A stretch of 64,000 bases of DNA, taken from contig NZ_CP053941.1 of the NCBI RefSeq assembly GCF_013267195.1, positions 1 through 64,000 of the forward strand, in the 5' to 3' direction. Positions 1 through 64,000 of this stretch are shown here, piece after piece. Both the position numbers and the translations under genes were made by a program. Below the pieces are notes generated by a model. The model had not been told where the DNA came from, ran no database searches, and saw nothing but the letters and a program-made list of their open reading frames with translations. Each line of letters opens with the position of its first letter. Positions within the stretch are counted from its first letter, which is position 1. The stretch comes from Halorubrum salinarum. GTDB taxonomy: Archaea; Halobacteriota; Halobacteria; Halobacteriales; Haloferacaceae.

Positions 1-96
1 GAATCAGGTGAGATAGATCGCTACGAGTTTATTGAAGCACTTGGAGTTGAAGAGGACAATCTCAATCTTGAATCAGACGGAGACGGGCGGAGATAA
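1..96 (+). CDS. C-terminal end of a truncated acidic protein
   Basis: The first 31 codons of the window are open in frame 1 and stop at TAA (94-96). The tail is rich in Asp and Glu, as is usual for haloarchaeal proteins, and shows no recognisable motif. The start lies outside the window, so no function can be given. No gene is visible between its stop and the tRNA at 356. Confidence 0.5.
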   Translation, partial: ESGEIDRYEFIEALGVEEDNLNLESDGDGRR

Positions 97-355
97 CCCT
101 AATTTGCCAGTTTCACAATTCGTTGAGTATCACTCTGCTCGTCTGTTCGTCCGCACACAGTGTCGTCGCCTCAGGATCTAACGGTGTGACATCATAAGGC
201 ATACCTCGGGTGCGCGCGAATATCAGGCCAGATGTCAGACGGCAGCGGGGGCCGTTCAGTCACCGAACGAACACACACGCAGATGTCGGGCGCTACCGAG
301 CGCGTCGGCTCGTCGTCATGCGATCTAGGCGACTCAGTTACGTTAAACGCAAGGA

Positions 356-429
356 CGGGCCGGGCGCGATTTGAACACGCGACCGACGGATTAAGAGTCC
401 GTCGCTCTCCCTAACTGAGCTACCGGCCC
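356..429 (-). tRNA. tRNA-Lys (anticodon CTT)
   Basis: On the minus strand the 74 nt fold as a cloverleaf. The 7-bp acceptor stem GGGCCGG/CCGGCCC pairs 423-429 with 357-363. There is a D-arm with TAGCTCAGTTAG, an anticodon stem around CTCTTAA giving anticodon CTT (Lys), and a T-loop GTTCAAATC. The discriminator base is G and CCA is not encoded. No intron is seen in the anticodon loop. Confidence 0.95.
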
Positions 430-450
430 TCACCGAACTGTACCGCTGTC

Positions 451-460
451 GAGTTAAAAG
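451..460 (-). promoter_or_regulatory. TATA box of the tRNA-Lys gene
   Basis: The minus-strand sequence CTTTTAACTC lies about 25 bp before the tRNA 5' end. This is the normal archaeal TATA position and sits in a locally AT-rich stretch. Confidence 0.45.
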
Positions 461-683
461 ACCTTTTCATTCGACGACGGTCCGGGCCGGCCGAATCCCG
501 GAGGCGAGAACGGCGTCGACTGGCGTTCGCTCGGGCCGACCGATCGAAATTCCGAGGGCGGCCGACTCGACGGAGGCGACGGCACAGGAACCCCGCTCGG
601 TCACACGTTCGGGGCGCACGCATGAACCCCGCGCGGACGGTGAGAGCGCACTCGTTAAGTGTCGTGCCGCGGAAATCCCTCTA

Positions 684-2150
684 ATGAGTAGTGGGGCATC
701 CGGATCCGCGCGGACCCGATACGCCATCCTCGGCTGTGGAAGCGTCGGTCACGCGGTCGCTGAGGAACTGACCGAGCGCGGGAAGGACGTCCTCATCCTC
801 GACCGCGACGAGAGCCGGGTCGAGGCGCTCCGCGATCAAGACCTCAACGCGCGCGTCCAGGACATCGTCGAGCCGGACGTCGTCGACGAGCTCGACGACC
901 GGGACATCGTCCTGATCCTCGCGAGCGACGTGGAGGCGAACAAGGCCGCGGTCTCCGCTGTCAGGGAGACCGGCGGCGACCACTACGTCGTCGTCCGGGC
1001 CTCGGATCCCGTCAGCGAGGACGAGCTGCGCGAGCGCGGCGCGGACGTGGTGATCAACCCCTCGACGGTGATCGCCGACAGCGCGCTCCAGTCGCTGGAG
1101 ACCGGCGAGCTGGAGTACATGGCCCGCCAGCTCGCGGAGATCATCGAGGAGGGGGGCGACCGCATGGCGATCTTAACCCACGACAACCCCGAGCCGGACT
1201 CGATCGCGTCCGCCACCGCGCTCCAAGCCATCGCCGAAGCGTTCGGCGTCGACGCCGACATCATCTACTCCGGCGACGTGGGCCACCAAGAGAACCGCGC
1301 GTTCGTCAACCTCCTCGGAATCGACCTGCTCGCCCGCGGGGAGGCCCCGGCGCTCTCGGAGTACGCGACCGTCGCGGCCGTCGACCTCGCGAAGGCCGCG
1401 GCCGAGGACCTCGACCTCGACGTGTCCGTCGACATCTACCTCGACCACCTGGAATCCGAGGTGCCGTTCGACGCGCGGTTCGTCGACGTGCGCACCAACG
1501 TCTCCTCGACGTCGACGATCCTCACGAAGTACCTCCAGGAGTTCGACCAGTCGCCCTCGGAGGCGGTCGCGACCGCGCTGCTGTACGGGATCCGCGCCGA
1601 GACGCTCGACTTCAAGCGCGACACGACGCCGGCCGACCTGACCGCGGCCGCGTACCTCCACCCGTTCGCGAACCACGACACCCTCGAACAGGTGGAGTCG
1701 CCGTCGATGAGCCCGGAGACGCTGGACGTGCTCGCGGAGGCGATCCAGAACCGCGAGGTCCAGGGGAGCCACCTCTTCTCGACGGCCGGGTTCATCCGCG
1801 ATCGCGAGGCGCTCGCGCAGGCGGCCCAGCACCTCCTCAACCTGGAGGGGATCACGACGACGGCCGTGCTGGGCATCGCCGACGAGAAGATCTACCTCGC
1901 GGCCCGTTCAAAGGACATCCGACTGAACATCGGCAACGTCCTCGACGAGGCGTTCTCGGAGATGGGCGACGCCGCGGGCCACTCGACGCAGGGGTCGCTC
2001 GAGATCCCGCTCGGCATCTTCACCGGCATCGAGGCGAGCGGCGAGAACCGCGACACGCTCCTCCACCTCACCGAGGAGGCGGTCCGCCGGAAGCTGTTCG
2101 ACGCGCTCGGCGTCGAGGGCGGCAGCGGCGACGGCTCGAACGGCTCCTGA
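684..2150 (+). CDS. TrkA-N / DHH-DHHA1 phosphoesterase-like protein
   Basis: 488 aa. Residues about 11-130 form a Rossmann TrkA-N (RCK) nucleotide-binding domain with the glycine motif GCGSVG (17-22). From about 160 a DHH-type phosphoesterase domain follows: THDNPEPDS (165-173) is the Asp-rich metal motif I and a GH-containing motif follows near 199. The signature DHH triplet reads D254-H255-L256. A DHHA1-like C-terminal domain carries GHSTQGS near 432. This fusion is recurrent in haloarchaea, and DHH proteins include RecJ-type nucleases and cyclic or oligo-nucleotide phosphodiesterases, so the substrate is open. An RCK domain suggests control by NAD(H) or another nucleotide. The start was chosen as the first ATG after a TTAAG promoter-like stretch; the Rossmann fold begins at once. 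Confidence 0.85.
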   Translation: MSSGASGSARTRYAILGCGSVGHAVAEELTERGKDVLILDRDESRVEALRDQDLNARVQDIVEPDVVDELDDRDIVLILASDVEANKAAVSAVRETGGDHYVVVRASDPVSEDELRERGADVVINPSTVIADSALQSLETGELEYMARQLAEIIEEGGDRMAILTHDNPEPDSIASATALQAIAEAFGVDADIIYSGDVGHQENRAFVNLLGIDLLARGEAPALSEYATVAAVDLAKAAAEDLDLDVSVDIYLDHLESEVPFDARFVDVRTNVSSTSTILTKYLQEFDQSPSEAVATALLYGIRAETLDFKRDTTPADLTAAAYLHPFANHDTLEQVESPSMSPETLDVLAEAIQNREVQGSHLFSTAGFIRDREALAQAAQHLLNLEGITTTAVLGIADEKIYLAARSKDIRLNIGNVLDEAFSEMGDAAGHSTQGSLEIPLGIFTGIEASGENRDTLLHLTEEAVRRKLFDALGVEGGSGDGSNGS

Positions 2151-2233
2151 CCTGCCGATTCGGGACGGATCGCACCCGCGTCCCGGCGGGGTCGTTTTCC
2201 GGCTCGGTCCCGTACCTGCGACCGCCACGCCGC

Positions 2234-2443
2234 ATGTACGTTCCCGAGGAACCGCCGCCGGACTGTCCCGCCTGCGGCGACCCGTACGACTCGGTCTCCC
2301 GCCACACCGGGGGGTTCGTGGCGAACCTGCTCGACAACGAGCGCTACCAGCGGGTCTGTTTCTACCCCGCGACCGACGGTGGCGAGCCAGCTTTCGACTG
2401 CTATCACCACACGCACGCACAGGCCGGGACGGACGGCGACTGA
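2234..2443 (+). CDS. Small zinc-finger-like protein
   Basis: 69 aa. It has a CPACG knuckle near residues 11-15 and further Cys and His residues toward the C-terminus (VCFYP, DCYHHTH), consistent with one metal site. The pattern looks like conserved haloarchaeal small proteins of unknown function. It starts 83 bp after the DHH protein on the same strand. No enzymatic motif is seen. Confidence 0.6.
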   Translation: MYVPEEPPPDCPACGDPYDSVSRHTGGFVANLLDNERYQRVCFYPATDGGEPAFDCYHHTHAQAGTDGD

Positions 2444-2555
2444 CCGCGAGGAACTCGGACGGCGGCTAGCTGAGAGGAGAGAACCGACGGCGGCTGACGC
2501 CGGTAATGACGACTGACCGCGAGGGCGCAGGGCTGCCTCGGCGGTCGCGCCGCGC

Positions 2556-3530
2556 TCAGAAGTCGTCGCCTTCGGTGATCGAAGTGTACGAGCCGATCAG
2601 CGCGCCCGAGAGGTCGACGCCCTCCAGGGTGGCGCCCGTGTCGATCACGGAGTTGCGGACCTCGGAGTCGGTAATCGTCGCGTCCTCGAAGACGACCGCG
2701 CGGTCGAGCGTCGAGTCGGTCACCGTCGCGCCCGACATGACGTGGACCACGTCGCCGAGGTCGCTCCCCTCGACGGTCGCGTCGTCGGCGACGAGCGTCC
2801 CGCCGTCGAGCGCGTACTCGACCGCGTCGAGGTAGGAGTCGGCGGTGCCGATGTCGAACCACGCGCCGTCGAAGGTGAACGCGTGGACCGCGCCGCGCCG
2901 CTGGAGCCACTGGAGGAACCAGCCCGGCTCGTCCGGGTTGTTGTCGTCATCGAGATAGGTGGTGAGCTTCGGGAGCGTCTCCGCGGGGAACGCGTAGCAG
3001 GCGATGGAGACGAGCGTCGACTGCGGGTCGTCGGGCTTCTCCTGGAAGTCGACCACCTCGTCGCCGTCCAGTTGGACGAGCCCGTACGACTTCGCGCGCT
3101 CGCGGTCGCCCACGTCGTAGGCCGCCAGCGTCGGCGTCCCCTTGTCCTCGAAGAAGTCGGCGAAGTCGGCCAGATCGAAGCTGATCATGTTGTCGCCGGC
3201 GACGACGATCAGGTCGTCGTCGACGCCCTCGCGGTCGACGAGCTGTTCGAGCGCCCCCACCACGCCGAACTTCTCGTCCTCCTCGACGGTCTCCTCGACC
3301 GACAGTGTCGGCTTCTCGAACGGGCTCTCGTCGAGGTACTCGGCGAACGTGTCGGCGAAGCGCTCGTTCGTCGAGACGAACACCTCGTCGACTCGGTCGT
3401 CGGCCTCTAAGTCCTCGAATATCTCGTCGATGACGGTGTTCTCGCCCACCGGCAGGAACATCTTCGGCCGGTGTTCGGTGATCGGCCAGAGTCTGGTCGC
3501 GTAGCCACCCGCGAGTACGACGGCTTTCAT
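2556..3530 (-). CDS. Sugar-1-phosphate nucleotidyltransferase with beta-helix tail
   Basis: 324 aa. It should transfer a nucleotidyl group from NTP to a sugar 1-phosphate (RmlA/GlmU superfamily). The N-terminal signature LAGGYATRLWP with a later PKMFLPVGE binds the nucleotide. GDNMISFD is the metal-binding motif and QEKP follows in the usual place. The last ~80 residues repeat a short-period pattern typical of a left-handed beta-helix. I chose MKAVVLAGG (ATG at 3530) because the signature begins there; an in-frame ATG nine codons upstream is less likely. The sugar cannot be told from sequence; glucose 1-phosphate is the commonest substrate. It stands alone, convergent with its left neighbour. 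Confidence 0.85.
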   Translation of the reverse strand: MKAVVLAGGYATRLWPITEHRPKMFLPVGENTVIDEIFEDLEADDRVDEVFVSTNERFADTFAEYLDESPFEKPTLSVEETVEEDEKFGVVGALEQLVDREGVDDDLIVVAGDNMISFDLADFADFFEDKGTPTLAAYDVGDRERAKSYGLVQLDGDEVVDFQEKPDDPQSTLVSIACYAFPAETLPKLTTYLDDDNNPDEPGWFLQWLQRRGAVHAFTFDGAWFDIGTADSYLDAVEYALDGGTLVADDATVEGSDLGDVVHVMSGATVTDSTLDRAVVFEDATITDSEVRNSVIDTGATLEGVDLSGALIGSYTSITEGDDF

Positions 3531-3619
3531 ACCCCTCCCGTCTCGCCCCGGTGACATACCTCTTGTGCCCGCGTCGGTCGCCCCGTACGTCTTTTGAGCG
3601 CCCGCCGCGAACCCGGCGC

Positions 3620-3919
3620 ATGGAGACGACCCGCCAGCGGATCGCGGACGCGCTCCGGGAGGAGCCGCGGACGGCGAGCGACCTCGCCGAGACGCTGTCG
3701 CTGCCGACGCCGACCGTGTACGAACACCTCGACCACGTCTCGCGGTCGGTCCGAGAGGGGAACGCCGGCGGCGGCGACGCGGACGAGGAGTTCCTCGTCG
3801 CGCCGCCGACCTGCCGCGAGTGCGGGTTCGACGGCTTCGACGACCCGGTCAACGAGCCGTCGCGGTGTCCCGAGTGTAAGAGCGAGCGGATCGAGGAGCC
3901 CGCGTTCGTGATCCGGTAG
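3620..3919 (+). CDS. Winged-helix regulator with C-terminal zinc ribbon
   Basis: 99 aa. An N-terminal winged helix (about 1-45, METTRQRIADALR then LAETLSLPTPTVYEHLDHV) is followed by a two-knuckle zinc ribbon: CRECG and CPECK about 20 residues apart. This matches a conserved haloarchaeal class of small predicted DNA-binding regulators. The ATG at 3620 was chosen because the HTH begins directly after it. It is divergent from the nucleotidyltransferase, 89 bp apart, so control of that gene is possible but not shown. Confidence 0.75.
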   Translation: METTRQRIADALREEPRTASDLAETLSLPTPTVYEHLDHVSRSVREGNAGGGDADEEFLVAPPTCRECGFDGFDDPVNEPSRCPECKSERIEEPAFVIR

Positions 3920-3934
3920 GGAGACGGGGCGGCG

Positions 3935-4612
3935 TTACAGCTCGTCCAGCAGCGTCGCCGCCGCGTCGGCCGAGGAGCCCGGGCCGCGCGCGGTGATCAG
4001 GTCGCCGTCGACCGTGACGCTCGTGTCGGCGTCGAGTTCGGCGTCCCAGTCGGCGCCGGCGAGGACGACCTCGTCTTCGACCCAGTACGGGAGCTTCCGG
4101 CCGTCCGGCAGCACGTCGTCCTCGTCGACGATGTCCTCCTCCCACGCGTTCGGGAAGCCGGTCACCGAGCGGCCCTCGACGAGCGGCGTCCCGTCCGCCT
4201 CGCGGGTGAACCCGAGGATGCCGACCGCGTGACAGACGACGAGGGCGACGCCGTCGTCGCCCGCGACCGCGTCGAGCAGGAGCTGGCGGGCGTGGCGGTC
4301 CTGGTTCACGTCCCAGACGGTCCCGTGGCCGCCGGGGAGGACGACGGCGTCGTAGCCGTCGGCCTCGACCGTCGCGATCGGCTCCGGATGGTTGAGTTCG
4401 GGGTGGCCCTCGTCGACCTCGCGAAGCTCCGCGACGCGTTCCTCGCCGCCCGCGGCCTCCGGGTCGAGCGACCGCTCGTCGACGACCGGCGGCGACCCGG
4501 ACGGCGTCGCGACCGTCACGTCGACGCCCTCGCTTTCGAGCGTCGTCAGCGGCTCGATACACTCCTCGGCCCAGTACCCCTCTTCGCTCACGACGAATAG
4601 CGCGCTGGTCAT
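3935..4612 (-). CDS. DJ-1/PfpI family protein (type 1 glutamine amidotransferase fold)
   Basis: 225 aa with one DJ-1/PfpI domain. The nucleophile elbow is VVCHAVG with C127 followed by H128. LPGGHGTVWD (92-101) supplies the conserved glycine turn, and an early acidic residue (E17 or E19) fits the Glu that activates the cysteine in this family. Length and layout resemble the Hsp31/YhbO/HchA group, whose members act as glyoxalase III, protein deglycase or chaperone. Which activity applies cannot be decided here. It is convergent with the zinc-ribbon regulator. Confidence 0.85.
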   Translation of the reverse strand: MTSALFVVSEEGYWAEECIEPLTTLESEGVDVTVATPSGSPPVVDERSLDPEAAGGEERVAELREVDEGHPELNHPEPIATVEADGYDAVVLPGGHGTVWDVNQDRHARQLLLDAVAGDDGVALVVCHAVGILGFTREADGTPLVEGRSVTGFPNAWEEDIVDEDDVLPDGRKLPYWVEDEVVLAGADWDAELDADTSVTVDGDLITARGPGSSADAAATLLDEL

Positions 4613-4857
4613 GTGTACGCCCCCGTTGACGCCCCCGACACAAAAGGCGCCCGCGCCCGGCAGCGACGAGGGGCGGCGCTGAGTTTATAACTGACCGCAG
4701 CGGTGCGGTCGGCGCGCGCCGCCGAGCGGCCGCCCGCGGCGGCCGCGAGGTGCGCGTGCGAGGGACGCGGCGACCGGAGCGAAGCGACGGGAGCCGCGAG
4801 GCTGGGGAGGCGTGAGGCTGCGGTCGCTGTGCGGTGCGGGGCTGGGACTCAAAGGGG

Positions 4858-4962
4858 CAGCCGTGAGGACGGAGTACGGCGCAGTAAGCGCCGCAGCGAC
4901 TGAGCGAGCAACGCGAGCGACCGAGCGAGGCGCGCAACAAGCCGCGCGAGTCCTCACGGCTG
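4858..4962. repeat. Long imperfect hairpin element in an intergenic region
   Basis: The 447-bp gap 4613-5059 has no credible gene. Inside it 13 bp at 4858-4870 (CAGCCGTGAGGAC) are exactly inverted at 4950-4962, and the similarity runs a few bases further out on both sides. The ~80 bp between the arms are made of short GAGCGA/GCGAGC-like runs. A TATTTATAAGC sequence lies beyond it at about 5000-5010. It resembles a dispersed intergenic or MITE-like element rather than an operator because the arms are far apart. Confidence 0.5.
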
Positions 4963-5059
4963 GGGCTTTGGAGGAGTTCGTCGCCGCTGCGTAGTCGACT
5001 ATTTATAAGCGGCTAACCAGAAAATTCGCGGGGTTCACCGCGGTTCCGCTGCGGACGGG

Positions 5060-5629
5060 TTATTCGTCGCCCTGCGCGTCGACGATCACGACCTCGCCGT
5101 CCTCGACGGTGACGTTGATCAGCGTCTTCACGTTGTAGTCGGTGTCGTCGAGCTCGTTCGGGCCGGCCTTCTTGATCACGGCGACGACGTCGACGACCTC
5201 CGCGCCGACCTCGTCGGTGAGCGCGTCGAGGATGGCCTTCATCGTGCCGCCCGTCGAGAGCACGTCGTCGAGCACGAGCACGCGGTCGCCCTCCTCGACG
5301 TCGTTGATGTACATCTCCGACTCGGAGTAGCCGGTCTCCTGGAACAGCGGGACCTCGCCGTCGAGGCCGTACTGGCGCTTCCGGATGACGACCAGCGGGA
5401 TGTCGGTCATCAGCGAGAGCGCGGTCGAGATGTGGATCCCCATCGCCGCGGGGGTGACGATCTTGTCGACGTTCTCCAGCTCCGCCTTCCGGATGATCCG
5501 GATGACGATCTCCCGGAGCAGCTCCGGTTCGAGCATGGGGACGCCGTCGCTGATCGGGTGGACGAAGTACTGGTACTCGCCTTTCTCGATGATCGGCGCG
5601 TCGAGGAGCGACTGCCGCAACTGGTCCAT
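5060..5629 (-). CDS. hpt: Hypoxanthine/guanine-type purine phosphoribosyltransferase
   Basis: 189 aa. The type I phosphoribosyltransferase PRPP loop is clear as [13 protein letters not shown] (117-129). The N-terminus [17 protein letters not shown] and the block [16 protein letters not shown] are those of the archaeal HGPRTase-like/Apt-like family. It would salvage purine bases with PRPP into nucleotides. Base specificity (hypoxanthine/guanine or adenine) is not reliable from sequence in this family. The start at 5629 was preferred to a longer frame reaching 5707, whose extra residues do not fit the family. Confidence 0.88.
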
Positions 5630-5744
5630 GTCGCGGGTACTCGGGCGGATTAATAAAGCGTGGCGATCCCCGAGTTCCGTGGAGTCCGGTGGCACGGAGC
5701 GAGGCACGGAGGTGAGCCGAAGGCGGTGGGCGGGCCGGCGCGAC

Positions 5745-6506
5745 TTACCCGCCCGTCACGTGGCGCTCCATCGCTTCGACGGTCGGACTGAGCATGTCGG
5801 TGAGTCCGCGGTCCGCGTCGGCCGCTGGGGCCCACTCCTCGGACGTCAGGTAGTCGCCGACCTCGTGGACCGTCGCGGCGTCCGCACCGCGGTAGCGGGA
5901 CACCGCCCACAGCGCCGCCGACTCCATACAGAGAGTCACGACTCCTTCATCGCGGTAGCGCTCGACCTCGGGAACCGTCTCGCGGTACATCGCGCTGGTC
6001 GTCCACGTCGTTCCGCGTGGCGTGTCGAAGCCGGCGCGCGACAGCGACGCGTCGAGTTCGTCGACGAGCGACGCGGTCGGTGTCACCGGCTCCTCCGGGG
6101 GGAGATAGTGGTGTGAGACCCCCTCGTCGCGGATGGCGTCCGTCGGGAGGATGGCGGCGTCCGGGGCGATGTCGGGCTGGAGCGCGGCGCCGCCGCCGAG
6201 CATCGCGACCGCTTCGGCCCCGGCGGCGATAACGTTCTCCGTGACGGTCGCGGTCACCGGTGCGCCGATCCCCGACTCGTGGACGGGCACGTAGCCGACC
6301 GCCTCGGAGAGCAACTCGATGTGTTGTCCCCTGACGATCTCGACACGGTCGTCGCTCTCTTCGCGTACCGCGTCAGTGAGCTCGGCCTGGTAGCCGAGCA
6401 AGACGGCCGGCGGCCCGTCAGGGAGCCCGTCGCCTTGCGTCGCGACGGCATCAGCGGGCGAGAAGAGCGCGTCGGCGTCGTACTTGTCGCCGAAGTGCGG
6501 GATCAT
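5745..6506 (-). CDS. Nucleoside phosphorylase (uridine phosphorylase-like)
   Basis: 253 aa. It belongs to the PNP/UDP phosphorylase family, which splits nucleosides with phosphate. The family signature near the C-terminus is seen as [18 protein letters not shown], where the Met-Glu binds ribose. A glycine-rich phosphate-site block reads [13 protein letters not shown]. The ATG (6506-6504) overlaps the TGA of the upstream crotonase gene by 4 bp, so the two are translationally coupled. It lies 115 bp from the phosphoribosyltransferase, in line with a nucleoside/base salvage role. Confidence 0.82.
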
Positions 6507-7279
6507 TCGAACTCCGGCTCCCGTTTCTCCAAGAACGCCCGCATCCCCTCGCGCTGGTCGTGGGTGCCGAACAGGCCGGCCCACGCCCGGCGTTCGAGGG
6601 CGTGACCGGTCGCCGCCGTGCCCTCGCCGGCCGCGTTCAGCGCCTCCTTCGCGGCGCGCAGCGCGGTCGCGGGCTTCGCCGCCAGCTCGCCGGCCAGCTC
6701 GTCGATCCGGTCGTCGAACTCCTCGTCGGCGACGACCTCGCCGACGAAGCCCACCTCGGCGGCCTCGGCCGCGTCGATGCGCTCGCCGAGGAAGATCAGC
6801 CGGCGGGCCACCTCGTCGCCGACGAGGGGCGGGAGACGCTGGGTGCCGCCCCAGCCCGGGATGATGCCGAGGTCGATCTCGGTCTGCCCGAGGACGGCGC
6901 TCTCGGCCGCGACGCGGAGGTCGCAGGCCAAGGCGAGCTCGCAGCCGCCGCCGAATGCGTAGCCGTCGACCGCGGCGACCGTTGGCGCCGGGAACGACTC
7001 AATTGCGTCCGCGACGCGGTGGCCGAGCTCCGCGTACGCCTGCGCCTCCGGCGTCGACATCTCGACCATGTAGGAGATGTCGGCGCCGGCGACGAACGCC
7101 TCGTCGCCCGCGCCGGCGATCACGAGGGCGCGCGCGTCGCGGTCGGCCGCCTCGTCCAGCGCGTCCTCGATCGCTTCGAGCGTCTCGACGGTGAGCGCGT
7201 TGAGCTGTTCCGGTCGGTCGACGGTGATCGTCGCGACGCCGCGGTCGTCGACGTCGAAGGAGATGGTGTCCCGGTTCAT
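6503..7279 (-). CDS. Enoyl-CoA hydratase/isomerase (crotonase)
   Basis: 258 aa, full crotonase length. The oxyanion-hole motifs are GADIS (65-69) and GGGCE (110-114). Both catalytic glutamates of true hydratases are present, E114 and E134 (in GQTEIDLGIIPGWGGTQRL). It should add water to trans-2-enoyl-CoA in fatty- or amino-acid degradation. The downstream nucleoside phosphorylase overlaps it by 4 bp, an odd functional pairing that may only reflect compact packing. Confidence 0.9.
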   Translation of the reverse strand: MNRDTISFDVDDRGVATITVDRPEQLNALTVETLEAIEDALDEAADRDARALVIAGAGDEAFVAGADISYMVEMSTPEAQAYAELGHRVADAIESFPAPTVAAVDGYAFGGGCELALACDLRVAAESAVLGQTEIDLGIIPGWGGTQRLPPLVGDEVARRLIFLGERIDAAEAAEVGFVGEVVADEEFDDRIDELAGELAAKPATALRAAKEALNAAGEGTAATGHALERRAWAGLFGTHDQREGMRAFLEKREPEFE

Positions 7280-7369
7280 ACGGGCCCCGTCGCGGGGCGG
7301 CGTGAAAACAATTCGGCAGCCGGATCCGGAGGTCGGGAGTCGGAGCAGCCGAGCGCACTCCGGCCCCCG

Positions 7370-7591
7370 TCAGACCTCTTCGCGGCTGTCGATGCCGGTG
7401 TAGATGAACCACGCCGTCGTGTACACGCCGACGAACAGGAGGTAGCCGACGATCAGCCCCCCGAGCTGGCGGCTCGCGAGCCCGCCGGGGAGCGTCCGCG
7501 AGAGGATGCCGAGCGCGAGCACGAAGACGACGAGCGAGAACAGCCCCGAAAGGGCGTACACGCCGAGGTCAGAGGTGAGGCGGTCGCGCAC
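7370..7591 (-). CDS. Small membrane protein, two predicted helices
   Basis: 73 aa from a GTG start. There are two hydrophobic segments, about residues 12-34 and 42-64, with a charged C-terminus. Function is unknown. It is divergent from chorismate synthase. Confidence 0.6.
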   Translation of the reverse strand: MRDRLTSDLGVYALSGLFSLVVFVLALGILSRTLPGGLASRQLGGLIVGYLLFVGVYTTAWFIYTGIDSREEV

Positions 7592-7745
7592 GCTCCCACC
7601 AACGAGGTCCCGTTACATACCCCCATCGGTCGCGCGTCGGTTCGCCCCGTGGCGGGTCGTCGACCGCCGCGAGTCGTCGACCGTCGCGGGTTGGCAGCGA
7701 CCGCGGCTTGGCAGCGACCGCGACCCGTTGCGCGGATTGCAACCC

Positions 7746-7752
7746 CTATATG
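7746..7752 (+). promoter_or_regulatory. TATA box of chorismate synthase
   Basis: CTATATG lies about 26 bp before the ATG at 7774. This spacing predicts a leaderless or nearly leaderless transcript, as is common in haloarchaea. Confidence 0.5.
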
Positions 7753-7773
7753 CCCCCGGCCACACGTACCGGT

Positions 7774-8961
7774 ATGAACGGGAACCGGTTCGGCCGACTC
7801 TTCCAGCTGACGACCTACGGCGAGAGCCACGGCGACGCGATGGGCGTCACCGTCTCCGGCGTGCCCGCGGGCGTCGAGCTCGACGAGGAGGCCATCCAGG
7901 CGCAGCTTGACCGGCGCAAGCCGGGGCAGTCGATGATCACCACCTCGCGCGGCGAGCCCGACGAGGTCGTCGTCAACTCCGGCGTTCAGGACGGGTACAC
8001 CACCGGAACGCCGATCGGCATGGTGATCCAGAACAAGGACGCGCGCTCGGGGAAGTACGAGCCGTACGTCACGGCGCCGCGCCCCTCGCACGGCGACTAC
8101 ACCTACTCGGCGAAGTTCGGCACGCGCAACTGGGGCGGCGGCGGGCGCTCCTCAGCCCGGGAGACGGTGAACTGGGTCGCGGCCGGCGCCGTCGCGGAGC
8201 AGGTCCTCGACGCCTCGGACCACGACGTACAGATCAAGGCTCACGTTAACCGGATCGGTGAGGTCGAGGCCGACCCGGTGAGCTTCGAGCAGCTGCTCGA
8301 ACGCAGCGAGGAGAACGACGTGCGCTGCGCCGACCCGGACGCGGCCGCCGAGATGCAGGAGCTGATCGAGGAGTACCAGGAGAAGGGCGACTCAATCGGC
8401 GGCTCGATCTACTTCGAGTGCCGCGGCGTCCCGCGCGGGCTCGGCGCGCCGCGCTTCGACGGCTTCCCGAGCCGGCTCGGGCAGGCGATGTTCTCCATCC
8501 CGGCGACGACGGGCGTCGAGTTCGGACTCGGGAAAGGCGCCGTCGACGTGACGGGCAGCGAGCGCAACGAGGACTGGACGTTCGACGACGGCGAGTCGTT
8601 CGAGCACGTCGAGAGCGACGAGGGCGACCCGGTCCCCGTCGGCAACGACCACGGCGGCCTCCAGGGCGGGATCACGACCGGCGAGCCGATCTACGGCGAG
8701 GCGACGTGGCACGCGCCCACGTCGATCCCGAAGAAGCAGCGCTCCGCCGACTGGGAGACGGGCGAGGAGAAGGAGATCCAGGTCGTCGGCCGCCACGACC
8801 CGGTCCTCCCGCCGCGGGCGGTCCCCGTCGTCGAGGCGATGCTGTACTGTACCGTCCTCGACTTCATGCTGCTCGGCGGTCGGATCAACCCCGACCGCGT
8901 CGACGGGAACCCGGGCCAGTACGACACCGAGTACCACCCGAGCAGCCCGCGCAACGAGTAA
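7774..8961 (+). CDS. aroC: Chorismate synthase
   Basis: 395 aa. It converts 5-enolpyruvylshikimate 3-phosphate to chorismate with reduced FMN, the last step of the shikimate pathway. Signatures are present in order: FGRLFQLTTYGESHGDAMG near the N-terminus with the first catalytic histidine, GGGRSSARET in the middle with its FMN-site residues, and the C-terminal RHDPVLPPRAVPVVEAM. The start at MNGNRFG (7774) fits the family and the TATA box; an upstream in-frame ATG at 7708 precedes the TATA box. No other aro gene is nearby. Confidence 0.96.
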   Translation: MNGNRFGRLFQLTTYGESHGDAMGVTVSGVPAGVELDEEAIQAQLDRRKPGQSMITTSRGEPDEVVVNSGVQDGYTTGTPIGMVIQNKDARSGKYEPYVTAPRPSHGDYTYSAKFGTRNWGGGGRSSARETVNWVAAGAVAEQVLDASDHDVQIKAHVNRIGEVEADPVSFEQLLERSEENDVRCADPDAAAEMQELIEEYQEKGDSIGGSIYFECRGVPRGLGAPRFDGFPSRLGQAMFSIPATTGVEFGLGKGAVDVTGSERNEDWTFDDGESFEHVESDEGDPVPVGNDHGGLQGGITTGEPIYGEATWHAPTSIPKKQRSADWETGEEKEIQVVGRHDPVLPPRAVPVVEAMLYCTVLDFMLLGGRINPDRVDGNPGQYDTEYHPSSPRNE

Positions 8962-8994
8962 CGAGCGACCGGCCCCCTCCGCGGATCAGCCCGC

Positions 8995-9204
8995 CTATTC
9001 TCCCGGCGACCACTCGCAGGCGTTCCCCGCGACGAGGTCGTTCTCGTCGATGTGTGCGGACAGACACGCGTAGTTACAGAAGTAGGTCGGCGAGCCGCAC
9101 CCGTCGTCGCAGTCGCGCACGCAGACCGGGTCGTGGTCGAAGATCCGCGAGTCGCAGTACGCGCAGGTCTCGTCGGCGTCCGGCGTCGACACGGTCGTGG
9201 ACAT
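8995..9204 (-). CDS. Small Cys-rich zinc-binding protein
   Basis: 69 aa with eight cysteines: CAYC, CVRDCDDGC and CNYAC, then a late single Cys, spaced like a treble-clef or double zinc finger. It looks like a conserved haloarchaeal small protein of unknown role. It is convergent with aroC, 33 bp from its stop codon. Confidence 0.7.
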   Translation of the reverse strand: MSTTVSTPDADETCAYCDSRIFDHDPVCVRDCDDGCGSPTYFCNYACLSAHIDENDLVAGNACEWSPGE

Positions 9205-9256
9205 ACGTGAGACTGCCGCGGCGCAGCGACGAAAAGGCGTCGGGCGCCCGGACGGC

Positions 9257-10141
9257 TCACACCACGACGACGGCGTCGACGACGACGAGCAGCACGAAGC
9301 CGACGAGGAAGGCGCCGGTCGCGGCGTCGGCGTGGCCGTGCCCGTGCGAGGAGGGGATCAGCTCACGGAAGACGACCGCGAGCATCGCCCCGGCGGCGAA
9401 GCCGGAGGAGACGGGAAACAGCCCCGCGGCGACCGAGACGAGCGTGAAACCGAAGGCGGAGGCGGCGACCTGGGGCACCACCCCAGACAGCGTCGTGTAC
9501 CAGAGGACGCGGGCGTTCGACATGCCGGTGTCCGCCATCGGCACGGCGAAGGCGAACCCGTCGGGCACGTTCTGGAGCCCGATCACGACCGCCAGCAGCA
9601 GCGCCACCTCCTCTAACCCGGAGGCGAACGCGACGCCGATCGCCAGCCCCTCGGGGGCGTTGTGGAGCGTGATCGCCCCGCCGATGAGCAGCGCCTTCCG
9701 GAGCGTCACCTCCCGGGCGGCCGCGTCAGATTCGGCCGGATCGGCGGCGGCCTCGTCGACGGCGTCCTCGTCGTCATCGCCGGCGGTCGGCCGGCCGCTC
9801 TCGCCCGTCCGCATCGATTCGGCGTCGTCGCCCGTCGCTCCGCCCTCCGGGAGCCACTCCCGGTACTGCGCGTGGAGGTGCGGAATGGCGTAGTTGCCGC
9901 CGAGGAGCACGATCCCGCCGAGGAACACCCCGATCATCACTGCGGAGAGGGTCCCCTCCTCCAGACCGGGAATGATCAGCCCGAAGACGCTGGCGGCGAC
10001 CATCAGCCCCGCGGCGAGGCCGAGCGCCGCGTCGTACACGCGGTGCGTGACCTTCGAGCGGAAGAAGACGGGTAACGCGCCCAGTCCCGTCGCGAGCCCC
10101 GCGACGGTGGTGACTCCCAGGAGGGCCGGCAGCGTTGTCAT
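9257..10141 (-). CDS. ZIP family divalent metal transporter (ZupT/GufA-like)
   Basis: 294 aa integral membrane protein with about eight hydrophobic segments split by a charged loop (about 105-145, rich in Asp/Glu). The two metal-site helices of ZIP transporters are visible: HNAPEGLAIG (TM4) and QNVPDGFAF (TM5, with Gln where many members have a His or Glu). It would import Zn2+ or another divalent cation. HGHGHAD near the C-terminus may also bind metal. The start at 10141 begins the first membrane helix; longer in-frame extensions are Arg-rich and unlikely. Confidence 0.85.
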   Translation of the reverse strand: MTTLPALLGVTTVAGLATGLGALPVFFRSKVTHRVYDAALGLAAGLMVAASVFGLIIPGLEEGTLSAVMIGVFLGGIVLLGGNYAIPHLHAQYREWLPEGGATGDDAESMRTGESGRPTAGDDDEDAVDEAAADPAESDAAAREVTLRKALLIGGAITLHNAPEGLAIGVAFASGLEEVALLLAVVIGLQNVPDGFAFAVPMADTGMSNARVLWYTTLSGVVPQVAASAFGFTLVSVAAGLFPVSSGFAAGAMLAVVFRELIPSSHGHGHADAATGAFLVGFVLLVVVDAVVVV

Positions 10142-10211
10142 GCCCGTCGGTTCCGCGCCCGGCGGGATAAAGACGGGCGACCGAGTCGACGGGCTCTCTC
10201 GCCTCGGCTCC

Positions 10212-10781
10212 CTACCGGACCGCGATCCCGCGGAGGTCGCCGCCGTACGCCCAGCCCGCGACGAGAAGCGTCGCCGCCGCGCTCGCGGGGAGGACCGAGA
10301 ACCACCCGACGGTCGTCCCGACGCCGAAGCGCACGCCCAGTCCCGCCGCGACCCACAGCGCCGCGGCCGCCGCGAGCACGAGGAGGCCGCCCGTGACGCG
10401 GCGGTCCTCGCGGCCGAGCGCGACCCCGCTCGTGGCGCTCCCGGCCGCGAGCAGGTGGAACCCAAGCGCGAGCGGCCACGCCCGGATCGACGGCGGGAGC
10501 GTCGCGAACGGCCGCGGCTGGTCGAGGAAGTACGCCCACACCGGGTAGCCGCCGAGCCCCGCGCCGTCGCCCCCGAGCGTCACGAACCCCCAGAGGCTCA
10601 CCAGCGTCGGCGCGCCGTCGCCAGGGACGACCGCCATGGGAATCGCGAGCAGCGCGGCGACGAGGAGCCACTCGACGCGGCCGCTGGTCGGTGCCGCCGG
10701 GCGCGACGCGGACAGCGACTCCGAGTTCGCTCTCCGGGACGACTCCGACGCCGACTCCCGACCACCGTCCGGTCTCGCCAT
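10212..10781 (-). CDS. Multi-pass membrane protein, haloarchaeal (TIGR04206-like)
   Basis: 189 aa. After a ~35-residue polar Ser/Arg-rich N-terminus there are four to five hydrophobic helices. It recalls the haloarchaeal TIGR04206 membrane family, but that is from memory and uncertain. It lies 70 bp upstream of the ZIP gene on the same strand and could be cotranscribed with it. Confidence 0.6.
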   Translation of the reverse strand: MARPDGGRESASESSRRANSESLSASRPAAPTSGRVEWLLVAALLAIPMAVVPGDGAPTLVSLWGFVTLGGDGAGLGGYPVWAYFLDQPRPFATLPPSIRAWPLALGFHLLAAGSATSGVALGREDRRVTGGLLVLAAAAALWVAAGLGVRFGVGTTVGWFSVLPASAAATLLVAGWAYGGDLRGIAVR

Positions 10782-10887
10782 ACGGGCGGTTCGACGCCCG
10801 GGAGTAAGTATGGTCGGGGAGTCGAATCGGCCGGCGCGAGGTCATGTCCCCGTCAGGGGTAATTCGTTCCCGCCCGTACCGCGCGTG

Positions 10888-12186
10888 TCAGTGACCCACG
10901 ACTGAAGTCGTTGGCTTGTCAGTGGACTCCCCTTCTGCCGTCGAATCGACGGAGGCGATAAATTCGCCGTTCAGGTTCAGTGTCCCTGACGTCAGCGCAC
11001 ACTGACAGGGTGCGCCTCCACTCGAAGACTTCTGCCCCGAGCGGAGACGTTTCAATAGTTTCCGAGCAATGTTCTTGCTCGCGTTATAGTCCGCGTTCAG
11101 CTGGTAGTCGCACTTCTGACACGCGAACTGGTGTTTCGAGCGCCGATTCCTCTCGTGTGTAAAGCCGCACTTCGAACACCGCTGGATCGTGTACGCCGGA
11201 CTCACCTTCTCGACTTTGATATCGAGCGTCTCGGTTTTGTACTCGACGTACTCGTATAATCGGCGGAACGCCCACGCGTGGAACCGCTTCGCACGAGCCA
11301 TCCGATCGCGGATATCGGTCAGATTCTCGAACGCGATGTGCGTACATTCGTGGTCGTGAGCTTCGTCGAGAATCTGGTTCGAAGCACGATGGAGTTCGTC
11401 TTTCATCCAGCGGTGTTCTCGGTCGTCCATCGACTGGATCGACAGGTGGGCCGACCGCGTGCCCGTCTGTCGCATTGACCCGCGGGTCTTCTTGAATTCG
11501 CGGCGTCGATGGTTCATCTCGTCGGCTTTCCCGATGAACGCACCCGTAGAAGTCACCGCGAGCGAGCCGCCCACGTTCAGATCAACGCCAAGGACTGTTC
11601 TGTGCTCGGCGTTAGAAACAGCCGTCGACTGCTCGTGTTCGTCTGTGGTACGGCGCATACGCGCGTGGAGGTAGAACGACTCGCTCGAGCGGTCGTACTG
11701 AAGCGTGGACATCCGGAACTCGTACTCCTCGTTCAGTAGGTACTCGCCAATCGGTGTTCCTGTCGGATCGTCAGGAAGTACGTACTCACACTCGACGCGC
11801 CCGTTCACCGTGGAAAGGGACACGTGGTCGCGGTGAAACGTCGCACTTCGTTTGTCGTAGACGACGCTCCACGCGTCAAAGTGCGGTTGACTGGTGGTTT
11901 CGCCTTTCTTGAGTCGAGCAATACCGCTTTTTGTGGCTTCGATAGCGCGTCGAATCCCTTTTTGAACGAGGTTCGCTGTCAGATCTGTTTCGTTGCGAAG
12001 TCGCTCGTAAAGCGCGTTTTCGGCTCGTTGTTTCGACGTGACACAATGTTCGTCCGGGTATCTCCACGCCCAGGCTGCGGTCGTGTTCGCACAGTGGAGG
12101 AACTGCTTTTTCGTCTGATGGAGGTTGTCGCACCGCTCGTCGGGTACGTCAAGCTTGACTTTGACGGTGCGGACCACATCCTCCAT
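10888..12186 (-). CDS. tnpB: TnpB, RNA-guided nuclease of an IS200/IS605 element
   Basis: 432 aa with intact catalytic residues. RuvC-I is VLGVDLNVGG with D202, RuvC-II is IAFENL with E287, and RuvC-III is NADYNASKNI with D366. Between II and III is a zinc finger with C337/C340 and C356/C359. TnpB proteins use an RNA (omega RNA) made from the element's 3' end to cut DNA next to a short motif. Here that RNA would overlap the last part of the gene and read out toward coordinates below 10888. All active-site residues being intact suggests a working enzyme. Confidence 0.93.
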   Translation of the reverse strand: MEDVVRTVKVKLDVPDERCDNLHQTKKQFLHCANTTAAWAWRYPDEHCVTSKQRAENALYERLRNETDLTANLVQKGIRRAIEATKSGIARLKKGETTSQPHFDAWSVVYDKRSATFHRDHVSLSTVNGRVECEYVLPDDPTGTPIGEYLLNEEYEFRMSTLQYDRSSESFYLHARMRRTTDEHEQSTAVSNAEHRTVLGVDLNVGGSLAVTSTGAFIGKADEMNHRRREFKKTRGSMRQTGTRSAHLSIQSMDDREHRWMKDELHRASNQILDEAHDHECTHIAFENLTDIRDRMARAKRFHAWAFRRLYEYVEYKTETLDIKVEKVSPAYTIQRCSKCGFTHERNRRSKHQFACQKCDYQLNADYNASKNIARKLLKRLRSGQKSSSGGAPCQCALTSGTLNLNGEFIASVDSTAEGESTDKPTTSVVGH

Positions 12187-12199
12187 CTGTATTTCACAT

Positions 12200-12225
12200 G
12201 TTAATATATTTATTTATAACTTCTA
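12200..12225 (-). promoter_or_regulatory. Promoter region of tnpB
   Basis: A strongly AT-rich run on the minus strand contains TTATAAATAAATATAT about 20-35 bp before the tnpB ATG. It stands out from the GC-rich surroundings and lies inside the element. Confidence 0.5.
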
Positions 12226-12327
12226 CGGCTGGTGCCGGGGAGTCAGGTTGCTATCGACCGTGATTTGTTGCGAAAGTTGGCGGGTTCCTCCTACGATTAA
12301 AGTCGTGGGGCCCCTCGTTGTTACTCT

Positions 12328-13095
12328 GTGAACACGAACGACGGCGGCCATCACGACGCGGCGGTCGACGCGCTGGCGGCCCGCGAGTACGAGCGCGCGG
12401 GGAACCGCTACACGCGCGGGGGACGGCGCGTGCTCGCGGACCCGCGGCCCGACCTGGACCCCTTCGAGCCGGACGAGAAGGGATGGATCGGACAGGGGCT
12501 CCAACAGTTGCTCGCGGCCGCGGTCGCGTACCGCGTCGCGGGCGTCGGCGAGCGCGCGGGCCGACGCGCGGCCGAGGGGATCGCCGCGGCGCGCGACTTC
12601 CAGTCGGTCCTCGACGAGCCGGGACAGACGGCCTGCCTCGCGGAGTTCGTCGCCGACTTCCGGGTCGCAGGCGGGCTTGGCGGCGCGGGCGATGCGTACG
12701 ACGCCGCCGCCGAGCGCTACCAGACTGCCGGGGACGCGGTCGACTCCCCGCAGGCGCTCGCGACGACGCCGCTGTTCGAGGCCGCGGCCGCGACGATCAA
12801 GCAGGTCGCGCGGGGACAGGCAGACGGCGAGATAGCGATCAAGTGGGAGGATCTTCACGGGCCGGACCCGAGCTGGCCGGGCGAGTTCCTCGCGCACCGC
12901 GCCCGGTTCAAGAAGCAGCGGTTCCCCGGGCTGGTCGAGCGCGCGGTCGACGACGGTCACCTGGCCGCCCCGCGGGGGACGACCGAGTACAACAACGACA
13001 CCCACCGGTGCCCGAACTGCGGGTCGACCCACGTGAACTGGGCGGGGACCGGGATCCTCTGTCTGCGCTGTTCGACGCCGACGGCGGAGAAGTAA
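12328..13095 (+). CDS. Haloarchaeal repeat-helix protein with zinc ribbon
   Basis: 255 aa from a GTG start. Most of it (1-200) is helical and Ala-rich with TPR-like spacing (AAREYERAGNRYTRGG, AGDAYDAAAERYQTAG). The end is a zinc ribbon, CPNCG then CLRCS about 16 residues later. It looks like a conserved haloarchaeal protein of unknown role, perhaps a protein- or RNA-binding scaffold. The TnpB element ends about 17 bp upstream and has replaced the native promoter region. Confidence 0.65.
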   Translation: MNTNDGGHHDAAVDALAAREYERAGNRYTRGGRRVLADPRPDLDPFEPDEKGWIGQGLQQLLAAAVAYRVAGVGERAGRRAAEGIAAARDFQSVLDEPGQTACLAEFVADFRVAGGLGGAGDAYDAAAERYQTAGDAVDSPQALATTPLFEAAAATIKQVARGQADGEIAIKWEDLHGPDPSWPGEFLAHRARFKKQRFPGLVERAVDDGHLAAPRGTTEYNNDTHRCPNCGSTHVNWAGTGILCLRCSTPTAEK

Positions 13096-13116
13096 CGCGC
13101 GGCGAGCGCGCCGCCG

Positions 13117-14460
13117 TCAGCTCAGCAGGCTCTCGCCGTCGAACTCGTCGTCGGCCTCGACGTCCAGCAGGTCGAGGACGGTGGGCGTCACGTCGAAGAG
13201 GTTCGCGTCGGACAGGTCGAGGTCGGGGTCGGTCGAGTACAGCAGCGAGTTCTCGAACTTGTGCATCCCGTTGCGCGGGCCCTCGGTGAAGACGGCCTCC
13301 TTGCCGGCGAAGCCGGACTTGAGGTCGAACCCGTCCGCGGGGATGACGACGAGGTCGGGGGCAATATCGTCGTGGGCGCCGTCGAAGACGGTCTCGCCTT
13401 TCACGATCCGCTTACACACCTGCCGGCCGTCGGGCCCGGTGAGCGATTCGAGGTCGTCGATGAGCTCCTCGCGGGTCGCCTCGTACTCGGACTCGGGGAC
13501 GACGCCGTTCGGCTCGCGGCCCTCTACGTTGAGGTAGAAGCGGCCGGGGATGAGCGAGTACGCGCGCGTCTCGTCGTCGATGTCGGTGAGCGCGTCGTGG
13601 TCGTCGTCCGCGTAGGAGAGCCACCCCTCGTCGGCGAGGAACTGGTTACAGTTCACCTCCCACTCCAGTCGAGTGAACCCGTGGTCGGAGGCGACGATCA
13701 GGGTGGTGTCGTCGTCGAGCGAGTCGCGGATCTCGCCGATGTAGCCGTCGAGCTTGCGGTAGAACTCGAGAAACTCGTCGGCGTACTCGCCGTCGGTCGC
13801 GTAGTCGCCGAAGAGGAAGTGGTTCACTCGGTCGGTGCTCATGAACACGCCGAAGAAGAGGTCCCAGTCGTCCTGGTCGAGGTAGTGGGAGAAGGCGTCG
13901 TAGCGGGCGTCCAGCGTCGCGTGCGCGTTCTCGATGAACTCCGTCTTGTCGTCGTCGTGGCCGAGCTTGGCGTTCACGTCGATCCTGTAGTCGAAGCCGT
14001 CGAGCGTCTCGCGAAGGTCCTCGTCGCTCGTCGCGGCATCGAGATCCGGCGAGAGGAACCCGGAGACCATCCGCTGGACCCGCGTCGACGGCGGGAACGT
14101 GACGGGGACGTTGAGGACGGTCGCGTCGCGCCCGGCGTCGGTGACGCGGTCCCACAGGCGGGTCGCCTTCACGTGGCGCCCGAGCGGGACGTACGTCTCG
14201 TAGGAGTCGACCTCGCGGTCCTGGAAGCCGTACACGCCCGTCGAGCCGGGGTTCTGCCCGGTCGTGAGGCTCGGCCAGCACGCGCTCGACTCGGGCGGGA
14301 CGATGCTCTCCAAGCGCCCCCCGGAACCGGTCTCGGCGATGTCGGTCAGGTTCTCGAAGACGTCGGGGTGGTCCTCGACGAGGTCGAGCGGTACGCCGTC
14401 GATCCCGAGGAAGACGACGCGCTCGTCGTCGTCGCCGCGGAGCCGGTCGAACAGACCCAT
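13117..14460 (-). CDS. Alkaline phosphatase superfamily phosphodiesterase (NPP-like)
   Basis: 447 aa. Two-metal esterase motifs of the nucleotide pyrophosphatase/phosphodiesterase branch are seen: FLGIDGVP (metal Asp), ACWPSLTTGQNPG (probable Thr or Ser nucleophile), STDRVNHFLFG and ASDHGF (metal Asp-His), and a late His in NGMHK. It would hydrolyse a phosphodiester or phosphonate; the substrate is unknown. The start MGLFDRLRGDDD (14460) was chosen over an in-frame ATG nine codons upstream. There is no signal peptide, so it should be cytoplasmic. Confidence 0.82.
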   Translation of the reverse strand: MGLFDRLRGDDDERVVFLGIDGVPLDLVEDHPDVFENLTDIAETGSGGRLESIVPPESSACWPSLTTGQNPGSTGVYGFQDREVDSYETYVPLGRHVKATRLWDRVTDAGRDATVLNVPVTFPPSTRVQRMVSGFLSPDLDAATSDEDLRETLDGFDYRIDVNAKLGHDDDKTEFIENAHATLDARYDAFSHYLDQDDWDLFFGVFMSTDRVNHFLFGDYATDGEYADEFLEFYRKLDGYIGEIRDSLDDDTTLIVASDHGFTRLEWEVNCNQFLADEGWLSYADDDHDALTDIDDETRAYSLIPGRFYLNVEGREPNGVVPESEYEATREELIDDLESLTGPDGRQVCKRIVKGETVFDGAHDDIAPDLVVIPADGFDLKSGFAGKEAVFTEGPRNGMHKFENSLLYSTDPDLDLSDANLFDVTPTVLDLLDVEADDEFDGESLLS

Positions 14461-14598
14461 GGGCGACGGTTCCGGGGCGGCCGGCATATCCCTTGTGTTC
14501 CGCTGGACCGCCGCGGCGGCCGCCGACCGCGGGACCGACTCCCGCGGGCGCTCGCAATTCAGAAAGCCTATTCGTCTCGGCGGCGACTGCTACGGCGT

Positions 14599-15570
14599 AT
14601 GAGCGACGACTTCCCGGCGAGCGTCGACGTCGATTACACCGACGGCGAGGGGGAAACTCCGGACGACTACCCGTCGATCCAGCACAAAATCGAGAAGGCG
14701 GTCGAGGTCACCCGCCGCGGGCTCGAACAGTACGACAACCCCGCGGTGATGTGGACTGGCGGGAAAGACTCCACGCTGACGCTGTACTTCATCAACCAGG
14801 TCGCCGAGGAGTACGGCTACGAGAAGCCGACCGCCGTGTTCATCGACCACTTCCAGCACTTCGATTCGATCACCGACTTCGTCGAGCACTGGGCCGACGA
14901 GTGGGAGATCGACCTCGTGTACGCCCGCAACGAGGACGTGGGCGCCTACGTCGACGAACACGGCCTCGAACCGGGCGACGACATCCCCGTCGACGCCCTC
15001 TCGGAACACAACCAGCACCACATCCGGGAGATCCTGGAGTTCGAGGAGGACTCGTTCCCGTTCCTGCTCGACACGTACGTCGGCAACCACCTGCTGAAGA
15101 CGGTCGCGCTCAACGACGCCTTGGAGGAGCACGACATCGACGGCGTCATCTCCGGCGTCCGCTGGGACGAGCAGGAGGCCCGCGCCGACGAGACGTTCTT
15201 CTCGCCGCGCCACGATCCTGATCTCTTCCCGCCGCACGACCGTATCCAGCCCATCCTCCAGTTCGCCGAGGCCGACGTGTGGGAGGCGTTCTGGAACTTC
15301 GTCGTGCCGGACACGGTGGAGGCGTTCCCCGACGAGGGATACATCCCGCAGGCCGACGACGACCTGCCCGAAGGCGTTACCCAGGAGGACATCCCGATCT
15401 CGCCGAAGTACTTCGCCGGGTTCCGCTCGCTCGGCAGCGAGGTCTCGACCGAGAAGACGACCGAGGAGCCCGCGTGGCTCCAGAACCTCGAGGACACGAC
15501 CGAGCGCGCCGGCCGCGCCCAGGACAAAGAAGACCTGATGGAGCGCCTGCGCGACCTCGGCTACATGTGA
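14599..15570 (+). CDS. CysD-like PP-loop protein (PAPS reductase/ATP sulfurylase family)
   Basis: 323 aa. An ATP-binding PP-loop reads TGGKDSTLTLYF (about 55-66). The middle block SGVRWDEQEARADETFFSPR, with a later RIQPILQF..DVWEAFW, and the end FRSLGSEVSTEKTTEEP through TERAGRAQDKEDLMERLRDLGYM follow the sulfate adenylyltransferase small subunit CysD. The protein has no cysteine, so it cannot use the Cys-dependent chemistry of true PAPS reductases, the usual automatic name. CysD normally works with the GTPase CysN, which is absent here. A stem and T-run follow the stop. Confidence 0.75.
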   Translation: MSDDFPASVDVDYTDGEGETPDDYPSIQHKIEKAVEVTRRGLEQYDNPAVMWTGGKDSTLTLYFINQVAEEYGYEKPTAVFIDHFQHFDSITDFVEHWADEWEIDLVYARNEDVGAYVDEHGLEPGDDIPVDALSEHNQHHIREILEFEEDSFPFLLDTYVGNHLLKTVALNDALEEHDIDGVISGVRWDEQEARADETFFSPRHDPDLFPPHDRIQPILQFAEADVWEAFWNFVVPDTVEAFPDEGYIPQADDDLPEGVTQEDIPISPKYFAGFRSLGSEVSTEKTTEEPAWLQNLEDTTERAGRAQDKEDLMERLRDLGYM

Positions 15571-15577
15571 TCGCCGC

Positions 15578-15605
15578 CGGGGCATAGCCCCGACCGACCC
15601 TTTTT
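15578..15605 (+). terminator. Hairpin plus T-run after the CysD-like gene
   Basis: CGGGGC and GCCCCG pair around a three-base ATA loop (15578-15592). Nine bases later comes TTTTT. Oligo-T is the main termination signal in archaea; the stem may add to it. Confidence 0.45.
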
Positions 15606-15636
15606 ACGCAGCAGCTCCTTCGTCCTTCGGTCAGCG

Positions 15637-16905
15637 TTAGCGACCGTCGGCGCTCGCCTCGTCGGCCGACGCGGTGAAGCCGACCTCGCGGAGTCGCTCC
15701 GCGAGCGGGAGGCCGATCCCGGACGCCGGCGTCAACACGCCGCCGTCGAACGGGGAGTCGACCTCGTCGCGCGCCAGGCAGACCGCCGACTCGCCGAGCA
15801 TCCGCGCGGTGGCGCCGTAGCCCGGATCGCGGTCGGCGCCGAACTCGGCCTCCACAGTGAACGGCCCGTCCGCCGCCGTCCCGCGTCCGAGGACGCGGAT
15901 CCGGAAGTGGCCCGCCTCGGCCTCTTCCCGCGTCGGCCCCTCGCCCGGGTCCGGGAAGACGTATCGCCGGAGCGCGGAACGCAGCGGTCCGACGGACATC
16001 GCAGCCGTGAACAGGCCGAGGCCGCCGGCGACGGCGCCCGCGGTCGCCGCGCCCCGCACCCCCTCGCCGGTCGGGACCACCTCCGAACACCGGAACTCGC
16101 GCCCCCACGGGTACCCGAGGAGCGCGTTGCTCCGGCGCACCACCCGCTCGTTCACCGCGGCCATCGGCGACGGCGCCGTCCACTCGCCCCGCAGCGGGTC
16201 CCGCCGCGGCCAGCGCTGTGCGCCCGGGTCGACGCCGCTCCGCTCGCCGCGCGGCGCCAGCGAGTAGGGGTTGCGGAGCGTCTCCCGCGCGAGCGGATCG
16301 GTCGCGGCCGCTTCGAACAGCTCGCCGGCGCTCGCCAGCGTCCCGCCGCTGACGCTCCCGCTGCCCCCGTCGAGGTAGATCTGGACCGTCTCGCAGGGCG
16401 CGCCGTGCGCCTCTCGCGCGTACGACTGCGCGAGCAGGGTGCCGAGGTCCGCCGGGACCGAGTCGAACCCGCAGCTGTGGACGATCCTGGCGTCGGCGTC
16501 GACCGCCGCCTCGTGGAAGCGGTCCACGGTCTCGCGCACCCAGTTCACCTCGCCGGTGAGGTCGCAGTAGTCCGTGCCGGTCTCGACGCAGGCCTCGACC
16601 AGCGGCGTCCCGAGCCGGGTGTAGGGGCCGACCGTCGTACACACCACCTCCGCGTCTCGGGCGACCGCGCGCAGGCTATCGGGGTCGGTGGCGTCGCCCA
16701 CGACGACGGCGACATCGTCTCGCGCGTCGCTGCGACGGGCGAGGTCGTCGGCGAGCGCGTCGAGCTTCTCCCGATCGCGTCCGCCGACGGCCAGCGAGAG
16801 ATCGGCGGGGCCGTACCGCTCGGCGAGGAACTCGGCCGTGAACCGCCCGGCGACCCCGGTCGCGCCCCACACCACGACGTCGTGCGTCGGCTCGGCGTCG
16901 GTCAT
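15637..16905 (-). CDS. Saccharopine dehydrogenase-like NAD(P)-binding protein (enoyl reductase-like)
   Basis: 422 aa. The N-terminal Rossmann motif reads VVWGATGVAGRFTAEFL, followed by GGRDREKLDAL and a TTVGPYTRLGTPLVEAC block. These are typical of the saccharopine-dehydrogenase-like group that includes mycobacterial trans-acting enoyl reductases and not true saccharopine dehydrogenases. A hydrophobic stretch lies near 285-310. It likely reduces an isoprenoid or lipid substrate, but that is inference. The start MTDAEPTHDVV (16905) begins just before the Rossmann strand. Confidence 0.8.
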   Translation of the reverse strand: MTDAEPTHDVVVWGATGVAGRFTAEFLAERYGPADLSLAVGGRDREKLDALADDLARRSDARDDVAVVVGDATDPDSLRAVARDAEVVCTTVGPYTRLGTPLVEACVETGTDYCDLTGEVNWVRETVDRFHEAAVDADARIVHSCGFDSVPADLGTLLAQSYAREAHGAPCETVQIYLDGGSGSVSGGTLASAGELFEAAATDPLARETLRNPYSLAPRGERSGVDPGAQRWPRRDPLRGEWTAPSPMAAVNERVVRRSNALLGYPWGREFRCSEVVPTGEGVRGAATAGAVAGGLGLFTAAMSVGPLRSALRRYVFPDPGEGPTREEAEAGHFRIRVLGRGTAADGPFTVEAEFGADRDPGYGATARMLGESAVCLARDEVDSPFDGGVLTPASGIGLPLAERLREVGFTASADEASADGR

Positions 16906-17030
16906 TCGGGAGGGGCTAGGGCGCGGCGTCGGTAAACTGGTGCGGTACCGCGCGGCGACCGCCGGCGATTGGGGCGTCACGAGGCCCTGACACGCGCTAC
17001 CTCTTTAACGCCGGGGCCGTACACAGTGGT

Positions 17031-17294
17031 ATGGCCGTTGGCACTCGGTTGTCACTACAGCTCGCCGACTTCGGTACCCGCTCGCTCGTCACGCACAGCC
17101 TGATGGTGTTGGGGTTCATCGGGGCGGTGTACACGGGGCTGTTCGTCGAAGGACAGATCGGCACCGTCTCGATGGCGGCGTTCATCAACTTCACCGCCGG
17201 GCTGTGGATCTCGCAGTCGATCCACTCGCTCGGCAACGCCGCGACCGACGACGAGTACCAGGGCGTCCTCAAGGAGATATTGAACCGTGTCTAG
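17031..17294 (+). CDS. Small membrane protein of a two-gene unit
   Basis: 87 aa with two hydrophobic helices (about 24-45 and 50-68). A CTTTAACG TATA-like box lies about 25 bp upstream. The stop overlaps the next gene by 8 bp. Function unknown. Confidence 0.6.
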   Translation: MAVGTRLSLQLADFGTRSLVTHSLMVLGFIGAVYTGLFVEGQIGTVSMAAFINFTAGLWISQSIHSLGNAATDDEYQGVLKEILNRV

Positions 17295-17496
17295 CGAACC
17301 CGGGATCGACACCGCCCGCTTCGGGCGGATCCTCGCGCTCGTCGGCTTCGTCACGACCGTCTTCCTGTTCCTGACGGCGCAGCGGCTGTCCGGCGACGCG
17401 TTCCAGATCGGCGCGGTCGCCATCGGGATGGTGGGGCTTATCACCGCCATCATCGGCTTCCTCGTCGCCGCCGGCAGCGCCGTCGACGCGTCCTGA
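17287..17496 (+). CDS. Small membrane protein, second gene of the unit
   Basis: 69 aa from a GTG start inside the end of the previous gene. Two hydrophobic helices (about 15-32 and 40-64) make up nearly the whole protein. The 8-bp overlap implies coupled translation and perhaps a complex of the two products. Function unknown. Confidence 0.6.
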   Translation: MSSEPGIDTARFGRILALVGFVTTVFLFLTAQRLSGDAFQIGAVAIGMVGLITAIIGFLVAAGSAVDAS

Positions 17497-17520
17497 CCGC
17501 CGTCCCGCTTCTCGTTCGGG

Positions 17521-18432
17521 TTACTGATACGGCTCGCAGACCAGCTCGACGCCTTCCTCGAAGCCGATCTCCGGCTCCCAGCCGGTGGCCTCGTGGAACT
17601 GCGAGTAGTCGGCCATCGTGTCGTGGACGTAGCCGTCGAAGGGACACTCTATGTACTCGGGGTCGACGTCGGTGCCGAGCGCGTCGTTGATCATGTCGAC
17701 CATCTCGTTGAACGAGTACGCTTCCTGGGTGCCGACGTTGTACACGCCCGTCAGCTCGTGGTCGGCGGCGAGCTCGCACGCGCGGGCCACGTCGGAAACG
17801 TGCGTGAAGTCGCGGGTCTGAGAGCCGTCGCCGAACAGCTCGGGCGCCTCCCCGTTGGCGATGGCGTCCGCGAACTGCGCGACCGTGTTCGCGTACTCGC
17901 CCTTGTGTTCCTCGTTGCCGCCGAACCCCTGGTACACCGAGAAGAACCGCAGGCCGGCCATGTTCATGTCGTGGTGGTTGGCGTAGTACTCGGCGTAACG
18001 CTCGCGCGCGAGCTTGGACGCCTCGTAGGCCGTGCGCGCCTCCACGTCCATGTCGACCGGCGAGGGCTCGGTGCGGCTCCCGTAGATGGAGGAGGTGGAG
18101 GCGTAGACGACGGTGTCACACCCTTCCTTTCGAGCGCGTTCGACCGTGTTAACGAACCCTTCGACGTTGACGCGGCAGCCACGCTGGGGGTCGCTCTCGT
18201 GCATGTTCCGCGAGGAGAGCGCGGCGAGGTGGAAGACGACGTCGACGTCGACGGGGAACTCGCCGTCGACGACTGAGGCCTCGACGAACTCCACGTCGTC
18301 GTCGAGGTTCTCGGGCGTGCCGAGGTAGGTGTCGTCGACCGCGATCACGTCGTTGTCGGCGGCGAGGCGGTTCGCGAGGTTCGAGCCGATGAATCCCGCG
18401 CCGCCCGTGACGAGGACGCGTTTGTCCTGCAT
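17521..18432 (-). CDS. NAD-dependent sugar epimerase/dehydratase (GalE-like SDR)
   Basis: 303 aa extended short-chain dehydrogenase. NAD-binding GGAGFIGSNLANRLA lies at the N-terminus. The active site has STSSIYG and the YEASK pair (Tyr-x-x-x-Lys), and FFSVYQGFG and DFTHVSDVA follow in the usual places. Members epimerise or dehydrate nucleotide sugars such as UDP-glucose or UDP-GlcNAc at C4. The substrate is not decidable here; together with the UDP-GlcNAc genes further on it may supply UDP-GalNAc. The ATG at 18432 starts the first beta-strand. Confidence 0.85.
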   Translation of the reverse strand: MQDKRVLVTGGAGFIGSNLANRLAADNDVIAVDDTYLGTPENLDDDVEFVEASVVDGEFPVDVDVVFHLAALSSRNMHESDPQRGCRVNVEGFVNTVERARKEGCDTVVYASTSSIYGSRTEPSPVDMDVEARTAYEASKLARERYAEYYANHHDMNMAGLRFFSVYQGFGGNEEHKGEYANTVAQFADAIANGEAPELFGDGSQTRDFTHVSDVARACELAADHELTGVYNVGTQEAYSFNEMVDMINDALGTDVDPEYIECPFDGYVHDTMADYSQFHEATGWEPEIGFEEGVELVCEPYQ

Positions 18433-18635
18433 GGGCGACGCTTCTCCGAGACGGCTGTTTAGCGCTTCGGTCTCGTCGGCTCGCGACGCGCGAAATTCCA
18501 CGCGTGGAACGGCGTTGGATTTCGCGTTCGAAAAGCGAGTGCGACGGACTCGCCGCGGGCCGCGCGGGCGGTCAGCGTCCGCCGAGCGAGCGGGGGAGGG
18601 CCGGGGAATCGCGTCAGCGGGTCGAGCGGTCGATC

Positions 18636-19532
18636 CTACGCCCGGATCGTGATGTCGCCGTCGTTCGTCCGCGCCGTCAGCGCGCCGTCGCCGCCGTTGA
18701 CGGACGCTCGCAGTCGGGTCTCGGTGCGCTCGCGGACGCGGAACCCGGGACCGCCTCCCGAGAGTGCGAAGTCACCGTCGTACGTGCGAGCGGTGAGCGC
18801 CGCGCTGAGGTCGTCGCCGAGCCGGAGCACCAGGTCGCCGTCCGAGGACTCGACCGTCGCGTCCGCCGCGACCGCTGGGACGTCGGCGACGACGTCGCCG
18901 TCGCGGGTCCGGAGCGTCTCGACGCGCTCGGGGTCGCGGACGCGGACCGCGCCGTCCGTGGTCGTCGCCGTGACGGCCCCGGCGGCCCCGTCGACGCGGA
19001 CGTCGCCGTCACGGGACTTGAGGCGCACGGCGCCCCGGGCATCGGTCACCGACACGTCGCCGTCGGCCGTGACGAGCGCCGCACCGTCGGGAACTGACTC
19101 CGCGTGGACGTCGCCGTCGGCGGTCTGAAGTCGGTCGACGTCGACATCCGGCGGCGCGGTGACCTTGACGTCGATGCCCCCGCCGCCGAGCCCGACGATC
19201 CGCGGTTCGCCGGTCGTCACCTCCAGCCGGTCGCCGGTCACCCGAACCGTCGCGTCGAACTCGTCGAGCGAGACGCCGCCGACGGCGCGCTTGCGGGCGA
19301 CGACCTCGACGTCGTCGCGGGGCTCGGCGCTGAACGAGACGTCGCCGGCGACGTCCGTCACGGCCAGCGTCGAGACCGCCGCGGGGTCGACGGTCCGCCG
19401 CTCCGTCTCTGTCCGTCGATCGACGTCGACGACGCCAGCGCAGCCGGCCAGGGCGGTTCCGAGGCCGACGCCGACGGCGCCGAGCAGCCCCCGCCGCGTG
19501 GCCGACGCGGCGTCGGCCGACCCGTCAGGCAT
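18636..19532 (-). CDS. DUF4097-type beta-helix lipoprotein
   Basis: 298 aa. A twin-arginine signal (RRGLLGAVGVGLG) ends in a lipobox LAGC with C31, so it is probably exported by Tat and lipid-anchored. The rest is a run of short strands with recurring DGDV/DGDF turns (for example SRDGDVRVDG, SSDGDLVLRL), the pattern of DUF4097 adhesin-like proteins found in LiaG- and PspC-type membrane-stress clusters. It is the last gene of a set with two sensor-domain proteins; its ATG overlaps the upstream stop by 8 bp. Confidence 0.78.
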   Translation of the reverse strand: MPDGSADAASATRRGLLGAVGVGLGTALAGCAGVVDVDRRTETERRTVDPAAVSTLAVTDVAGDVSFSAEPRDDVEVVARKRAVGGVSLDEFDATVRVTGDRLEVTTGEPRIVGLGGGGIDVKVTAPPDVDVDRLQTADGDVHAESVPDGAALVTADGDVSVTDARGAVRLKSRDGDVRVDGAAGAVTATTTDGAVRVRDPERVETLRTRDGDVVADVPAVAADATVESSDGDLVLRLGDDLSAALTARTYDGDFALSGGGPGFRVRERTETRLRASVNGGDGALTARTNDGDITIRA

Positions 19533-20208
19533 CGGCGCCCTCCGCGGTCCGCGCCGCGCCGCCGAGCAGCGCGTCGGTGAGGAACCCGCCGAACCTGGCG
19601 ACCCCGTTGAGCACGTGGAGCGACACCAGCGCGAGGAGGACACCGAGGCCGGCGCCCGCGATCGCCTCGCGCAGCGTGTCGACCACGTAGGGGCCGAGCG
19701 TGTACGTCACCCCGGGGGCGTCGTAGAAGACGGGCATGCTGATCAGCGTGGCCGAGAGCGCGAACGCGGTGACGAGCGCGGTGAACACCACGACGCCGTA
19801 GACGAACTTGAGGCCGACGAGCACGAGGCTGGTCCAGGTTGTCGGGGCCGTGAGGATCCGCTTCGTCGTCCCGAGCGCCTCCTCGACCGAGCCGAACGCG
19901 AGTTCGACCTCCGCGGGGGCGGCGTCGACGTCGACGTCGAGGAGCCAGTCCGCGAGGCGGCGCTCGAACGACCCGATTCCGAGCGTCACGAGCAACGTCA
20001 GGAGGACGACCGGGACGCCCGCGAACGTGACGAGCAGGCCGATGCCGGTCGAGAGGCCGGTGGTGACGACCGTGAAGTAGGCGATCCCCAGCGGGAACGC
20101 CAGCAGGAGGTACGCCAGGTTGCGATACGTCTGTCCGTCGAAGGGCACACCGACGAAGCGTGCGAGCGCCTCGCCCGGCGAGCGCGGAGACCAACTGTGG
20201 TCGCTCAT
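19525..20208 (-). CDS. Sensor-domain membrane protein 1 (PF13796-like)
   Basis: 227 aa. Four hydrophobic segments form the pattern LAYLLLAFPLGIAYF, then GIGSFERRLADWLL, then a second membrane pair ending in MPVFYDAPG. This is the putative sensor domain found before histidine kinases in actinobacteria and standing alone in haloarchaea. It is a paralogue of the next gene upstream. It ends inside the DUF4097 lipoprotein gene, so the two are coupled. The start at MSDHSWSP (20208) follows a TTTATATG box about 32-38 bp upstream. Confidence 0.78.
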   Translation of the reverse strand: MSDHSWSPRSPGEALARFVGVPFDGQTYRNLAYLLLAFPLGIAYFTVVTTGLSTGIGLLVTFAGVPVVLLTLLVTLGIGSFERRLADWLLDVDVDAAPAEVELAFGSVEEALGTTKRILTAPTTWTSLVLVGLKFVYGVVVFTALVTAFALSATLISMPVFYDAPGVTYTLGPYVVDTLREAIAGAGLGVLLALVSLHVLNGVARFGGFLTDALLGGAARTAEGADA

Positions 20209-20329
20209 AGTGCGCTTACGGCTTGCCGCCCCGTCGACATATAAAGAATCGAGCGCTGCTGATCCGGCAATGCCACCCAAAGTATAAGTATGAGTTTCGT
20301 TCCGACCGTCCCGGACGCCGGTCCCGGAC

Positions 20330-21088
20330 TCAGTCCGTTCCGATCGACGGCGCGCCCTGCCCAAGGGTGAGCTCGGCCCACCGGGCACAGAGCCAACCGG
20401 CGGCGTAGAGCACGTTGAGCCCGACGAGGAGCGCCAGGACGCCCAGGAGCGACATCGCCAGCGCGCCCGGCAGCGTCGAGACTTCCCACGACGTGAGCCG
20501 CACGATGAACGAGACGCCGACCTCGAACTGCTCCCACGGGACGACGAGCGACAGCTCCCGCCGGATCGGCTCCGGGAGAATGAGCCCGACCGACGCGCCC
20601 GGGGCGTCGTAGTACAGCGGCGTCGCCAGCAGCGACCCGCCGACGCTGAGGAGGACCGTGAGGAGCGTGAAGCCGGCGACGCCGACGACCAGCTTCGAGA
20701 GGACGAACGCGACGGCGCCCCACACCGCCAGGTCGGTCACGACCGCCACGGCGCCGTCGGTCACGCCCGACGCCTCGCGGACCTTCCACGACGGCGGGGT
20801 GATGTCTGCGCCGAGGAGGGCCTCCGCGAGCGCGCGCTCGCCGATCGACACCGCCACGACGCCGCCGAGCGTCGCGGCGAGTATCGGCACGCCGACCACG
20901 AGGACGGAGAGCCCGAGCCCGAGCGAGATCCCGACCACCGTGGCGACGAAGTAGGCGATGCCGAGCGGGAACGCGAGAGCCAGGTACGCGGCGGCGGCGT
21001 AGGTTCGCGGCCGGAACGGCGTCAACAGCACCGCGCGAACGACGCCGCTGTCTGCGGAGGGAACCGAGAGCGCGTCTGAGAGCGCCAT
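20330..21088 (-). CDS. Sensor-domain membrane protein 2 (PF13796-like)
   Basis: 252 aa, paralogous to its downstream neighbour over the whole sensor domain: LAYLALAFPLGIAYF, VSIGERALAEALLG, TPLYYDAPGA, then extra membrane helices near the C-terminus. It is divergent from the HTH gene at 21245 with 156 bp between. The start at 21088 (MALSDALSV) was preferred to a longer Arg-rich extension. Confidence 0.76.
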   Translation of the reverse strand: MALSDALSVPSADSGVVRAVLLTPFRPRTYAAAAYLALAFPLGIAYFVATVVGISLGLGLSVLVVGVPILAATLGGVVAVSIGERALAEALLGADITPPSWKVREASGVTDGAVAVVTDLAVWGAVAFVLSKLVVGVAGFTLLTVLLSVGGSLLATPLYYDAPGASVGLILPEPIRRELSLVVPWEQFEVGVSFIVRLTSWEVSTLPGALAMSLLGVLALLVGLNVLYAAGWLCARWAELTLGQGAPSIGTD

Positions 21089-21208
21089 CTGCCGTCTGGA
21101 CCGTCTGCCACCGGTCGTATTAAATCTCGGTCCTGTCACCGTCCCGAGCTGTTCGTCGGCGGAGCGCGAACGGGAGATCGGTTCGGAGCGGGCGCGACGC
21201 CGCCGCCG

Positions 21209-21225
21209 GGGAAATTAAGTTTCCC
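21209..21225. promoter_or_regulatory. Palindrome GGGAAA-N5-TTTCCC before the HTH gene
   Basis: GGGAAATTAAGTTTCCC is a perfect 6-bp inverted repeat with a 5-bp spacer that includes a TATA-like TTAAG, about 25 bp before the ATG of the HTH regulator. This position suits an operator for autoregulation and possibly control of the divergent sensor operon. Confidence 0.45.
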
Positions 21226-21244
21226 GCCGGCGACGTTCAGCCGG

Positions 21245-21601
21245 ATGGCCTCGGAGGCGTCCGTCGACCAACGGGAGGTGTACTCGCTGCTCGACGACGA
21301 GTACGCCAGGCAGATCCTCATCGAGACCTACGAGGAGACGCGCTCGGCGCGCGCACTCAGCGAGGCCTGCGACGCCTCCGAGGCGACCGTCTACCGCCGG
21401 CTGGAACGCCTCCGCGAACAGGACCTCGTCGAGACGGTACAGGAGGTCGACCCGGACCGCGGCCCCCAGCAAGTGTACGCCGCACGGCTCAACCGCGTGT
21501 CGGTGGACCTGACCGCGAGCGGGTTCGAAGTGAGCGTGGACTACGTCGACGAGACGGCCGCGGACCGACTGACGCGGCTCTACGAGGAACTCTCGGGATG
21601 A
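21245..21601 (+). CDS. ArsR-like winged-helix transcription regulator
   Basis: 118 aa. A winged helix spans about 10-80 with YSLLDDEYARQILIETYEE, then the recognition helix region SEATVYRRLERLREQDLV, and a short C-terminal dimer region. Typical of haloarchaeal HTH regulators that sit with small membrane proteins. Its stop overlaps the next gene by 4 bp (ATGA). Confidence 0.8.
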   Translation: MASEASVDQREVYSLLDDEYARQILIETYEETRSARALSEACDASEATVYRRLERLREQDLVETVQEVDPDRGPQQVYAARLNRVSVDLTASGFEVSVDYVDETAADRLTRLYEELSG

Positions 21602-21981
21602 TCGGAACACGCGCAGCGGCGACGGCGCTCGCGGCGGTCGGCCAGCGGAGCGTCCCGCTCGTCGGGCGATCGAGTCTCGCGGCGCAGGTCGACGTGGTCG
21701 GCGGCGGTGCGGGGCTCGCCGCGACCACGATCGCCGCGTTCTTCCTTTCGGTGCTGCTCGCGGTGTTCGTCACCTACCGCTTCGCCCGCGGCTACCTCCG
21801 CACGCGGCGGCGGCCACTGCTGTTCCTCACGCTCGGGCTCCTGCTCTTAGCCCCGCTGCCGATGTTCCTTCGGCTGGCCTTCGGCAACGTCGCGTGGGTG
21901 ACCGCCACCGAGCGCACGGTGGTCGTGACCGCGAGCAAGCTCTGCGGCCTGCTCCTCGTCCTGGGGGTGGTCCACCGGTGA
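21598..21981 (+). CDS. Small membrane protein A coupled to the HTH regulator
   Basis: 127 aa with three hydrophobic helices (about 38-60, 70-92, 105-124) and an Arg-rich loop between the first two. The start overlaps the HTH stop and its own TGA overlaps the next gene's GTG, so three genes are translationally coupled. It resembles membrane proteins that haloarchaea keep beside HTH regulators (DUF7521 is a possible family). Such pairs may sense membrane state and act on the regulator; this is inference. Confidence 0.65.
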   Translation: MIGTRAAATALAAVGQRSVPLVGRSSLAAQVDVVGGGAGLAATTIAAFFLSVLLAVFVTYRFARGYLRTRRRPLLFLTLGLLLLAPLPMFLRLAFGNVAWVTATERTVVVTASKLCGLLLVLGVVHR

Positions 21982-22250
21982 CGCTCTCCGTCGTCGCGAC
22001 CGCCGGCGGGGTCGCGACCGCCTGCCTCGGCACGTACGTCGCGTACCTGGCGTACGACGGCGGTCGCCGGAACGGGAGCCGGACGATGCTGCTGTTGGCC
22101 GTCGGCGTCGCGTGTATCGCGGTCCTCCCGTACGTGATCGCGTACGGCGTGACGCCGCTCCTCGGGCTCTCCGACGCCGCGACGGTGTTCGGAGTCACGG
22201 TGGCGCATTTGGTCGGCCTCGTGGCGCTCGCGGGGTCGGTGACCGACTGA
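21978..22250 (+). CDS. Small membrane protein B of the HTH operon
   Basis: 90 aa from GTG at 21978, overlapping the previous TGA (GTGA). Three hydrophobic helices fill the sequence, similar in layout to the preceding protein, so the two look like diverged paralogues. A longer upstream start at 21894 would overlap gene A heavily and gives a poor sequence. Confidence 0.62.
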   Translation: MTLSVVATAGGVATACLGTYVAYLAYDGGRRNGSRTMLLLAVGVACIAVLPYVIAYGVTPLLGLSDAATVFGVTVAHLVGLVALAGSVTD

Positions 22251-22354
22251 CGGCGACCGCTCCTCCCTGTGTCGATCCGTGGCCCGGCGGAGGGACCGGG
22301 CGCTCCGACTCGCCATCCCGAACCGTCTTTGCGGAGCCCGGTGATTACCGTGGT

Positions 22355-23695
22355 ATGTTCGGAACCAGCGGCGTTCGCGGGCCGGTCGGCGAGGCGGTGA
22401 CTGCGGACCTCGCGCTCGATGTGGGGCGCGCGCTCGCGACGGACGGCGCGGAGACGGTGGTGGTGGGCCGCGACGCGCGGGACAGCGGCCGGATGCTCAC
22501 GAGAGCGCTCGTCGCGGGCCTCACCGAGTGCGGAGCTAACGTGATCGACGTGGGCGTGGAGGCGACGCCGACAGTCGCCCGCGCCGTCGCCCGGGAAGAC
22601 GCGGACGCCGGCGTCGTCGTCACGGCCTCGCACAACCCGGCGCCCGACAACGGGATCAAGCTCTGGACGGCCTCGGGGCGCGCGTTTGGCGACGAGCGCA
22701 ACGACCGGATCGCCGAGATCGTCGAGGCGGAGGCGTTCGAGTTCGCGGGGCACGACGCGATCGGGACGGCCGAACAGCGGGAGACAGAGATCGGTGGCGA
22801 CGCCCGCCGTCGGCACGAACGCGCGCTCCGCGAGGGCGTGCCGCTGCCCGACGACCTCTCGGTCGTCGTCGACCTCGGCAACGGCGTCGGGCGCGTCACG
22901 GCCGACGCGCTCCACGCGGCCGGCTGCGACGTGGAGACGCTCAACGGCCAGCGCGACGGGCGATTCCCGGGGCGGCCGAGCGAGCCGACCGCGGCGAACT
23001 GCGAGACCGCCTGCGAGGTCGCCGCCGCGACCGACGCCGACCTCGGGATCGTCCACGACGGCGACGCGGACCGCATGATGGCGGTCGACGAGCGTGGGCG
23101 GTTCGTCGCGGGCGACGCGCTGCTCGCGCTGTTCGCGCGCCGCGAGGCGAGCGCCGGCGACCGCGTGGCGGTTCCGGTCGACACGAGCCTGCTCGTCGCC
23201 GACGCGCTCGCCGAGGTCGGCGCCGAGGTCACCTACACGCCCGTCGGCGACGCGTACGTGGCCGCCGAGGCGGCGAAGCCGGGGGTCGCGTTCGGCGGCG
23301 AGCCCAGCGGCGCGTGGATCTGGCCCGAGCGGACACCCTGCCCCGACGGGCCGCTCGCGGCCTGCGTCCTGACCGCGCTCGTCGGGTCCGAGGGGTCGCT
23401 CGCCGCGATGGTCGACGACCTCCCCGAGTACCCCATCCGCCGGGACTCGGTGCGGACGGACGCCAAGGCGGCGGTCGTTGAGCGCGTCGCCGAGGTCGCG
23501 GCCGCCGAGTACGAGGACGTGTCGTCGCTCGACGGCGTCCGCGTGGAGACGGACGCCGGCTGGTTCCTCGTCCGCGCGAGCGGCACCGAGCCGCTGGTCC
23601 GGATCACGGCCGAGGCGCGCGACGAGGGCGACGCGGAGGCGCTGTTCAAGACGGCGCGAGACCTCATCGAGCGGGCCGCAAATGACGCGTCTTAA
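22355..23695 (+). CDS. glmM: Phosphoglucosamine/phosphohexose mutase (GlmM-type)
   Basis: 446 aa alpha-D-phosphohexomutase. All four active-site loops are present: the phosphoserine loop VTASHNP (S92), the metal loop DGDADR (235-240), the sugar loop GGEPSG (314-319) and the phosphate loop RASGTEP (407-413). The start MFGTSGVRGP matches GlmM enzymes, which convert glucosamine 6-phosphate to glucosamine 1-phosphate; archaeal members can also act on glucose or mannose phosphates. A GlmU-type gene 1.2 kb on and GlmS at 34.3 kb support the amino-sugar role. It ends in a 4-bp convergent overlap with the TumE-like gene. Confidence 0.88.
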   Translation: MFGTSGVRGPVGEAVTADLALDVGRALATDGAETVVVGRDARDSGRMLTRALVAGLTECGANVIDVGVEATPTVARAVAREDADAGVVVTASHNPAPDNGIKLWTASGRAFGDERNDRIAEIVEAEAFEFAGHDAIGTAEQRETEIGGDARRRHERALREGVPLPDDLSVVVDLGNGVGRVTADALHAAGCDVETLNGQRDGRFPGRPSEPTAANCETACEVAAATDADLGIVHDGDADRMMAVDERGRFVAGDALLALFARREASAGDRVAVPVDTSLLVADALAEVGAEVTYTPVGDAYVAAEAAKPGVAFGGEPSGAWIWPERTPCPDGPLAACVLTALVGSEGSLAAMVDDLPEYPIRRDSVRTDAKAAVVERVAEVAAAEYEDVSSLDGVRVETDAGWFLVRASGTEPLVRITAEARDEGDAEALFKTARDLIERAANDAS

Positions 23696-24144
23696 CCTCG
23701 CTCCGACTCATCGTAGCGTTGCTCGACGCGCTCCGCGACCCAGTCGAGAACCGAGAACAGGACGTCGAGGTGGTGGTCGCCGAGCGGTGACGGCTCCGCG
23801 CCGCCCGCGTCCGGCGCCGGGTGGAAGTGGTTCCTCGGCGCGTCGGCCTTCGGGTGGCGGTCCCAGCGGCACTGGAACCGAGACGAGCCCCGTTCTTCGA
23901 CGTAATGAAAGTAGTAGTCGCCCGTCACAAACCAGTGGACGTCGATCCGGGCGGCGTCGACGGCGGACGGATACGCGGTCGCGTCCAGCGTGAGCACCAG
24001 CGACCGGGGAGCGATCCGATCCGGCTCGAACTGCCAGGACTCGACCAGCGGGGCTGTCGCCGCCCGGCGCCCGATCGTTTCCATCGTCGTCCGGTCGAGC
24101 CGACCGCTGTCTGCCGCGGTCTCGGCGTCGTCATCGTCCGACAT
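23692..24144 (-). CDS. TumE-like (DUF6516) protein of a toxin-antitoxin-like pair
   Basis: 150 aa. The core WFVTGDYYFHYVEERG, followed by FQCRWDRHP and NHFHPAPDAG, follows the layout of the TumE family: an aromatic-His strand, then an Arg-Asp turn, then a His cluster. TumE proteins are the proposed toxin partners of HTH or TumA-like antitoxins. It lies 15 bp after an HTH gene, the arrangement seen in many haloarchaea. Toxicity is not shown by the sequence, and the family call is from motif memory. Confidence 0.6.
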   Translation of the reverse strand: MSDDDDAETAADSGRLDRTTMETIGRRAATAPLVESWQFEPDRIAPRSLVLTLDATAYPSAVDAARIDVHWFVTGDYYFHYVEERGSSRFQCRWDRHPKADAPRNHFHPAPDAGGAEPSPLGDHHLDVLFSVLDWVAERVEQRYDESERG

Positions 24145-24159
24145 GTAGCTGGGGAGGCC

Positions 24160-24717
24160 TCAGGCCGACCCGCGGAGGTCGGTCCCGTCGCGGCCGCGCG
24201 CCTCGGCCCGCGAGACGGCCCGCTGAAGGAGTTCTATGTCGTGCCGCACCGTTCGCCACCGCGACAGCGACTCCAGCCGGTCGTGGACCGCCGCGTGGTC
24301 GCCGCCTTCGACTGACGCGACTGAGGCGGCGTCCGGATCCGGAACGCCGAACGACTCCTGGAGGTCGGCGTCCTCGGCGAGAAGGTCGTCCAAGCGCTCG
24401 CGGAGCGTTGCGGCGGTGTGGTCGTCGGCCAGCGTCTCGACGCGTTTCCACTCGAAGTACGACTCGTTGCGGCGGTACTCGGTGGGACGACTCCCGCGCC
24501 GGTCGGCGATGCCCATCTCGACCAGCTGAGTGAGCGCGTTTCGCGCGCCGTCGGGCGAACAGGCCGCGCGCTCGGCGATCTCGCTCGCCGACGCGTGTTC
24601 GGTCACCCCGGTCATCACGTCGTACACCCGCTGAAACGTGGTTCGGTCCCGTTCCCACTGACGTCGGGCCTCACCGCTCTCGTCCGACGACGAGTCGCCG
24701 GTGGTGTCGTCCGACAT
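24160..24717 (-). CDS. Winged-helix regulator, antitoxin-like (DUF7342-type)
   Basis: 185 aa. After an acidic N-terminus, residues about 25-95 hold a winged helix with TGVTEHASASEIAERAACSP and then DGARNALTQLVEMGIADRR. The C-terminal half is helical and may pair with the partner protein. It is the first gene of a two-gene unit with the TumE-like protein. The start at 24717 follows a clear TATA box at 24742-24750. Confidence 0.68.
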   Translation of the reverse strand: MSDDTTGDSSSDESGEARRQWERDRTTFQRVYDVMTGVTEHASASEIAERAACSPDGARNALTQLVEMGIADRRGSRPTEYRRNESYFEWKRVETLADDHTAATLRERLDDLLAEDADLQESFGVPDPDAASVASVEGGDHAAVHDRLESLSRWRTVRHDIELLQRAVSRAEARGRDGTDLRGSA

Positions 24718-24741
24718 ACCGTTCAGTCGTGGTCTACAAGA

Positions 24742-24750
24742 CATATATCT
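24742..24750 (-). promoter_or_regulatory. TATA box of the HTH/TumE-like pair
   Basis: On the minus strand AGATATATG lies 25-33 bp before the ATG at 24717, inside an AT-rich patch that also has TCTATATT further up. It predicts a leaderless transcript. Confidence 0.5.
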
Positions 24751-24858
24751 TTGGTAGCAGAAATATAGAATCTGACCGCCCTTCCGAGATCGATCCCGAC
24801 GGCCACATCGACCGAGCCGACCGCAGCCGATAAGCCCCGCCCCGCCGTCGGGCCGTCC

Positions 24859-26067
24859 ATGTACGGAGTCGTGCTCGCGGCCGGCCGCGGGACTCGGATG
24901 CGACCGCTGACGGACCGCCGCCCGAAACCGCTGCTCCCGGTCGGGGACCGCTCGCTGCTGGAACGGGTGTTCGACGCGGCCCGCGACGTCGTCGACGAGT
25001 TCGTCGTCGTGACGGGCTACCGCGGCGAGGCGATCCGGGAGGCGATCGGCGAGTCGTACCGTGACCGCCCGGTCCACTTCGTCGAGCAGGCGGAGGCGCT
25101 GGGCACCGCCCACGCCGTGGCGCAGGCCGCGCCGGTCGTCGACGACGACTTCCTCGTGCTCAACGGGGACGTGGTCGTTGACGCGTCGCTGCCGCGGGCG
25201 CTCGCCGACGCGGGCGCGCCGGCGGTCGCGGCCACCGAAGTCGACGACCCGCGGGCGTACGGCGTGCTCTCGACGGACGCGGACGGCGCGCTCGCGGACA
25301 TCGTCGAGAAGCCGGCGGACCCGCCGACGAACCTCGCGAACGTCGGCTGCTACGCGTTCGGACCGGAGGTGTTCGAGTACATCGACCGCACGCCCGAGAG
25401 CGAGCGCGGCGAGTACGAGATCACGACGACGATCGACATGCTGCTCGGCGACGGCCGCCGGATCGACGTGGCGCGCTACGACGGCACGTGGCTCGACGTG
25501 GGGCGCCCGTGGGAGCTGCTGGAAGCGAACGAGCTGGCGCTGGCGGCGCTCGACGACGGGCGCGAGATAGCCGGCGCCGTCGAGGAGGACGTCCAGCTTC
25601 ACGGACCGGTGGTCGTCGAGGCGGGGGCGCGGGTCCGATCCGGGGCGTACGTCGAGGGGCCGGCGCTGATCCGCGAGGGCGCCGACGTGGGACCGAACGC
25701 CTACGTCCGCGGGGCGACCGTCGTGGGGCCCGGAGTCCACGTCGGCCACGCGGTCGAGGTGAAGAACTCGGTGCTGATGGCGGACGCCTCGGTCGGTCAC
25801 CTCTCGTACGTCGGCGACTCCGTCCTCGGTCGCGGGGTCAACTTCGGCGCGGGGACGAACGTCGCGAACCTCCGCCACGACGGCGAGAACGTCCGGCAGA
25901 CGGTGAAGGGCGACCGCGTCGACACCGGGCGTCGCAAGCTGGGCGCGATCGTCGGCGACGGCGCGAAGACCGGGATCAACACCGCGTTGAACGCAGGCGT
26001 CGTGCTGGGCACCGGTGAGACGACGGGGCCCGGCGAGGCGCTGACACGCGACCGGCTCTCGGAGTAG
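24859..26067 (+). CDS. glmU: Bifunctional GlmU-type UDP-GlcNAc pyrophosphorylase/acetyltransferase
   Basis: 402 aa with two domains. The N-terminal ~230 residues are a nucleotidyltransferase: LAAGRGTRMRPLT then RPKPLLPVG, the metal-site LNGDVV and the VEKP loop. From about 240 to the end is a left-handed beta-helix with acetyltransferase hallmarks: EVKNSVLM, HLSYVGDSVLG, NFGAGTNVANLRHDG and GAKTGINTALNAGVVLG. This is the archaeal GlmU arrangement that acetylates glucosamine 1-phosphate and then makes UDP-GlcNAc. With glmM upstream and glmS at 34.3 kb the route from fructose 6-phosphate is complete. Confidence 0.85.
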   Translation: MYGVVLAAGRGTRMRPLTDRRPKPLLPVGDRSLLERVFDAARDVVDEFVVVTGYRGEAIREAIGESYRDRPVHFVEQAEALGTAHAVAQAAPVVDDDFLVLNGDVVVDASLPRALADAGAPAVAATEVDDPRAYGVLSTDADGALADIVEKPADPPTNLANVGCYAFGPEVFEYIDRTPESERGEYEITTTIDMLLGDGRRIDVARYDGTWLDVGRPWELLEANELALAALDDGREIAGAVEEDVQLHGPVVVEAGARVRSGAYVEGPALIREGADVGPNAYVRGATVVGPGVHVGHAVEVKNSVLMADASVGHLSYVGDSVLGRGVNFGAGTNVANLRHDGENVRQTVKGDRVDTGRRKLGAIVGDGAKTGINTALNAGVVLGTGETTGPGEALTRDRLSE

Positions 26068-26091
26068 CGCTGGCCCGACGCCGGAGCGGGA

Positions 26092-28323
26092 TCACTCTCC
26101 CTGCGCGTACCGATCGAAGACCTCGGCCACCGCGTCGGCCGACTCCTTGAGCCGCTCGGTGTACGCCGGGCGGTCCCAGGTCGGCGGGACGAACGCGAGG
26201 GAGCGCAGGGCGTCGCCGTCGGCGCCCGGAACCGCGTGCGTGAGATTCGTCGGGGCGTCGAGCGGCCGCGCCGTCCCGTCGGCGGCCGCGGGGACGTACG
26301 AGGCCGCGGCGACGTCGATCGACTCGATCGGCTCGTAGGTGTCGAGGCCGTCGATCCAGAGGTCGCCGAGGCGTCGCCGTCGGCTCGGGTCGGCGACGTT
26401 GAGCAGCCCCCACGGGAGGCGAAGCTCGATCGCGTCGCTCGACGGGGCGACGTGGACGTCCGCGAGCGAGTCGTACGCGGGCGACTCGGGGTTGCCGTTC
26501 CCGTATCGCAGCCGCCCGGTCTCGACGGACTCGAACGGGACGCGCTCGCCCGTCACCGGGACGGTGTAGCCGCGGTTGATCACCAGCCGGAGGGGCGTGT
26601 AGTCGCCGGGATCGGGATTCCGGTATCGGTCGAGGTCGAGGCCCGCCTCGGCGCCGTACTCGTACGCGAAGGCGTCGTACCGAGGGTACACCGTCACCCG
26701 AGAGGCGTCGGGGCCGCCGAGACGGACGACGAAGTCGGCGGGCGCCGTCGCGGCCGCACCGTACGGCAGCGCCCGCGCCCCAGAGCCGGTGGTCCCGATC
26801 GCCAGGAGGTAGTTGGTCGCGTCCCAGTCCGGCTCACCGGCGAGCCCCGCAAGCTCGAGTCGCACGTTGAGGTACGCCGCGTCGCTCGCGACGCGGACCG
26901 CCGTCAGCTCGCGCGCCGCGTCGGCGCCGTCGCCGAGACGGACCGGGTCCCGCTCGGGCGTCGCGGCGGTCGCGTCCGCCCACGCCTCGGGCGAGCCGTC
27001 GAGCGGGACGGCGTTCGCCGGGTCGAACGCGAGCAGCCCGAACCCCTGTTCCGGCGTCTGGACGTTCGACCAGAACGGCCGGCGGTTCGGGTCCGAGAAG
27101 GGCGCGAGGTTCCACGTCCGCTTGAACCACTCGTCGTGCCAACTGAACGCGATCCCGCCCGCGGTCCCGGCCTCGCGGACGTCCGCGTACATCGCGGCGA
27201 GAATCTCGCCCTGCTCGGTCTCGGTGAGGCGTCCCTGATCGCGTCCGTGGACGTCCCGCTGGGCGATCCCGCGGGAGGCGGGGACGCCGAACTCCGCGAC
27301 GAGCAGCGGGTGGTCGGTGGCGCCGACGAGGTCGTTCAGGTACCCCGCGTAGCTGTTCGGTTCGCCGCGGTGGTCGACGTAGTCGACGTACTCCGGCGTC
27401 TCGTTCAACAGCGGCGGGTAGTAGGGGTAGACGTGGTAGGCGGCGAACGTCCCGGCGTCGTACGCGTCGGTCGCGGCGACTGCGTCGGGGTCGACGGAGG
27501 CGGCGTCCTCGTTCGGGAACGGCTCGTAGGGGTGTTCGAGGGGGTCGGTCGTCACCCAGTTCGTGAACGCCGCGGGCCGCTGCGCGTCGTACTCGCGCGC
27601 CTCGTAGGCGACCGCGGCGTCGAGGCGGGCCGCGAGCCACGCCTCGAACGGGGACCCGTCGGGCGCGGCGAGGTACTCTCCGTCGTAGCCGCTCGCCTCG
27701 TTCACGCGGTCCGTCTCGCGGACGACCGCGGGCGGCCACTCGATGCCGGCGACGTAGCCGAGGACGGCGTCGCTCACGTCGGCGTCGTACGTCCCGCTCG
27801 CGTACCCCGGCTCCGGCGCGATCGTCGTCGCGCCGTGGACGGCGTCGACGACCTGCCGCATCGAACGGTCGAACGGCGCCGACAGCGTCGTCGCGTCGCC
27901 GGCCTCGCGGAGCGTCTCCTCGCCGATCCAGTTGCCGTGGAGGAGGTAGATCGGATCCGCGTGCGACCGATTGTACGCCGCGAGCGCCCGGTAGAACGCC
28001 GGCGGGTGGACGGTGTACACGCGGACGACGTTGACGTTCAACTCGCCCATCAGCTCCAGCCAGCGGTCGTACTCCGCGCGGGTGATCGCCGCCTCGCCGG
28101 GGAACCGCCCGGGCTTCGCCATCCCGAGGTTCACGCCGCGGACCGACAGGGGCTCGAACCCGCCGCCGTCGACCGCGACCGCGAAGCCGTCGTCGCCGAC
28201 GCGGAACCGCGGCTCGGCGGCGTCCGACGCGCCCTCTCTGGACCCGTCGCCGCGGAAGCCGCACCCGGCGGTCCCGACCGCGCCGGCGACCCCGACGCGG
28301 CCGAGGAATCGGCGTCTGCGCAC
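26092..28323 (-). CDS. Secreted glycoside-hydrolase-like lipoprotein (TIM barrel)
   Basis: 743 aa. A Tat-type signal (RRRRFLG) ends in a lipobox VGTAGC with C21, so the protein is probably anchored on the outside of the cell. About 45-440 reads like a (beta/alpha)8 glycosidase of the GH2/GH5 clan: SVRGVNLGMAKPG, LNVNVVRVYTV, a possible acid/base region near YVAGIEWPP, and LLVAEFGVPASRG, whose Glu may be the nucleophile. The C-terminal 280 residues are beta-rich and may bind carbohydrate. It is divergent from the histidine kinase with 138 bp between and close to the GT2 operon, so trimming or release of the exported polymer is a reasonable guess. Substrate unknown. Confidence 0.72.
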   Translation of the reverse strand: MRRRRFLGRVGVAGAVGTAGCGFRGDGSREGASDAAEPRFRVGDDGFAVAVDGGGFEPLSVRGVNLGMAKPGRFPGEAAITRAEYDRWLELMGELNVNVVRVYTVHPPAFYRALAAYNRSHADPIYLLHGNWIGEETLREAGDATTLSAPFDRSMRQVVDAVHGATTIAPEPGYASGTYDADVSDAVLGYVAGIEWPPAVVRETDRVNEASGYDGEYLAAPDGSPFEAWLAARLDAAVAYEAREYDAQRPAAFTNWVTTDPLEHPYEPFPNEDAASVDPDAVAATDAYDAGTFAAYHVYPYYPPLLNETPEYVDYVDHRGEPNSYAGYLNDLVGATDHPLLVAEFGVPASRGIAQRDVHGRDQGRLTETEQGEILAAMYADVREAGTAGGIAFSWHDEWFKRTWNLAPFSDPNRRPFWSNVQTPEQGFGLLAFDPANAVPLDGSPEAWADATAATPERDPVRLGDGADAARELTAVRVASDAAYLNVRLELAGLAGEPDWDATNYLLAIGTTGSGARALPYGAAATAPADFVVRLGGPDASRVTVYPRYDAFAYEYGAEAGLDLDRYRNPDPGDYTPLRLVINRGYTVPVTGERVPFESVETGRLRYGNGNPESPAYDSLADVHVAPSSDAIELRLPWGLLNVADPSRRRRLGDLWIDGLDTYEPIESIDVAAASYVPAAADGTARPLDAPTNLTHAVPGADGDALRSLAFVPPTWDRPAYTERLKESADAVAEVFDRYAQGE

Positions 28324-28461
28324 ACGGCTCGGTACGGGCGGACCGGCATAAGGCTGCCTCTCGGGGTGACGGATCGCGGGCGACGGGGCGCCCGTCGGGG
28401 ACGGAATCGGGCCTTTATCCGACGCCGGCGAGTAGCCCGGACAACGGCGATCGAATCCACC

Positions 28462-29625
28462 ATGTCACCCGACACGGTCCGTTCGGACCCCTTCAAGAGC
28501 CTGTTACAGCTGACCGCGAGCGACCTCGACACCGACGAGCGGCTCCGCAAGGCGATCGACGTCGGTCGGGAGTACCTCGGCGTCGACAACGGCGTCCTCT
28601 CGTACACCGGCGAGGGCCGGTACGAGGTGGTCGAAACGAGCATCGAGAGCGGCCCGTACGCGCGAGGCGGGGTCGTCGACCTCGACGGGACGTGGTGTCG
28701 CCACGTCGTCCGGGCCGGGGAGACGCTCGGCTTCGCGGACGCGACCGACGGCGAGTACCGCGACGACCCCGCGCTGGAGACGACCGGCCTCCGCTGCTAC
28801 GTCGGCGCGGCGGTGACGGTCGACGGCGAGACGTACGGGACGCTGTGCTTCTTCGACGCGGAACCGCGGGACGACCCGATCACGGACACCGAGCGCGACT
28901 TCGTCGCGGTGCTGGCCGAGTGGGTGGGCAGCGAGCTCGAACGGCAGAAACACTACGCCGAGCTGCGCGAGCAGAACGAGCGGCTCGACGAGTTCGCCGG
29001 CATCGTCGCCCACGACCTCCGGAACCCGCTGTCGGGAGCGATCGGGTTCACCGAGCTCGCGCAGGAGCACGTCACCGGGCAGGCGGCAGAGTTCCTCGAC
29101 CGCGTCCGGGGCGCGCTCGGGCGCATGGAGTCGATGATCGCCGAGTGTCTGATGCTGGCGAAGGAGGGGACGGACGTGGGCGAGCGGACGCGAGTCGACC
29201 TCGACGAGGTCGTCCGCGAGGCATGGGACACGGTGCGGACGCGGAACGCGACGCTGTCGGTCGAGGTCGCGCCCGACGCCGCGATCCTCGCCGACGAGAT
29301 GCGCCTCCGGCGGCTCTTCGAGAACCTGTTCCGGAACTGCGTCGAACACGGCGGGCCTGACGTCGCGGTGACGGTCACCGGCGACGACGAGGGCTTCGCG
29401 GTCGCGGACGACGGGCCGGGACTCCCGGAGGACGTGGAACGCGCGCTCACCGCGGCCGACGCGGAGAACATCAAGTCGTTCGGGCTCGGGCTGCTGGTCG
29501 TCCAGCGGGTGGTTTCGGGGCACGGCTGGGACCTCGCCGTCGACAGCGGCCCGGACGGGACGCGGTTCGCGGTGCGCGATGTCAACGCCGCGGAGCCGGT
29601 CCACGAGGCGCTCGCCGCTGATTAG
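28462..29625 (+). CDS. GAF-domain sensor histidine kinase
   Basis: 387 aa without membrane helices, so cytosolic. A GAF domain covers about 10-165 (CRHVVRAGETLGFAD, GAAVTVDGETYGTLCFFD). HisKA has the H-box FAGIVAHDLRNPLSG with H184 as phosphoacceptor. HATPase_c motifs follow: an N-box LFRNCVEHG, the G1 box VADDGPGLP and the G2 box FGLGLLVVQRVV. The start at 28462 was chosen because the GAF domain begins shortly after; a longer frame upstream only mirrors the opposite gene. It converges with the GT2 gene by a 4-bp overlap and is the likely kinase for the receiver protein at 32.6 kb. Confidence 0.88.
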   Translation: MSPDTVRSDPFKSLLQLTASDLDTDERLRKAIDVGREYLGVDNGVLSYTGEGRYEVVETSIESGPYARGGVVDLDGTWCRHVVRAGETLGFADATDGEYRDDPALETTGLRCYVGAAVTVDGETYGTLCFFDAEPRDDPITDTERDFVAVLAEWVGSELERQKHYAELREQNERLDEFAGIVAHDLRNPLSGAIGFTELAQEHVTGQAAEFLDRVRGALGRMESMIAECLMLAKEGTDVGERTRVDLDEVVREAWDTVRTRNATLSVEVAPDAAILADEMRLRRLFENLFRNCVEHGGPDVAVTVTGDDEGFAVADDGPGLPEDVERALTAADAENIKSFGLGLLVVQRVVSGHGWDLAVDSGPDGTRFAVRDVNAAEPVHEALAAD

Positions 29626-31448
29626 TCAGCGGCGTCGGTCGCGTCAGTCGCGTCGACCACCCAAACGAACCCCTCGTCGCCGGCGCCGACCGCGGCGTCG
29701 CGGGTCCAGACGAAGCCGCCGTCGCCGGCGCCGAGCGTCGGGTCGGTCACCCAGACGAACCCCCCGTCACCGACGCCCTCCGAGAAGTCGGTCGTCCAGA
29801 CGAACCCGCCGTCGCCGACGCCGACGGCGAGGTCCGCGACGGACGCGAAGGCGCCGGGGCGGTCGTCGCTCGCGATCCGGTCGAGCCACCGGAGCCCGTC
29901 GGTCCCGGGCTCGTCGGCGAGCCGGTCCACCCAGACGAAGCCGCCGTCGTCCGCGTCCTCGCGGTCGTCCATGGCCACGGTGGCTGCGGCCGCCGCGCCG
30001 GCGGTGCCGGTCGCCGCGGCTTCGGTCCCCGCGTCGCCGAACCCGCGCCGCTCCATGACGCCCCAGGACTGCTCGCCGCGGAGGAACTCGATCAGCCCGT
30101 GCCAGGCGACGACCGTCTTCCACTGGCGGTAGCCGAAGTTCTCCACCACGCCGTACCACAGCAGCCGGGCGGCGTCCCGCGGGGACTCGTAGCGGTTGTA
30201 GCTCCACACCTCGCTGAACACGCCGAACCACGAGAGGAAGACGCCGGCGCCGACGGTGAGCAGCAGGAACGTGAGGAAGAACTCGACGTTGAGGATGCCG
30301 AGGTACCACCCGAGCGGGAGCAGCACGTAGCCGAACCCCTCGATGAGCGGCCCGAGCGCCTCGGCGGCGGTAAAGAAGGGGAGCACGACCGTCCCGACGC
30401 GGCCGTAGCGCCGGCGGAAGAAGAGGCCGCGGCTGGCGACCACCGTCTCCAGCATGCCGCGGTACCAGCGGCGGCGCTGCCGGCCGAGCGTCCGGAGCGA
30501 CTCCGGCACCTCCGTCCAGGCGACGGGCTCGGGGACGAACTCGATCCGGTAGTCGACGTCGTTGTCCGAGAGGTGTTCGTGGAGCCTGACGACCACGTCG
30601 AAGTCCTCGGTGATCGTGTCGTGGCGGTAGCCGCCGATCTCGCGGACGCGGTCGGTCCGGAAGACGCCGAACGCGCCGGAGATGAGGATCAGCCCCTTGA
30701 GCCGGGCGAGCCCGAGCCGCCCGGAGTAGAAGGCCCGCAGGTACTCCATCACCTGAACGCCGGCGAGGCCGGTCTTCGGGAGGTTCGTCTCCTTCACTTG
30801 GCCGTCCTGAATCACGCACTCGTTGGCCACGCGGATGGTCCCACCGCTGGCGACGGTCCGGGTCGGCTCCTCGAGGAACGGCGCGACGACGTCGAGCAGC
30901 GCGTCGCGGTCGATCACGGTGTCGGCGTCGACCGCGCAGAACAGCTCCTGGTCGGTGAGCCAGACGCCGGCGTTGAGCGCGTCGCTTTTGCCGCCGTTCT
31001 CCTTGTCGACGACCAGCAGGTTCTCGTGGGTCGCCGAGCGGTACACCTGGCGGATCGGCTCGGAGGGCACGTCGTACGGGACCTCGGCGTCGACGGGGCG
31101 CAGCCCGAACGCGTCCTCGAGCCGTTCGAGGGTGGCGTCCGACGAGCCGTCGTTGACGACGACGATCTCCTGGTCGGGGTAGTTGAGCGCTAACATTGAA
31201 CGCACGCTCTCGACGATGTTGGCCGCCTCGTTGTACGCCGGCACGACCATCGCGACGCCCGGGTAGAACGGGCTGTCGAACGCGCGGAACGAGGGGTTCC
31301 ACGCCGACTCGCGGACGTTGTCGCGGAGCTGGAACAGCGCGAGCACGTGGATCAGCAGGTAGCCCGCGTTGATCAGCAGGTAGTACGTGACGATGAACAC
31401 GCCGGAGCCGACGATGAGCGACGTTCCGACGCTTTCGAGCGTCGTCAT
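29622..31448 (-). CDS. Processive-type GT2 membrane glycosyltransferase with GGFVW-repeat tail
   Basis: 608 aa. N-terminal membrane helices (about 8-38) precede a GT2 domain with all motifs of processive beta-glycan synthases: VPAYNE (69-74), VNDGSSD (98-104), D174-A-D176, TED (280-282) and Q324-RRR-W328. Three or four membrane helices follow (about 345-425). This architecture is that of PgaC/IcaA, chitin, hyaluronan and cellulose synthases. Nearby GlmS, GlmM and GlmU genes point to UDP-GlcNAc as donor, which is inference. Residues 495-608 form an unusual acidic tail with five GGFVW/EGFVW units. It is the last gene of an operon; its ATG overlaps the upstream stop by 4 bp. Confidence 0.85.
   Translation of the reverse strand: MTTLESVGTSLIVGSGVFIVTYYLLINAGYLLIHVLALFQLRDNVRESAWNPSFRAFDSPFYPGVAMVVPAYNEAANIVESVRSMLALNYPDQEIVVVNDGSSDATLERLEDAFGLRPVDAEVPYDVPSEPIRQVYRSATHENLLVVDKENGGKSDALNAGVWLTDQELFCAVDADTVIDRDALLDVVAPFLEEPTRTVASGGTIRVANECVIQDGQVKETNLPKTGLAGVQVMEYLRAFYSGRLGLARLKGLILISGAFGVFRTDRVREIGGYRHDTITEDFDVVVRLHEHLSDNDVDYRIEFVPEPVAWTEVPESLRTLGRQRRRWYRGMLETVVASRGLFFRRRYGRVGTVVLPFFTAAEALGPLIEGFGYVLLPLGWYLGILNVEFFLTFLLLTVGAGVFLSWFGVFSEVWSYNRYESPRDAARLLWYGVVENFGYRQWKTVVAWHGLIEFLRGEQSWGVMERRGFGDAGTEAAATGTAGAAAAATVAMDDREDADDGGFVWVDRLADEPGTDGLRWLDRIASDDRPGAFASVADLAVGVGDGGFVWTTDFSEGVGDGGFVWVTDPTLGAGDGGFVWTRDAAVGAGDEGFVWVVDATDATDAAD
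29649..29948 (-). repeat. Coding repeat for the GGFVW units of the GT2 tail
   Basis: In the protein, DGGFVW occurs at 501-506, 546-551, 561-566 and 576-581, and DEGFVW at 591-596. The last four are spaced exactly 15 residues (45 bp), each followed by two residues and an Asp. The first unit is 45 residues (three periods) upstream, with a degenerate GLRWLDR unit between. Confidence 0.85.
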
Positions 31449-32611
31449 CCGCGCACCTCGTCGTGTAGCCGCTCTCGGTCCCGCGAGATGTCGCGCGCCA
31501 GCCGGTCGAAGCGGGCGTGTTCGGCGGCCCAATCCCACGCGACGCCGAACGGCTGCTCGCTCGCGGGGGGCGCGGCGTCCGCCCCGCGCTGGGCGACCAG
31601 CGTCTCGGCCGCGGCGACCTGCGCGCGCGGGTCCGGGTCGATCGTCCCGGCCGCCTCGATTGCGTCGAGCGCCGCCGCGTCGCCCCACACGCCGAGCGCG
31701 CGATAGGCGTCGGCGCGGACCGTGGGCGCCGGCTCCTCGGGGATCGCTCCGAGGTCGACCGCGTCCCGGAGCCGTCGGTTCCAGCCGTACGCGCCGAGCG
31801 CTCGCCACGCGGCTGCCCGCACGCTCGGGTCCGGACTCGCCAGCGCCGTGACGACCCACGAGAGGTCGGCGCCGCCGACCACGGTGGTGAGGTGGCGGAC
31901 GACGAGCAGCGCCTGTCGCTGGAGCGCCGGCGGCCACGTCTCGAAGTCGGCGGCCGCTCGGTCGAAGAACGGACCGGGGTCGCTCTCGGCGACCCGGTAC
32001 AGCGTGTCGACGCCGAACACCGAGAAGGCCTCGGGGTCGTCCCGGAGCAGCAGGTCGACGCCGGTCGTCGCTCGGTCGTCCGTCCCGGCGGCGTACAGCA
32101 CCCGGGCGGCAGCGGCGCGCTCGCGCGGCGTCGCGGTACAGTGCGCCCTGAGCAGGTCGCGGTCGGGGGCGTCGCGGAGCAGCGCGAGCCAGACGAGGGC
32201 GTGGGTCCGCTCCCAGTACCCGCCGTCGACGATCTCGCGACGGGCCCGGTCGGGGATGCCGAGCGCCCGCCCGAGCCCGGCCAGCGTCGCGGCGTCGCGG
32301 CCGGCGAGCTCGCGGAGGTACACGTCGAGGACCGATTCCAGCTCGTCGCGTTCGGCCGCCGACAGACTCGCGACCCACGCGTCCCACGCCGGCTCGTCGC
32401 GCCCGTAGAGCCGATCGAGCAGCTCGGAGCGCAGCGCGGCGCGGAGCGGCTCTCGCCGCCGGTGCCTGCGGGCCGCGAGCACCGAGTAGGCGAGGGTGAT
32501 GAGCGCCGCCGCGACCAGCAGTGAGCCGAGCACGACGACGGCGATCGCGAGGGGCCGCGACTGAGGGCCGGTGACGGACGCCGCCGTCGGGGACGCGAGC
32601 GGCACGCTCAC
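31445..32611 (-). CDS. Membrane-anchored HEAT-like repeat protein
   Basis: 388 aa from GTG at 32611, which overlaps the receiver stop (GTGA). One membrane helix lies at about 23-45, followed by an Arg-rich stop-transfer patch. From about 60 on the protein is helical with HEAT-like pairs, for example LASPDPSVRAAAWRALGAYGW and APTVRADAYRALGVWG. Its stop overlaps the GT2 ATG by 4 bp, so it should be made in step with the synthase and may scaffold or regulate it at the membrane. No catalytic motif is visible. Confidence 0.75.
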   Translation of the reverse strand: MSVPLASPTAASVTGPQSRPLAIAVVVLGSLLVAAALITLAYSVLAARRHRRREPLRAALRSELLDRLYGRDEPAWDAWVASLSAAERDELESVLDVYLRELAGRDAATLAGLGRALGIPDRARREIVDGGYWERTHALVWLALLRDAPDRDLLRAHCTATPRERAAAARVLYAAGTDDRATTGVDLLLRDDPEAFSVFGVDTLYRVAESDPGPFFDRAAADFETWPPALQRQALLVVRHLTTVVGGADLSWVVTALASPDPSVRAAAWRALGAYGWNRRLRDAVDLGAIPEEPAPTVRADAYRALGVWGDAAALDAIEAAGTIDPDPRAQVAAAETLVAQRGADAAPPASEQPFGVAWDWAAEHARFDRLARDISRDRERLHDEVRG

Positions 32612-32988
32612 CCCTCGACCAGTCGGTCGATGCGGACCAGCAGCTCGTTCGGACTGAACGGCTTCGTGAGGTACTCGTCGGCGCCCGCGTCGAACCCCTC
32701 CAACACGTCCGCCTCCTGGCCGCGCGAGGTGAGCATCACGACGGGCACGTCGGGGTCGACGGCGAGCTCGTCGCGCCGGATCGCCCGTAACACCTGCGTG
32801 CCCTTCATCCGCGGCATCATCACGTCGAGGACCACGACGTCCGGGGCCGCGCCGCTCTCGTTCAGCGCCTGGCGACACTCCTCGCCGTCGTGACACACCG
32901 TGAGGTCGTAGCCCGCGCTCGACAGTTTGTACTGGAGGATCGACCGGATCGTCTCGTCGTCGTCCGCGATGACGGCCGATTTCGACAC
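32608..32988 (-). CDS. Stand-alone response-regulator receiver protein
   Basis: 126 aa, only a receiver (CheY-like) domain. The acidic pocket ADDDE (8-12), the phosphoacceptor D55 in VVVLDVMMP, a Thr in VMLTSRG and the conserved Lys in YLTKPFSPNEL are all present. It lacks an output domain, so it must act by protein contact, most simply on the HEAT-like protein or GT2 translated from the same operon. It is first in that operon and divergent from the nucleotidyltransferase (92 bp apart). Confidence 0.88.
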   Translation of the reverse strand: MSKSAVIADDDETIRSILQYKLSSAGYDLTVCHDGEECRQALNESGAAPDVVVLDVMMPRMKGTQVLRAIRRDELAVDPDVPVVMLTSRGQEADVLEGFDAGADEYLTKPFSPNELLVRIDRLVEG

Positions 32989-33080
32989 AGAAAACGTAGA
33001 CGCGGTGCGCTACTTTACTCTTCTCCAACGTTCCGGTCTCGCGCGAGCGATTTAACACCCGGGCGGGCGACGGTGACGGT

Positions 33081-34256
33081 ATGGCAACCGACTCGGTAAC
33101 CGCGGTGATCCTCGCCGCGGGCGAGGGCCGGCGGCTGGCGCCGCTGACGAACCGGCGGCCGAAGCCGATGGTCCCCGTGGCGAACAGGCCGCTACTCGAA
33201 CACGTCGTGGAGGCCGTGACGGCGACCGACATCGACCGGATCGTCCTCGTCGTCGGCTACGAGCAGGAGCGCATCCGGAACCACTTCGGCGACGGCGACG
33301 ACTGGGGCGTCACGATCGAGTACGTCGAGCAGGCGACGCAGCTGGGCACCGGCCACGCCGTCCTCCAGGCCGAGCCGGTCGTCGACGGACCGTTCGTCGT
33401 GCTCAACGGCGACCGGATCGTCGACTCGTCGATCGTCTCGGCGATGCGCGACCGGGCGCTCGACGGTGCCCCCCCGGCGATGGCGGTCACGTCCGCGGCG
33501 AGGCCCCGCGAGTACGGCGTCGTCACGCTCGACGGCGACCGCGTGACGGCCATCGACGAGAAGCCGGAGGGGCCAGTCGAGACCAACCAGATAAACGCCG
33601 GCGTCTACGCCTTCTCGCCGGCGGTGTTCGACGCGATCCGCGAGACGCACGCCCCCGGCGAGTTGGCGATCACGGCGACGCTCAACGACCTCGCCGAGCG
33701 CGAGACGCTGTCGGCGGTGCGGTACGACGGGCGCTGGCTCGACGTGTCGAACCTCTGGGACCTGCTGGCCGTCAACGCGGGGCTGGTCGACGAGGCTGCG
33801 ACGCCCGATGCCGCGGGCGCGAGCCGCGGCGAGTCGGTGACCGTCGCCGACGACGTGGCGCTCGCGGGCAACGTGCGCGTCGGACCGAACGTCACGCTCG
33901 GCGGGAGCACCGCGATCGGCAGTAACGCGACCATCGAGGCGGGCGCGGTCGTCGAGAACGCCGTGGTCTTCCCAGACGCCGTGATCGGCGCCGGCGCCGT
34001 GGTCCGGGACGCGATCGTCGCCGGCAACGCGCGAGTCGGCCCGAACGCGACGATAGCAGGCGAACCGGCGACGGTCGTCGTCGGCGACGCGGTCCACCAC
34101 GGCGTCGAACTCGCCGGCGTGGTCGGGGACAACGCGACGGTCGGCGCCGGCGCGACGCTCACCGACGGCGCGGTCGTCGGCGACGACGTGACGGCCGACG
34201 CGGGGGTCGTGATCGACGACCGCGTCGACTCGGGTGCGGTCGTGCGGAGGGGGTAA
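33081..34256 (+). CDS. Sugar nucleotidyltransferase with beta-helix domain (second GlmU/AglF-like)
   Basis: 391 aa. The nucleotidyltransferase domain has LAAGEGRRLAPLT then RPKPMVPVAN, LNGDRIVD and the DEKP loop. The C-terminal ~150 residues repeat hexapeptide-like turns (VGPNVTLGGSTAIGSNATIEAG) but lack the acetyltransferase motifs of the gene at 24859, so it may be only a pyrophosphorylase (UDP-sugar). glmS starts 2 bp after its stop, a tight operon that ties it to amino-sugar supply. Confidence 0.82.
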   Translation: MATDSVTAVILAAGEGRRLAPLTNRRPKPMVPVANRPLLEHVVEAVTATDIDRIVLVVGYEQERIRNHFGDGDDWGVTIEYVEQATQLGTGHAVLQAEPVVDGPFVVLNGDRIVDSSIVSAMRDRALDGAPPAMAVTSAARPREYGVVTLDGDRVTAIDEKPEGPVETNQINAGVYAFSPAVFDAIRETHAPGELAITATLNDLAERETLSAVRYDGRWLDVSNLWDLLAVNAGLVDEAATPDAAGASRGESVTVADDVALAGNVRVGPNVTLGGSTAIGSNATIEAGAVVENAVVFPDAVIGAGAVVRDAIVAGNARVGPNATIAGEPATVVVGDAVHHGVELAGVVGDNATVGAGATLTDGAVVGDDVTADAGVVIDDRVDSGAVVRRG

Positions 34257-34258
34257 TC

Positions 34259-36133
34259 ATGTGCGGGATAACCGGCTACATCGGCGACGGCATCGCGCTG
34301 AATGACGGAGACAGCGACAGCGACGGTGCCGCGGGCGACGGCGGGGTCGCCGGCGTCGGCGACATCGTCCACGAGGGGCTCCGCAATCTAGAGTACCGCG
34401 GCTACGACTCCGCCGGCGTCGCGCTCGTCGGGGAGACGAGCGGGCTCACGGTCGCGAAGCGGTCCGGCGAGGTCGACAACCTCACCGTGCCCGACGTGCC
34501 CGACGCGGCGCTCGGCGTCGGCCACACGCGCTGGAGCACGCACGGCCCGCCGACGGACGCGAACGCTCACCCGCACACCGACTGCGTCGGCGACGTGGCG
34601 GTCGTCCACAACGGGATCGTCGAGAACCACGAGGCGCTCAAAGCCGAGCTAGCTGATCACGAGTTCACGAGCGACACCGACACCGAGGTCATCCCGCACC
34701 TGATCGAGGAAGAGCTCGCCGCCGAGCGCGGCGCGGACGGCCTCCTCGGCGCGGTCCGGGCCGTCGAGGACCGCTTGGAGGGGAGCTACGCGATCTGCGC
34801 GGTCCGCGAGGGCGACGACCGGATCGTCGTGGCGCGGCGCGGGAGCCCGCTCGTGTTGGGCCGCGACGACGACGCGACGTTCGTCGCCAGCGACGTGACG
34901 GCCTTCCTCGAACACACCCGCGACGTGACGTACCTCGAGGACGGCGACGTGGCGGCGCTGTCGGCCGAGGGCGTCGCAATCTACGCCGACGGCGATCTCG
35001 TCGACCGCGGCGTCGAGACGGTGACGTGGGAGGCCGACGCCGCCGAGAAGGGCGGCTACGAACACTACATGCGTAAAGAGATCCACGAGCAGCCCGAAGC
35101 CCTGCGGCAGACCATCGCAGGCCGGCTCGACGTGGACGCCGGCGGCGTCGACCTCGACGTCTCGTTCCCGCCGGGCTTTCTCGCGGACCTCGAAGAGATC
35201 CAGATCGTCGCCTGTGGCACCTCGAACTACGCGGGCCGGTACGCCGCGCAGCTGTTCGAGGAGCTCTCGGGAGTGCGCGCGACAGTTGAGATCGCCAGCG
35301 AGTACGAGTTCGGCGCTGGTCGCAGCCCGGACCGGACGCTCGTCGTCGCCGTGACGCAGAGCGGCGAGACCGCCGACACGCTGGGCGCGGTCCGGCGAGC
35401 GAACGCCGCGGGCGCGCGGACCTTCGCCGTGACGAACACGCTCGGGAGTACGGTGACGCGCGAGGTGGACGACACCGCGTTCATCCGCGCCGGCCCCGAG
35501 ATCGGCGTGGCGGCGACGAAGACGTTCGCCTCGCAGGTGGCGACGCTCGCGATGCTCGCGGTGGCGATCGGCCGCGAGCGCGGCGCGTTGGCCGCCGCCG
35601 ACGCCCGCCCCGTGCTGGAGGGGCTCCGCGACCTCCCCGGCGCGGTCCAGCAGGTGCTCGACGCCGAGTCGCGGGTCCGCGAGGCCGCCACCGAGTACGG
35701 CGACAGCGGGGCGTTCTTCTTCGTCGGCCGGCAGCTGGGCGTGCCGGTCGCTTTGGAGGGCGCGCTGAAGCTCAAGGAGATCTCCTACGACCACGCCGAG
35801 GGGTTCGCCGCCGGCGAGCTGAAACACGGCCCGCTCGCGCTGGTGACGCCCGACACGCCCGTGTTGGCCGTGCTGACCGACGGCGCGCGCGCCGCCGAGA
35901 CGATGAACAACGTGACCGAGGCACAGACGCGCGGCGCGCCCGCCATCGGCTGCGTCTCCGCGGACGAGGAGTACGGTACGCTGGACGTCTCGCTGCCGGT
36001 GCCCGACGTGGGCCTCGTCGAGCCGCTGGTCGCGAACGTCTACCTCCAGCTGTTCGCGTACCACGTGGCCAACGACAAGGGCCGGTCGATCGACAAGCCG
36101 CGGAACCTCGCGAAAAGCGTCACCGTCGAGTAG
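34259..36133 (+). CDS. glmS: Glutamine--fructose-6-phosphate aminotransferase (GlmS)
   Basis: 624 aa. It forms glucosamine 6-phosphate from fructose 6-phosphate and glutamine. The N-terminus MCGITGYIG exposes the Cys2 glutaminase nucleophile after Met removal. LEYRGYDSAG, GHTRWSTHG and HNGIVEN complete the glutaminase domain. Two SIS domains follow: VACGTSNYAGR with TQSGETADT, and VGRQLGVPVALEGALKLKEISY. The end DKPRNLAKSVTVE carries the conserved catalytic Lys. An acidic insert of about 15 residues (NDGDSDSDGAAGDGG) enlarges the first loop, a common haloarchaeal adaptation. Confidence 0.95.
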   Translation: MCGITGYIGDGIALNDGDSDSDGAAGDGGVAGVGDIVHEGLRNLEYRGYDSAGVALVGETSGLTVAKRSGEVDNLTVPDVPDAALGVGHTRWSTHGPPTDANAHPHTDCVGDVAVVHNGIVENHEALKAELADHEFTSDTDTEVIPHLIEEELAAERGADGLLGAVRAVEDRLEGSYAICAVREGDDRIVVARRGSPLVLGRDDDATFVASDVTAFLEHTRDVTYLEDGDVAALSAEGVAIYADGDLVDRGVETVTWEADAAEKGGYEHYMRKEIHEQPEALRQTIAGRLDVDAGGVDLDVSFPPGFLADLEEIQIVACGTSNYAGRYAAQLFEELSGVRATVEIASEYEFGAGRSPDRTLVVAVTQSGETADTLGAVRRANAAGARTFAVTNTLGSTVTREVDDTAFIRAGPEIGVAATKTFASQVATLAMLAVAIGRERGALAAADARPVLEGLRDLPGAVQQVLDAESRVREAATEYGDSGAFFFVGRQLGVPVALEGALKLKEISYDHAEGFAAGELKHGPLALVTPDTPVLAVLTDGARAAETMNNVTEAQTRGAPAIGCVSADEEYGTLDVSLPVPDVGLVEPLVANVYLQLFAYHVANDKGRSIDKPRNLAKSVTVE

Positions 36134-37017
36134 CGCCGAGTCGCCCACGGCCGCTCCGTGGGCGGCCGGGCAATCGAGTAGCCAACAGAAAACCAACAGC
36201 AGTGTGTGATCGACCCGATTGCGTTGGGTAACAGGCCCCGCTGGAACCCGCGGGCCGCGTGAGCGAACGGCTCTCAACGGGTTCGTGATTACAGCGACGC
36301 CTCGCCGCGTGTTCCGTTGCTGTGACGGACAACTGGCGGTGTAGTGTCGCGTTCTGACTGAGCTACACTGATTTCTCCCGCCGCAGTACTACGGATGTCA
36401 ACGGGTGAAACACCCCCAGCAAGCGTCCGGGCGCGACCGGTCCTGACGGACTCCCAAGCGAGCGGACGCCGTTGGTGCCTGCGGATCGCGCCGCAGTGTT
36501 GGACTTCTCTGTTCTGCCGCCAGAATTCGTCGCAAGCGGCCGGGCCACACGTCCTCTCAGAAGCCAAACATTCCAGATGCGTATCGGCAAGACACTCCGG
36601 GACCACCGGGGGTGTTCCGGGCGATCTCTGAGCTCGGCCACCTGAAATGTCGGGCGCCCTTTGGACGATACCCTCAGGGCGTGGAGTCGGAGCCAGCGCG
36701 TGCCACTCCACTGCCTGCCGGCGGTTTCGCGTGCGCGGCCCTGTACTCGCGTGTGAGCAGTGGCCGTCTCAGCGGCGTGTCGCCTCGGTCAGTTCCGAGT
36801 GCGCGTGTTACGCCCGTTCGCACGGGGAGTACTGCGGCCGGGAGCAGGGCGTGTAACTCCGGCAATTTCTCCGGAGAGCGGGGATTTCGCGGGAGAATCC
36901 CGTTTTCGGCGAGTGAAGTCCGAGGACTGGTCGGAACGCCTCGTGTTCGCTACGGTGGGCACTCGACACGACAGCTGGCACCCGGGAACCGTTCGACGAA
37001 TCCGGGGCTGCGGAGCG
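36134..37017. other. 884-bp stretch without a credible gene
   Basis: No open frame here shows haloarchaeal acidic composition or a known domain; the longest frames are Arg/Ser-rich mirrors of GC bias. Weak palindromic patches occur (for example around 36870-36900). On the minus strand 36289-36560 encodes fragments in two frames that faintly recall the C-terminal tail of haloarchaeal TnpB proteins (see next entry). The stretch separates the UDP-GlcNAc block from the N-glycosylation locus. Confidence 0.5.
36289..36560 (-). pseudogene. Possible decayed tnpB C-terminus
   Basis: In one minus frame the residues GVSPVDIRSTAAGEISVA, followed by a GTRGEASL end, look like the variable tail after the RuvC-III motif in haloarchaeal TnpB proteins. 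A shifted frame reads SNTAARSAG, similar to the NAARNI helix. There is no zinc finger or RuvC motif in one frame and no start. A weak call, offered because nothing else explains the stretch. Confidence 0.25.
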
Positions 37018-39753
37018 TTACCAGGTCAGCCCTTCGTAGGTGATCCCCTCGCGGCGTTCGATGATGCGGCGCCCGTCGACGACGATCGGGGTCGCCATCG
37101 CGTCGAACTCCGAATCGAGCGCGGCGAACTCGTCCCAGTCGGTGACGACGACCGCGCCGTCGGCGCCGTCGAGCGCCGCCGCGGCCGAGTCCGCGTACGT
37201 CACGTCGTCGACGTAGTTCGGGGCGTTGTCGGCCGCGACCGGGTCGTAGGCGGTGACCGTCGCGCCGCGTGCTTGAAGGTCCTCGATCACCGGAATCGCG
37301 CGGGAGTTCCGCATGTCGTCGGTGCCGGGCTTGAACGCGAGACCGAGGACGGCGATGGTCGCGCCGTCAACTCCGCGGTCACGGTGGTCGGCAAGGTGGG
37401 CGGCCAACAGTTCGACCAGCCGCGCCGGCTGGCGGTCGTTGACTTCGACCGCGGCGTTGAGCACCGCCGGCTCGTAGCCGGTCTCCTCCGCGGCCGCGAT
37501 GATTGCGGCGACGTCCTTGGGAAAGCAGTTGTGAACAACGAGACCATCCGTTGTCACAAACGTGTGATCGTCGGCGACCTCTAAGGAGTAGACCTCCGTT
37601 TCTGTTTCTTCAACAGAGACCTCACGGACCGGAACCGACGAGAAGCCCCCGTCTGCGGTGTGTCCGGTCGGCTTGATGTCGCGATCGTACTGGGCGAGCC
37701 GGTTTTCGATCCGTTCCCGTTCGTCTGTGAGGAACATCTCTTTCAATGCCGCGATCTGGTGTTTTGAACTCACACGGAGGAAGTGGGCCGGCTGTGTCGA
37801 CTTCGCCGATTCAGAGGTCTTGTAACTGGGCACAATACCGAGGCTGTGTAGGAGGAGCTGCATGCCGTCGATGAGCTCCTTGCTCACAGAACCATAATCG
37901 TAGACAACCGCGTTCGAGTGGCTCGTGTACTCAATGTGACCGTCACCTCTGAACAGCCCTGACAGTAGCGCCCGACGCTGCGATTCAGTTGCTTGGAATG
38001 CGCTGTCGGGGATCGCTGCGGAGTACGATCCGGATCCACAGCCGAGCCATTCGATGAATTCCGCGAATACGCGACTGGAAACAGTGATTTCCGTCGTAGT
38101 TTCGTGTTGTGACGTGCGATGTCGGATTCCTAATCGTTCGTAGTACGATTCGACCTCGCGTACGTACTCTGGCTCATCAGTTGGATGGAAACTCAGGGCA
38201 ACACGGCGGCGTGTCGTCGATCCATGACCAGACGTATCATCGTTGATGTGGCCTTCACTGAGGTAGTAGCCGATGAACCGCCAGAACTCCTCGTCAACCG
38301 GGAGCTTCGCCGGCACATATGTCTGTCCGCCACCCCGCGTCGTGTACAAGCTAAGATCAGCCCTGTCGACTGGTAATTCGTCTTCGTATGCGAGAAACAC
38401 ATCCAGCGGGAGGTAGTTGTCCCGAACAAGGTCCGAAACTTTGTGATAGTCGAACTGTCGGTTGTACTCTTGGAGGACCTCGTACACGTCGTCTTTGACT
38501 GTTTCAAGCGGTGTCGAGGGTTTCAGGTAGACGGACTCGTTGTCAAACGCGGTAGACGTCTTGATGATATCGATGAGATCAAACGTAGAGACAGGATCGC
38601 TTGGGAGGTCAGTCATCACTGGGATCGAATCACCCGGTTCGATTTCGGCCGCCGGCTGAATCGCACTGTCTTGTTCCGTGAGAGTGATTATTGGGTGGTC
38701 ATGCGTGACTGTGACTGTCTTGTTCATTTTCGTCCGGATCGTGTGGAGCGACCCCTCGTAGTGACGCCGCGTCGCTGCGTGAACTGGCTTGAATCGGAAC
38801 TTGCCGCTCGGAGACCGACTGAGCACGGCGACATCGTCGACGGTTTCTTCGGCGACGTACTTGTCAAAGAACTCGGTAAGTGTAAGATGGTTCACCCCCG
38901 TTTCGTCTTTCGTTAGAACGCGCTGGTCGCCTGTCAGACAGCTGCCGCCCCACCCCACACCGCTCTGGAGGAACTGCTCGCTGATCCGGTCGTCGAGGCC
39001 GATCGCGTCGGCGACCTCGTAGGCGTCGACGCCGAGCTCCTTACAGATGTTTCCGAGGTCGTTGATGAGGCTGACCTTCGCCGCGAGGAAGCCGTTGTTG
39101 GCGTACTTGATCATCTCGGCGGTGCGCGTGTCGGTCTCGACGACCGGCGCGTCGGCCGCCTCGACGAGCGGGGCGAACACCGCGCGCATGTCCTCGAGCG
39201 CGCGGTCGTCGTCCGCGCCGAGGACGACCTTGTCCGGATTCAAGAAGTCGTGGACGGCCGTCCCCTCGCGGAGGAACTCCGGATTCATCCCGACACCGAA
39301 TCCTTCGCCGGCGGTCCTCCCGCTCTCCGTTTCGAGGATCGGGGTGATCGCGTCCGCCGTCGAGCCGGGGACGACCGTGCTCTTGATGGCGACGGTGTGC
39401 CAGTCGGCTTTGTCGGCGAGCGCTCCGCCGAGCTGGCTCGCGCCCGCCTCCATGATCGACAGGTCGATGCTGCCGTCGTCGTTCTGCGGCGTCGGCAGAC
39501 AGAGGAAGGTCACGTCGGTGTCGCGGACCGCGGCGTAGTCGGTCGTCGCGCGGAGACGCCCCGTGCCCTCCGGCCCGGCGTGTTCGGCGATGAGTTCCGG
39601 GAGTCTCTCCTCGTGGATCGGCGCGTCGCCGGCGTTGATCGCCTCGACGACCGACTCGTCGATGTCGATGTTCACCACGTCGTGGCCCAGATCGGCGAAG
39701 CAGGCGGCGACCGTCGTGCCGACGTAGCCGCTGCCGACGATAGAGAGATCCAT
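37018..39753 (-). CDS. aglM: UDP-glucose 6-dehydrogenase (AglM-type) interrupted by an intein
   Basis: 911 aa, of which 440 remain after splicing, normal for the family. It oxidises UDP-glucose to UDP-glucuronate with two NAD+. The N-terminal NAD fold starts MDLSIVGSGYVGTTVAACFADLGH. LPTPQNDDGSID, IKSTVVPGST and MNPEFLREG follow, then the central helix with EMIKYANNGFLA. The active-site loop GVGWGGS-CFPKD is split by the intein exactly before the catalytic Cys. The C-terminal domain has LGLAFKPGTDDMRNSRA. The start at 39753 begins the Rossmann strand. The AglG-like transferase at 53965 would use the UDP-glucuronate; a TrmB-type operator lies upstream. Confidence 0.93.
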   Translation of the reverse strand: MDLSIVGSGYVGTTVAACFADLGHDVVNIDIDESVVEAINAGDAPIHEERLPELIAEHAGPEGTGRLRATTDYAAVRDTDVTFLCLPTPQNDDGSIDLSIMEAGASQLGGALADKADWHTVAIKSTVVPGSTADAITPILETESGRTAGEGFGVGMNPEFLREGTAVHDFLNPDKVVLGADDDRALEDMRAVFAPLVEAADAPVVETDTRTAEMIKYANNGFLAAKVSLINDLGNICKELGVDAYEVADAIGLDDRISEQFLQSGVGWGGSCLTGDQRVLTKDETGVNHLTLTEFFDKYVAEETVDDVAVLSRSPSGKFRFKPVHAATRRHYEGSLHTIRTKMNKTVTVTHDHPIITLTEQDSAIQPAAEIEPGDSIPVMTDLPSDPVSTFDLIDIIKTSTAFDNESVYLKPSTPLETVKDDVYEVLQEYNRQFDYHKVSDLVRDNYLPLDVFLAYEDELPVDRADLSLYTTRGGGQTYVPAKLPVDEEFWRFIGYYLSEGHINDDTSGHGSTTRRRVALSFHPTDEPEYVREVESYYERLGIRHRTSQHETTTEITVSSRVFAEFIEWLGCGSGSYSAAIPDSAFQATESQRRALLSGLFRGDGHIEYTSHSNAVVYDYGSVSKELIDGMQLLLHSLGIVPSYKTSESAKSTQPAHFLRVSSKHQIAALKEMFLTDERERIENRLAQYDRDIKPTGHTADGGFSSVPVREVSVEETETEVYSLEVADDHTFVTTDGLVVHNCFPKDVAAIIAAAEETGYEPAVLNAAVEVNDRQPARLVELLAAHLADHRDRGVDGATIAVLGLAFKPGTDDMRNSRAIPVIEDLQARGATVTAYDPVAADNAPNYVDDVTYADSAAAALDGADGAVVVTDWDEFAALDSEFDAMATPIVVDGRRIIERREGITYEGLTW
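37528..38940 (-). other. Intein with LAGLIDADG homing endonuclease in UDP-glucose dehydrogenase
   Basis: 471 residues, from C272 of the precursor to Asn before CFPKD. Splicing motifs are intact: Cys1 in CLTGDQRVL, the block B TVTH (intein 77-80), and the end DDHTFVTTDGLVVHN with the His-Asn pair. The +1 residue is Cys, which is also the enzyme's catalytic cysteine. Two LAGLIDADG-like helices are visible, FIGYYLSEG (222-230) and LLSGLFRGDG (325-334), each with an acidic residue, so the nuclease may be active. Base composition is visibly lower in GC than the exteins, a sign of transfer. Confidence 0.95.
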
Positions 39754-39903
39754 GTGGAGGTCACCTTCAACGGGTGGCCTCAAGAAGTGTTGGATCGTCG
39801 GAATCCGTCGAGAAGGTTGCGTTCGAGTGCTTCGAGAGATCGGCGGGCGTCGACCGTCGTCTCGCGCTCACCGGCTCGCCCGGTCAGCCGGTGAAGTCGA
39901 CGG

Positions 39904-40023
39904 CTACGCCTCGTCCGACTCCTCGTCGCGGCCTTCGGAGAGCCGCTCCCAGATCTCCGTACAGCCCGCGCCGTCGGGGACGTCAGCGAGGTGGGCGTCG
40001 TCAGCAGCGTCTGAGTTACTCAT
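39904..40023 (-). CDS. 39-residue acidic microprotein
   Basis: A short frame begins ATG (40023) and stops TAG (39904-39906). The protein starts MSNSDAADDAHL, is strongly acidic and contains GAGCTEIWERLSE in the middle, a pattern I recall in small haloarchaeal proteins. It lies between aglM and trmB. An operator-like palindrome covers its start codon, and a TTATTACG box lies about 30 bp upstream on the same strand, so it is probably transcribed and repressible, perhaps ahead of aglM. Confidence 0.6.
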   Translation of the reverse strand: MSNSDAADDAHLADVPDGAGCTEIWERLSEGRDEESDEA

Positions 40024-40035
40024 GTTCTGAGTAAC
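40015..40035. promoter_or_regulatory. TrmB-type operator 1
   Basis: GTTACTCA-N5-TGAGTAAC is a perfect 8-bp inverted repeat. It contains TACT-N8-GAGTA, the spacing I recall for the TrmB regulator of Halobacterium. It covers the start codon of the microprotein and lies 75 bp before the trmB ATG. Confidence 0.7.
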
Positions 40036-40109
40036 CGTATCGGCGCCCACGTAATAACTGTTCCGGCGGCACCAGTACGTACTTACGGAGCGAACGAGGA
40101 CGAACGGGC

Positions 40110-40991
40110 ATGACGGATTCCGGAGCGGACCTCTTCTCGCTGCTCGATCTGACGGAGTACGAAGCCGACGCCTTAGAGGAGCTGCTGCTGTTGGGCCGGA
40201 CGACGGCGCCCGACCTCGCGGAGGCGACCGGGATCCCGAAGGCCCGGATCTACGGCGTCCTCGACGCGCTCTCCGAGGCGGGGTACGTGAAAGTGATTCC
40301 GGGCCGGCCGAAGCGGTACGAGCCCCACGAGCCGGCGGCGATCGCCGAGCGGGCGGTCGAGAACCGTCGCCACGCCTACGAGCGATTCCGCGAGGACGTC
40401 GAAGCCGTCGAGGCGGCGTTCGTCGACGAGTACGCGCCGGTCCGCGACCGGGGCGTCGACGAGCTGAGCCCGACGGAGGACCTGTTCCACGTCGTCGACG
40501 TGGGCGAGCCGAGCGAGCGCGAGACGCGGCGGCTGTTCCGCGAGGCCGAGGAGGCGGTGTACGTGCTCTCGAAGAGCTTCGGCTACGTCGACGCCGTGCG
40601 CCCGGCGATGCGCGACGCGGTCGACCGCGGCGTCGACGTCGACGTACTCCTCCTCCATCCCGAGTCGCTGTCCGCGGAGAACCGTGAGCGACAGGCCGCG
40701 ATCCGCGAGACGCTCGCCGCGGAGTTCCCGTCCGTCTCCGTGCGCGTCAGCGACCGCGTGCTGCCGTGGCGCGGCACCTTCGCCGACCCGAGCCTCTCGT
40801 ACGAGTCCGGGCAGGGGCTGCTCATGGTCGAACAGGAGGAGGTGCCGAACCACCACCGACAGGCCGCGGTCACCGAGAACCCCTCGTTCGTGGCGGGGAT
40901 GTGGCAGTACTTCGACCTGCTGTGGCGCCACGAGAGCGTTCCCGCCGAACCGGGCCCCGACCCGGAACCCGGAGACGCCGGCGCGGAGTGA
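40110..40991 (+). CDS. trmB: TrmB-family sugar-responsive transcription regulator
   Basis: 293 aa. An N-terminal winged helix (about 8-75: LTEYEADALEELLLLGRTTAPD, IPKARIYGVLDALSEAGYV) is followed by a short coiled linker (about 85-115) and a C-terminal PLD-like/TrmB sensor domain (VYVLSKSFGYVDAVRPAM, VDVDVLLLHPESL). In haloarchaea TrmB homologues bind DNA when glucose is low and control gluconeogenic and sugar genes. Matching operators lie on both sides of the gene, before the aglM-side microprotein and before the SDR operon, so it probably tunes nucleotide-sugar supply for glycosylation. Confidence 0.85.
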   Translation: MTDSGADLFSLLDLTEYEADALEELLLLGRTTAPDLAEATGIPKARIYGVLDALSEAGYVKVIPGRPKRYEPHEPAAIAERAVENRRHAYERFREDVEAVEAAFVDEYAPVRDRGVDELSPTEDLFHVVDVGEPSERETRRLFREAEEAVYVLSKSFGYVDAVRPAMRDAVDRGVDVDVLLLHPESLSAENRERQAAIRETLAAEFPSVSVRVSDRVLPWRGTFADPSLSYESGQGLLMVEQEEVPNHHRQAAVTENPSFVAGMWQYFDLLWRHESVPAEPGPDPEPGDAGAE

Positions 40992-41080
40992 CGTGAGCGG
41001 ACCGGATCCGTCGTAAGCGAACCGGATCCGTCGGCGGCGTTATCACCGCGGCGAACCCAACCGCAAAGCATTTACTCGTA

Positions 41081-41101
41081 GTTACTCGATGTCCGAGTAA
41101 C
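41081..41101. promoter_or_regulatory. TrmB-type operator 2
   Basis: GTTACTCG-N5-CGAGTAAC is a perfect 8-bp inverted repeat with the same TACT-N8-GAGTA core and spacer as operator 1. It ends one base before the ATG of the sulfoquinovose-synthase-like gene, where binding would block transcription start. A partial extra half site TTTACTCG lies just upstream (41071-41078). Confidence 0.72.
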
Positions 41102-41102
41102 G

Positions 41103-42251
41103 ATGACCGTCCTACTCACCGGTGCCGACGGCTACCTCGGTTGGCCGACCGCGCTGCGACTGGCGGACCGCCTCGACGAGCGCGTCGTCTGCGTCGACGA
41201 CTTCTCGCGGCGCGACTGGGTCGCCGAGTCCGGGAGCGTCTCCGCAACGCGGATCGAGGATCCCGAGGAGCGCTTCGAGCGCGTCGAGAACCTCAGCTTA
41301 GTCGAAGGGGACCTCGCCGACCGCGACTTCGTGCTCCAGTTGCTGGCGACCCACGAGCCCGACACCGTGCTTCACGCGGCCGCGCAGCCCAGCGCGCCCT
41401 ACTCGTCGATCAACGGCGAGCGCGCGCTGTACACCCAGCGCAACAACGTCTCGATGACGCTGAACCTGCTCCACGGGCTCCACGAAACGGGGCTGTCGGA
41501 CACCCACTTCATCGAGACGACGACCACCGGTATCTACGGGGCACCGCATTTCCCGATCCCGGAGGGCGGCCTCGAAGTCGACCGGAAGGGCGGCTCCGAC
41601 GAGGTGCCGTTCCCGGCGATGGGCGGCAGCTGGTACCACCAGACGAAGTCGTTCGACGCCGCGAACATGCGGCTCGCCGAGTCGCAGTTCAACTTCCCGA
41701 TGAGCGAGGTGCGGACCGCCATCGTCTACGGCACGGAGACCGCGGAGACGCGCGACCACGAGAGCCCGACGCGGTTCGACTTCGACTACTACTTCGGCAC
41801 CGTCGTGAACCGGTTCTGCGCGCAGGCCGTGGCGGGGTACCCGATCACGGTGTACGGGAAAGGCGAACAGCGCAAGCCGATGGTGAGCCTCGAAGACGCC
41901 GTCGAGAGTCTCGTGCGGCTGGTCGAGCAGGGCCACTCCGGCGACGACGGGATCGACGTGTACAACCAGGTCACCCGGCCGATAGCGATCGTCGAGCTGG
42001 CGGAGACGATCGCCGAGGTCGGCGCGGAGTTCGACCTGGACGCTGAAGTGAAACACTACGAAAACCCGCGCGAAGAGGACGAAGAACACAAAATGGAGAT
42101 GGAAAACGAGCGGTTCCTCGAGTTGGTCGGCGGGCAGCGGCAGGATCTCGAGTCCGGAATCCGCGATGTACTCGGGACGCTCGTCGACGAGCGCGAGCGC
42201 ATCGCGGCCCACGAGGACCGGTTCCTGCCGGGCGTGCTGACCGATGAGTGA
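41103..42251 (+). CDS. UDP-sulfoquinovose synthase-like SDR (Agl3/SQD1-like)
   Basis: 382 aa. The NAD motif is TGADGYLGWPTALRL, as in plant SQD1 and Sulfolobus Agl3. Other SQD1-like blocks are present in order: LHAAAQPSAPYSSI then RALYTQRNNVSMTLNLL, TTTTGIYGAPHFPIPEGGLE, SWYHQTKSFDA (Tyr-x-x-x-Lys), VYGTETAETRDHE, RFDFDYYFGTVVNRFCAQA and NPREEDEEHKMEME. The enzyme makes UDP-sulfoquinovose from UDP-glucose and sulfite. It heads a three-gene SDR operon under a TrmB-type operator. The motif match supports this better than a generic epimerase name. Confidence 0.82.
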   Translation: MTVLLTGADGYLGWPTALRLADRLDERVVCVDDFSRRDWVAESGSVSATRIEDPEERFERVENLSLVEGDLADRDFVLQLLATHEPDTVLHAAAQPSAPYSSINGERALYTQRNNVSMTLNLLHGLHETGLSDTHFIETTTTGIYGAPHFPIPEGGLEVDRKGGSDEVPFPAMGGSWYHQTKSFDAANMRLAESQFNFPMSEVRTAIVYGTETAETRDHESPTRFDFDYYFGTVVNRFCAQAVAGYPITVYGKGEQRKPMVSLEDAVESLVRLVEQGHSGDDGIDVYNQVTRPIAIVELAETIAEVGAEFDLDAEVKHYENPREEDEEHKMEMENERFLELVGGQRQDLESGIRDVLGTLVDERERIAAHEDRFLPGVLTDE

Positions 42252-43227
42252 GTCCGGAGACCACGGTGCCACTGACGGCCAGCGGGTCCTCGTTACGGGC
42301 GGCTGCGGCTACATCGGCAGCGCACTGGTTCCGCGGCTGCTCGACGACGCGCGCGTGAGCGAGGTCATCGTCCTCGACTCACTGGCCAACGGTTCACCCG
42401 CGCACCTCGCCGGCTGCGTCGGCCCGGATCTCGATTTTCGCCGCGGCGACGTCCGCGAGTACGGCGCCGTCGAGAGCGCGACCCGCGGCGTCGACGCCGT
42501 GATCCACCTCGCGGCGATTACCGGCGCCGCGTCGACGCACGACCGGCGCGAGGAGACGTTCGCGGTCAACCGCGACGGCACCGAGAACGTGCTCACGGCC
42601 GCGGGCAAGTTCGACGTCGACAGCGTCGTCGTCGCCTCCTCGTGTAACAACTACGGTCGGGCAGCGAGCCGCGACATCGACGAGACGACCGAGCAGAACC
42701 CCCTCAATCCGTACGCCGAGTCGAAGGTGGCCTGCGAGCGGCTGTTAGACGACGCGCTCGAGGCGTACGATTTCGAGGGGACGGCGCTCCGGATGAGCAC
42801 GAACTACGGCTGGTCGCCGGGCGTCCGATTTAATCTGGTGGTGAACCACTTCGTGTTCCGCGGGCTGACGGACCGCCCGCTGACGGTGTACGGTGACGGG
42901 TCGAACTGGCGGCCGTTCATCCACGTGCGCGACGCGGCACGGGCGTATCTCGACGCCGCGTTGGAACCGGATGCGTGGCCTCAGCGGGTGTATAACGTCG
43001 GTTCGAACGAGGGGAACTACCGGATCGCGGAGATTGCGGAGATTGTCCGCGAGGAGCTGGATCGGGATTTAGACGTGACGTACTTAGAGGATGAACAGCC
43101 CGGGCCCTCGTATCACGTGAACTTCGACCGGCTGGCCGGGACGGGCTTCGAGACGGAGTGGACGCTGCGAGAGGGAATTCGAGATATCGCGAGCGAGTTG
43201 ACCGGCTCGGAGGCGATTGAAGCATGA
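42244..43227 (+). CDS. NAD-dependent nucleotide-sugar epimerase/dehydratase 2
   Basis: 327 aa extended SDR. It has the NAD motif TGGCGYIGSALVPRLL, an active-site block VVASSCNNYGRA with NPYAESKVACE (Tyr-x-x-x-Lys), and WRPFIHVRDAARA. The start overlaps the previous stop by 8 bp (ATGAGTGA) and the end overlaps the next start by 4 bp. Substrate unknown; the context suggests UDP-hexose or UDP-hexuronate for an N-glycan. Confidence 0.82.
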   Translation: MSESGDHGATDGQRVLVTGGCGYIGSALVPRLLDDARVSEVIVLDSLANGSPAHLAGCVGPDLDFRRGDVREYGAVESATRGVDAVIHLAAITGAASTHDRREETFAVNRDGTENVLTAAGKFDVDSVVVASSCNNYGRAASRDIDETTEQNPLNPYAESKVACERLLDDALEAYDFEGTALRMSTNYGWSPGVRFNLVVNHFVFRGLTDRPLTVYGDGSNWRPFIHVRDAARAYLDAALEPDAWPQRVYNVGSNEGNYRIAEIAEIVREELDRDLDVTYLEDEQPGPSYHVNFDRLAGTGFETEWTLREGIRDIASELTGSEAIEA

Positions 43228-44255
43228 CCGACACGGAAGACACCGAGACGGACGAGGAGGGCAGCGACAGATCGATCGAGACGCCCACTATCGCGGTAAC
43301 GGGCGCAGCCGGCTACATTGGAAGCCGCGTGGTCGTGGAATTCCAGGAGGCGTATCCTGACTGGGAGCTTATCGCGATCGACAACCAGTACCGCGGACAG
43401 GTGGATGCGATCGGCGACGTCGACATCAAGCACGTCGACATCCGAAACCGTGACCGGCTGGAAGACGCGCTCGCGGGCGCGGACGTGGTGTGTCACCTCG
43501 CGGCGATCAGCGGCGTCGACGATTGCGACGAGAACCCCGATCTGGCCTACGAGGTGAACGTCACCGGGACGAACAACGTGGCGTGGTTCTGCCGGAAGAC
43601 GGGCGCCGCGCTCGCGTTCCCGTTCAGCATGGCCGTGTTGGGTGATCCCGAGGAGTTCCCGATCACGGCCGACCAGCCGCGGGATCCGCTGAACTGGTAC
43701 GGGCGGACGAAGTGGATCGGTGAGCGATCGATCGAGGCGTTCGCGGACGGCGCGTTCCCGGCGCACCTCTTCTTGAAGTCGAACCTCTACGGCGAGCACG
43801 TCGTCGACGGGACAGAGGTGGGGAAACCGACCGTGATCAACTTCTTTGTGAATCGCGCGCTCGCGGGCGAGACGCTGACGGTGTACGATCCCGGGACGCA
43901 GGCGCGGAACTTCGTTCACGTGAAGGACGTAGCGCGGGCGTACGTGCGGAGCGCGGAGCGGTTGGTGGAGCAGTTGGAGCGAGGGGAGACCGGGACCGAG
44001 ACGTACGAAATCGCGAGTGACGAGGATCTGAGCGTAATTGAGGTGGCGGAGATCGTGCGGGAGGCCGCTCACGAGGAGCACGGGATCGACGTGGATGTAG
44101 AGTTGGTGGAGAATCCACGAGGTGCGGAGACGATGGTGGAGGAATTTGGGGTGGACATCTCTGAAACTGGAAGACGAATCGGGTGGAACCCGACACAAAC
44201 TGTTACCGACTCGGTTGGGGGACTGATCTCCTCTGTCGGCCCCGTTACGGAGTGA
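43224..44255 (+). CDS. NAD-dependent nucleotide-sugar epimerase/dehydratase 3
   Basis: 343 aa extended SDR after an acidic ~25-residue leader. The NAD motif is TGAAGYIGSRVVVEF. The active site shows FPFSMAVLGDP and LNWYGRTKWIGE (Tyr-x-x-x-Lys), and ARNFVHVKDVARA follows. It is the third member of the coupled operon and the last strongly GC-rich gene before the island. The function is probably a distinct step of the same sugar modification. Confidence 0.8.
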   Translation: MTDTEDTETDEEGSDRSIETPTIAVTGAAGYIGSRVVVEFQEAYPDWELIAIDNQYRGQVDAIGDVDIKHVDIRNRDRLEDALAGADVVCHLAAISGVDDCDENPDLAYEVNVTGTNNVAWFCRKTGAALAFPFSMAVLGDPEEFPITADQPRDPLNWYGRTKWIGERSIEAFADGAFPAHLFLKSNLYGEHVVDGTEVGKPTVINFFVNRALAGETLTVYDPGTQARNFVHVKDVARAYVRSAERLVEQLERGETGTETYEIASDEDLSVIEVAEIVREAAHEEHGIDVDVELVENPRGAETMVEEFGVDISETGRRIGWNPTQTVTDSVGGLISSVGPVTE

Positions 44256-44276
44256 CGTGGTTTCCGGGGTTAGTCA

Positions 44277-45815
44277 TCACTCTCCTATCACCCGTTTCAC
44301 GAGTCGCTTCATTCTGGACAGATCGACTCCGAAACGTTCCTCGACACTGAGAAGTAGCATTATTTCCTCCTCTTGAATGGCATCAAGCCGCAGTATCACG
44401 AGAACATAGAGCAACCCGAAAACAATGAACGAACCAAACAGCGTCACTACGTTCCGCTGAAACCCTACGGTTACGACGCTGGCGACCACGGCCATTAGTA
44501 CGACTGAGCCGGCCAACGGTTTCAGCAGATGCGAATTGAACGGGTGAACGCCCGTTCGGTGATACAGGGCAACGGAGTAGAGTATGTTCAACAGCGTGTA
44601 CGAAATGGAGGTTGCCACCGCCGCGCCAAGATAAGCGTACTGGGGAATGAGTATATAATTCAGTACGATATTCGTAGTACCTGTAGCAAGGTTAATCCAC
44701 ATGATCGTTCGCGTCTCTCCGACAGAAGTCAACGACTGCATGTTGGGACCCACGAGCGACTGAACTGAGAAGCCGACGGCGAGGACCACCAATGCGATTG
44801 CTCCTTCGTCGTACTCTTGTCCGAAGGTAATCCCGATGATCGTCTCGGGAAAGAGGACGAAGTAGAACAACGCTGGCAGAGTGAGCAGGAGGACCCATTT
44901 CGTTACCACCTGATATATCCGAAGCATTTCTTTTTTTTGTCCCTCCGAGTGGAGCCGCGAAAAGGCCGGTAGGAAAATAAAACTGAATCCACTCAGTGTC
45001 ATCGTGAGCAACTCCGCCAATGGGTACACGGCGTTGTACACTCCGACGTCGTTCGCGGAATGAAAGTAGCTTAGAAAGAAGATGTCGAGGTTGGACAGTA
45101 TCATGATCATTGACGTCATCAACATCAATGGGGCTGAGAAGCGCAGAAGTTCTCGCCGGATCCGGGTCCCACCGATCGACGCCGCGACCGGTGTGTGCCT
45201 CACAACGTAATAGAGGCCGGCGATCCCAGCAGCCACGAACGTCGCCGTGTAGGCCCAGACGATACCGATCGAACCGAGTCCGAGGAGGAGGACGGCGGCA
45301 ATGAGGACAAAGCGAATCGTCGGCTGGAAGATGTTCCGTATGAGTACTTTTGGGACGGTCTGCTCCATTCCTTGGACGACTCCAATGGAGAATTTCAGTA
45401 GGACGGCGAACGGGAGTCCGACGGCGGCCGCCCGAAGAACCGATACTGCTTCTGGTGCTCGAAGGAACAACCTCGCAATAGGGTCAGCGAACACCCACAG
45501 CGTTACCGCCGCGGCGGCCGCCACAGGGAGCGCGAGTTCAAGTCCCGAGAGGATAATCCCTTTGCGATCCGCGTCGTGGTCGAATCTGGGAAGATATCGT
45601 CCGACTCCGGTATTTAATCCGATCAGGAGGATCGCAGATGTGAATGATAGCGTCTTGATACCGAGGGTAGCGACCCCGTATTCGACCTGTCCAAGGATGC
45701 GTGCCATCAAGATCTTCCCGAAGAACGAGATTCCGAGTTCCAACGCAAGTCCGACAAAGATGATACTGCCGCCTTTAAAAAGCCCTCGTACGACGCTTTT
45801 TCTCGACTCTTTCAT
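44277..45815 (-). CDS. Polysaccharide/lipid-linked oligosaccharide flippase (Wzx/AglR-like)
   Basis: 512 aa with about 14 hydrophobic helices, the MOP/MATE-like fold of the polysaccharide transporter family (FKGGSIIFVGLALELGI, SNLDIFFLSYFHSANDVGVYN). It should move the lipid-linked glycan across the membrane before AglB uses it, as proposed for AglR. A GTATAATA box lies about 20 bp upstream of the ATG. Base composition falls clearly here compared with the SDR operon, marking the start of the island. Confidence 0.85.
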   Translation of the reverse strand: MKESRKSVVRGLFKGGSIIFVGLALELGISFFGKILMARILGQVEYGVATLGIKTLSFTSAILLIGLNTGVGRYLPRFDHDADRKGIILSGLELALPVAAAAAVTLWVFADPIARLFLRAPEAVSVLRAAAVGLPFAVLLKFSIGVVQGMEQTVPKVLIRNIFQPTIRFVLIAAVLLLGLGSIGIVWAYTATFVAAGIAGLYYVVRHTPVAASIGGTRIRRELLRFSAPLMLMTSMIMILSNLDIFFLSYFHSANDVGVYNAVYPLAELLTMTLSGFSFIFLPAFSRLHSEGQKKEMLRIYQVVTKWVLLLTLPALFYFVLFPETIIGITFGQEYDEGAIALVVLAVGFSVQSLVGPNMQSLTSVGETRTIMWINLATGTTNIVLNYILIPQYAYLGAAVATSISYTLLNILYSVALYHRTGVHPFNSHLLKPLAGSVVLMAVVASVVTVGFQRNVVTLFGSFIVFGLLYVLVILRLDAIQEEEIMLLLSVEERFGVDLSRMKRLVKRVIGE

Positions 45816-45938
45816 CTGAATGACGACAGATATTATACGTTTGTCGCGCTCCGTGATGGGAATTTCGCTTCAGGTCCCGCACCGACGGGCCACAAACCGC
45901 TCCACGTGTTCCGGGTTCGACACCCAGTCAGTCTTAGG

Positions 45939-46871
45939 TTATACGTATCCGAGCTGGCGGAGTTTGTCCTCGACGTCGGCGTCGAGTTCTTTCTCTTCCG
46001 AGTCTGCCCGGCCGTTCTTCGCTCGTATTTCCGCCCATGGAACTTTTCGAAGGACAGGATGATAGATTTTGGTCGGATGACCGTACAGCTTTATCGGAAT
46101 CGGACGTGCCCGCTCTCCAAGCGCATTCCCATGGTCTGACGTGATCACAACTTTACCTGATGCTATCTCGAGAAGCGGGTCGATCGCATCCAGTACATAC
46201 TCAAGATTACGACGGTACCCCGCCCAAGCTTCGTTCGGATCAACAAGTCCAAGTCCAACAGCTTCCCAGACATCCGCGGCACCACTCCGAACGTTCGTTA
46301 CCTCGAGTTCGTCCGTTCCCTCGAACTTCGTGAACCGGAGTTCCGGGTCCTCAACGAACGGGTAATGCGGCTGGAGATAGTGAACGATGAGTCGTTTGTC
46401 CGGATTGTCTTTGTGAACCTGAATAGCTCTCTCTGTCACCGACTCGGCAGGCACAGTCCCGAGGTCTGGGTCGAAATTATCCTGCCAGACCTCCTCAAAC
46501 TGTGCAAATGCGGTATCGACCCAGTAAGAAACGACCGGATTCCCGGTCACGTAAATTGTGTCTGTCTTTGCTCGTCCGTTGAAATTTGCTTTCGTCCACT
46601 CACGAGTCGCACTTCCTCGACTCTTTTTTACCTCATAGTGATCGTAGTCAGTCGTGTCAACGACTTCTTCAAATAGATCTGCCCGGCACGCGTCTAAAAT
46701 AATGAGTAAGTCCCAAGACTCCTCAGAAACATCAACTGCGGAGGAATCATTATATAGTTTAGACTGAATCGGAGACAGAACCCGTGAAGCGAATCGATTC
46801 CGCCACCATGTCCTGCGGTCGTAGTTTTGTTTTATTTCTGATATTACATACCGTAGAGTTCCAAGCACCAT
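45939..46871 (-). CDS. Alkaline-phosphatase-superfamily transferase/hydrolase A
   Basis: 310 aa. The metal Asp lies in LLIILDACRADLFEE, a Ser/Thr-rich nucleophile region follows (SRGSATREWT), then VTGNPVVS, HYLQPHYPF and the metal pair in TSDHGNALGER. It is homologous along its length to the gene at 53024, including the N-terminus (YDRRTWWRNRF). The family includes sulfatases and phosphoglycerol or phosphoethanolamine transferases; the SDHGN form without a Cys-x-Pro-x-Arg site argues against a classic sulfatase. In this locus a role in decorating or trimming the glycan is likely. Confidence 0.7.
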   Translation of the reverse strand: MVLGTLRYVISEIKQNYDRRTWWRNRFASRVLSPIQSKLYNDSSAVDVSEESWDLLIILDACRADLFEEVVDTTDYDHYEVKKSRGSATREWTKANFNGRAKTDTIYVTGNPVVSYWVDTAFAQFEEVWQDNFDPDLGTVPAESVTERAIQVHKDNPDKRLIVHYLQPHYPFVEDPELRFTKFEGTDELEVTNVRSGAADVWEAVGLGLVDPNEAWAGYRRNLEYVLDAIDPLLEIASGKVVITSDHGNALGERARPIPIKLYGHPTKIYHPVLRKVPWAEIRAKNGRADSEEKELDADVEDKLRQLGYV

Positions 46872-46950
46872 CGTATACGATGGCGTTACCTCCGTCTTTT
46901 ATGAATCCACGGTATCGACAGGCATCAGGAGGATATATGCGGTGTGTGGA

Positions 46951-47970
46951 TCATTCTTTTCGAACCAGACCGAACGGCGGATCCTCATTGACGTACGCAC
47001 CGATCGACCAACATGAACCGAGAAGCGAACGACCAAATTTCACGTCTCCATCGGTGACATAGACCCATTTTTGACTTTCAGTCACATACTGAGCGTCTAC
47101 ATGATGCATTCGGCCACTGTTCCATCCGAATAGACCGGTCCCTTCAAACCATGAATGTTCTCTGATCGGCTCGTCAGTATATTCTGACGGACTGAGTCCT
47201 GTTATCTCGTATACTTGTACTTTGTCACCGTACTGGTCTACGTTATTCTGTAAGAACAGTATTACTCCTGACTCAGTGACAATCGGTCGGCCAGCCGGTC
47301 TGCCCGCCCACGTTCTGTCTGTGACGATTGGGTTATGTTCGTGTGGTCTCCAGTCGTCTGTTTCTAGTTCCGTCGAATAATAGGCGTAGAGAGTATCATT
47401 GGACCCCGCTCCAACGATGATCCACCAATAGTCTCGATATTTGAATACGATCGGATCCAGTGGACCGTATTCGGGGGATATCATGTCGGTAACCGGTACC
47501 CAGCGATGTGGAAACGGGTCTGCTCTGAATAGAGTGACCGACCGGTCGGCCGGATCGCCCCCCTGACCAGGTGCCATATACACTGTTCCTCCCGACTCGA
47601 AGACGAACGGAAAAGCGAGATGTCGCTTCCATTTGAGAACCACGCCGTCATACTGCCAGTCGTTTCCCCCATTTTCACTTGTTGCGTGTCCAATGACGGC
47701 TGTTGGCTCTCGGTGTCCGTTTTGTATCTCAAAGAACAGGTGCCAAGTTTCATCAGAGATAAATAAAAACGGATCTGCAGTAAAACTCACGTACCCGTAG
47801 TCAGTCACATCCCGTGCCGTAATAATCGGATTCCCGCTTGATGACAACGTTTCGGAAAGTTCCGGAGTAGCACCGTACCTTCCGCCGGAGAGATGTCTAT
47901 TGGCGCTCAAGACAATCGTTGATAGTCTAGATCGTGCCGCTGGGAGCAAGTTTTTGAGTTTTCTCACCAT
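46951..47970 (-). CDS. Beta-propeller sugar-transferase-associated protein (GINT1 N-terminal-like)
   Basis: 339 aa from ATG at 47970; a GTG at 48003 is an alternative. The body is a repeated beta pattern like five-bladed GH43-type propellers: SFTADPFLFISDETWHLFFE, SFVFESGG-like turns, YGPLDPIVFKYRDYWWIIVG, WAGRPAGRPIVTESGVILF. This resembles the N-terminal domain named after glucosamine inositolphosphorylceramide transferase 1, also found in bacterial sugar loci. Which reaction it serves is unknown. It is divergent from the formyltransferase gene, a meaningful pairing (see findings). GC is low. Confidence 0.6.
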   Translation of the reverse strand: MVRKLKNLLPAARSRLSTIVLSANRHLSGGRYGATPELSETLSSSGNPIITARDVTDYGYVSFTADPFLFISDETWHLFFEIQNGHREPTAVIGHATSENGGNDWQYDGVVLKWKRHLAFPFVFESGGTVYMAPGQGGDPADRSVTLFRADPFPHRWVPVTDMISPEYGPLDPIVFKYRDYWWIIVGAGSNDTLYAYYSTELETDDWRPHEHNPIVTDRTWAGRPAGRPIVTESGVILFLQNNVDQYGDKVQVYEITGLSPSEYTDEPIREHSWFEGTGLFGWNSGRMHHVDAQYVTESQKWVYVTDGDVKFGRSLLGSCWSIGAYVNEDPPFGLVRKE

Positions 47971-48042
47971 GAATTGAAGTGTGTCCCTGTCATCATTTTT
48001 CACCCAAGAGATGTTCTGCTTCGGATGCGGGTTTTATCCAAT

Positions 48043-48050
48043 AATATAAG
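48043..48050 (+). promoter_or_regulatory. TATA box of the formyltransferase operon
   Basis: AATATAAG lies about 35 bp before the ATG at 48085, in the AT-rich divergent promoter region. Confidence 0.45.
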
Positions 48051-48084
48051 TCCATTCCTACTGTTAGTCCTTTATCATCGAAGC

Positions 48085-48903
48085 ATGTCTGACTCGGATA
48101 ACACTACTCATGTTTGCTTACTTCTTGGTTCGAAGAGGATTCCGGGTTGGTTTGTGAAATCCCTTCAGGAGCTAGTCGATGGTCAGCCCATTGATGTCTC
48201 TCTCGTCGTTCTAGCCGATGAACCAGACACGAACGTGGATAGGGGATTGCTTTCGGATGTTAAACAAAAACGGACTTGGCTAATCGTAGCTCTGCTACAG
48301 AAACTCTTCGATATTCTTCAGAATGAAGATCCATACGGCTCTCTTCAACGAATTAACCAAGTCGATTGTATTCAGAACGCTCCGGTACATAAGACGACTA
48401 TGATTCGGTCTGGTAAATACGGTTATGAGTTTTCGGAGGACACGCTCGCACTTGTCGCTGAGAAGGCAGATGTCGCAGTTCACTTCGGGATTGGAATACT
48501 TCGGGGTGACATTCTCACCACGCCACCGTTCGGTGTTATTGGATTCCACCACGGCGACGTTCGGGAGTATCGTGGGGGTCCCCCTGGATTCTGGGAATTC
48601 GTTCACGGAGCAGAAGAGACCGGAGTGACTGTCCAGCGTTTCACCGAAACACTAGATGGGGGAGAAATTTTATCATTCAAATCTATTAAAATAGATGACA
48701 CAAAATGTTGGAAAGAGGTTAGAGAACGTCAGTACGTAGCCTCGGTAGACATGTTATCTGAAGCAGTTGATAACATCAAGGATCCAGAATACGATCCCGA
48801 GGTCCCCTCCACTCTCGGTCGCGTCTATTCACCCTCAGACCGAGATTGGCGTACGACCGTACGCTACATTTACCGGGTATTTGCTTCGAAGGTTGACACA
48901 TAG
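48085..48903 (+). CDS. Formyltransferase-family sugar-modifying enzyme
   Basis: 272 aa. The formyl-transfer core is recognised by VIGFHHGDVREYRGGPPGFWE, equivalent to the H-x-S/G-x-L-P..RG..P segment with catalytic Asn/His/Asp of tRNA and sugar N-formyltransferases, followed by GVTVQRFTETLDGGEILS. It would transfer a formyl group from formyl-tetrahydrofolate to an amino-sugar nucleotide in glycan synthesis. MSDSDN (48085) was chosen over an upstream frame start at 47974. It overlaps the next gene. Confidence 0.75.
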   Translation: MSDSDNTTHVCLLLGSKRIPGWFVKSLQELVDGQPIDVSLVVLADEPDTNVDRGLLSDVKQKRTWLIVALLQKLFDILQNEDPYGSLQRINQVDCIQNAPVHKTTMIRSGKYGYEFSEDTLALVAEKADVAVHFGIGILRGDILTTPPFGVIGFHHGDVREYRGGPPGFWEFVHGAEETGVTVQRFTETLDGGEILSFKSIKIDDTKCWKEVRERQYVASVDMLSEAVDNIKDPEYDPEVPSTLGRVYSPSDRDWRTTVRYIYRVFASKVDT

Positions 48904-49564
48904 ATCACCAACTGAACGGATCGGGAATAATATAAACAGTGGAATCGAATCGGAGATAGTGCCAAGAAATCTCCGAGTTGAGGCTCTACTGGACGCAGTA
49001 CCGGCAGAGGCAAAGGTTCTTGATTTGGGTTGTGTCCAACATTCCGCAGAGAAGGCTTCCAACGAAGATTGGGTCCACGGAGAGCTGTATGATATCGCAG
49101 ACGAAGTCGTCGGGGTTGACTATGAACGAAAAGAAGTTGAAAAACTCCGCGAACAGGGATACAACGTAATTCATGGGGATGTCGAGGAACTTGACCTCGA
49201 CGACACGTTTGATGTAGTCGTCGCCGGAGAACTTATAGAACACCTCTCCAACGTCGGAAATTTCCTTGACAGTGTTCGTGACCACCTGCGGCCTGAGGGT
49301 GAATTCATCATGACGACACCGAATCCTTGGGCATTCCATCGGTTCAAGCAGGCGGCATTCGGTGAAGTATATTCCAACGAGGAGCACACCTGCTGGTTCG
49401 ACGAACGAACTCTCACGCAGGTGTTAGACAGACACGAATTCGAAGTGAACGAAGTGATCCAGGTGAAAGCCTCCGATCCCGGGATTACTCGTCTTCTGTA
49501 CGACGTCGGCTTACGTACTATTGGTGGGACGAGTCTCTTGGTTAAAGCGCGCGTAGCACAGTAG
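48881..49564 (+). CDS. Class I SAM-dependent methyltransferase
   Basis: 227 aa if it begins at TTG 48881. An ATG at 48767 lies deep in the formyltransferase gene and a GTG at about 48959 is also possible, so the start is uncertain. The SAM motif I reads AKVLDLGCVQHS, motif II is VVGVDYE, and DVVVAGELIEHL (motif IV) with FIMTTPNPWAFHRFK complete the fold. Haloarchaeal N-glycans often carry methylated hexuronic acids, so sugar O-methylation is a sensible guess. Same operon as the formyltransferase. Confidence 0.75.
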   Translation: MLRRLTHRSPTERIGNNINSGIESEIVPRNLRVEALLDAVPAEAKVLDLGCVQHSAEKASNEDWVHGELYDIADEVVGVDYERKEVEKLREQGYNVIHGDVEELDLDDTFDVVVAGELIEHLSNVGNFLDSVRDHLRPEGEFIMTTPNPWAFHRFKQAAFGEVYSNEEHTCWFDERTLTQVLDRHEFEVNEVIQVKASDPGITRLLYDVGLRTIGGTSLLVKARVAQ

Positions 49565-49571
49565 ACATCTC

Positions 49572-50585
49572 ATGAAGCGCGTTCTGTTATTACACACGAA
49601 CAAGGAGTATGCTCTCTCTCTTGCGGAGGCGGTCGAGTCACAAACTACGGAGTACGAGGTCGACGTCGTCACACGGGTACCGATCCACAATCGAATCAAG
49701 AGTCTTTCACTTGGTGAGTATGACTTGGTCCAAGCGGACGAACTGTTAGTTAACGGTGTTCTCGCTTGTGGCAGTTCAGTGATCAGCGGTACACCGTTCG
49801 TCGTCTCCATTCGTGGATGGGCGGACTACACGAATGCTCACGGACAATACGGTCGTCTTCGTGATGTTTCAATCAGGCTTCGGACGAAGTTTGTGCTTAG
49901 ATACGCGAGCAAAGCTATCTTTCTGAGTAACGAAACGCTACACGAATTCGAACAGCGGTATCGCGTTAACGAGACTGCCGTGATCGGTCGTCCGATCGAC
50001 GTAGAGTATTACCAAAGTGGAACGGAGAATTTGTTCGCAGATGATGGAAAATTCAATCTACTAACGGTGACAAACCTCAGATACAAGGAGAAATTCGACG
50101 GAGTGAAGGACACCCTCGAAGGCCTACGTAAGCCGTTCAAGCGTCACGAGAAGCTCCGTTATCAGGTGGCTGGCGACGGAAAATATCTCAGTCAACTCAA
50201 GCAGTTTCTGGCAGAGTACCCGTACTCAGATCGCGTTGATGTACTCGGGTTTCGTTCGGACATTCCTCAAGTTCTAGCGAGAGCAGACGCATTTATTTAT
50301 CTGAGTTATCTCGATGCCTATCCGACCGTCGTACTTGAAGCGCAGGCAGCAGGACTGCCAGTAATCGGTAGCGATACCGTCGGGGTTCCTGAGGTGGTAG
50401 GTGATGCTGGGATACTCTGTCAGCCGACACCGAGTAGTGTAAGCGACACCGTGACTCAACTCCTCGAGAACGAGACGTTAAGAACTGAGTTAGCCGAAAA
50501 GAGTAGAAAGAAGATGGAAACGTATAATCAGAGTTGCGCTGAACGACACGCCGAAGTTTGGAGCGACGTTCTCGATTACTCCTGA
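49572..50585 (+). CDS. GT4-family glycosyltransferase
   Basis: 337 aa GT-B fold. The N-terminal domain has FVVSIRGWADY and a GRPIDVEYY switch. The C-terminal nucleotide-sugar half shows LLTVTNLRYKEKFDG, VDVLGFRSDIPQVLARADAFIYLSYLDAYPTVVLEAQAAGLPVIG with the E-x7-E motif, and GVPEVVGDAGILC. It starts 8 bp after the methyltransferase. It converges with the sulfatase-like gene and overlaps its end by 10 bp. The donor cannot be read from sequence. Confidence 0.85.
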   Translation: MKRVLLLHTNKEYALSLAEAVESQTTEYEVDVVTRVPIHNRIKSLSLGEYDLVQADELLVNGVLACGSSVISGTPFVVSIRGWADYTNAHGQYGRLRDVSIRLRTKFVLRYASKAIFLSNETLHEFEQRYRVNETAVIGRPIDVEYYQSGTENLFADDGKFNLLTVTNLRYKEKFDGVKDTLEGLRKPFKRHEKLRYQVAGDGKYLSQLKQFLAEYPYSDRVDVLGFRSDIPQVLARADAFIYLSYLDAYPTVVLEAQAAGLPVIGSDTVGVPEVVGDAGILCQPTPSSVSDTVTQLLENETLRTELAEKSRKKMETYNQSCAERHAEVWSDVLDYS

Positions 50586-51931
50586 TATCCGAGGTCCCGA
50601 AGTCGCTGTTTCACCTCTTCGTCCATGGTAACTTCACCGAGGTCGTCCACGCTCTCGCCCAGTAGTTTTTGATGATCTCGAATAGTGTCACGCAGTTCCT
50701 CCAATTTCCCAGGTGAGTCGTGGATGACGTTCTCCGTCTCGTTGGGATCCGCCCGCAGGTTGTAAAGACGCTCCGTTCCGTCTTCTTCGCGGACGTACTT
50801 CCACTCGTCCGTCCGGACCGAGAAGCGCCGATCGCCGCTCTCCGGATTTGACCACTCCGATATCACCTCGGATCGAGTCCAGTTGTCCGTCTCCACGCAC
50901 CCGAGATCGGTTCCGCGGAAGCTCTCTGGAGGCTCAGCATCACCATACGTAGCCAGTGTCGGAGGGAGGTCCATCAAACCGACGAGGTCATCGTGGACGG
51001 ATCCGGGCTCTCCATCATCGATGAAAAGCGGGACGTGGATGACCTCGTCGTAGAATGTCGCGCTGTGGCTAAAATCGTCGTGGTCGAGAAATTCCTCGCC
51101 GTGGTCCGACGTGAACGTGAAGACAGGGTCATCTCCCCACTCCTCGCGGAGAGTTGTGACAAGACGTTCGACTTCCGCGTCGACGTAAGCGATCTCCGCA
51201 TCGTAGAGATCGACGAGTGTGTTCAGTTCGTCGACTGTGATCTCGTCCGGCGATTCGAGCATCTTACGTCGTAACCGTACTGCGTCACGGTCTGATACGG
51301 AGTCATCGCGGAACCTCTTCTGATATTTCTCAGGAGGAACGTACGGGTGGTGGACATCCATGTAGTGGACCCAAAGGAACCGCGGGCCATCGTCCGTTGA
51401 CCGTGCCCATTCTAAAGCCCGGTTCGTGATCTCTTCGGCACCTACGTAAGCTGATCCGAGTTCGATTCCAGTTTGTTTCTCAGTCGCATTGAACGCTCGT
51501 TGGAGGAGAGCGTAAATGGCCCCATCAGAGTCGAGGCGAGTTTTCACCTCCTGACGGAGTTTCGCGAAGACATCGGGGTCAGACCTCGAGTCGAAGAATC
51601 GATCAAACCCTCTGTCGTATCCAAAGTCGGCAGACAGATACAGGTTTGAGTGGAATCCAGCAGTTTCGTATCCAGCTTCGCTGAACAGTTCCGCTATCGT
51701 GGTCCGTTTCGGGGAGAGTCGTTCGAATCCACCGTACTCAAGCGCGTACGAGGACGTCATTATCGACGGGAAAGAGGGCCGAGTAGAGCAGGCATGCGAG
51801 AAAGCGGACTGGAACGTTTCGGCACTCGCGGCGCGTTCGTCGAGATTCGGGGTCGTATCCCGATCGTAGCCGTGCCAGCCGACGTGATCCGCGCGAAGCG
51901 AATCGACCGTCACGAGAACGATGTCACGCAT
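50576..51931 (-). CDS. Sulfatase-like alkaline-phosphatase-superfamily enzyme
   Basis: 451 aa. Sulfatase-family layout: IVLVTVDSLRADHVGW (metal Asp), HACSTRPSFPSIMTSSY at the nucleophile position, FLWVHYMDVHHPYVPP, FTSDHGEEFLDH, and a C-terminal WKYVREEDGTERLYNLRADPNE. The classic formylglycine signature C-x-P-x-R is not met; the site has Cys-Ser-Thr-Arg-Pro, so activation would differ or the enzyme is a phosphoesterase. It likely acts on a sulfated or phosphorylated sugar of the glycan. Confidence 0.78.
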   Translation of the reverse strand: MRDIVLVTVDSLRADHVGWHGYDRDTTPNLDERAASAETFQSAFSHACSTRPSFPSIMTSSYALEYGGFERLSPKRTTIAELFSEAGYETAGFHSNLYLSADFGYDRGFDRFFDSRSDPDVFAKLRQEVKTRLDSDGAIYALLQRAFNATEKQTGIELGSAYVGAEEITNRALEWARSTDDGPRFLWVHYMDVHHPYVPPEKYQKRFRDDSVSDRDAVRLRRKMLESPDEITVDELNTLVDLYDAEIAYVDAEVERLVTTLREEWGDDPVFTFTSDHGEEFLDHDDFSHSATFYDEVIHVPLFIDDGEPGSVHDDLVGLMDLPPTLATYGDAEPPESFRGTDLGCVETDNWTRSEVISEWSNPESGDRRFSVRTDEWKYVREEDGTERLYNLRADPNETENVIHDSPGKLEELRDTIRDHQKLLGESVDDLGEVTMDEEVKQRLRDLGYQE

Positions 51932-51952
51932 ATTGCCGATGTCGCCCGCAGA

Positions 51953-52948
51953 CTATTTGACGCTTTTGAGCGCTTCCGCGTAATCCGACGCCACGCTCTC
52001 CCAATCGAACTCCGCCGCGAACGACGCCAACGTGGCATCTGGCCCGTTTCGGGCCGCCTTCTCGATCGCACGTGCGATTGCCCCCGGTTCCGGACGTGTG
52101 AATTCCACTAATCCCTCGAACCGTCCTTCGGATCTACCGGCTAACTGAACGACTGACAGACCGGCGGCACCGTACTCCAACACTTTGAGTGTATGGGGGT
52201 CGTCCACTAACGAGACCCCGACATCGGCCAGTGCGAGGTACCCCGGCACATCTTCGTGTGGGACGGTACCGAGATAGTGGACGTTTTCGCCTTCTGATTC
52301 CTTTTTTTCTACGGCTTTTCGTAAGCTCCCTTCTCCGAGTACGATCAGTGACCATTCCGGGATGGAATCCATCGCATCCATCATCTCTGTGACGTGGTAT
52401 ATTGGTTCGAGACCACCGACGTATATCGCGATATTCTCCCGAAGCGGAAGCGATGACAGTTTACTCTGCGCCGATTCAACTGCTTCTTGATCCGGGTCAA
52501 CAAACCGATCGTAGTCAACACCCAAACTCGTCGATCTGACCTCCTCCGCGTACCGTTCAACGCGCGGTCGCTCCTCCTCGTATACGTACATGGCGCAGTC
52601 AGACAGCGCGAAGCAAACATTTTCCGCGAGCCGAACTGGGATAGAGACACCTACCGAGTGCGTTTCACGAAACTGTCGAATGGGGTCAACGTGATCGACG
52701 ATTACGGGTTTCCCGGTGAGTTTTCCTACAAGGGTCGCGGCGAACGCACCGGCACGGGTCGTACCGATAAGGACTTCGTACTGTTCGCGTTCCGCGAACG
52801 CTTCCTGGATTGTCTCTGATGTCGTGGCAACGGTTTTGATGTCGAACCCGACCGTTCGAAGATGTGATGAGATCCGCTGTCGACCGACGCTGATATTTTC
52901 GGGTTTGTCTGGGGTGAACCATCTGACACTCGAGTTCTGTTGCGACAC
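51953..52948 (-). CDS. Glycosyltransferase, GT4-like
   Basis: 331 aa from a GTG start. It has a GT-B-type C-terminal half: AIYVGGLEPIYHVTEMMDAM, LIVLGEGSLRKAVEKK, VHYLGTVPHEDVPGYLALADVGVSLVDDPHTLKVLEYGAAGLSVV, with the acidic E near the end of the donor loop. It lies 21 bp downstream of the sulfatase-like gene on the same strand, so the two form an operon. Donor and acceptor unknown. Confidence 0.8.
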   Translation of the reverse strand: MSQQNSSVRWFTPDKPENISVGRQRISSHLRTVGFDIKTVATTSETIQEAFAEREQYEVLIGTTRAGAFAATLVGKLTGKPVIVDHVDPIRQFRETHSVGVSIPVRLAENVCFALSDCAMYVYEEERPRVERYAEEVRSTSLGVDYDRFVDPDQEAVESAQSKLSSLPLRENIAIYVGGLEPIYHVTEMMDAMDSIPEWSLIVLGEGSLRKAVEKKESEGENVHYLGTVPHEDVPGYLALADVGVSLVDDPHTLKVLEYGAAGLSVVQLAGRSEGRFEGLVEFTRPEPGAIARAIEKAARNGPDATLASFAAEFDWESVASDYAEALKSVK

Positions 52949-53023
52949 GGATCTAACCTTTGCGCGATGCTACGAATCAGTAGGTGATAAGCACTTATAC
53001 CTCTCTCATCGGAAACAACCGAT

Positions 53024-53977
53024 ATGAATCTCCGATACGCGCTCAGGGAAATCCGGAAAAACGGGTTTGACCGGACTTGGTGGCGGAAACGCTTTTTCAC
53101 TCATGTGGTGAGCCAGTACTTCACAAAGGTCAGAAAGCCGGATAGTGATCCCGTGACCGATCAGGAGTGGGACAATCTGATCATTTTAGATGCCTGCCGG
53201 TACGATCTCTTCCGGGAGTTGTACCAAGAAGAGCCTCTTCAAGGAGACTTACAATCACGAACAAGTGTCCAGTCGGGAACACCTGGCTTTCTCTCTGAAA
53301 CGTTTACGAACGACAAATTCCATGACATCGTGTACGTGACAGGAAATCCGTACGTGAATACTGACTTGCCATCAGGGACCTTTCACGCTGTAGAATCCGT
53401 GTGGCAAGATGGGTGGGACGACGAGTTACAAACGGTTCATCCGGACACGATGGCCGAGCGGACGGTAGAGATAGCAAACCGATATCCGGATAAGCGCATT
53501 ATTAGTCACTTCCTCCAACCACACGCACCGTTCGTCGGCGACGTCAAACTCGGCCAACGGGAGACGTTCGCAATCCGAGAGCAGGCAATGGGAGACGAGG
53601 ACGCGAGGACCCGCAATCGAACTCCTTTCGAACTACTTGATGCGGGAACGGTGACGCGCGATAAGGTGTGGGAGGCGTACCGCTCGAATCTCGAATTCGC
53701 GTGGCCGGCGGTCGAACGGCTTCTCTCAGAGCTGCCGGGGTTAACTGCGGTCACCTCCGATCACGGAAACGCGATGGGTGAACGCGCGTGGCCCTTCCCA
53801 ATTCGTGTCTACGGTCACCCGCTCGGAATTTTGATCCCGGCACTGACTCAAGTGCCCTGGCTCACGCACACCAACGGACCGCGAAAAGAGATAACCGCGG
53901 AGTCCCCGGACTCCGAATCAACCACAGTCGACGAGGCGACTTCGGAACGGCTTCGAATGCTCGGCTACGCCGAGTAG
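53024..53977 (+). CDS. Alkaline-phosphatase-superfamily transferase/hydrolase B
   Basis: 317 aa, a paralogue of the gene at 45939. Shared blocks are GFDRTWWRKRF, NLIILDACRYDLFREL, YVTGNPYVN, ISHFLQPHAPF, TSDHGNAMGERAWPFPIRVYGHP and the end ERLRMLGYAE. A TTATACC box about 25 bp upstream predicts a leaderless transcript. It ends in a 13-bp convergent overlap with the AglG-like gene. Two copies in one locus suggest two related decorations or two acceptor sugars. Confidence 0.72.
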   Translation: MNLRYALREIRKNGFDRTWWRKRFFTHVVSQYFTKVRKPDSDPVTDQEWDNLIILDACRYDLFRELYQEEPLQGDLQSRTSVQSGTPGFLSETFTNDKFHDIVYVTGNPYVNTDLPSGTFHAVESVWQDGWDDELQTVHPDTMAERTVEIANRYPDKRIISHFLQPHAPFVGDVKLGQRETFAIREQAMGDEDARTRNRTPFELLDAGTVTRDKVWEAYRSNLEFAWPAVERLLSELPGLTAVTSDHGNAMGERAWPFPIRVYGHPLGILIPALTQVPWLTHTNGPRKEITAESPDSESTTVDEATSERLRMLGYAE

Positions 53978-54888
53978 CTGATAACGCCGTAGAGATAGCC
54001 AAACCCAACCAGTGCGGTGAGTATATAAAGCGTCACAAGTCGCTGGAGACCCGATACAGACGGCGCTGTAACCAATCGACTGACTCGACGCGGTGTCGCA
54101 CTCATTATGAGATAGCTGAGAAACGCTCCCTCTTCTCCGCCTTCGTCGTCGACGAACGACTCCATCGCTCTTTTCGAGTACCCCTGCCAAAACGCGCGGT
54201 CGACCAGCCACCGGAACTTAGTCCGGTACTCAAACACCTTGTGTGCTACCTCGGCCTCCGGATCATACCAAACCCCCTGCCCGTACTCCTCCCGCATTCG
54301 GGCACACAACTCCGTCTCCCCGCCTTGGAGATTCTTATCGCCTTTCCGCCCGCCGATGCCGACGTCGAACCCGCCCAACTCCGCGAACACGTCCGCCCGG
54401 AACGAGATGTTCGAGCCGAAGGTGTTCCGCACTTCGCCTGGACCGTCCGCAAATCCGCGATGCGTCACCCCAACCAGCCAGTAGAACTCCTCGGGCAGAA
54501 ACGAGGGCTTCCCAGCGACCCATTCCGGCGTCATCTTCCCGCCGGCTGCGATCGCGTCCTCCTCCTCGTAGGCGCGAACCAGCTGCTCGGCCCATGCCTC
54601 GTCCGCGATTGCGTCGTCGTCGATGAACGCTACCACGTCGCCGGACGCCAACTCCGCACCGCGGTTCCGACTCGCCAGCAGCCCCACGTTCTCGTCGTTA
54701 CACGCGATCATCGTGTCCTCGCGGTCGCCGTAGTCATCCACGACACGATCGTACACCTCCGGCGTCCCGTCGACCACCACGAGGAGTTCGACGGCGTCGT
54801 GCGTCTGGTCGATGACGCTGTCGGCGGCCTCGCGGAAGTGCTCGTACATGTCTAGCGTGTACGTACAGACGACGACCGAGACCTTCAC
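53965..54888 (-). CDS. aglG: AglG-like GT2 glycosyltransferase (hexuronic acid transferase)
   Basis: 307 aa from GTG at 54888, chosen because VKVSVVVCTYTLDMY is the canonical GT2 N-terminus and upstream residues are basic junk. Metal-binding DDD lies in VVAFIDDDAIAD, with GGKMTPEWVAGKP, PEEFYWLVGVTHRGF and FEYRTKFRWLVDRAFWQGYSKRAME as in AglG of Haloferax, which adds glucuronic acid to dolichol phosphate-glucose. Two hydrophobic helices lie near the C-terminus. UDP-glucuronate would come from AglM. It is divergent from aglB with 143 bp between. Confidence 0.83.
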   Translation of the reverse strand: MKVSVVVCTYTLDMYEHFREAADSVIDQTHDAVELLVVVDGTPEVYDRVVDDYGDREDTMIACNDENVGLLASRNRGAELASGDVVAFIDDDAIADEAWAEQLVRAYEEEDAIAAGGKMTPEWVAGKPSFLPEEFYWLVGVTHRGFADGPGEVRNTFGSNISFRADVFAELGGFDVGIGGRKGDKNLQGGETELCARMREEYGQGVWYDPEAEVAHKVFEYRTKFRWLVDRAFWQGYSKRAMESFVDDEGGEEGAFLSYLIMSATPRRVSRLVTAPSVSGLQRLVTLYILTALVGFGYLYGVISYSA

Positions 54889-55031
54889 ACCGAGACGCTT
54901 TCGACCCGTGTGCTTAGATTTTCCGCCTCGCTTCGGGCCCGGAAGTGTCCGCGGGTAAACACGCCCGAACACGCGCGGCGGACGCGGGTAGATGACAAGC
55001 CTTATGCGCGTTTTGACAGTGCCATGGGACA

Positions 55032-58000
55032 ATGAGCGATTCGAACGATCCGCCGGACGAATCGGACTCGTCCCCCTCCGATCTCCTCGCGCGGTGGTAT
55101 CACGTTCCCGTCCTCCTCGGGGTGGTCGCGTTCATGCTGTGGACGCGCCTGCGCTCGTACGGGAACTTTATTCAGAACGGTGAGGTGTACTTCCGCGGCA
55201 ACGACGCGTGGTATCACCTCCGCACGACGAACTACCTCCTCGAAAACTATCCGAGCACCCTGCCGTACGACGTCTGGACCGGCTTCCCGGTCGGGACGAA
55301 CGCCGGGCAGTTCGGCACGTTGTGGGACCACATTATGGCCGTCGGGATCTGGATCGCCCGACCGATCATGGGCAGCACCGAGGAGGTAATGCTCATCATG
55401 GCCCCCATCACGGGCGCGCTGGTCGCGGTCCCGACGTACTTCATCGCCCGCCGGTTCGTCGACCGCGTGCCTGCCCTTGCGGGCGCCGCCACGCTGGCGC
55501 TGTTCTCCGGAACGTTTCTCCGGTACACGCTCGTCGGCTTCCCCGACCACAGCGCGGCCGAGGTCCTCTTCCAGAGCATCGCTATTCTGGCGTTCCTCGT
55601 CGCGCTCGGCGTCGCCGAACGCGAGAAGCCGGTGTGGGAGCTCGTCATCGATCAGGACTGGGACGCCCTCAAACGCCCGGTCGCCTACGCTGCCGCCGCG
55701 GGCACCGCGCTCGGCCTCTACATGTGGACCTGGCAGCCAGGTATCCTGATGGTTGGGTTCACGGGGATCTTCCTCGCCGTGAAGCTCACGAGCGACACCT
55801 ACCACGGGAAGAGCCCAGAACCGGTCGCGTTCGCCGGCGCGGTCGCGATGATCGTTGCGGGCCTGATGCAGATTATCCCGCTCGACACATTCCGATTCGC
55901 ACCGAGCGAATACTCGCTGCTCCAGGTCGTGACGCCGCTCGCCGTGGCGCTCGGCGCCGTCTTCCTCGCGTGGCTCGCGCGCCAGTGGGAGGTACGTGAC
56001 CTCGGCACCGACACCTACCCCGCGGCCGTCGGCGGCCTCATCATCGCGTCCGCGGCATTCGTCTGGCTCGCAATCCCCTCTCTGTGGTCAACGGTCGTCG
56101 GGAACCTCCTGAACACCGTCGCCTTCTCTGCGAGCGCCGGCGCCCGCACTATCGGCGAGGCACAACCGCCCCTCCAGGGCGCCTCGTTCTCCAATTTCGT
56201 CCTCTCGCAGTATGGACTCGCCTTCTTCCTCGCGCTGGCCGCAGTCCTCTACATCCTCGCGCGCCCGCTGTACCGTTCCGACGACATCAATCACACCCTC
56301 TATATTCCGACCGCGCTCGCCGTCATCGGCACGGTCTACGCGGTCCCGCAGGCATACGGCGCGGTCGGCGGCCTCGTCGGCGTCGATTGGCAGGTGATCG
56401 GGCTGCTCATCGCCGCAGCCTTCTTTGTCGGGGCGACGCTGCTCGTCGAGTACGAAGCCGAGGAACTGTACTTCGTCGTGTGGGCGGCGTTCATCGGCAG
56501 CGCGGCGTTCACGCAGGTCCGGTTCAACTACTACCTCGCCGTCGTCGTCGCCGTCGGCACGGCGTACTTCCTCCAGGTCGCGCTCGACGCCCTCAATCTC
56601 ACCTCGCTCGACGCCGTCCGCGAGATCGAAGGGTGGCAGGTGCTCACCGTCGCCGCCGTCATCGCGATTCTCATCGTCCCGCTGGTCGGCGTCGCCACGC
56701 CGGTCTGGCAGGCGGGTAACTCCAGCCAGCCGGGCAGCGTCGTCCAGTGGGACGAGAGCCTCCAGTGGATGAACGACGAGACGCCCCAGCCGGGCGAACT
56801 CGAGGGCGCGGACAACCCCATGGAGCTGTACGGCACCTATGAGCGACCCGCAGACGGCGACTTCGAGTACCCGGAGGGCGCCTACGGCGTCCAGTCGTGG
56901 TGGGACTACGGCCACTGGATCACCACGCGCGCCGAGCGCATCCCGAACGCCAACCCGTTCCAGCAGAACGCGGGCGAAGCCGCCGACTACCTCCTCGCGC
57001 CGAGCGAAGAAGAGGCCGCGGAGGTGCTCGCGAGTCAGAGCACCGAGGGGAACCGGACCCGCTACGTGATGGTCGACTGGCAGATGGCGTCGCCGAACTC
57101 CAAGTTCAACGCGCCGGTCACCTTCTACAGCGGCAACGAGACCGTGCGCGACTTCAACGAACTGCTCTACCAGCGCGTTCAGGGTCCGCAGGGCCAGCAG
57201 GGCGGCCTCCGCCCCGCGCTCCAGACGCGCACCCAGCGCTACCACGAGAGCCAGATGATCCGGCTCTACCAGCACTACGGCAGCGCGGTCGAGCCCGAGC
57301 CCGTCGTCGTCGACTGGGAGACGCGGGGCGCACAGACCGCCTCGGGCGAACAGATCGACATCAGGGTCCTACCGAGCGAGGGGCAGGCGATCCGCAGGTT
57401 CGACAACCTCTCGGCCGCGCGGTCGTACGTCGAGGAGGACGGCTCCGCGCAGGTCGGCGGCGTGATGGGCGTGCCCACGGAGCGGCTCGACGCCCTGGAA
57501 CACTACCGGCTTGTCCACGCCACGGAGGCGCCGGGGCGGTCGCCGTACGCCCAGCAGGCGAGCATCCTCGCCCAGCAGTTCGGCGTCGACCTCCGGGCGA
57601 CGTTCGGCGAGTCGCTGTTCGGCGCGTTCCGCGACGACTTCGTCAAGACGTTCGAGCGCGTGCCGGGCGCGACCGTCGAGGGATCGGGCGCGGCGCCCGG
57701 CCAAGAGGTCCAGGCGACCGTCGAACTGCGGAAGCCGAACGGGCAGACGTTCGAGTACACGCAGTACGCGACCGCGGACGACGACGGGAACTTCGAGTTC
57801 ACGCTTCCGTACTCCACGACCGGGTACGACGAGTTCGGTCCAGAGAACGGGTACACGAACACGAGCGTCCGCGCGACCGGGCCGTACAACGTCACCACGG
57901 CGGCGACGACCGACGACGACCTCTACACCACCGAGCGGTTCGGGCAGGTCGAGGTGACCGAGGGGCAGGTCGTCGGCGCCGACGACGCGGCGGCGACGGT

Positions 58001-58172
58001 CGAACTCGAAGAGCGGATCATCGACTGTCCCAGCGGCGACCCCGAGTGTCCGGTCGACGGCGGCAGCGGGAGCGACGGCGGCGACTCAACGAACTCCACC
58101 GACGCCGGATCACTGATCGGCGTCGAACCGGTGGCGGCGACGACCGCGACGGCGGCGACCGCACCGAACTGA
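55032..58172 (+). CDS. aglB: Oligosaccharyltransferase catalytic subunit AglB
   Basis: 1046 aa. The N-terminal ~580 residues hold about 13 membrane helices. GNDAWYHLRTTNYLLENYP carries the first metal-site Asp of STT3/AglB, and FPDHSAAEVL follows in the second external loop. The signature WWDYG lies at 623-627 (SWWDYGHWIT), and a soluble beta-rich C-terminal domain follows. It transfers the glycan from dolichol phosphate to Asn-X-Ser/Thr on the outer face. The tail (about 1010-1046) is Gly/Ser/Thr/Ala-rich. It is the anchor gene of the locus; glycan genes surround it and DUF368 lies 91 bp downstream. Confidence 0.95.
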   Translation: MSDSNDPPDESDSSPSDLLARWYHVPVLLGVVAFMLWTRLRSYGNFIQNGEVYFRGNDAWYHLRTTNYLLENYPSTLPYDVWTGFPVGTNAGQFGTLWDHIMAVGIWIARPIMGSTEEVMLIMAPITGALVAVPTYFIARRFVDRVPALAGAATLALFSGTFLRYTLVGFPDHSAAEVLFQSIAILAFLVALGVAEREKPVWELVIDQDWDALKRPVAYAAAAGTALGLYMWTWQPGILMVGFTGIFLAVKLTSDTYHGKSPEPVAFAGAVAMIVAGLMQIIPLDTFRFAPSEYSLLQVVTPLAVALGAVFLAWLARQWEVRDLGTDTYPAAVGGLIIASAAFVWLAIPSLWSTVVGNLLNTVAFSASAGARTIGEAQPPLQGASFSNFVLSQYGLAFFLALAAVLYILARPLYRSDDINHTLYIPTALAVIGTVYAVPQAYGAVGGLVGVDWQVIGLLIAAAFFVGATLLVEYEAEELYFVVWAAFIGSAAFTQVRFNYYLAVVVAVGTAYFLQVALDALNLTSLDAVREIEGWQVLTVAAVIAILIVPLVGVATPVWQAGNSSQPGSVVQWDESLQWMNDETPQPGELEGADNPMELYGTYERPADGDFEYPEGAYGVQSWWDYGHWITTRAERIPNANPFQQNAGEAADYLLAPSEEEAAEVLASQSTEGNRTRYVMVDWQMASPNSKFNAPVTFYSGNETVRDFNELLYQRVQGPQGQQGGLRPALQTRTQRYHESQMIRLYQHYGSAVEPEPVVVDWETRGAQTASGEQIDIRVLPSEGQAIRRFDNLSAARSYVEEDGSAQVGGVMGVPTERLDALEHYRLVHATEAPGRSPYAQQASILAQQFGVDLRATFGESLFGAFRDDFVKTFERVPGATVEGSGAAPGQEVQATVELRKPNGQTFEYTQYATADDDGNFEFTLPYSTTGYDEFGPENGYTNTSVRATGPYNVTTAATTDDDLYTTERFGQVEVTEGQVVGADDAAATVELEERIIDCPSGDPECPVDGGSGSDGGDSTNSTDAGSLIGVEPVAATTATAATAPN

Positions 58173-58263
58173 CCGCGGGGCCCGACCGCGGTCTCGGCGC
58201 CCGCGGTCGACGCGGCCGTCCGATCACACGCTTCTTTACCGCGGCCCCGTTTGTGGCGAGCAG

Positions 58264-59208
58264 ATGGCCGACCTCCGCGAATGGGTGACGCTGTACCTGA
58301 AGGGCGTCGCGATGGGGAGCGCCGACGCCGTCCCGGGCGTCTCCGGCGGCACCATCGCGCTCATCGTCGGAATCTACGAGCGGCTGATCGCGGCGGTCAC
58401 CGCCGTCGACCCCGACCGGGCGCGCCGCGTGCTCGGCGGGGTGCGACCGGGCGGCCGCGCCGACGCGCGCGCCGCGTTCCGCGAGGTCGACGGCGGCTTC
58501 CTCCTCGTGTTGGGCGCCGGGATCGGGACCGCGGTGGTGACGGTGTTGAGTGCGGTGAACCGACTGCTCGCGACGCAGCCGGTCGCGACGTACGGGTTCT
58601 TCTTCGGGCTGATCGCGGCGAGCGCGGCCGTACTGCTGGGTGACGTCGACCTCTCGACGGCGCGCCGGAAGGCCGCCGCGGCCGCCGGCTTCGCGCTCGC
58701 CTTCCTCGCGTCCGGCGTCGCCGCGACCGCGTTCGGCAGCCCGCTCCCGGTCGTCTTCCTCGCCGGGGGCGTCGCCGTCAGCGCGATGGTGCTGCCGGGC
58801 ATCTCGGGGTCGCTGCTGCTCATCGTCCTCGGCCAGTACGAGTACATGTCCGGCGTCGTCGCCCGGTTCGTCGACGGCGTCGGCGCGGCCGCGCTCGGGA
58901 ACGGCGCGGACGCGCTCGTCGAGACGCTGCCGCCGGTGGCCGCGTTCCTCCTCGGCGGCGTCGGCGGGCTCTTCACCATCGCGCACGCCGTCCGCTACGC
59001 GCTCTCGCGGGCGCGGGCCGCCACGCTCGCGTTCCTCGTGAGCCTCGTCGTCGGCGCGCTGCGCGCGCCGCTGGTCGAGGTGTCCGCGCGGCTGGCCGAG
59101 AGCGGCGAGCCGTGGCGGGCGGCCGCGCCGCGGTTCGCGCTTGCGGCGCTCGTCGGCGCCGGGCTCGTCGCCCTGTTGAACCGCTACTCCGCGACCATCG
59201 AGTACTGA
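58264..59208 (+). CDS. DUF368 (PopT-like) polyprenyl-phosphate translocase
   Basis: 314 aa with eight to nine hydrophobic helices and the DUF368 signatures YLKGVAMGSADAVPGVSGGTIALI near the N-terminus and VSAMVLPGISGSLLLIVLGQYEYM in the middle, an inverted-repeat pair. Bacterial DUF368 proteins return undecaprenyl phosphate across the membrane. Next to aglB the natural inference is recycling of dolichyl phosphate after glycan transfer. Same strand, 91 bp after aglB. Confidence 0.87.
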   Translation: MADLREWVTLYLKGVAMGSADAVPGVSGGTIALIVGIYERLIAAVTAVDPDRARRVLGGVRPGGRADARAAFREVDGGFLLVLGAGIGTAVVTVLSAVNRLLATQPVATYGFFFGLIAASAAVLLGDVDLSTARRKAAAAAGFALAFLASGVAATAFGSPLPVVFLAGGVAVSAMVLPGISGSLLLIVLGQYEYMSGVVARFVDGVGAAALGNGADALVETLPPVAAFLLGGVGGLFTIAHAVRYALSRARAATLAFLVSLVVGALRAPLVEVSARLAESGEPWRAAAPRFALAALVGAGLVALLNRYSATIEY

Positions 59209-59294
59209 GTCGACGGGTCGGTGGCTCCAACTGCGCCCGCACCGGCCGCCGCGCCCGCGCAACGCCTTTTCCGCTCCCGGTCGTACGTCCGATT

Positions 59295-59855
59295 ATGGTT
59301 CAGATGGAATCCGACTCGGCGCTCGACCGCGGCGACGCCGCGCCCGACTTCGAACTGCCCGGTGCGGACGGCGAGACGCACGCGCTCGACGACTTCGCGA
59401 CGGAGGCGCTGCTCGTCGTCTTCACCTGTAACCACTGCCCGTACGCGAAGGCGAAGGTCGACCTGTTGAACGACCTCGCGGCCGAGTACGACGACCTCGC
59501 GGTCGTCGGGATCAACCCGAACGACGCCGACGAGTACCCCGACGACTCGTTCGAGGCGATGCGCGAGGCGGTCGCGGACGGCACGGTCGCGTACGACGCG
59601 TACCTCCGCGACGAGACCGGCGAGGTCGCGGCCGCCTACGACGCCGTCTGTACGCCCGACCCGTTCCTCTTCGGCCGCGAGGACGGCGCGTGGCAGCTCC
59701 GGTATCACGGCCGCCTCGACGACGCGCTCAACCCCGACGACGAGCCGACCGAGTGCTACGTCCGCGACGCGGTCGACGCCGTCCTCGCGGGCGACGACGT
59801 CGAGATTCCGGACCGGCCCTCGCGGGGCTGCTCGATCAAGTGGCCGGACGAGTAA
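59295..59855 (+). CDS. Thioredoxin/AhpC-TSA-like redox protein
   Basis: 186 aa. A thioredoxin fold of the peroxiredoxin/TlpA type begins APDFELPGADGETHALDDF. The redox site is FTCNHCPYAKAK with a CxxC pair (CNHC). VCTPDPFLF supplies the cis-Pro loop. There is no signal peptide, so it is cytoplasmic. Thiol-disulfide exchange is likely; the partner is unknown. Confidence 0.82.
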   Translation: MVQMESDSALDRGDAAPDFELPGADGETHALDDFATEALLVVFTCNHCPYAKAKVDLLNDLAAEYDDLAVVGINPNDADEYPDDSFEAMREAVADGTVAYDAYLRDETGEVAAAYDAVCTPDPFLFGREDGAWQLRYHGRLDDALNPDDEPTECYVRDAVDAVLAGDDVEIPDRPSRGCSIKWPDE

Positions 59856-59927
59856 GGCAGTGATCGCGCCGTACGTCAGTCCAAGCCGGAACGTGATACC
59901 GGCGGAGACGCCGTGAACTACCCAACC

Positions 59928-61157
59928 CTACTTGCTTACCGCTGACGCGGTTCGCTCCTTGAGAGTAGGGCTTCCTGCTTCCACGACGCGCTTTGCGGAC
60001 ACAGATGTATCCGTAGGGAGCGCAGTCTCCACAGGCGTTGATTCGGAGTGTCCCACTCCTACGTCTTCAAGACCGCGAAAAAGAATATTCCATGCCGCGT
60101 TTGCGTCCCTGTCAGCTTCAAACCCACACGCTGGACAGGAGTGTTCACGAACCCACAACGGCTTCTCTGTCGAAACGCCACAGGAAGCACACTCTTTGGT
60201 CGTTCCATCCGGATTCACCGTGATGAACTGCGTCCCTTCGCGTTCGCACTTGTATTTGAGCATTCGACGAAACATTCCCCACGCCGCACCAACACGGTCC
60301 CGAGAGTTACCAGGAAGCTCAACCAGCCCCTTCGCGTCTAAGTCCTCTACCGCCACCAAGTCGTACTCAGTGGCGTAGTAGTTTGACAATTTGTGGAGGA
60401 AGTCTCGTCGCTTTCGTTTCAGGTCAGCATAACGTTCGGCCACGACCTTGCGCTGTTCCTCCCAATTCGAAGACCGATGTTCCTTCCGAGAAAGGTCGCG
60501 TCGGGCGCGTTTAATTCGCTCGCGTTCCTCGCTGAAGTTCGGACTCTCGATGGCGTATCCATCGGTGTCGTGGGCGTACGTGAGGATCCCCACGTCGATG
60601 CCAACCACTTTTTCGAGAGTATCCGGTTTTGCCGGCGTGGCTTCCTCTACGTCGATTCCAAATGTGGCATACCACTCCCCAGTTGGTTCCCGTTTGACCG
60701 TGACCTGTTTGATGATTGCCTCATCGGGGATGTCTCGGTGGAGGTGAATCGGAATTTCACCGATTTTACTCAACCACAACACTGGCCGACCACTCGTATT
60801 CTTGAGTTCGAAGCCGGACTGGTTGTAGGTGAGTGACCGATACTCTCGAGGCGATTTCCACTTGAGCATTCCCACGGCACGCCCAGTCTCTTTTTGAGCT
60901 TTGAGCGTGGAGAGGTTGTCATAAACGCGCTTAACGACCATCTGGAGGACTTTTGAGTAGACATCTCCAAGGTCGTCCCACCACTCTTTGAACTCGGGAA
61001 GTCGCCCTTGTACGTCGTAGCGAGTTGGAATCTCGTCTGTTTCGTTGAGCAGGTAGAGAACGTGGTTGTACAGTTGTCTACAAGTATCGACGTGATCTGA
61101 GAGCTCCTCACGGAGGTTTTCCGGTGGATCAAGTCGATACTTGTAGTTGTAATACAT
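59928..61157 (-). CDS. tnpB: TnpB, RNA-guided nuclease (second element)
   Basis: 409 aa with intact active site: RuvC-I VVGIDVG with D188, RuvC-II LVAVEDL with E271, RuvC-III DRDANAAWNI with D351, and zinc-finger C323/C326 and C341/C344. The long basic helix after RuvC-I (EERERIKRARRDLSRKEH) is typical of RNA contacts. It is only distantly similar to the TnpB at 10.9 kb, so the two elements belong to different lineages. The ATG lies 3 bp after the stop of the DUF2080 gene, so the two are made together. Confidence 0.92.
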   Translation of the reverse strand: MYYNYKYRLDPPENLREELSDHVDTCRQLYNHVLYLLNETDEIPTRYDVQGRLPEFKEWWDDLGDVYSKVLQMVVKRVYDNLSTLKAQKETGRAVGMLKWKSPREYRSLTYNQSGFELKNTSGRPVLWLSKIGEIPIHLHRDIPDEAIIKQVTVKREPTGEWYATFGIDVEEATPAKPDTLEKVVGIDVGILTYAHDTDGYAIESPNFSEERERIKRARRDLSRKEHRSSNWEEQRKVVAERYADLKRKRRDFLHKLSNYYATEYDLVAVEDLDAKGLVELPGNSRDRVGAAWGMFRRMLKYKCEREGTQFITVNPDGTTKECASCGVSTEKPLWVREHSCPACGFEADRDANAAWNILFRGLEDVGVGHSESTPVETALPTDTSVSAKRVVEAGSPTLKERTASAVSK

Positions 61158-61160
61158 AAT

Positions 61161-61307
61161 CTACTCGTCTGTGTCGGGGTCTGAGACGCGGACAATTTTC
61201 ACGTCGGCTCCGCGCCAGCGCTTAGGAACGATGACGTGGGCACTATTGCCCGAAGGTTTTGCGATCCCTTCGAGAACCTCCTTGCCTTCGATCTCAAATC
61301 TGTCCAC
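61161..61307 (-). CDS. DUF2080 transposon-associated small protein
   Basis: 48 aa from GTG at 61307. The sequence begins VDRFEIEGKEVLEGIAK and contains SGNSAHVIVPKRWRG, the signature of DUF2080 proteins that accompany TnpB in haloarchaeal elements. The strand-PKxW pattern resembles AbrB/MazE-type DNA-binding hairpins. TGTATATACA at about 61312-61321 would serve as its promoter. A role as a small DNA- or RNA-binding partner of TnpB, or as a repressor of the element, is inference. Confidence 0.8.
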   Translation of the reverse strand: MDRFEIEGKEVLEGIAKPSGNSAHVIVPKRWRGADVKIVRVSDPDTDE

Positions 61308-61497
61308 AGCAGATGTATATACATTGTACAGACATGAAGCTAGCGATTGGCTGGTCGCCGCAGAGTGTATGAGAAACGATGACGGCGCTGTATTCGCTCC
61401 CGACTGTGCTACTCGGCCTTCTATCTACGTCGCCCATCGAAAGAGGGAGCCCTAGCGACTGAACACCATTAACAAGGGTCCGGGCCGAACGGAGGGT

Positions 61498-62199
61498 ATG
61501 GGCATGAAAGGCGACGAGCCGGACCTCCACGAGATCGATCGCTACGACGGCGGCGTCGGCTGGATCGCGTACCCCGACGAGACGATGGAGCGCGCGAGCC
61601 ACGCGTTCGCGGTCGACAACGAGGAGACGGACGCGGCCGACGTGTGGGTGGTCGACCCGGTCGACGCGCCCGGCGTCGACGAGCTGCTCGACGACCTCGG
61701 CGAGGTGGCCGGGGTCGTGGTCGGGCTCGACCGCCACGTGCGCGACAGCGGCGAGGTCGCCGCGCGCCACGGCGTTCCGGTGTACGTCCCCGAGTGGATG
61801 ACGGGCGTCGCCGAGGAGCTGGACCCCGACGTCGAGGTCGAGCGGTTCGGCTCGCGGCTCGCCGACACGGGCTTTGAGGCGATCCGGATCCGCGACTCCT
61901 CGCTGCCGCCGTGGCAGGAGGTCGGGCTCTTCGACGGCGAGACGCTCATCGTCCCCGAGTCGCTCGGCACCGCGTCGTACTTCCGGGGCGACCGCGAGCG
62001 ACTCGGCGTCCACCCGATGCTGCGGCTCACGCCGCCGACGACCGCCCTCTCGGGGCTCGACCCCGAACGGGTCCTGACCGGGCACGGCGTCGGCGTCCAC
62101 GAGCGCGCGGCCGTCGCCGTCGAGGACGCCCTCTCGGACTCCCGGTCGAAGGCGCCCGGGCTGTACGCGAAGACGCTCGCGTCGGCGCTGCCGTTCTGA
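61498..62199 (+). CDS. Conserved haloarchaeal protein, metallo-beta-lactamase-like fold possible
   Basis: 233 aa from the first of two close ATG codons (61498; MKGDEPDLHEID at 61504 is also possible). There are alternating strands such as DVWVVDPVDAPGVDELLDDL and VAGVVVGLDRHVRDSGEVAARHG, then LFDGETLIVPESLGTASYF and RVLTGHGVGVHERA. The layout recalls lactamase-fold hydrolases, but the HxHxDH metal motif is missing, so a degenerate or unrelated fold is likely. A TTAACA box about 27 bp upstream lies beside the TnpB element's left end. Confidence 0.6.
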   Translation: MGMKGDEPDLHEIDRYDGGVGWIAYPDETMERASHAFAVDNEETDAADVWVVDPVDAPGVDELLDDLGEVAGVVVGLDRHVRDSGEVAARHGVPVYVPEWMTGVAEELDPDVEVERFGSRLADTGFEAIRIRDSSLPPWQEVGLFDGETLIVPESLGTASYFRGDRERLGVHPMLRLTPPTTALSGLDPERVLTGHGVGVHERAAVAVEDALSDSRSKAPGLYAKTLASALPF

Positions 62200-62306
62200 G
62201 CGGGAACGGCGGTGCCGCGGCGCCGCGGCGGCTTTCAGGGCCTTCGGGGCGTCGGCCGAGCGGTGCGTGACCTTTTGCCAATGCGTCCCGTAGCGACGGG
62301 CGACCA

Positions 62307-62723
62307 GTGATCTACGTCACCCGCGACCTGTTGACCGTGCTCCGCGAGCGCGCCGCGAGCGAGGACCCCGACGAGGTGAACGTCCGGCTCTCGGCGACGC
62401 CCGCCGAGGAGTTCGAGGCGGACCTCGGGCTCGACCCGGCGACGCCGGTGGTGACGCACTTCACGCTCCCGTCGGTGGGCAGTTCGGTCAGCTCCGTGTT
62501 CGGCGTCGACCTCGGCACGCCGGCCGGCGAGGGCGGCGCGCGGTTCCTCTCGCACCCGGACGGGTTCCTCGGCGTCTCCCGCACCGACGACCTCGCGGGC
62601 GTGGTGATCGTCGCGGTCCCGCCGTACGACGCGGACTCGGTCGCCGCCTTCGACCGGACCGGGGACGGGGTCGAACTCGCCGTCGTCGACGCCGTCCCGC
62701 CGACGGAGTCCGTGCCGGAGTGA
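62307..62723 (+). CDS. Conserved haloarchaeal protein of unknown function
   Basis: 138 aa from GTG at 62307. It is an acidic alpha/beta protein with no cysteine or membrane helix (MIYVTRDLLTVLRERA, THFTLPSVGSSVSSVFGVDL, GVVIVAVPPYD). No catalytic motif is seen. It lies 46 bp before the DUF5789 gene and may share its transcript. Confidence 0.6.
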   Translation: MIYVTRDLLTVLRERAASEDPDEVNVRLSATPAEEFEADLGLDPATPVVTHFTLPSVGSSVSSVFGVDLGTPAGEGGARFLSHPDGFLGVSRTDDLAGVVIVAVPPYDADSVAAFDRTGDGVELAVVDAVPPTESVPE

Positions 62724-62769
62724 GCCGAGAGCAGGGGTTTCAAGCCGTCGGAGGGAGTATCCGGTCGCA

Positions 62770-63096
62770 ATGGCAGCACGGCCACCCGGTGGCGGCGATA
62801 CGAAGGAACCGGAGGCGATCGAGTTCGGCATCGCCGCGCTCGACGCCCGGCTCGACGAGGCGGACGTGTCGTTCCCCGCGACGGCCGCGGAGCTCCGCGA
62901 CGCGCTCGGCGATCAGGAGGTGCCCTACGACGCGCAGGGGCGCTCGATCGCGCTCTCGGACGCGCTCGACCGCGTGCCGCAACGGGAGTTCGAAAACGAG
63001 ACGGCGTTCCTCGACGCGCTCTACCCGGTGTTCGACGAGGCCCGCCGGGAGGAGCGCGGCGTGATCGCCAGCCTTCGCGACGCCTTACCCTTCTGA
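62770..63096 (+). CDS. DUF5789 family haloarchaeal protein
   Basis: 108 aa. The core FPATAAELRDALGDQEVPYDAQGRSIALSDAL is the DUF5789 pattern, followed by a short helix end. It is strongly acidic and of unknown role. Confidence 0.75.
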   Translation: MAARPPGGGDTKEPEAIEFGIAALDARLDEADVSFPATAAELRDALGDQEVPYDAQGRSIALSDALDRVPQREFENETAFLDALYPVFDEARREERGVIASLRDALPF

Positions 63097-63130
63097 GTCG
63101 GTCGGGCGCGGTCCGCCCGACCGAGACCCC

Positions 63131-63436
63131 TCACCGCGACTCGGCGATCTCGCTCGCTTCCTCGTCGGACTCGCCGGCGTCGTAGCGCTCGATGACGTCG
63201 TTGATCAGGACGACGTCGCCGACCGCGCGGACCCAGCGGTACGGGACGATGACGCCCGTCGAGCCGCTCACCTGCCCGGCGAACAGCTCGTGGTTGAGTT
63301 CGGCGACCGCGAGGCCGGTCACGGCGCGGGCGTCCAAGTCGAGCTGGATGTCCTCGATTTCGCCGACGAAGACGCCGTTGCTGGAGTACACCTCGCGGCC
63401 GACGAGCGACGTGATCTCTTCGGGGGCTGCGTTCAT
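63131..63436 (-). CDS. PRC-barrel domain protein
   Basis: 101 aa. The PRC-barrel strands are seen as EITSLVGREVYSSNGVFVGEIEDIQLDLD, VTGLAVAEL and TGVIVPYRWVRAVGDVVLI. Archaeal members have been linked to cell division (CdpB-type) and to RNA metabolism; which applies is not clear. The start at 63436 was chosen because the barrel begins soon after; a few upstream codons could be added. Confidence 0.82.
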   Translation of the reverse strand: MNAAPEEITSLVGREVYSSNGVFVGEIEDIQLDLDARAVTGLAVAELNHELFAGQVSGSTGVIVPYRWVRAVGDVVLINDVIERYDAGESDEEASEIAESR

Positions 63437-63541
63437 ACACGATACGGTCACGAGCGCGCCTAATAAGCGTTCGTTGTCGAACGACGCGCGTCGGACGCCG
63501 TCCGGTCGCCGCCGTCCGAACCCCGCAACTCCCGGCGCCCG

Positions 63542-64000
63542 TCACTCCCGCGGCGCGATCACTTCGATCGGGTGGAGCGGCGACGCCTCCAGCAGGGCGT
63601 CGAGCTGTTCGGTACAGGAGGTGCCGGGCGCGACGACGGTCCGGTCGGTGTCGCCGAACTGCTCGACGAGGGGCTCGCCCACGTCCACGCTCAGCTCGTA
63701 GTAGTCCGTCTTGTAGCCGAACGAGCCCGCCATCCCGCAGCACTCGGTGTCGGAGACCAGCACGTCGTAGCCGAGCCGCTCGAAGGTCGCGGTCGCGTAC
63801 TCGCCCACCTCGACCGTGCGCGCCTGACAGTGCGGATGGTAGGCGATCCGCCTGCCCGACGCCACGGGACCGGTGCCCTCGCTCGGCGCGCGCAGCGCCG
63901 CGGGGTCGGCGCCGTTCTCCAGCAGGCCGAAGACGTACTCCATGGCGTCGTAGCTCGCGGCCGCGAGCCGCTCGTGGGAGTCGGTCGGGAGGAACCGCTC
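63542..64000 (-). CDS. C-terminal part of a CCG-domain iron-sulfur oxidoreductase (truncated)
   Basis: About 152 residues are inside the window; the gene continues beyond 64000 without a start. The cysteine-rich CCG blocks AYHPHCQARTV and DTECCGMAGSFGYK are those of GlpC, glycolate oxidase GlcF and heterodisulfide-reductase-like subunits that bind [4Fe-4S] clusters. In haloarchaea this domain is often the end of a large FAD-linked oxidase. The late pair GTSCTEQLDALL supplies one more cysteine. Confidence 0.8.
   Translation of the reverse strand, partial: ERFLPTDSHERLAAASYDAMEYVFGLLENGADPAALRAPSEGTGPVASGRRIAYHPHCQARTVEVGEYATATFERLGYDVLVSDTECCGMAGSFGYKTDYYELSVDVGEPLVEQFGDTDRTVVAPGTSCTEQLDALLEASPLHPIEVIAPRE

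Follow-up and report, generated by a model that had tools for sequence, protein, structure and literature searches.

The aglM gene in the window (the whole analysed stretch, 64,000 nucleotides of Halorubrum salinarum contig NZ_CP053941.1) is interrupted by an intein, which lies directly before the codon of the catalytic cysteine of the encoded UDP-glucose dehydrogenase. The element is very probably a full-length class 1 type intein with a LAGLIDADG homing endonuclease, belonging to the 'udp' allele. It represents a clean natural case of intein persistence, in which the splice nucleophile is also the catalytic nucleophile of the host enzyme. Sequence comparisons favour its interpretation as a selfish element that is actively homing, since its presence across the extein tree calls for 11 or more supported changes and no part of it is under stronger constraint than the endonuclease. 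Regulated splicing of the window intein is not supported. The finding is ordinary in kind and exactly observed; the association of the intein with one synonymous form of the +1 cysteine codon appears to be a small new observation.

The precursor is encoded by an open reading frame on the minus strand (37021–39753), comprising 911 codons without an internal stop. Precursor residues 1–271 and 743–911 together form a UDP-glucose dehydrogenase of 440 residues, and this joined host enzyme matches NF041297 AglM with 728 bits (cutoff 670). In solved UDP-glucose dehydrogenases (e.g. PDB entries 3vtf and 4a7p) the motifs GGSC, on the N-terminal side, and CFPKD, on the C-terminal side, overlap at the cysteine. 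This junction cysteine is the established catalytic residue of the family, and from the established catalysis of these enzymes it may fairly be inferred that the unspliced dehydrogenase is inactive. Because the splice and catalytic nucleophiles are the same residue, splicing must be exact. The GC content at third codon positions (GC3) is 0.64 in the intein, versus 0.93 and 0.90 in the exteins. The window's genome contains a single AglM-type gene; the other matches are to one paralogue with only ~29% identity. Annotation of AglM, and its expression from intein-bearing strains, must allow for the insert.

The original prediction had placed an intein immediately ahead of the catalytic cysteine, and its coordinates prove exact to the base, with borders reading ...GVGWGGS / CLTGDQ...DGLVVHN / CFPKDV.... 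The intein matches the domains PF14890 Intein_splicing (3.5e-14) and PF14528 LAGLIDADG_3 (1.3e-15), and also TIGR01445 intein_Nterm and TIGR01443 intein_Cterm. As in class 1 inteins, a cysteine is found at position 1, a TxxH motif in Block B, His-Asn at the C-terminus and a cysteine at +1, and as expected of a homing endonuclease sequence two LAGLIDADG motifs are present with their acidic residues. The splicing motifs and both LAGLIDADG motifs had been described as intact, and the key residues are indeed present: Cys1, T79, H82, H470, N471 and the acids E229 and D333 are invariant across 12 aligned relatives. The block F histidine is kept in 11 of the 12 and replaced by asparagine in the remaining one. 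In the window intein a serine occupies the position of the block F aspartate, a residue that only about 60% of inteins conserve (PMC7765530). Modelled by itself with AlphaFold2, the intein has a confident structure (pLDDT 82.7, pTM 0.87), and the best matches of this model in the PDB are 2cw7 (PI-PkoII), TliVMA, PI-PfuI (1dq3) and PI-SceI, which share the combination of a Hint domain with a two-motif LAGLIDADG endonuclease, but have a sequence identity of 12–17% and occupy other host genes and sites. The fold of the model also matches I-DmoI.

Features of the intein-bearing aglM locus and its surroundings (positions in the window)
Feature	Position	Strand	Remarks
GlmS (glucosamine-6-phosphate synthase)	34259..36133	+	beside intein-free aglM in sister species too
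C-extein of AglM	37018..37527	-	from CFPKD... through stop; precursor residues 743-911
+1 codon TGC, dehydrogenase catalytic Cys	37525..37527	-	every haloarchaeal intein allele on the extein tree has TGC
Intein, 471 aa, Cys1 ... His470-Asn471	37528..38940	-	precursor residues 272-742
C-terminal splicing blocks F/G, VYSLEVADDHTFVTTDGLVVHN	37528..37593	-	Ser452 at block F Asp position
Second LAGLIDADG motif, ...LLSGLFRGDGHIE	37930..37971	-	catalytic acid D333 invariant
First LAGLIDADG motif, FWRFIGYYLSEGHIN	38242..38286	-	catalytic acid E229 invariant
N-terminal splicing (Hint) half, intein residues 1-110	38611..38940	-	model: all-beta start
Block B TxxH, intein T79-H82	38695..38706	-	unchanged in 12 aligned relatives
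Intein Cys1 codon (TGT), N-terminal splice nucleophile	38938..38940	-	
N-extein of AglM (UDP-glucose dehydrogenase)	38941..39753	-	residues 1-271, end ...GVGWGGS
TrmB-like sugar regulator	40110..40991	+	beside intein-free aglM in sister species too
STT3/AglB oligosaccharyltransferase match (PF02516)	55173..56111	+	N-glycosylation setting

About 25 further loci, from Halobacteria, Nanohaloarchaeota, Methanonatronarchaeia and Thermoplasmatota, carry the insert at this very residue, which rules out a chance insertion. In a scan of named genomes the carriers comprise the genera Halorubrum, Halosimplex, Halorientalis, Halonotius, Halorutilus, Halovenus, Haloarcula and Haloglomus, as well as Halobacterium salinarum DSM 3754, a Nanohaloarchaeota MAG, Methanohalarchaeum, a Thermoplasmatota MAG and, more distantly, two Omnitrophota MAGs. 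Among 170 genomes of the family, AglM contains the intein in ~15 and most AglM genes are without it. All readable archaeal junctions read GGS/C and HN/CFPKD, with the exception of one locus (L043) in which the frame is broken just upstream, while the Omnitrophota inteins reside in dehydrogenases of the GGH/CIP type, before the equivalent cysteine. The inteins form one tree, in which the haloarchaeal set is supported. One Omnitrophica MAG (L057) contains two adjacent nucleotide-sugar dehydrogenase genes (1360–4107 and 4164–6929), each intein-bearing, with junctions GGF/C...HN/CFPKD and GGH/C...HN/CIPAD that both precede the equivalent catalytic cysteine.

Comparison with known inteins, which had been proposed as a check, identifies the insert as the Halobacteria 'udp' allele reported for UDP-glucose 6-dehydrogenase by Soucy et al. 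in 2014 (PMC4071816). The insert and its host gene are thus already known, and the window holds a further member of this allele. The described allele shares the host gene and lineage, the full-length form with a homing endonuclease and the patchy occurrence, and is found in other Euryarchaeota and in Bacteria too. No difference from it was found; the site is presumably identical, as all udp-type inteins found here occupy one site. In general, inteins favour active sites (PMC7765530).

Some irregular loci among the relatives deserve mention. Frameshifts occur in three intein-bearing aglM frames, inside the intein in L017 and L054 and just before the junction in L043, and may be due to either assembly error or decay. 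The long open frames of L092–L097, considered as carriers of mini-inteins, are ordinary intein-free genes. A genome that seemed to hold two AglM copies (G143) has a single gene split over two contigs (L015/L035); the break, between the end of C147 and the start of C158, coincides with the N-junction of the intein and could reflect a mixed population with and without the intein, or a repeat.

Intein-free alleles of sister strains had been suggested as a further check, and they exist in syntenic positions within the same genus. In two such loci (L018 and L021) the order TrmB, aglM, glmS is kept and no intein is present, with exteins 93% and 90% identical to those of the window, and when the DNA flanks of the window are joined, they match these loci in an ungapped alignment at 92% and 90% identity. 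Halorubrum ezzemoulense DSM 17463 has two AglM copies, one with the intein (L033) and one without it (L090). The intein-free copy of H. ezzemoulense adjoins glmS, as does the window's gene. In Halobacterium, the enzyme VNG1048G, cloned from strain NRC-1 (PMC4335974), is active with 426 residues (PMC5041007), and must be without this intein since it is too short to contain it. The intein is present in the UDP-glucose dehydrogenase of Halobacterium salinarum DSM 3754 (L040). VNG1048G and the DSM 3754 locus are likely the same gene, and an intein polymorphism within this species is likewise likely. The patchy presence suggests that the host does not rely on the intein.

A quickly built extein tree (146 rows, no mixture model) requires 16 changes in the presence of the intein, at least 11 of which fall on supported (starred) branches. 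The inteins of the window and of H. ezzemoulense are 79% identical, whereas their exteins are only 68% identical, which on sequence grounds points to transfer. Over all haloarchaeal pairs the identities of intein and extein are correlated (r 0.74), so that vertical descent explains part of the history. In seven of eight pairs the endonuclease has a dN/dS of 0.05–0.10, below that of the exteins in each, the eighth pair being saturated; in every computable pair it is the region with the lowest or a near-lowest value. The values come from the simple Nei-Gojobori method, and endonuclease and exteins can be compared only approximately, given that dS of the exteins is compressed by their extreme GC3. 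The low dN/dS of the endonuclease in itself favours selection on this domain.

A vertically inherited intein that is a fixed passenger, with an endonuclease that is inactive or not needed, is very improbable. Such a history would agree with the correlated identities of inteins and exteins and with the frameshifts within the intein frame of two relatives, but it is at odds with the invariance of both LAGLIDADG acids, the low dN/dS of the endonuclease and the scattered presence with its supported changes; moreover, the alleles examined include no mini-intein.

As an actively homing element, the intein would follow a cycle of which the splicing steps are deduced from the conserved residues. After translation, Cys1 would attack the Ser-Cys junction and the N-extein would be passed to the +1 cysteine, later the catalytic cysteine of the enzyme; cyclization of Asn471 would then result in the ligated enzyme with an uninterrupted GGSCFPKD motif. 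The distribution, the tree and the constraint suggest that the freed intein cuts intein-free aglM at GGS|C, and that recombination copies the intein into the cut allele. Its selfish persistence may have two reasons: an undamaged active site is regained on splicing, and the targeted DNA codes for a protein motif that does not vary. The TGC codon at +1 is presumably linked to the element, most simply by co-conversion of a very short flank. The data can be explained without assigning a regulatory role to the intein.

According to the original prediction, splicing would gate the supply of UDP-glucuronate, and so N-glycosylation, if it responded to salt, heat or redox. This idea fares poorly, and a conditional switch of this kind is considered highly unlikely. 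It gains some plausibility from the insertion site, by which the unspliced enzyme would be dead, from the presence of only one AglM-type gene in the window's genome, and from the location of the locus in a glycan cluster, with the STT3/AglB match about 15 kb away and a sugar nucleotidyltransferase, GlmS, epimerases and a flippase-like gene nearby. In addition, other haloarchaeal inteins splice in a salt-dependent manner (PMC10663303, PMC11766414), and the response to salt differs among AglM homologues (PMC5041007). Against a switch, most relatives, including the syntenic sisters, are without the intein, H. ezzemoulense holds an intein-free copy beside the intein-bearing one, the strongest constraint falls on the endonuclease, and VNG1048G is active although too short for this intein. 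The conditional inteins of Hbt. salinarum (salt-dependent), P. abyssi MoaA and P. horikoshii RadA resemble the window intein in being archaeal and in occupying conserved sites, and that of Hbt. salinarum also in being halophilic. Condition dependence has been shown for those three inteins, whereas the window intein does not have the −3 cysteine of the MoaA type: the cysteines of the precursor are at positions 18, 85, 237, 272, 572 and 743, none of them at −3 in the N-extein, and a redox trap as in MoaA is rejected. The cytoplasm of these salt-in organisms is not known to encounter low salt under normal conditions. Close to GlmS the window also contains two genes for GlmU-like sugar-1-phosphate nucleotidyltransferases (24859–26067 and 33081–34256), within 9 kb.

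It had further been argued that the insertion site cannot mutate to escape homing without killing the enzyme. At the protein level the sequence GGSCFPKD is invariant in all 119 empty alleles examined, but these alleles encode it by 82 different 24-mers. The claim is thus overstated; synonymous variation is available for a possible escape. In a first comparison 19 of 25 empty alleles have TGT as the codon of the cysteine. This majority does not hold generally: after enlargement of the set with 100 more fetched loci (94 of them usable), the 119 empty alleles comprise 68 with TGC and 51 with TGT. The haloarchaeal intein alleles comprise 23 with TGC and one with TGT, a distribution that differs from that of the empty alleles (Fisher p 1.3e-4). 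The single TGT intein allele is L043, in which the N-extein frame is broken at the junction, and it was left out of the tree.

Because the TGT majority among the first 25 empty alleles was not general, a phylogenetic predictive test was used, in which a two-state model was fitted to the empty alleles only and the codons at the intein tips were predicted, such that relatedness is allowed for. TGC is observed at 22 of 22 intein tips, compared with an expected 11.4±2.4, and none of 20,000 draws reaches this number (P<5e-5), for a pattern that was noticed before testing, partly in the same data, and with a single tree. Three intein loci outside the tree (L035, L054 and L017) have TGC as well. The same test reveals weak departures at codons −2 (0.007), −1 (0.03) and +2 (0.02), and none at the other codons to about ±10. 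When restricted to independent pairs, a sign test, which is more conservative, gives a median p of 0.06 and is suggestive only.

The link between TGC and the intein fits both co-conversion and a preference of the endonuclease. In the simplest reading of this analysis, the last flanking bases would be co-converted at invasion, much as in the MCM-d intein, the +1 codon of which is known to be co-converted with the intein (PMC10643990); the change there is from Pro to Ser and necessary, whereas here it is the synonymous change from TGT to TGC. A preference of the endonuclease, by which TGC alleles are invaded and TGT alleles survive as synonymous resistant variants, is possible, though doubtful. 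It is in line with the presence of TGC in all 22 intein alleles, compared with 68 of the 119 empty ones, with the prevalence of TGT among empty alleles in the clade to which the window belongs, and with the weak shoulders at −2, −1 and +2 and none beyond, which correspond to the size of a LAGLIDADG core. Large TGC clades are still uninvaded, however, and LAGLIDADG enzymes tend to accept wobble changes (PMC3943268, PMC10643990), related haloarchaeal endonucleases included (PMC10643990), while the MCM-d precedent also favours co-conversion. It is about as likely as not that the codon of the catalytic cysteine is functionally part of the element, in that either each invasion writes TGC there, along with hardly any more of the flank, or TGT is a synonymous defence against homing. 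If true, one silent base in an active-site codon would record or control invasion. The link between the intein and this base provides a simple test of co-conversion versus synonymous resistance. An origin of Cys1 as the old host codon is rejected, as the Cys1 codon is TGT even beside TGC empty alleles (L008, L009 and L039).

Follow-up and report, generated by a model that had tools for sequence, protein, structure and literature searches.

The window, a stretch of 64,000 nucleotides from Halorubrum salinarum (assembly G000, 3.34 Mb in three contigs), contains a gene for a TrmB-family regulator situated between two matching palindromes. The regulator gene (40110..40991, + strand) encodes a protein of 293 aa with a winged helix, a coiled coil and a PLD-like domain, and without the sugar-binding domain PF11495. 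To its left is a divergently transcribed gene for a microprotein of 39 aa (39904..40023, - strand; MSNSDAADDAHLADVPDGAGCTEIWERLSEGRDEESDEA), and to its right is an apparent operon of three rightwards transcribed SDR genes. The first of these, SDR1 (41103..42251, + strand), is a relative of UDP-sulfoquinovose synthase (SQD1, SqdB, Agl3), and is followed by two NAD-dependent epimerase/dehydratase genes, SDR2 (42244..43227, + strand) and SDR3 (43224..44255, + strand), each of which overlaps the end of the gene before it. Further to the left are aglM (UDP-glucose 6-dehydrogenase, 37018-39783, - strand), which is interrupted by an intein whose N- and C-terminal splicing motifs occupy residues 282-367 and 730-753, and genes for a GlmU-like nucleotidyltransferase and GlmS (33081..36133, + strand). 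The latter are UDP-amino-sugar supply genes that often lie near the locus (at 15 of the 25 orthologous loci they fall inside the stretch examined) and have no operator of their own; other neighbours include glycosyltransferases, flippases and a sulfatase-like gene.

Two palindromes and their rarity

Operator 1 (40015..40035) is a perfect palindrome, GTTACTCA-N5-TGAGTAAC (full-length site GTTACTCATGTTCTGAGTAAC), as is operator 2 (41081..41101), GTTACTCG-N5-CGAGTAAC (full-length site GTTACTCGATGTCCGAGTAAC); neither is assigned a strand. The arms, spacing and coordinates given for them in the preliminary description are exact, and both sites fit TACT-N8-GAGTA. A scan of the whole 3.34 Mb genome for GTTACTC-N7-GAGTAAC recovers exactly two exact copies, operators 1 and 2, with no copy at one mismatch and a single, asymmetric copy at two; forward matches with up to three mismatches number 35, compared with 19 for the control. 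The exact pattern read backwards is absent from all 293 genomes scanned in the order. The two palindromes are therefore real and far beyond chance. The loose form TACT-N8-GAGTA is matched 16 times over the two strands, the control 11 times, and because it is not clearly enriched the evidence rests on the full palindrome. A genome-wide regulon defined by the loose form was rejected on these same counts, and so were further regulon members in this genome, given the want of any one-mismatch site and the asymmetry of the lone two-mismatch site.

Promoter geometry

The start of the microprotein gene (MSN, ATGAGTAAC) is itself part of operator 1, the codons ATG AGT AAC (Met-Ser-Asn) forming one half-site. 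The preliminary description was thus right that this site covers the microprotein start, but its placement on the aglM side needs correction, aglM being about 150 bp beyond the microprotein gene. Relatives whose microprotein starts with MTA or MSD generally have the palindrome upstream of the ATG and not over it. Operator 2 abuts the ATG of the SDR operon as described, spanning -22 to -2 and leaving 1 bp to the SDR1 ATG (41103), and across the genomes the site stays 1–4 bp ahead of the SDR1 start codon. TATA-like boxes, assigned by consensus only, lie upstream of both sites: TTATTA at 40052..40057 (- strand, -34 to -29) for the microprotein, an offset at which an AT-rich peak is seen across 56 homologous promoters, and ATTTAC at 41070..41075 (+ strand, -33 to -28) for SDR1. 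All 49 distinct SDR1 promoters from fetched relatives with the regulator or the operator have the palindrome starting at -25 to -20, preceded at about 15 bp by an A/T-rich TATA-like block; in the 56 microprotein promoters the palindrome mostly starts at -22, -21 or -12, with the TATA-like block about 20 bp upstream.

The operators thus probably cover the transcription start, downstream of the TATA-like box. In TrmB-type regulators a site downstream of the TATA box or over the start corresponds to repression and one upstream of the TATA box to activation (PMC4158304, PMC10817205), a rule that has exceptions, HAH_0188 being one (PMC10817205). Because both operators have the downstream position, repression is the most likely outcome, and the repression proposed earlier for the SDR operon is supported by its repressor-type geometry. 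That the same regulator and operators should serve activation, or act in both directions, is unlikely: relatives of TrmB do act both ways according to site position, and operator 1 precedes the ATG of the regulator gene by 75-95 bp, an activator-like position for that gene, but the site follows the TATA-like box and covers the start at both of the conserved target promoters.

Autoregulation is possible in the window, as had been suggested, but it is not a conserved arrangement, since the distance from the palindrome to the regulator's ATG ranges from 51 to 709 bp among relatives while the microprotein geometry is mostly fixed, and since in two genomes (G097, G179) the microprotein and SDR1 genes are side by side some 4 kb away from the regulator. 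The suggestion that UDP-glucuronate synthesis is a target through aglM did not survive: site 1 is the microprotein's, aglM has no operator of its own, and only 3 of 25 relatives have it near the locus, so it was rejected as a conserved target. Read-through from the microprotein gene into aglM may occur in this genome.

Conservation and co-occurrence

Orthologues of the regulator, with 53-94% identity, were drawn from a set of genomes and from contigs of Halorubrum, Halonotius, Halomarina, Halarchaeum, Halopenitus and Halobellus. Each of the 25 orthologous loci examined at the outset has a palindrome with 0-2 mismatches at the microprotein gene, and SDR1 also has one wherever its promoter falls inside the stretch (for G016, as seen from further sequence). 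The SDR1 site is kept where the operon is inverted or several kb away (L062-L064, L066, L067, L069), and it is still at the SDR1 ATG in genomes (G160, G180, G252) that have 0.2 to 2.4 Mb between SDR1 and the regulator. Among the aligned promoters of relatives the arms hardly vary and the seven bases between them are variable. Conservation of the arms upstream of orthologous operons, on which the earlier proposal of the motif depended, is therefore strong in Halorubrum and well beyond.

The palindrome and the regulator also occur together. Among 59 other genomes of the family the regulator is found in 11 and exact palindromes in 10, all of them within those 11. Across 293 genomes of the order, in cross-tables compiled by hand from the search listings, 99 have the regulator, 86 an exact palindrome and 85 both, such that the palindrome is present in 85/99 genomes with the regulator and in 1/194 without it (Fisher p about 1e-57, a value that ignores kinship among the genomes). 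The lone exception, G186, is 72% complete and has its site at SDR1; G195 likewise has a site at SDR1 and no regulator match at the cut-off. Several regulator-containing genomes with no exact site have copies with one or two mismatches beside the regulator or SDR1. The SDR1 gene itself is more widespread, occurring in 98 of the 99 regulator genomes and in 23 others. Among 20 SDR1 promoters from genomes that have no regulator, one (G195) has a one-mismatch site, two have, at the corresponding position, decayed remnants with 3-4 mismatches (G125 and G276; L225 at -25 and L237 at -23 from SDR1) and 17 have none, as if operators decay after the regulator is lost. A search for relatives of the regulator on named plasmids found none.

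Exact operators are also found at other genes in a few genomes. In G240 (L167 1501-1521) and G242 (L217 3164-3184), which belong to one genus, a surface glycoprotein gene (halo_sig_pep, and in L217 also PGF-CTERM) is preceded at about 300 bp by a third copy, which closely follows a TATA-like stretch; the G242 microprotein is identical in sequence to that of Halomarina oriensis. G145 has a third copy (L218 3324-3344) 4 bp before a type I phosphodiesterase/nucleotide pyrophosphatase gene (PF01663), and in G124 a second microprotein copy, on a different contig (C197) from the regulator, has an exact operator directly before its start (L221 2861-2881).

The regulator is distinct from the glucose-responsive TrmB

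The preliminary description took the regulator for a glucose-type TrmB that ties UDP-glucuronate and UDP-sulfoquinovose genes to glucose status. The binding sites are in keeping with this, as both predicted operators match the sugar-sensing TrmB binding-site pattern TACT-N7-8-GAGTA, the motif of Halobacterium TrmB with the same half-sites (PMC4158304), and TrmB has been linked to S-layer glycosylation in Halobacterium (PMC4245038). The protein itself matches PF01978, the TrmB-domain HTH, at 65.5 bits (cut-off 25.6), but PF11495 gives no match at E<=1 in it or in two orthologues; in the same Pfam run the true TrmB of this genome has PF11495 at 244.8 bits. That true glucose TrmB is encoded elsewhere (G000:C1:2463915-2464961) and scores 610 bits with NF047392 (cut-off 500), whereas the local regulator falls far below the cut-offs of the sugar-sensing families (35.9 of 500 bits with NF047392 and 34.5 of 600 with NF040851, mostly over the HTH region) and of TrmBL2 (41.8 of 530 bits with NF041141).

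The distribution of the two proteins points the same way. A true TrmB is present in 56 of 60 family genomes, most of which have no exact palindrome; other than in the window's genome, exact palindromes are confined to 10 of the 11 genomes with the local regulator, and three genomes (G011, G037, G056) have palindromes and the local regulator with no true TrmB. The palindrome follows the local regulator and not the true TrmB. Among the genes named for the 15 ChIP-seq peaks of Haloarcula hispanica TrmB there is no epimerase or SqdB gene, although that species may not carry the operon. We therefore consider control by a glucose-type TrmB highly improbable: the sites do appear to belong to the TrmB-family regulator between them, as first proposed, but its identification as the glucose type, and with it the sensing of sugar status, is not supported. 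Because the published motif of the true TrmB has the same half-sites, cross-binding of the palindromes by that protein is conceivable and may occur.

Comparison with characterized relatives places the regulator apart from each. With the TrmB proteins of Halobacterium salinarum and Haloarcula hispanica (VNG1451C and HAH_1548; NF047392) it shares the PF01978 winged helix and the motif half-sites; unlike them it has no PF11495, appears to have two conserved target promoters compared to their 15 peaks or ~113 promoters, and coexists in its genome with a separate true TrmB. An AlphaFold2 model (mean pLDDT 78; pTM 0.51, a modest confidence in domain packing) predicts a winged helix, a long helix and a PLD-like domain, and its best structural match is TrmBL2 of Pyrococcus (PDB 5BOX; Foldseek E 6e-18; VIA Z 16.6 over 255 residues at 15.5 Å rmsd, the domain orientation being different or uncertain). 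As modelled, it resembles TrmBL2 in having a winged helix, a coiled coil and a PLD-like domain with no sugar-binding part or barrel. However, TrmBL2 is a chromatin protein on coding and intergenic DNA, whereas the local regulator is predicted to act at two specific palindromic sites.

The SDR operon and its probable product

SDR1 aligns with SQD1 over its full length (E 2.5e-65) and scores 337.2 bits with the UDP-sulfoquinovose synthase family NF041015, under the cut-off of 575 bits. Like SQD1, SqdB and Agl3 it keeps the active-site residues, with the catalytic Thr and the Y-x3-K present in 55/55 SDR1 proteins and the active-site His also retained. Unlike Agl3, in which Arg101 and Met145 are essential (PMC4388408), all 55 have Pro and Thr at these positions, the residues being aligned through SQD1. 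UDP-sulfoquinovose, the product assumed in the preliminary description, is therefore doubtful.

A similar operon, sqdB-galE-galE, consisting of an SqdB homologue and two GalE-type SDRs, was reported in Haloquadratum walsbyi and tied there to sulfolipid (PMC1544339); in the part of that account available to us a regulator, operators or a microprotein are not mentioned. The shared gene order would fit a sulfolipid role under phosphate limitation, an alternative that concerns the pathway and not the switch. We regard it as improbable, given the GlmS/GlmU, glycosyltransferase, flippase and sulfatase-like neighbours, the operators that precede surface glycoprotein genes in two genomes, and the absence from SDR1 of the residues essential in Agl3. 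The surface glycoprotein operators suggest a link to surface glycans and the GlmS/GlmU neighbours suggest an amino sugar, for example the 6-sulfo-quinovosamine of Haloarcula S-layers, where the S-layer proteins of Haloarcula hispanica carry an N-linked trisaccharide with 6-sulfo-QuiN (PMC9943897). In the haloarchaeal literature searched the sugar appears under that name, the word "sulfoquinovosamine" not being found; the portions seen of the literature naming both TrmB and sulfoquinovose contain no description of the present locus. We infer that the probable product of the operon is an amino-sugar nucleotide, modified and perhaps sulfonated, that would be used in surface glycans.

A microprotein family associated with SDR1

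The microprotein belongs to a family of about 40 residues with the conserved core DGxGCxEIWExLSExR and with no match in a Pfam search. At least one member is encoded by 265/293 genomes. An exclusive partnership with the regulator was rejected in view of this breadth and of a second copy in the window's own genome (L202 4103-4171; G000:C1:152602-152697) that has no operator. This second copy adjoins a gene for an HTH-CBS-domain protein, and such a neighbour also lies beside the microprotein gene in G057 (L203), a genome with no regulator. In four regulator-less genomes (L223, L226, L231, L232) the microprotein gene overlaps the start of SDR1 by 4 bp (ATGA; the microprotein ends at 304 and SDR1 starts at 301) in one apparent operon. 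The overlap is found in Haladaptatus (G197, G229), with the H. salinisoli gene annotated only as a hypothetical protein. Because it occurs in genomes with no regulator, the overlap supports a working partnership of the microprotein with SDR1 that would be independent of the regulator.

A model for the locus

What is established here is established by comparison, from conservation, co-occurrence, geometry and domain make-up. The explanation that we favor, and consider likely, is that the TrmB-family protein acts locally, as a one-component repressor devoted to the microprotein gene and the SDR1-SDR2-SDR3 operon, with the palindromes as its operators. It would bind each as a dimer, with one winged helix per GTTACTC arm, and by covering the probable start would repress the two promoters. 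A ligand of the PLD-like C-terminal domain, probably not glucose and perhaps an intermediate or product of the sugar pathway, would release it, allowing synthesis of the putative sugar nucleotide by enzymes with which the microprotein would cooperate through SDR1. We speculate further, and tentatively, that SDR1 is the missing UDP-sulfoquinovosamine synthase behind the 6-sulfo-quinovosamine of S-layers, with the microprotein its dedicated partner and the module under a TrmB-family repressor that responds to a pathway metabolite and not to glucose; SDR1 may then use a UDP-GlcNAc-type substrate and sulfite, and the microprotein, through its conserved cysteine, may for example deliver or activate the sulfite.

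These comparisons caution that a TACT...AGTA palindrome does not always signify glucose control. They provide a haloarchaeal regulator with a predicted operator and a predicted two-promoter regulon in about one-third of the sampled genomes of the order, and they connect one enzyme, SDR1, with a microprotein family that has no Pfam match. SDR1 is itself a candidate for the synthesis of the sulfonated amino sugar found in Haloarcula S-layers.
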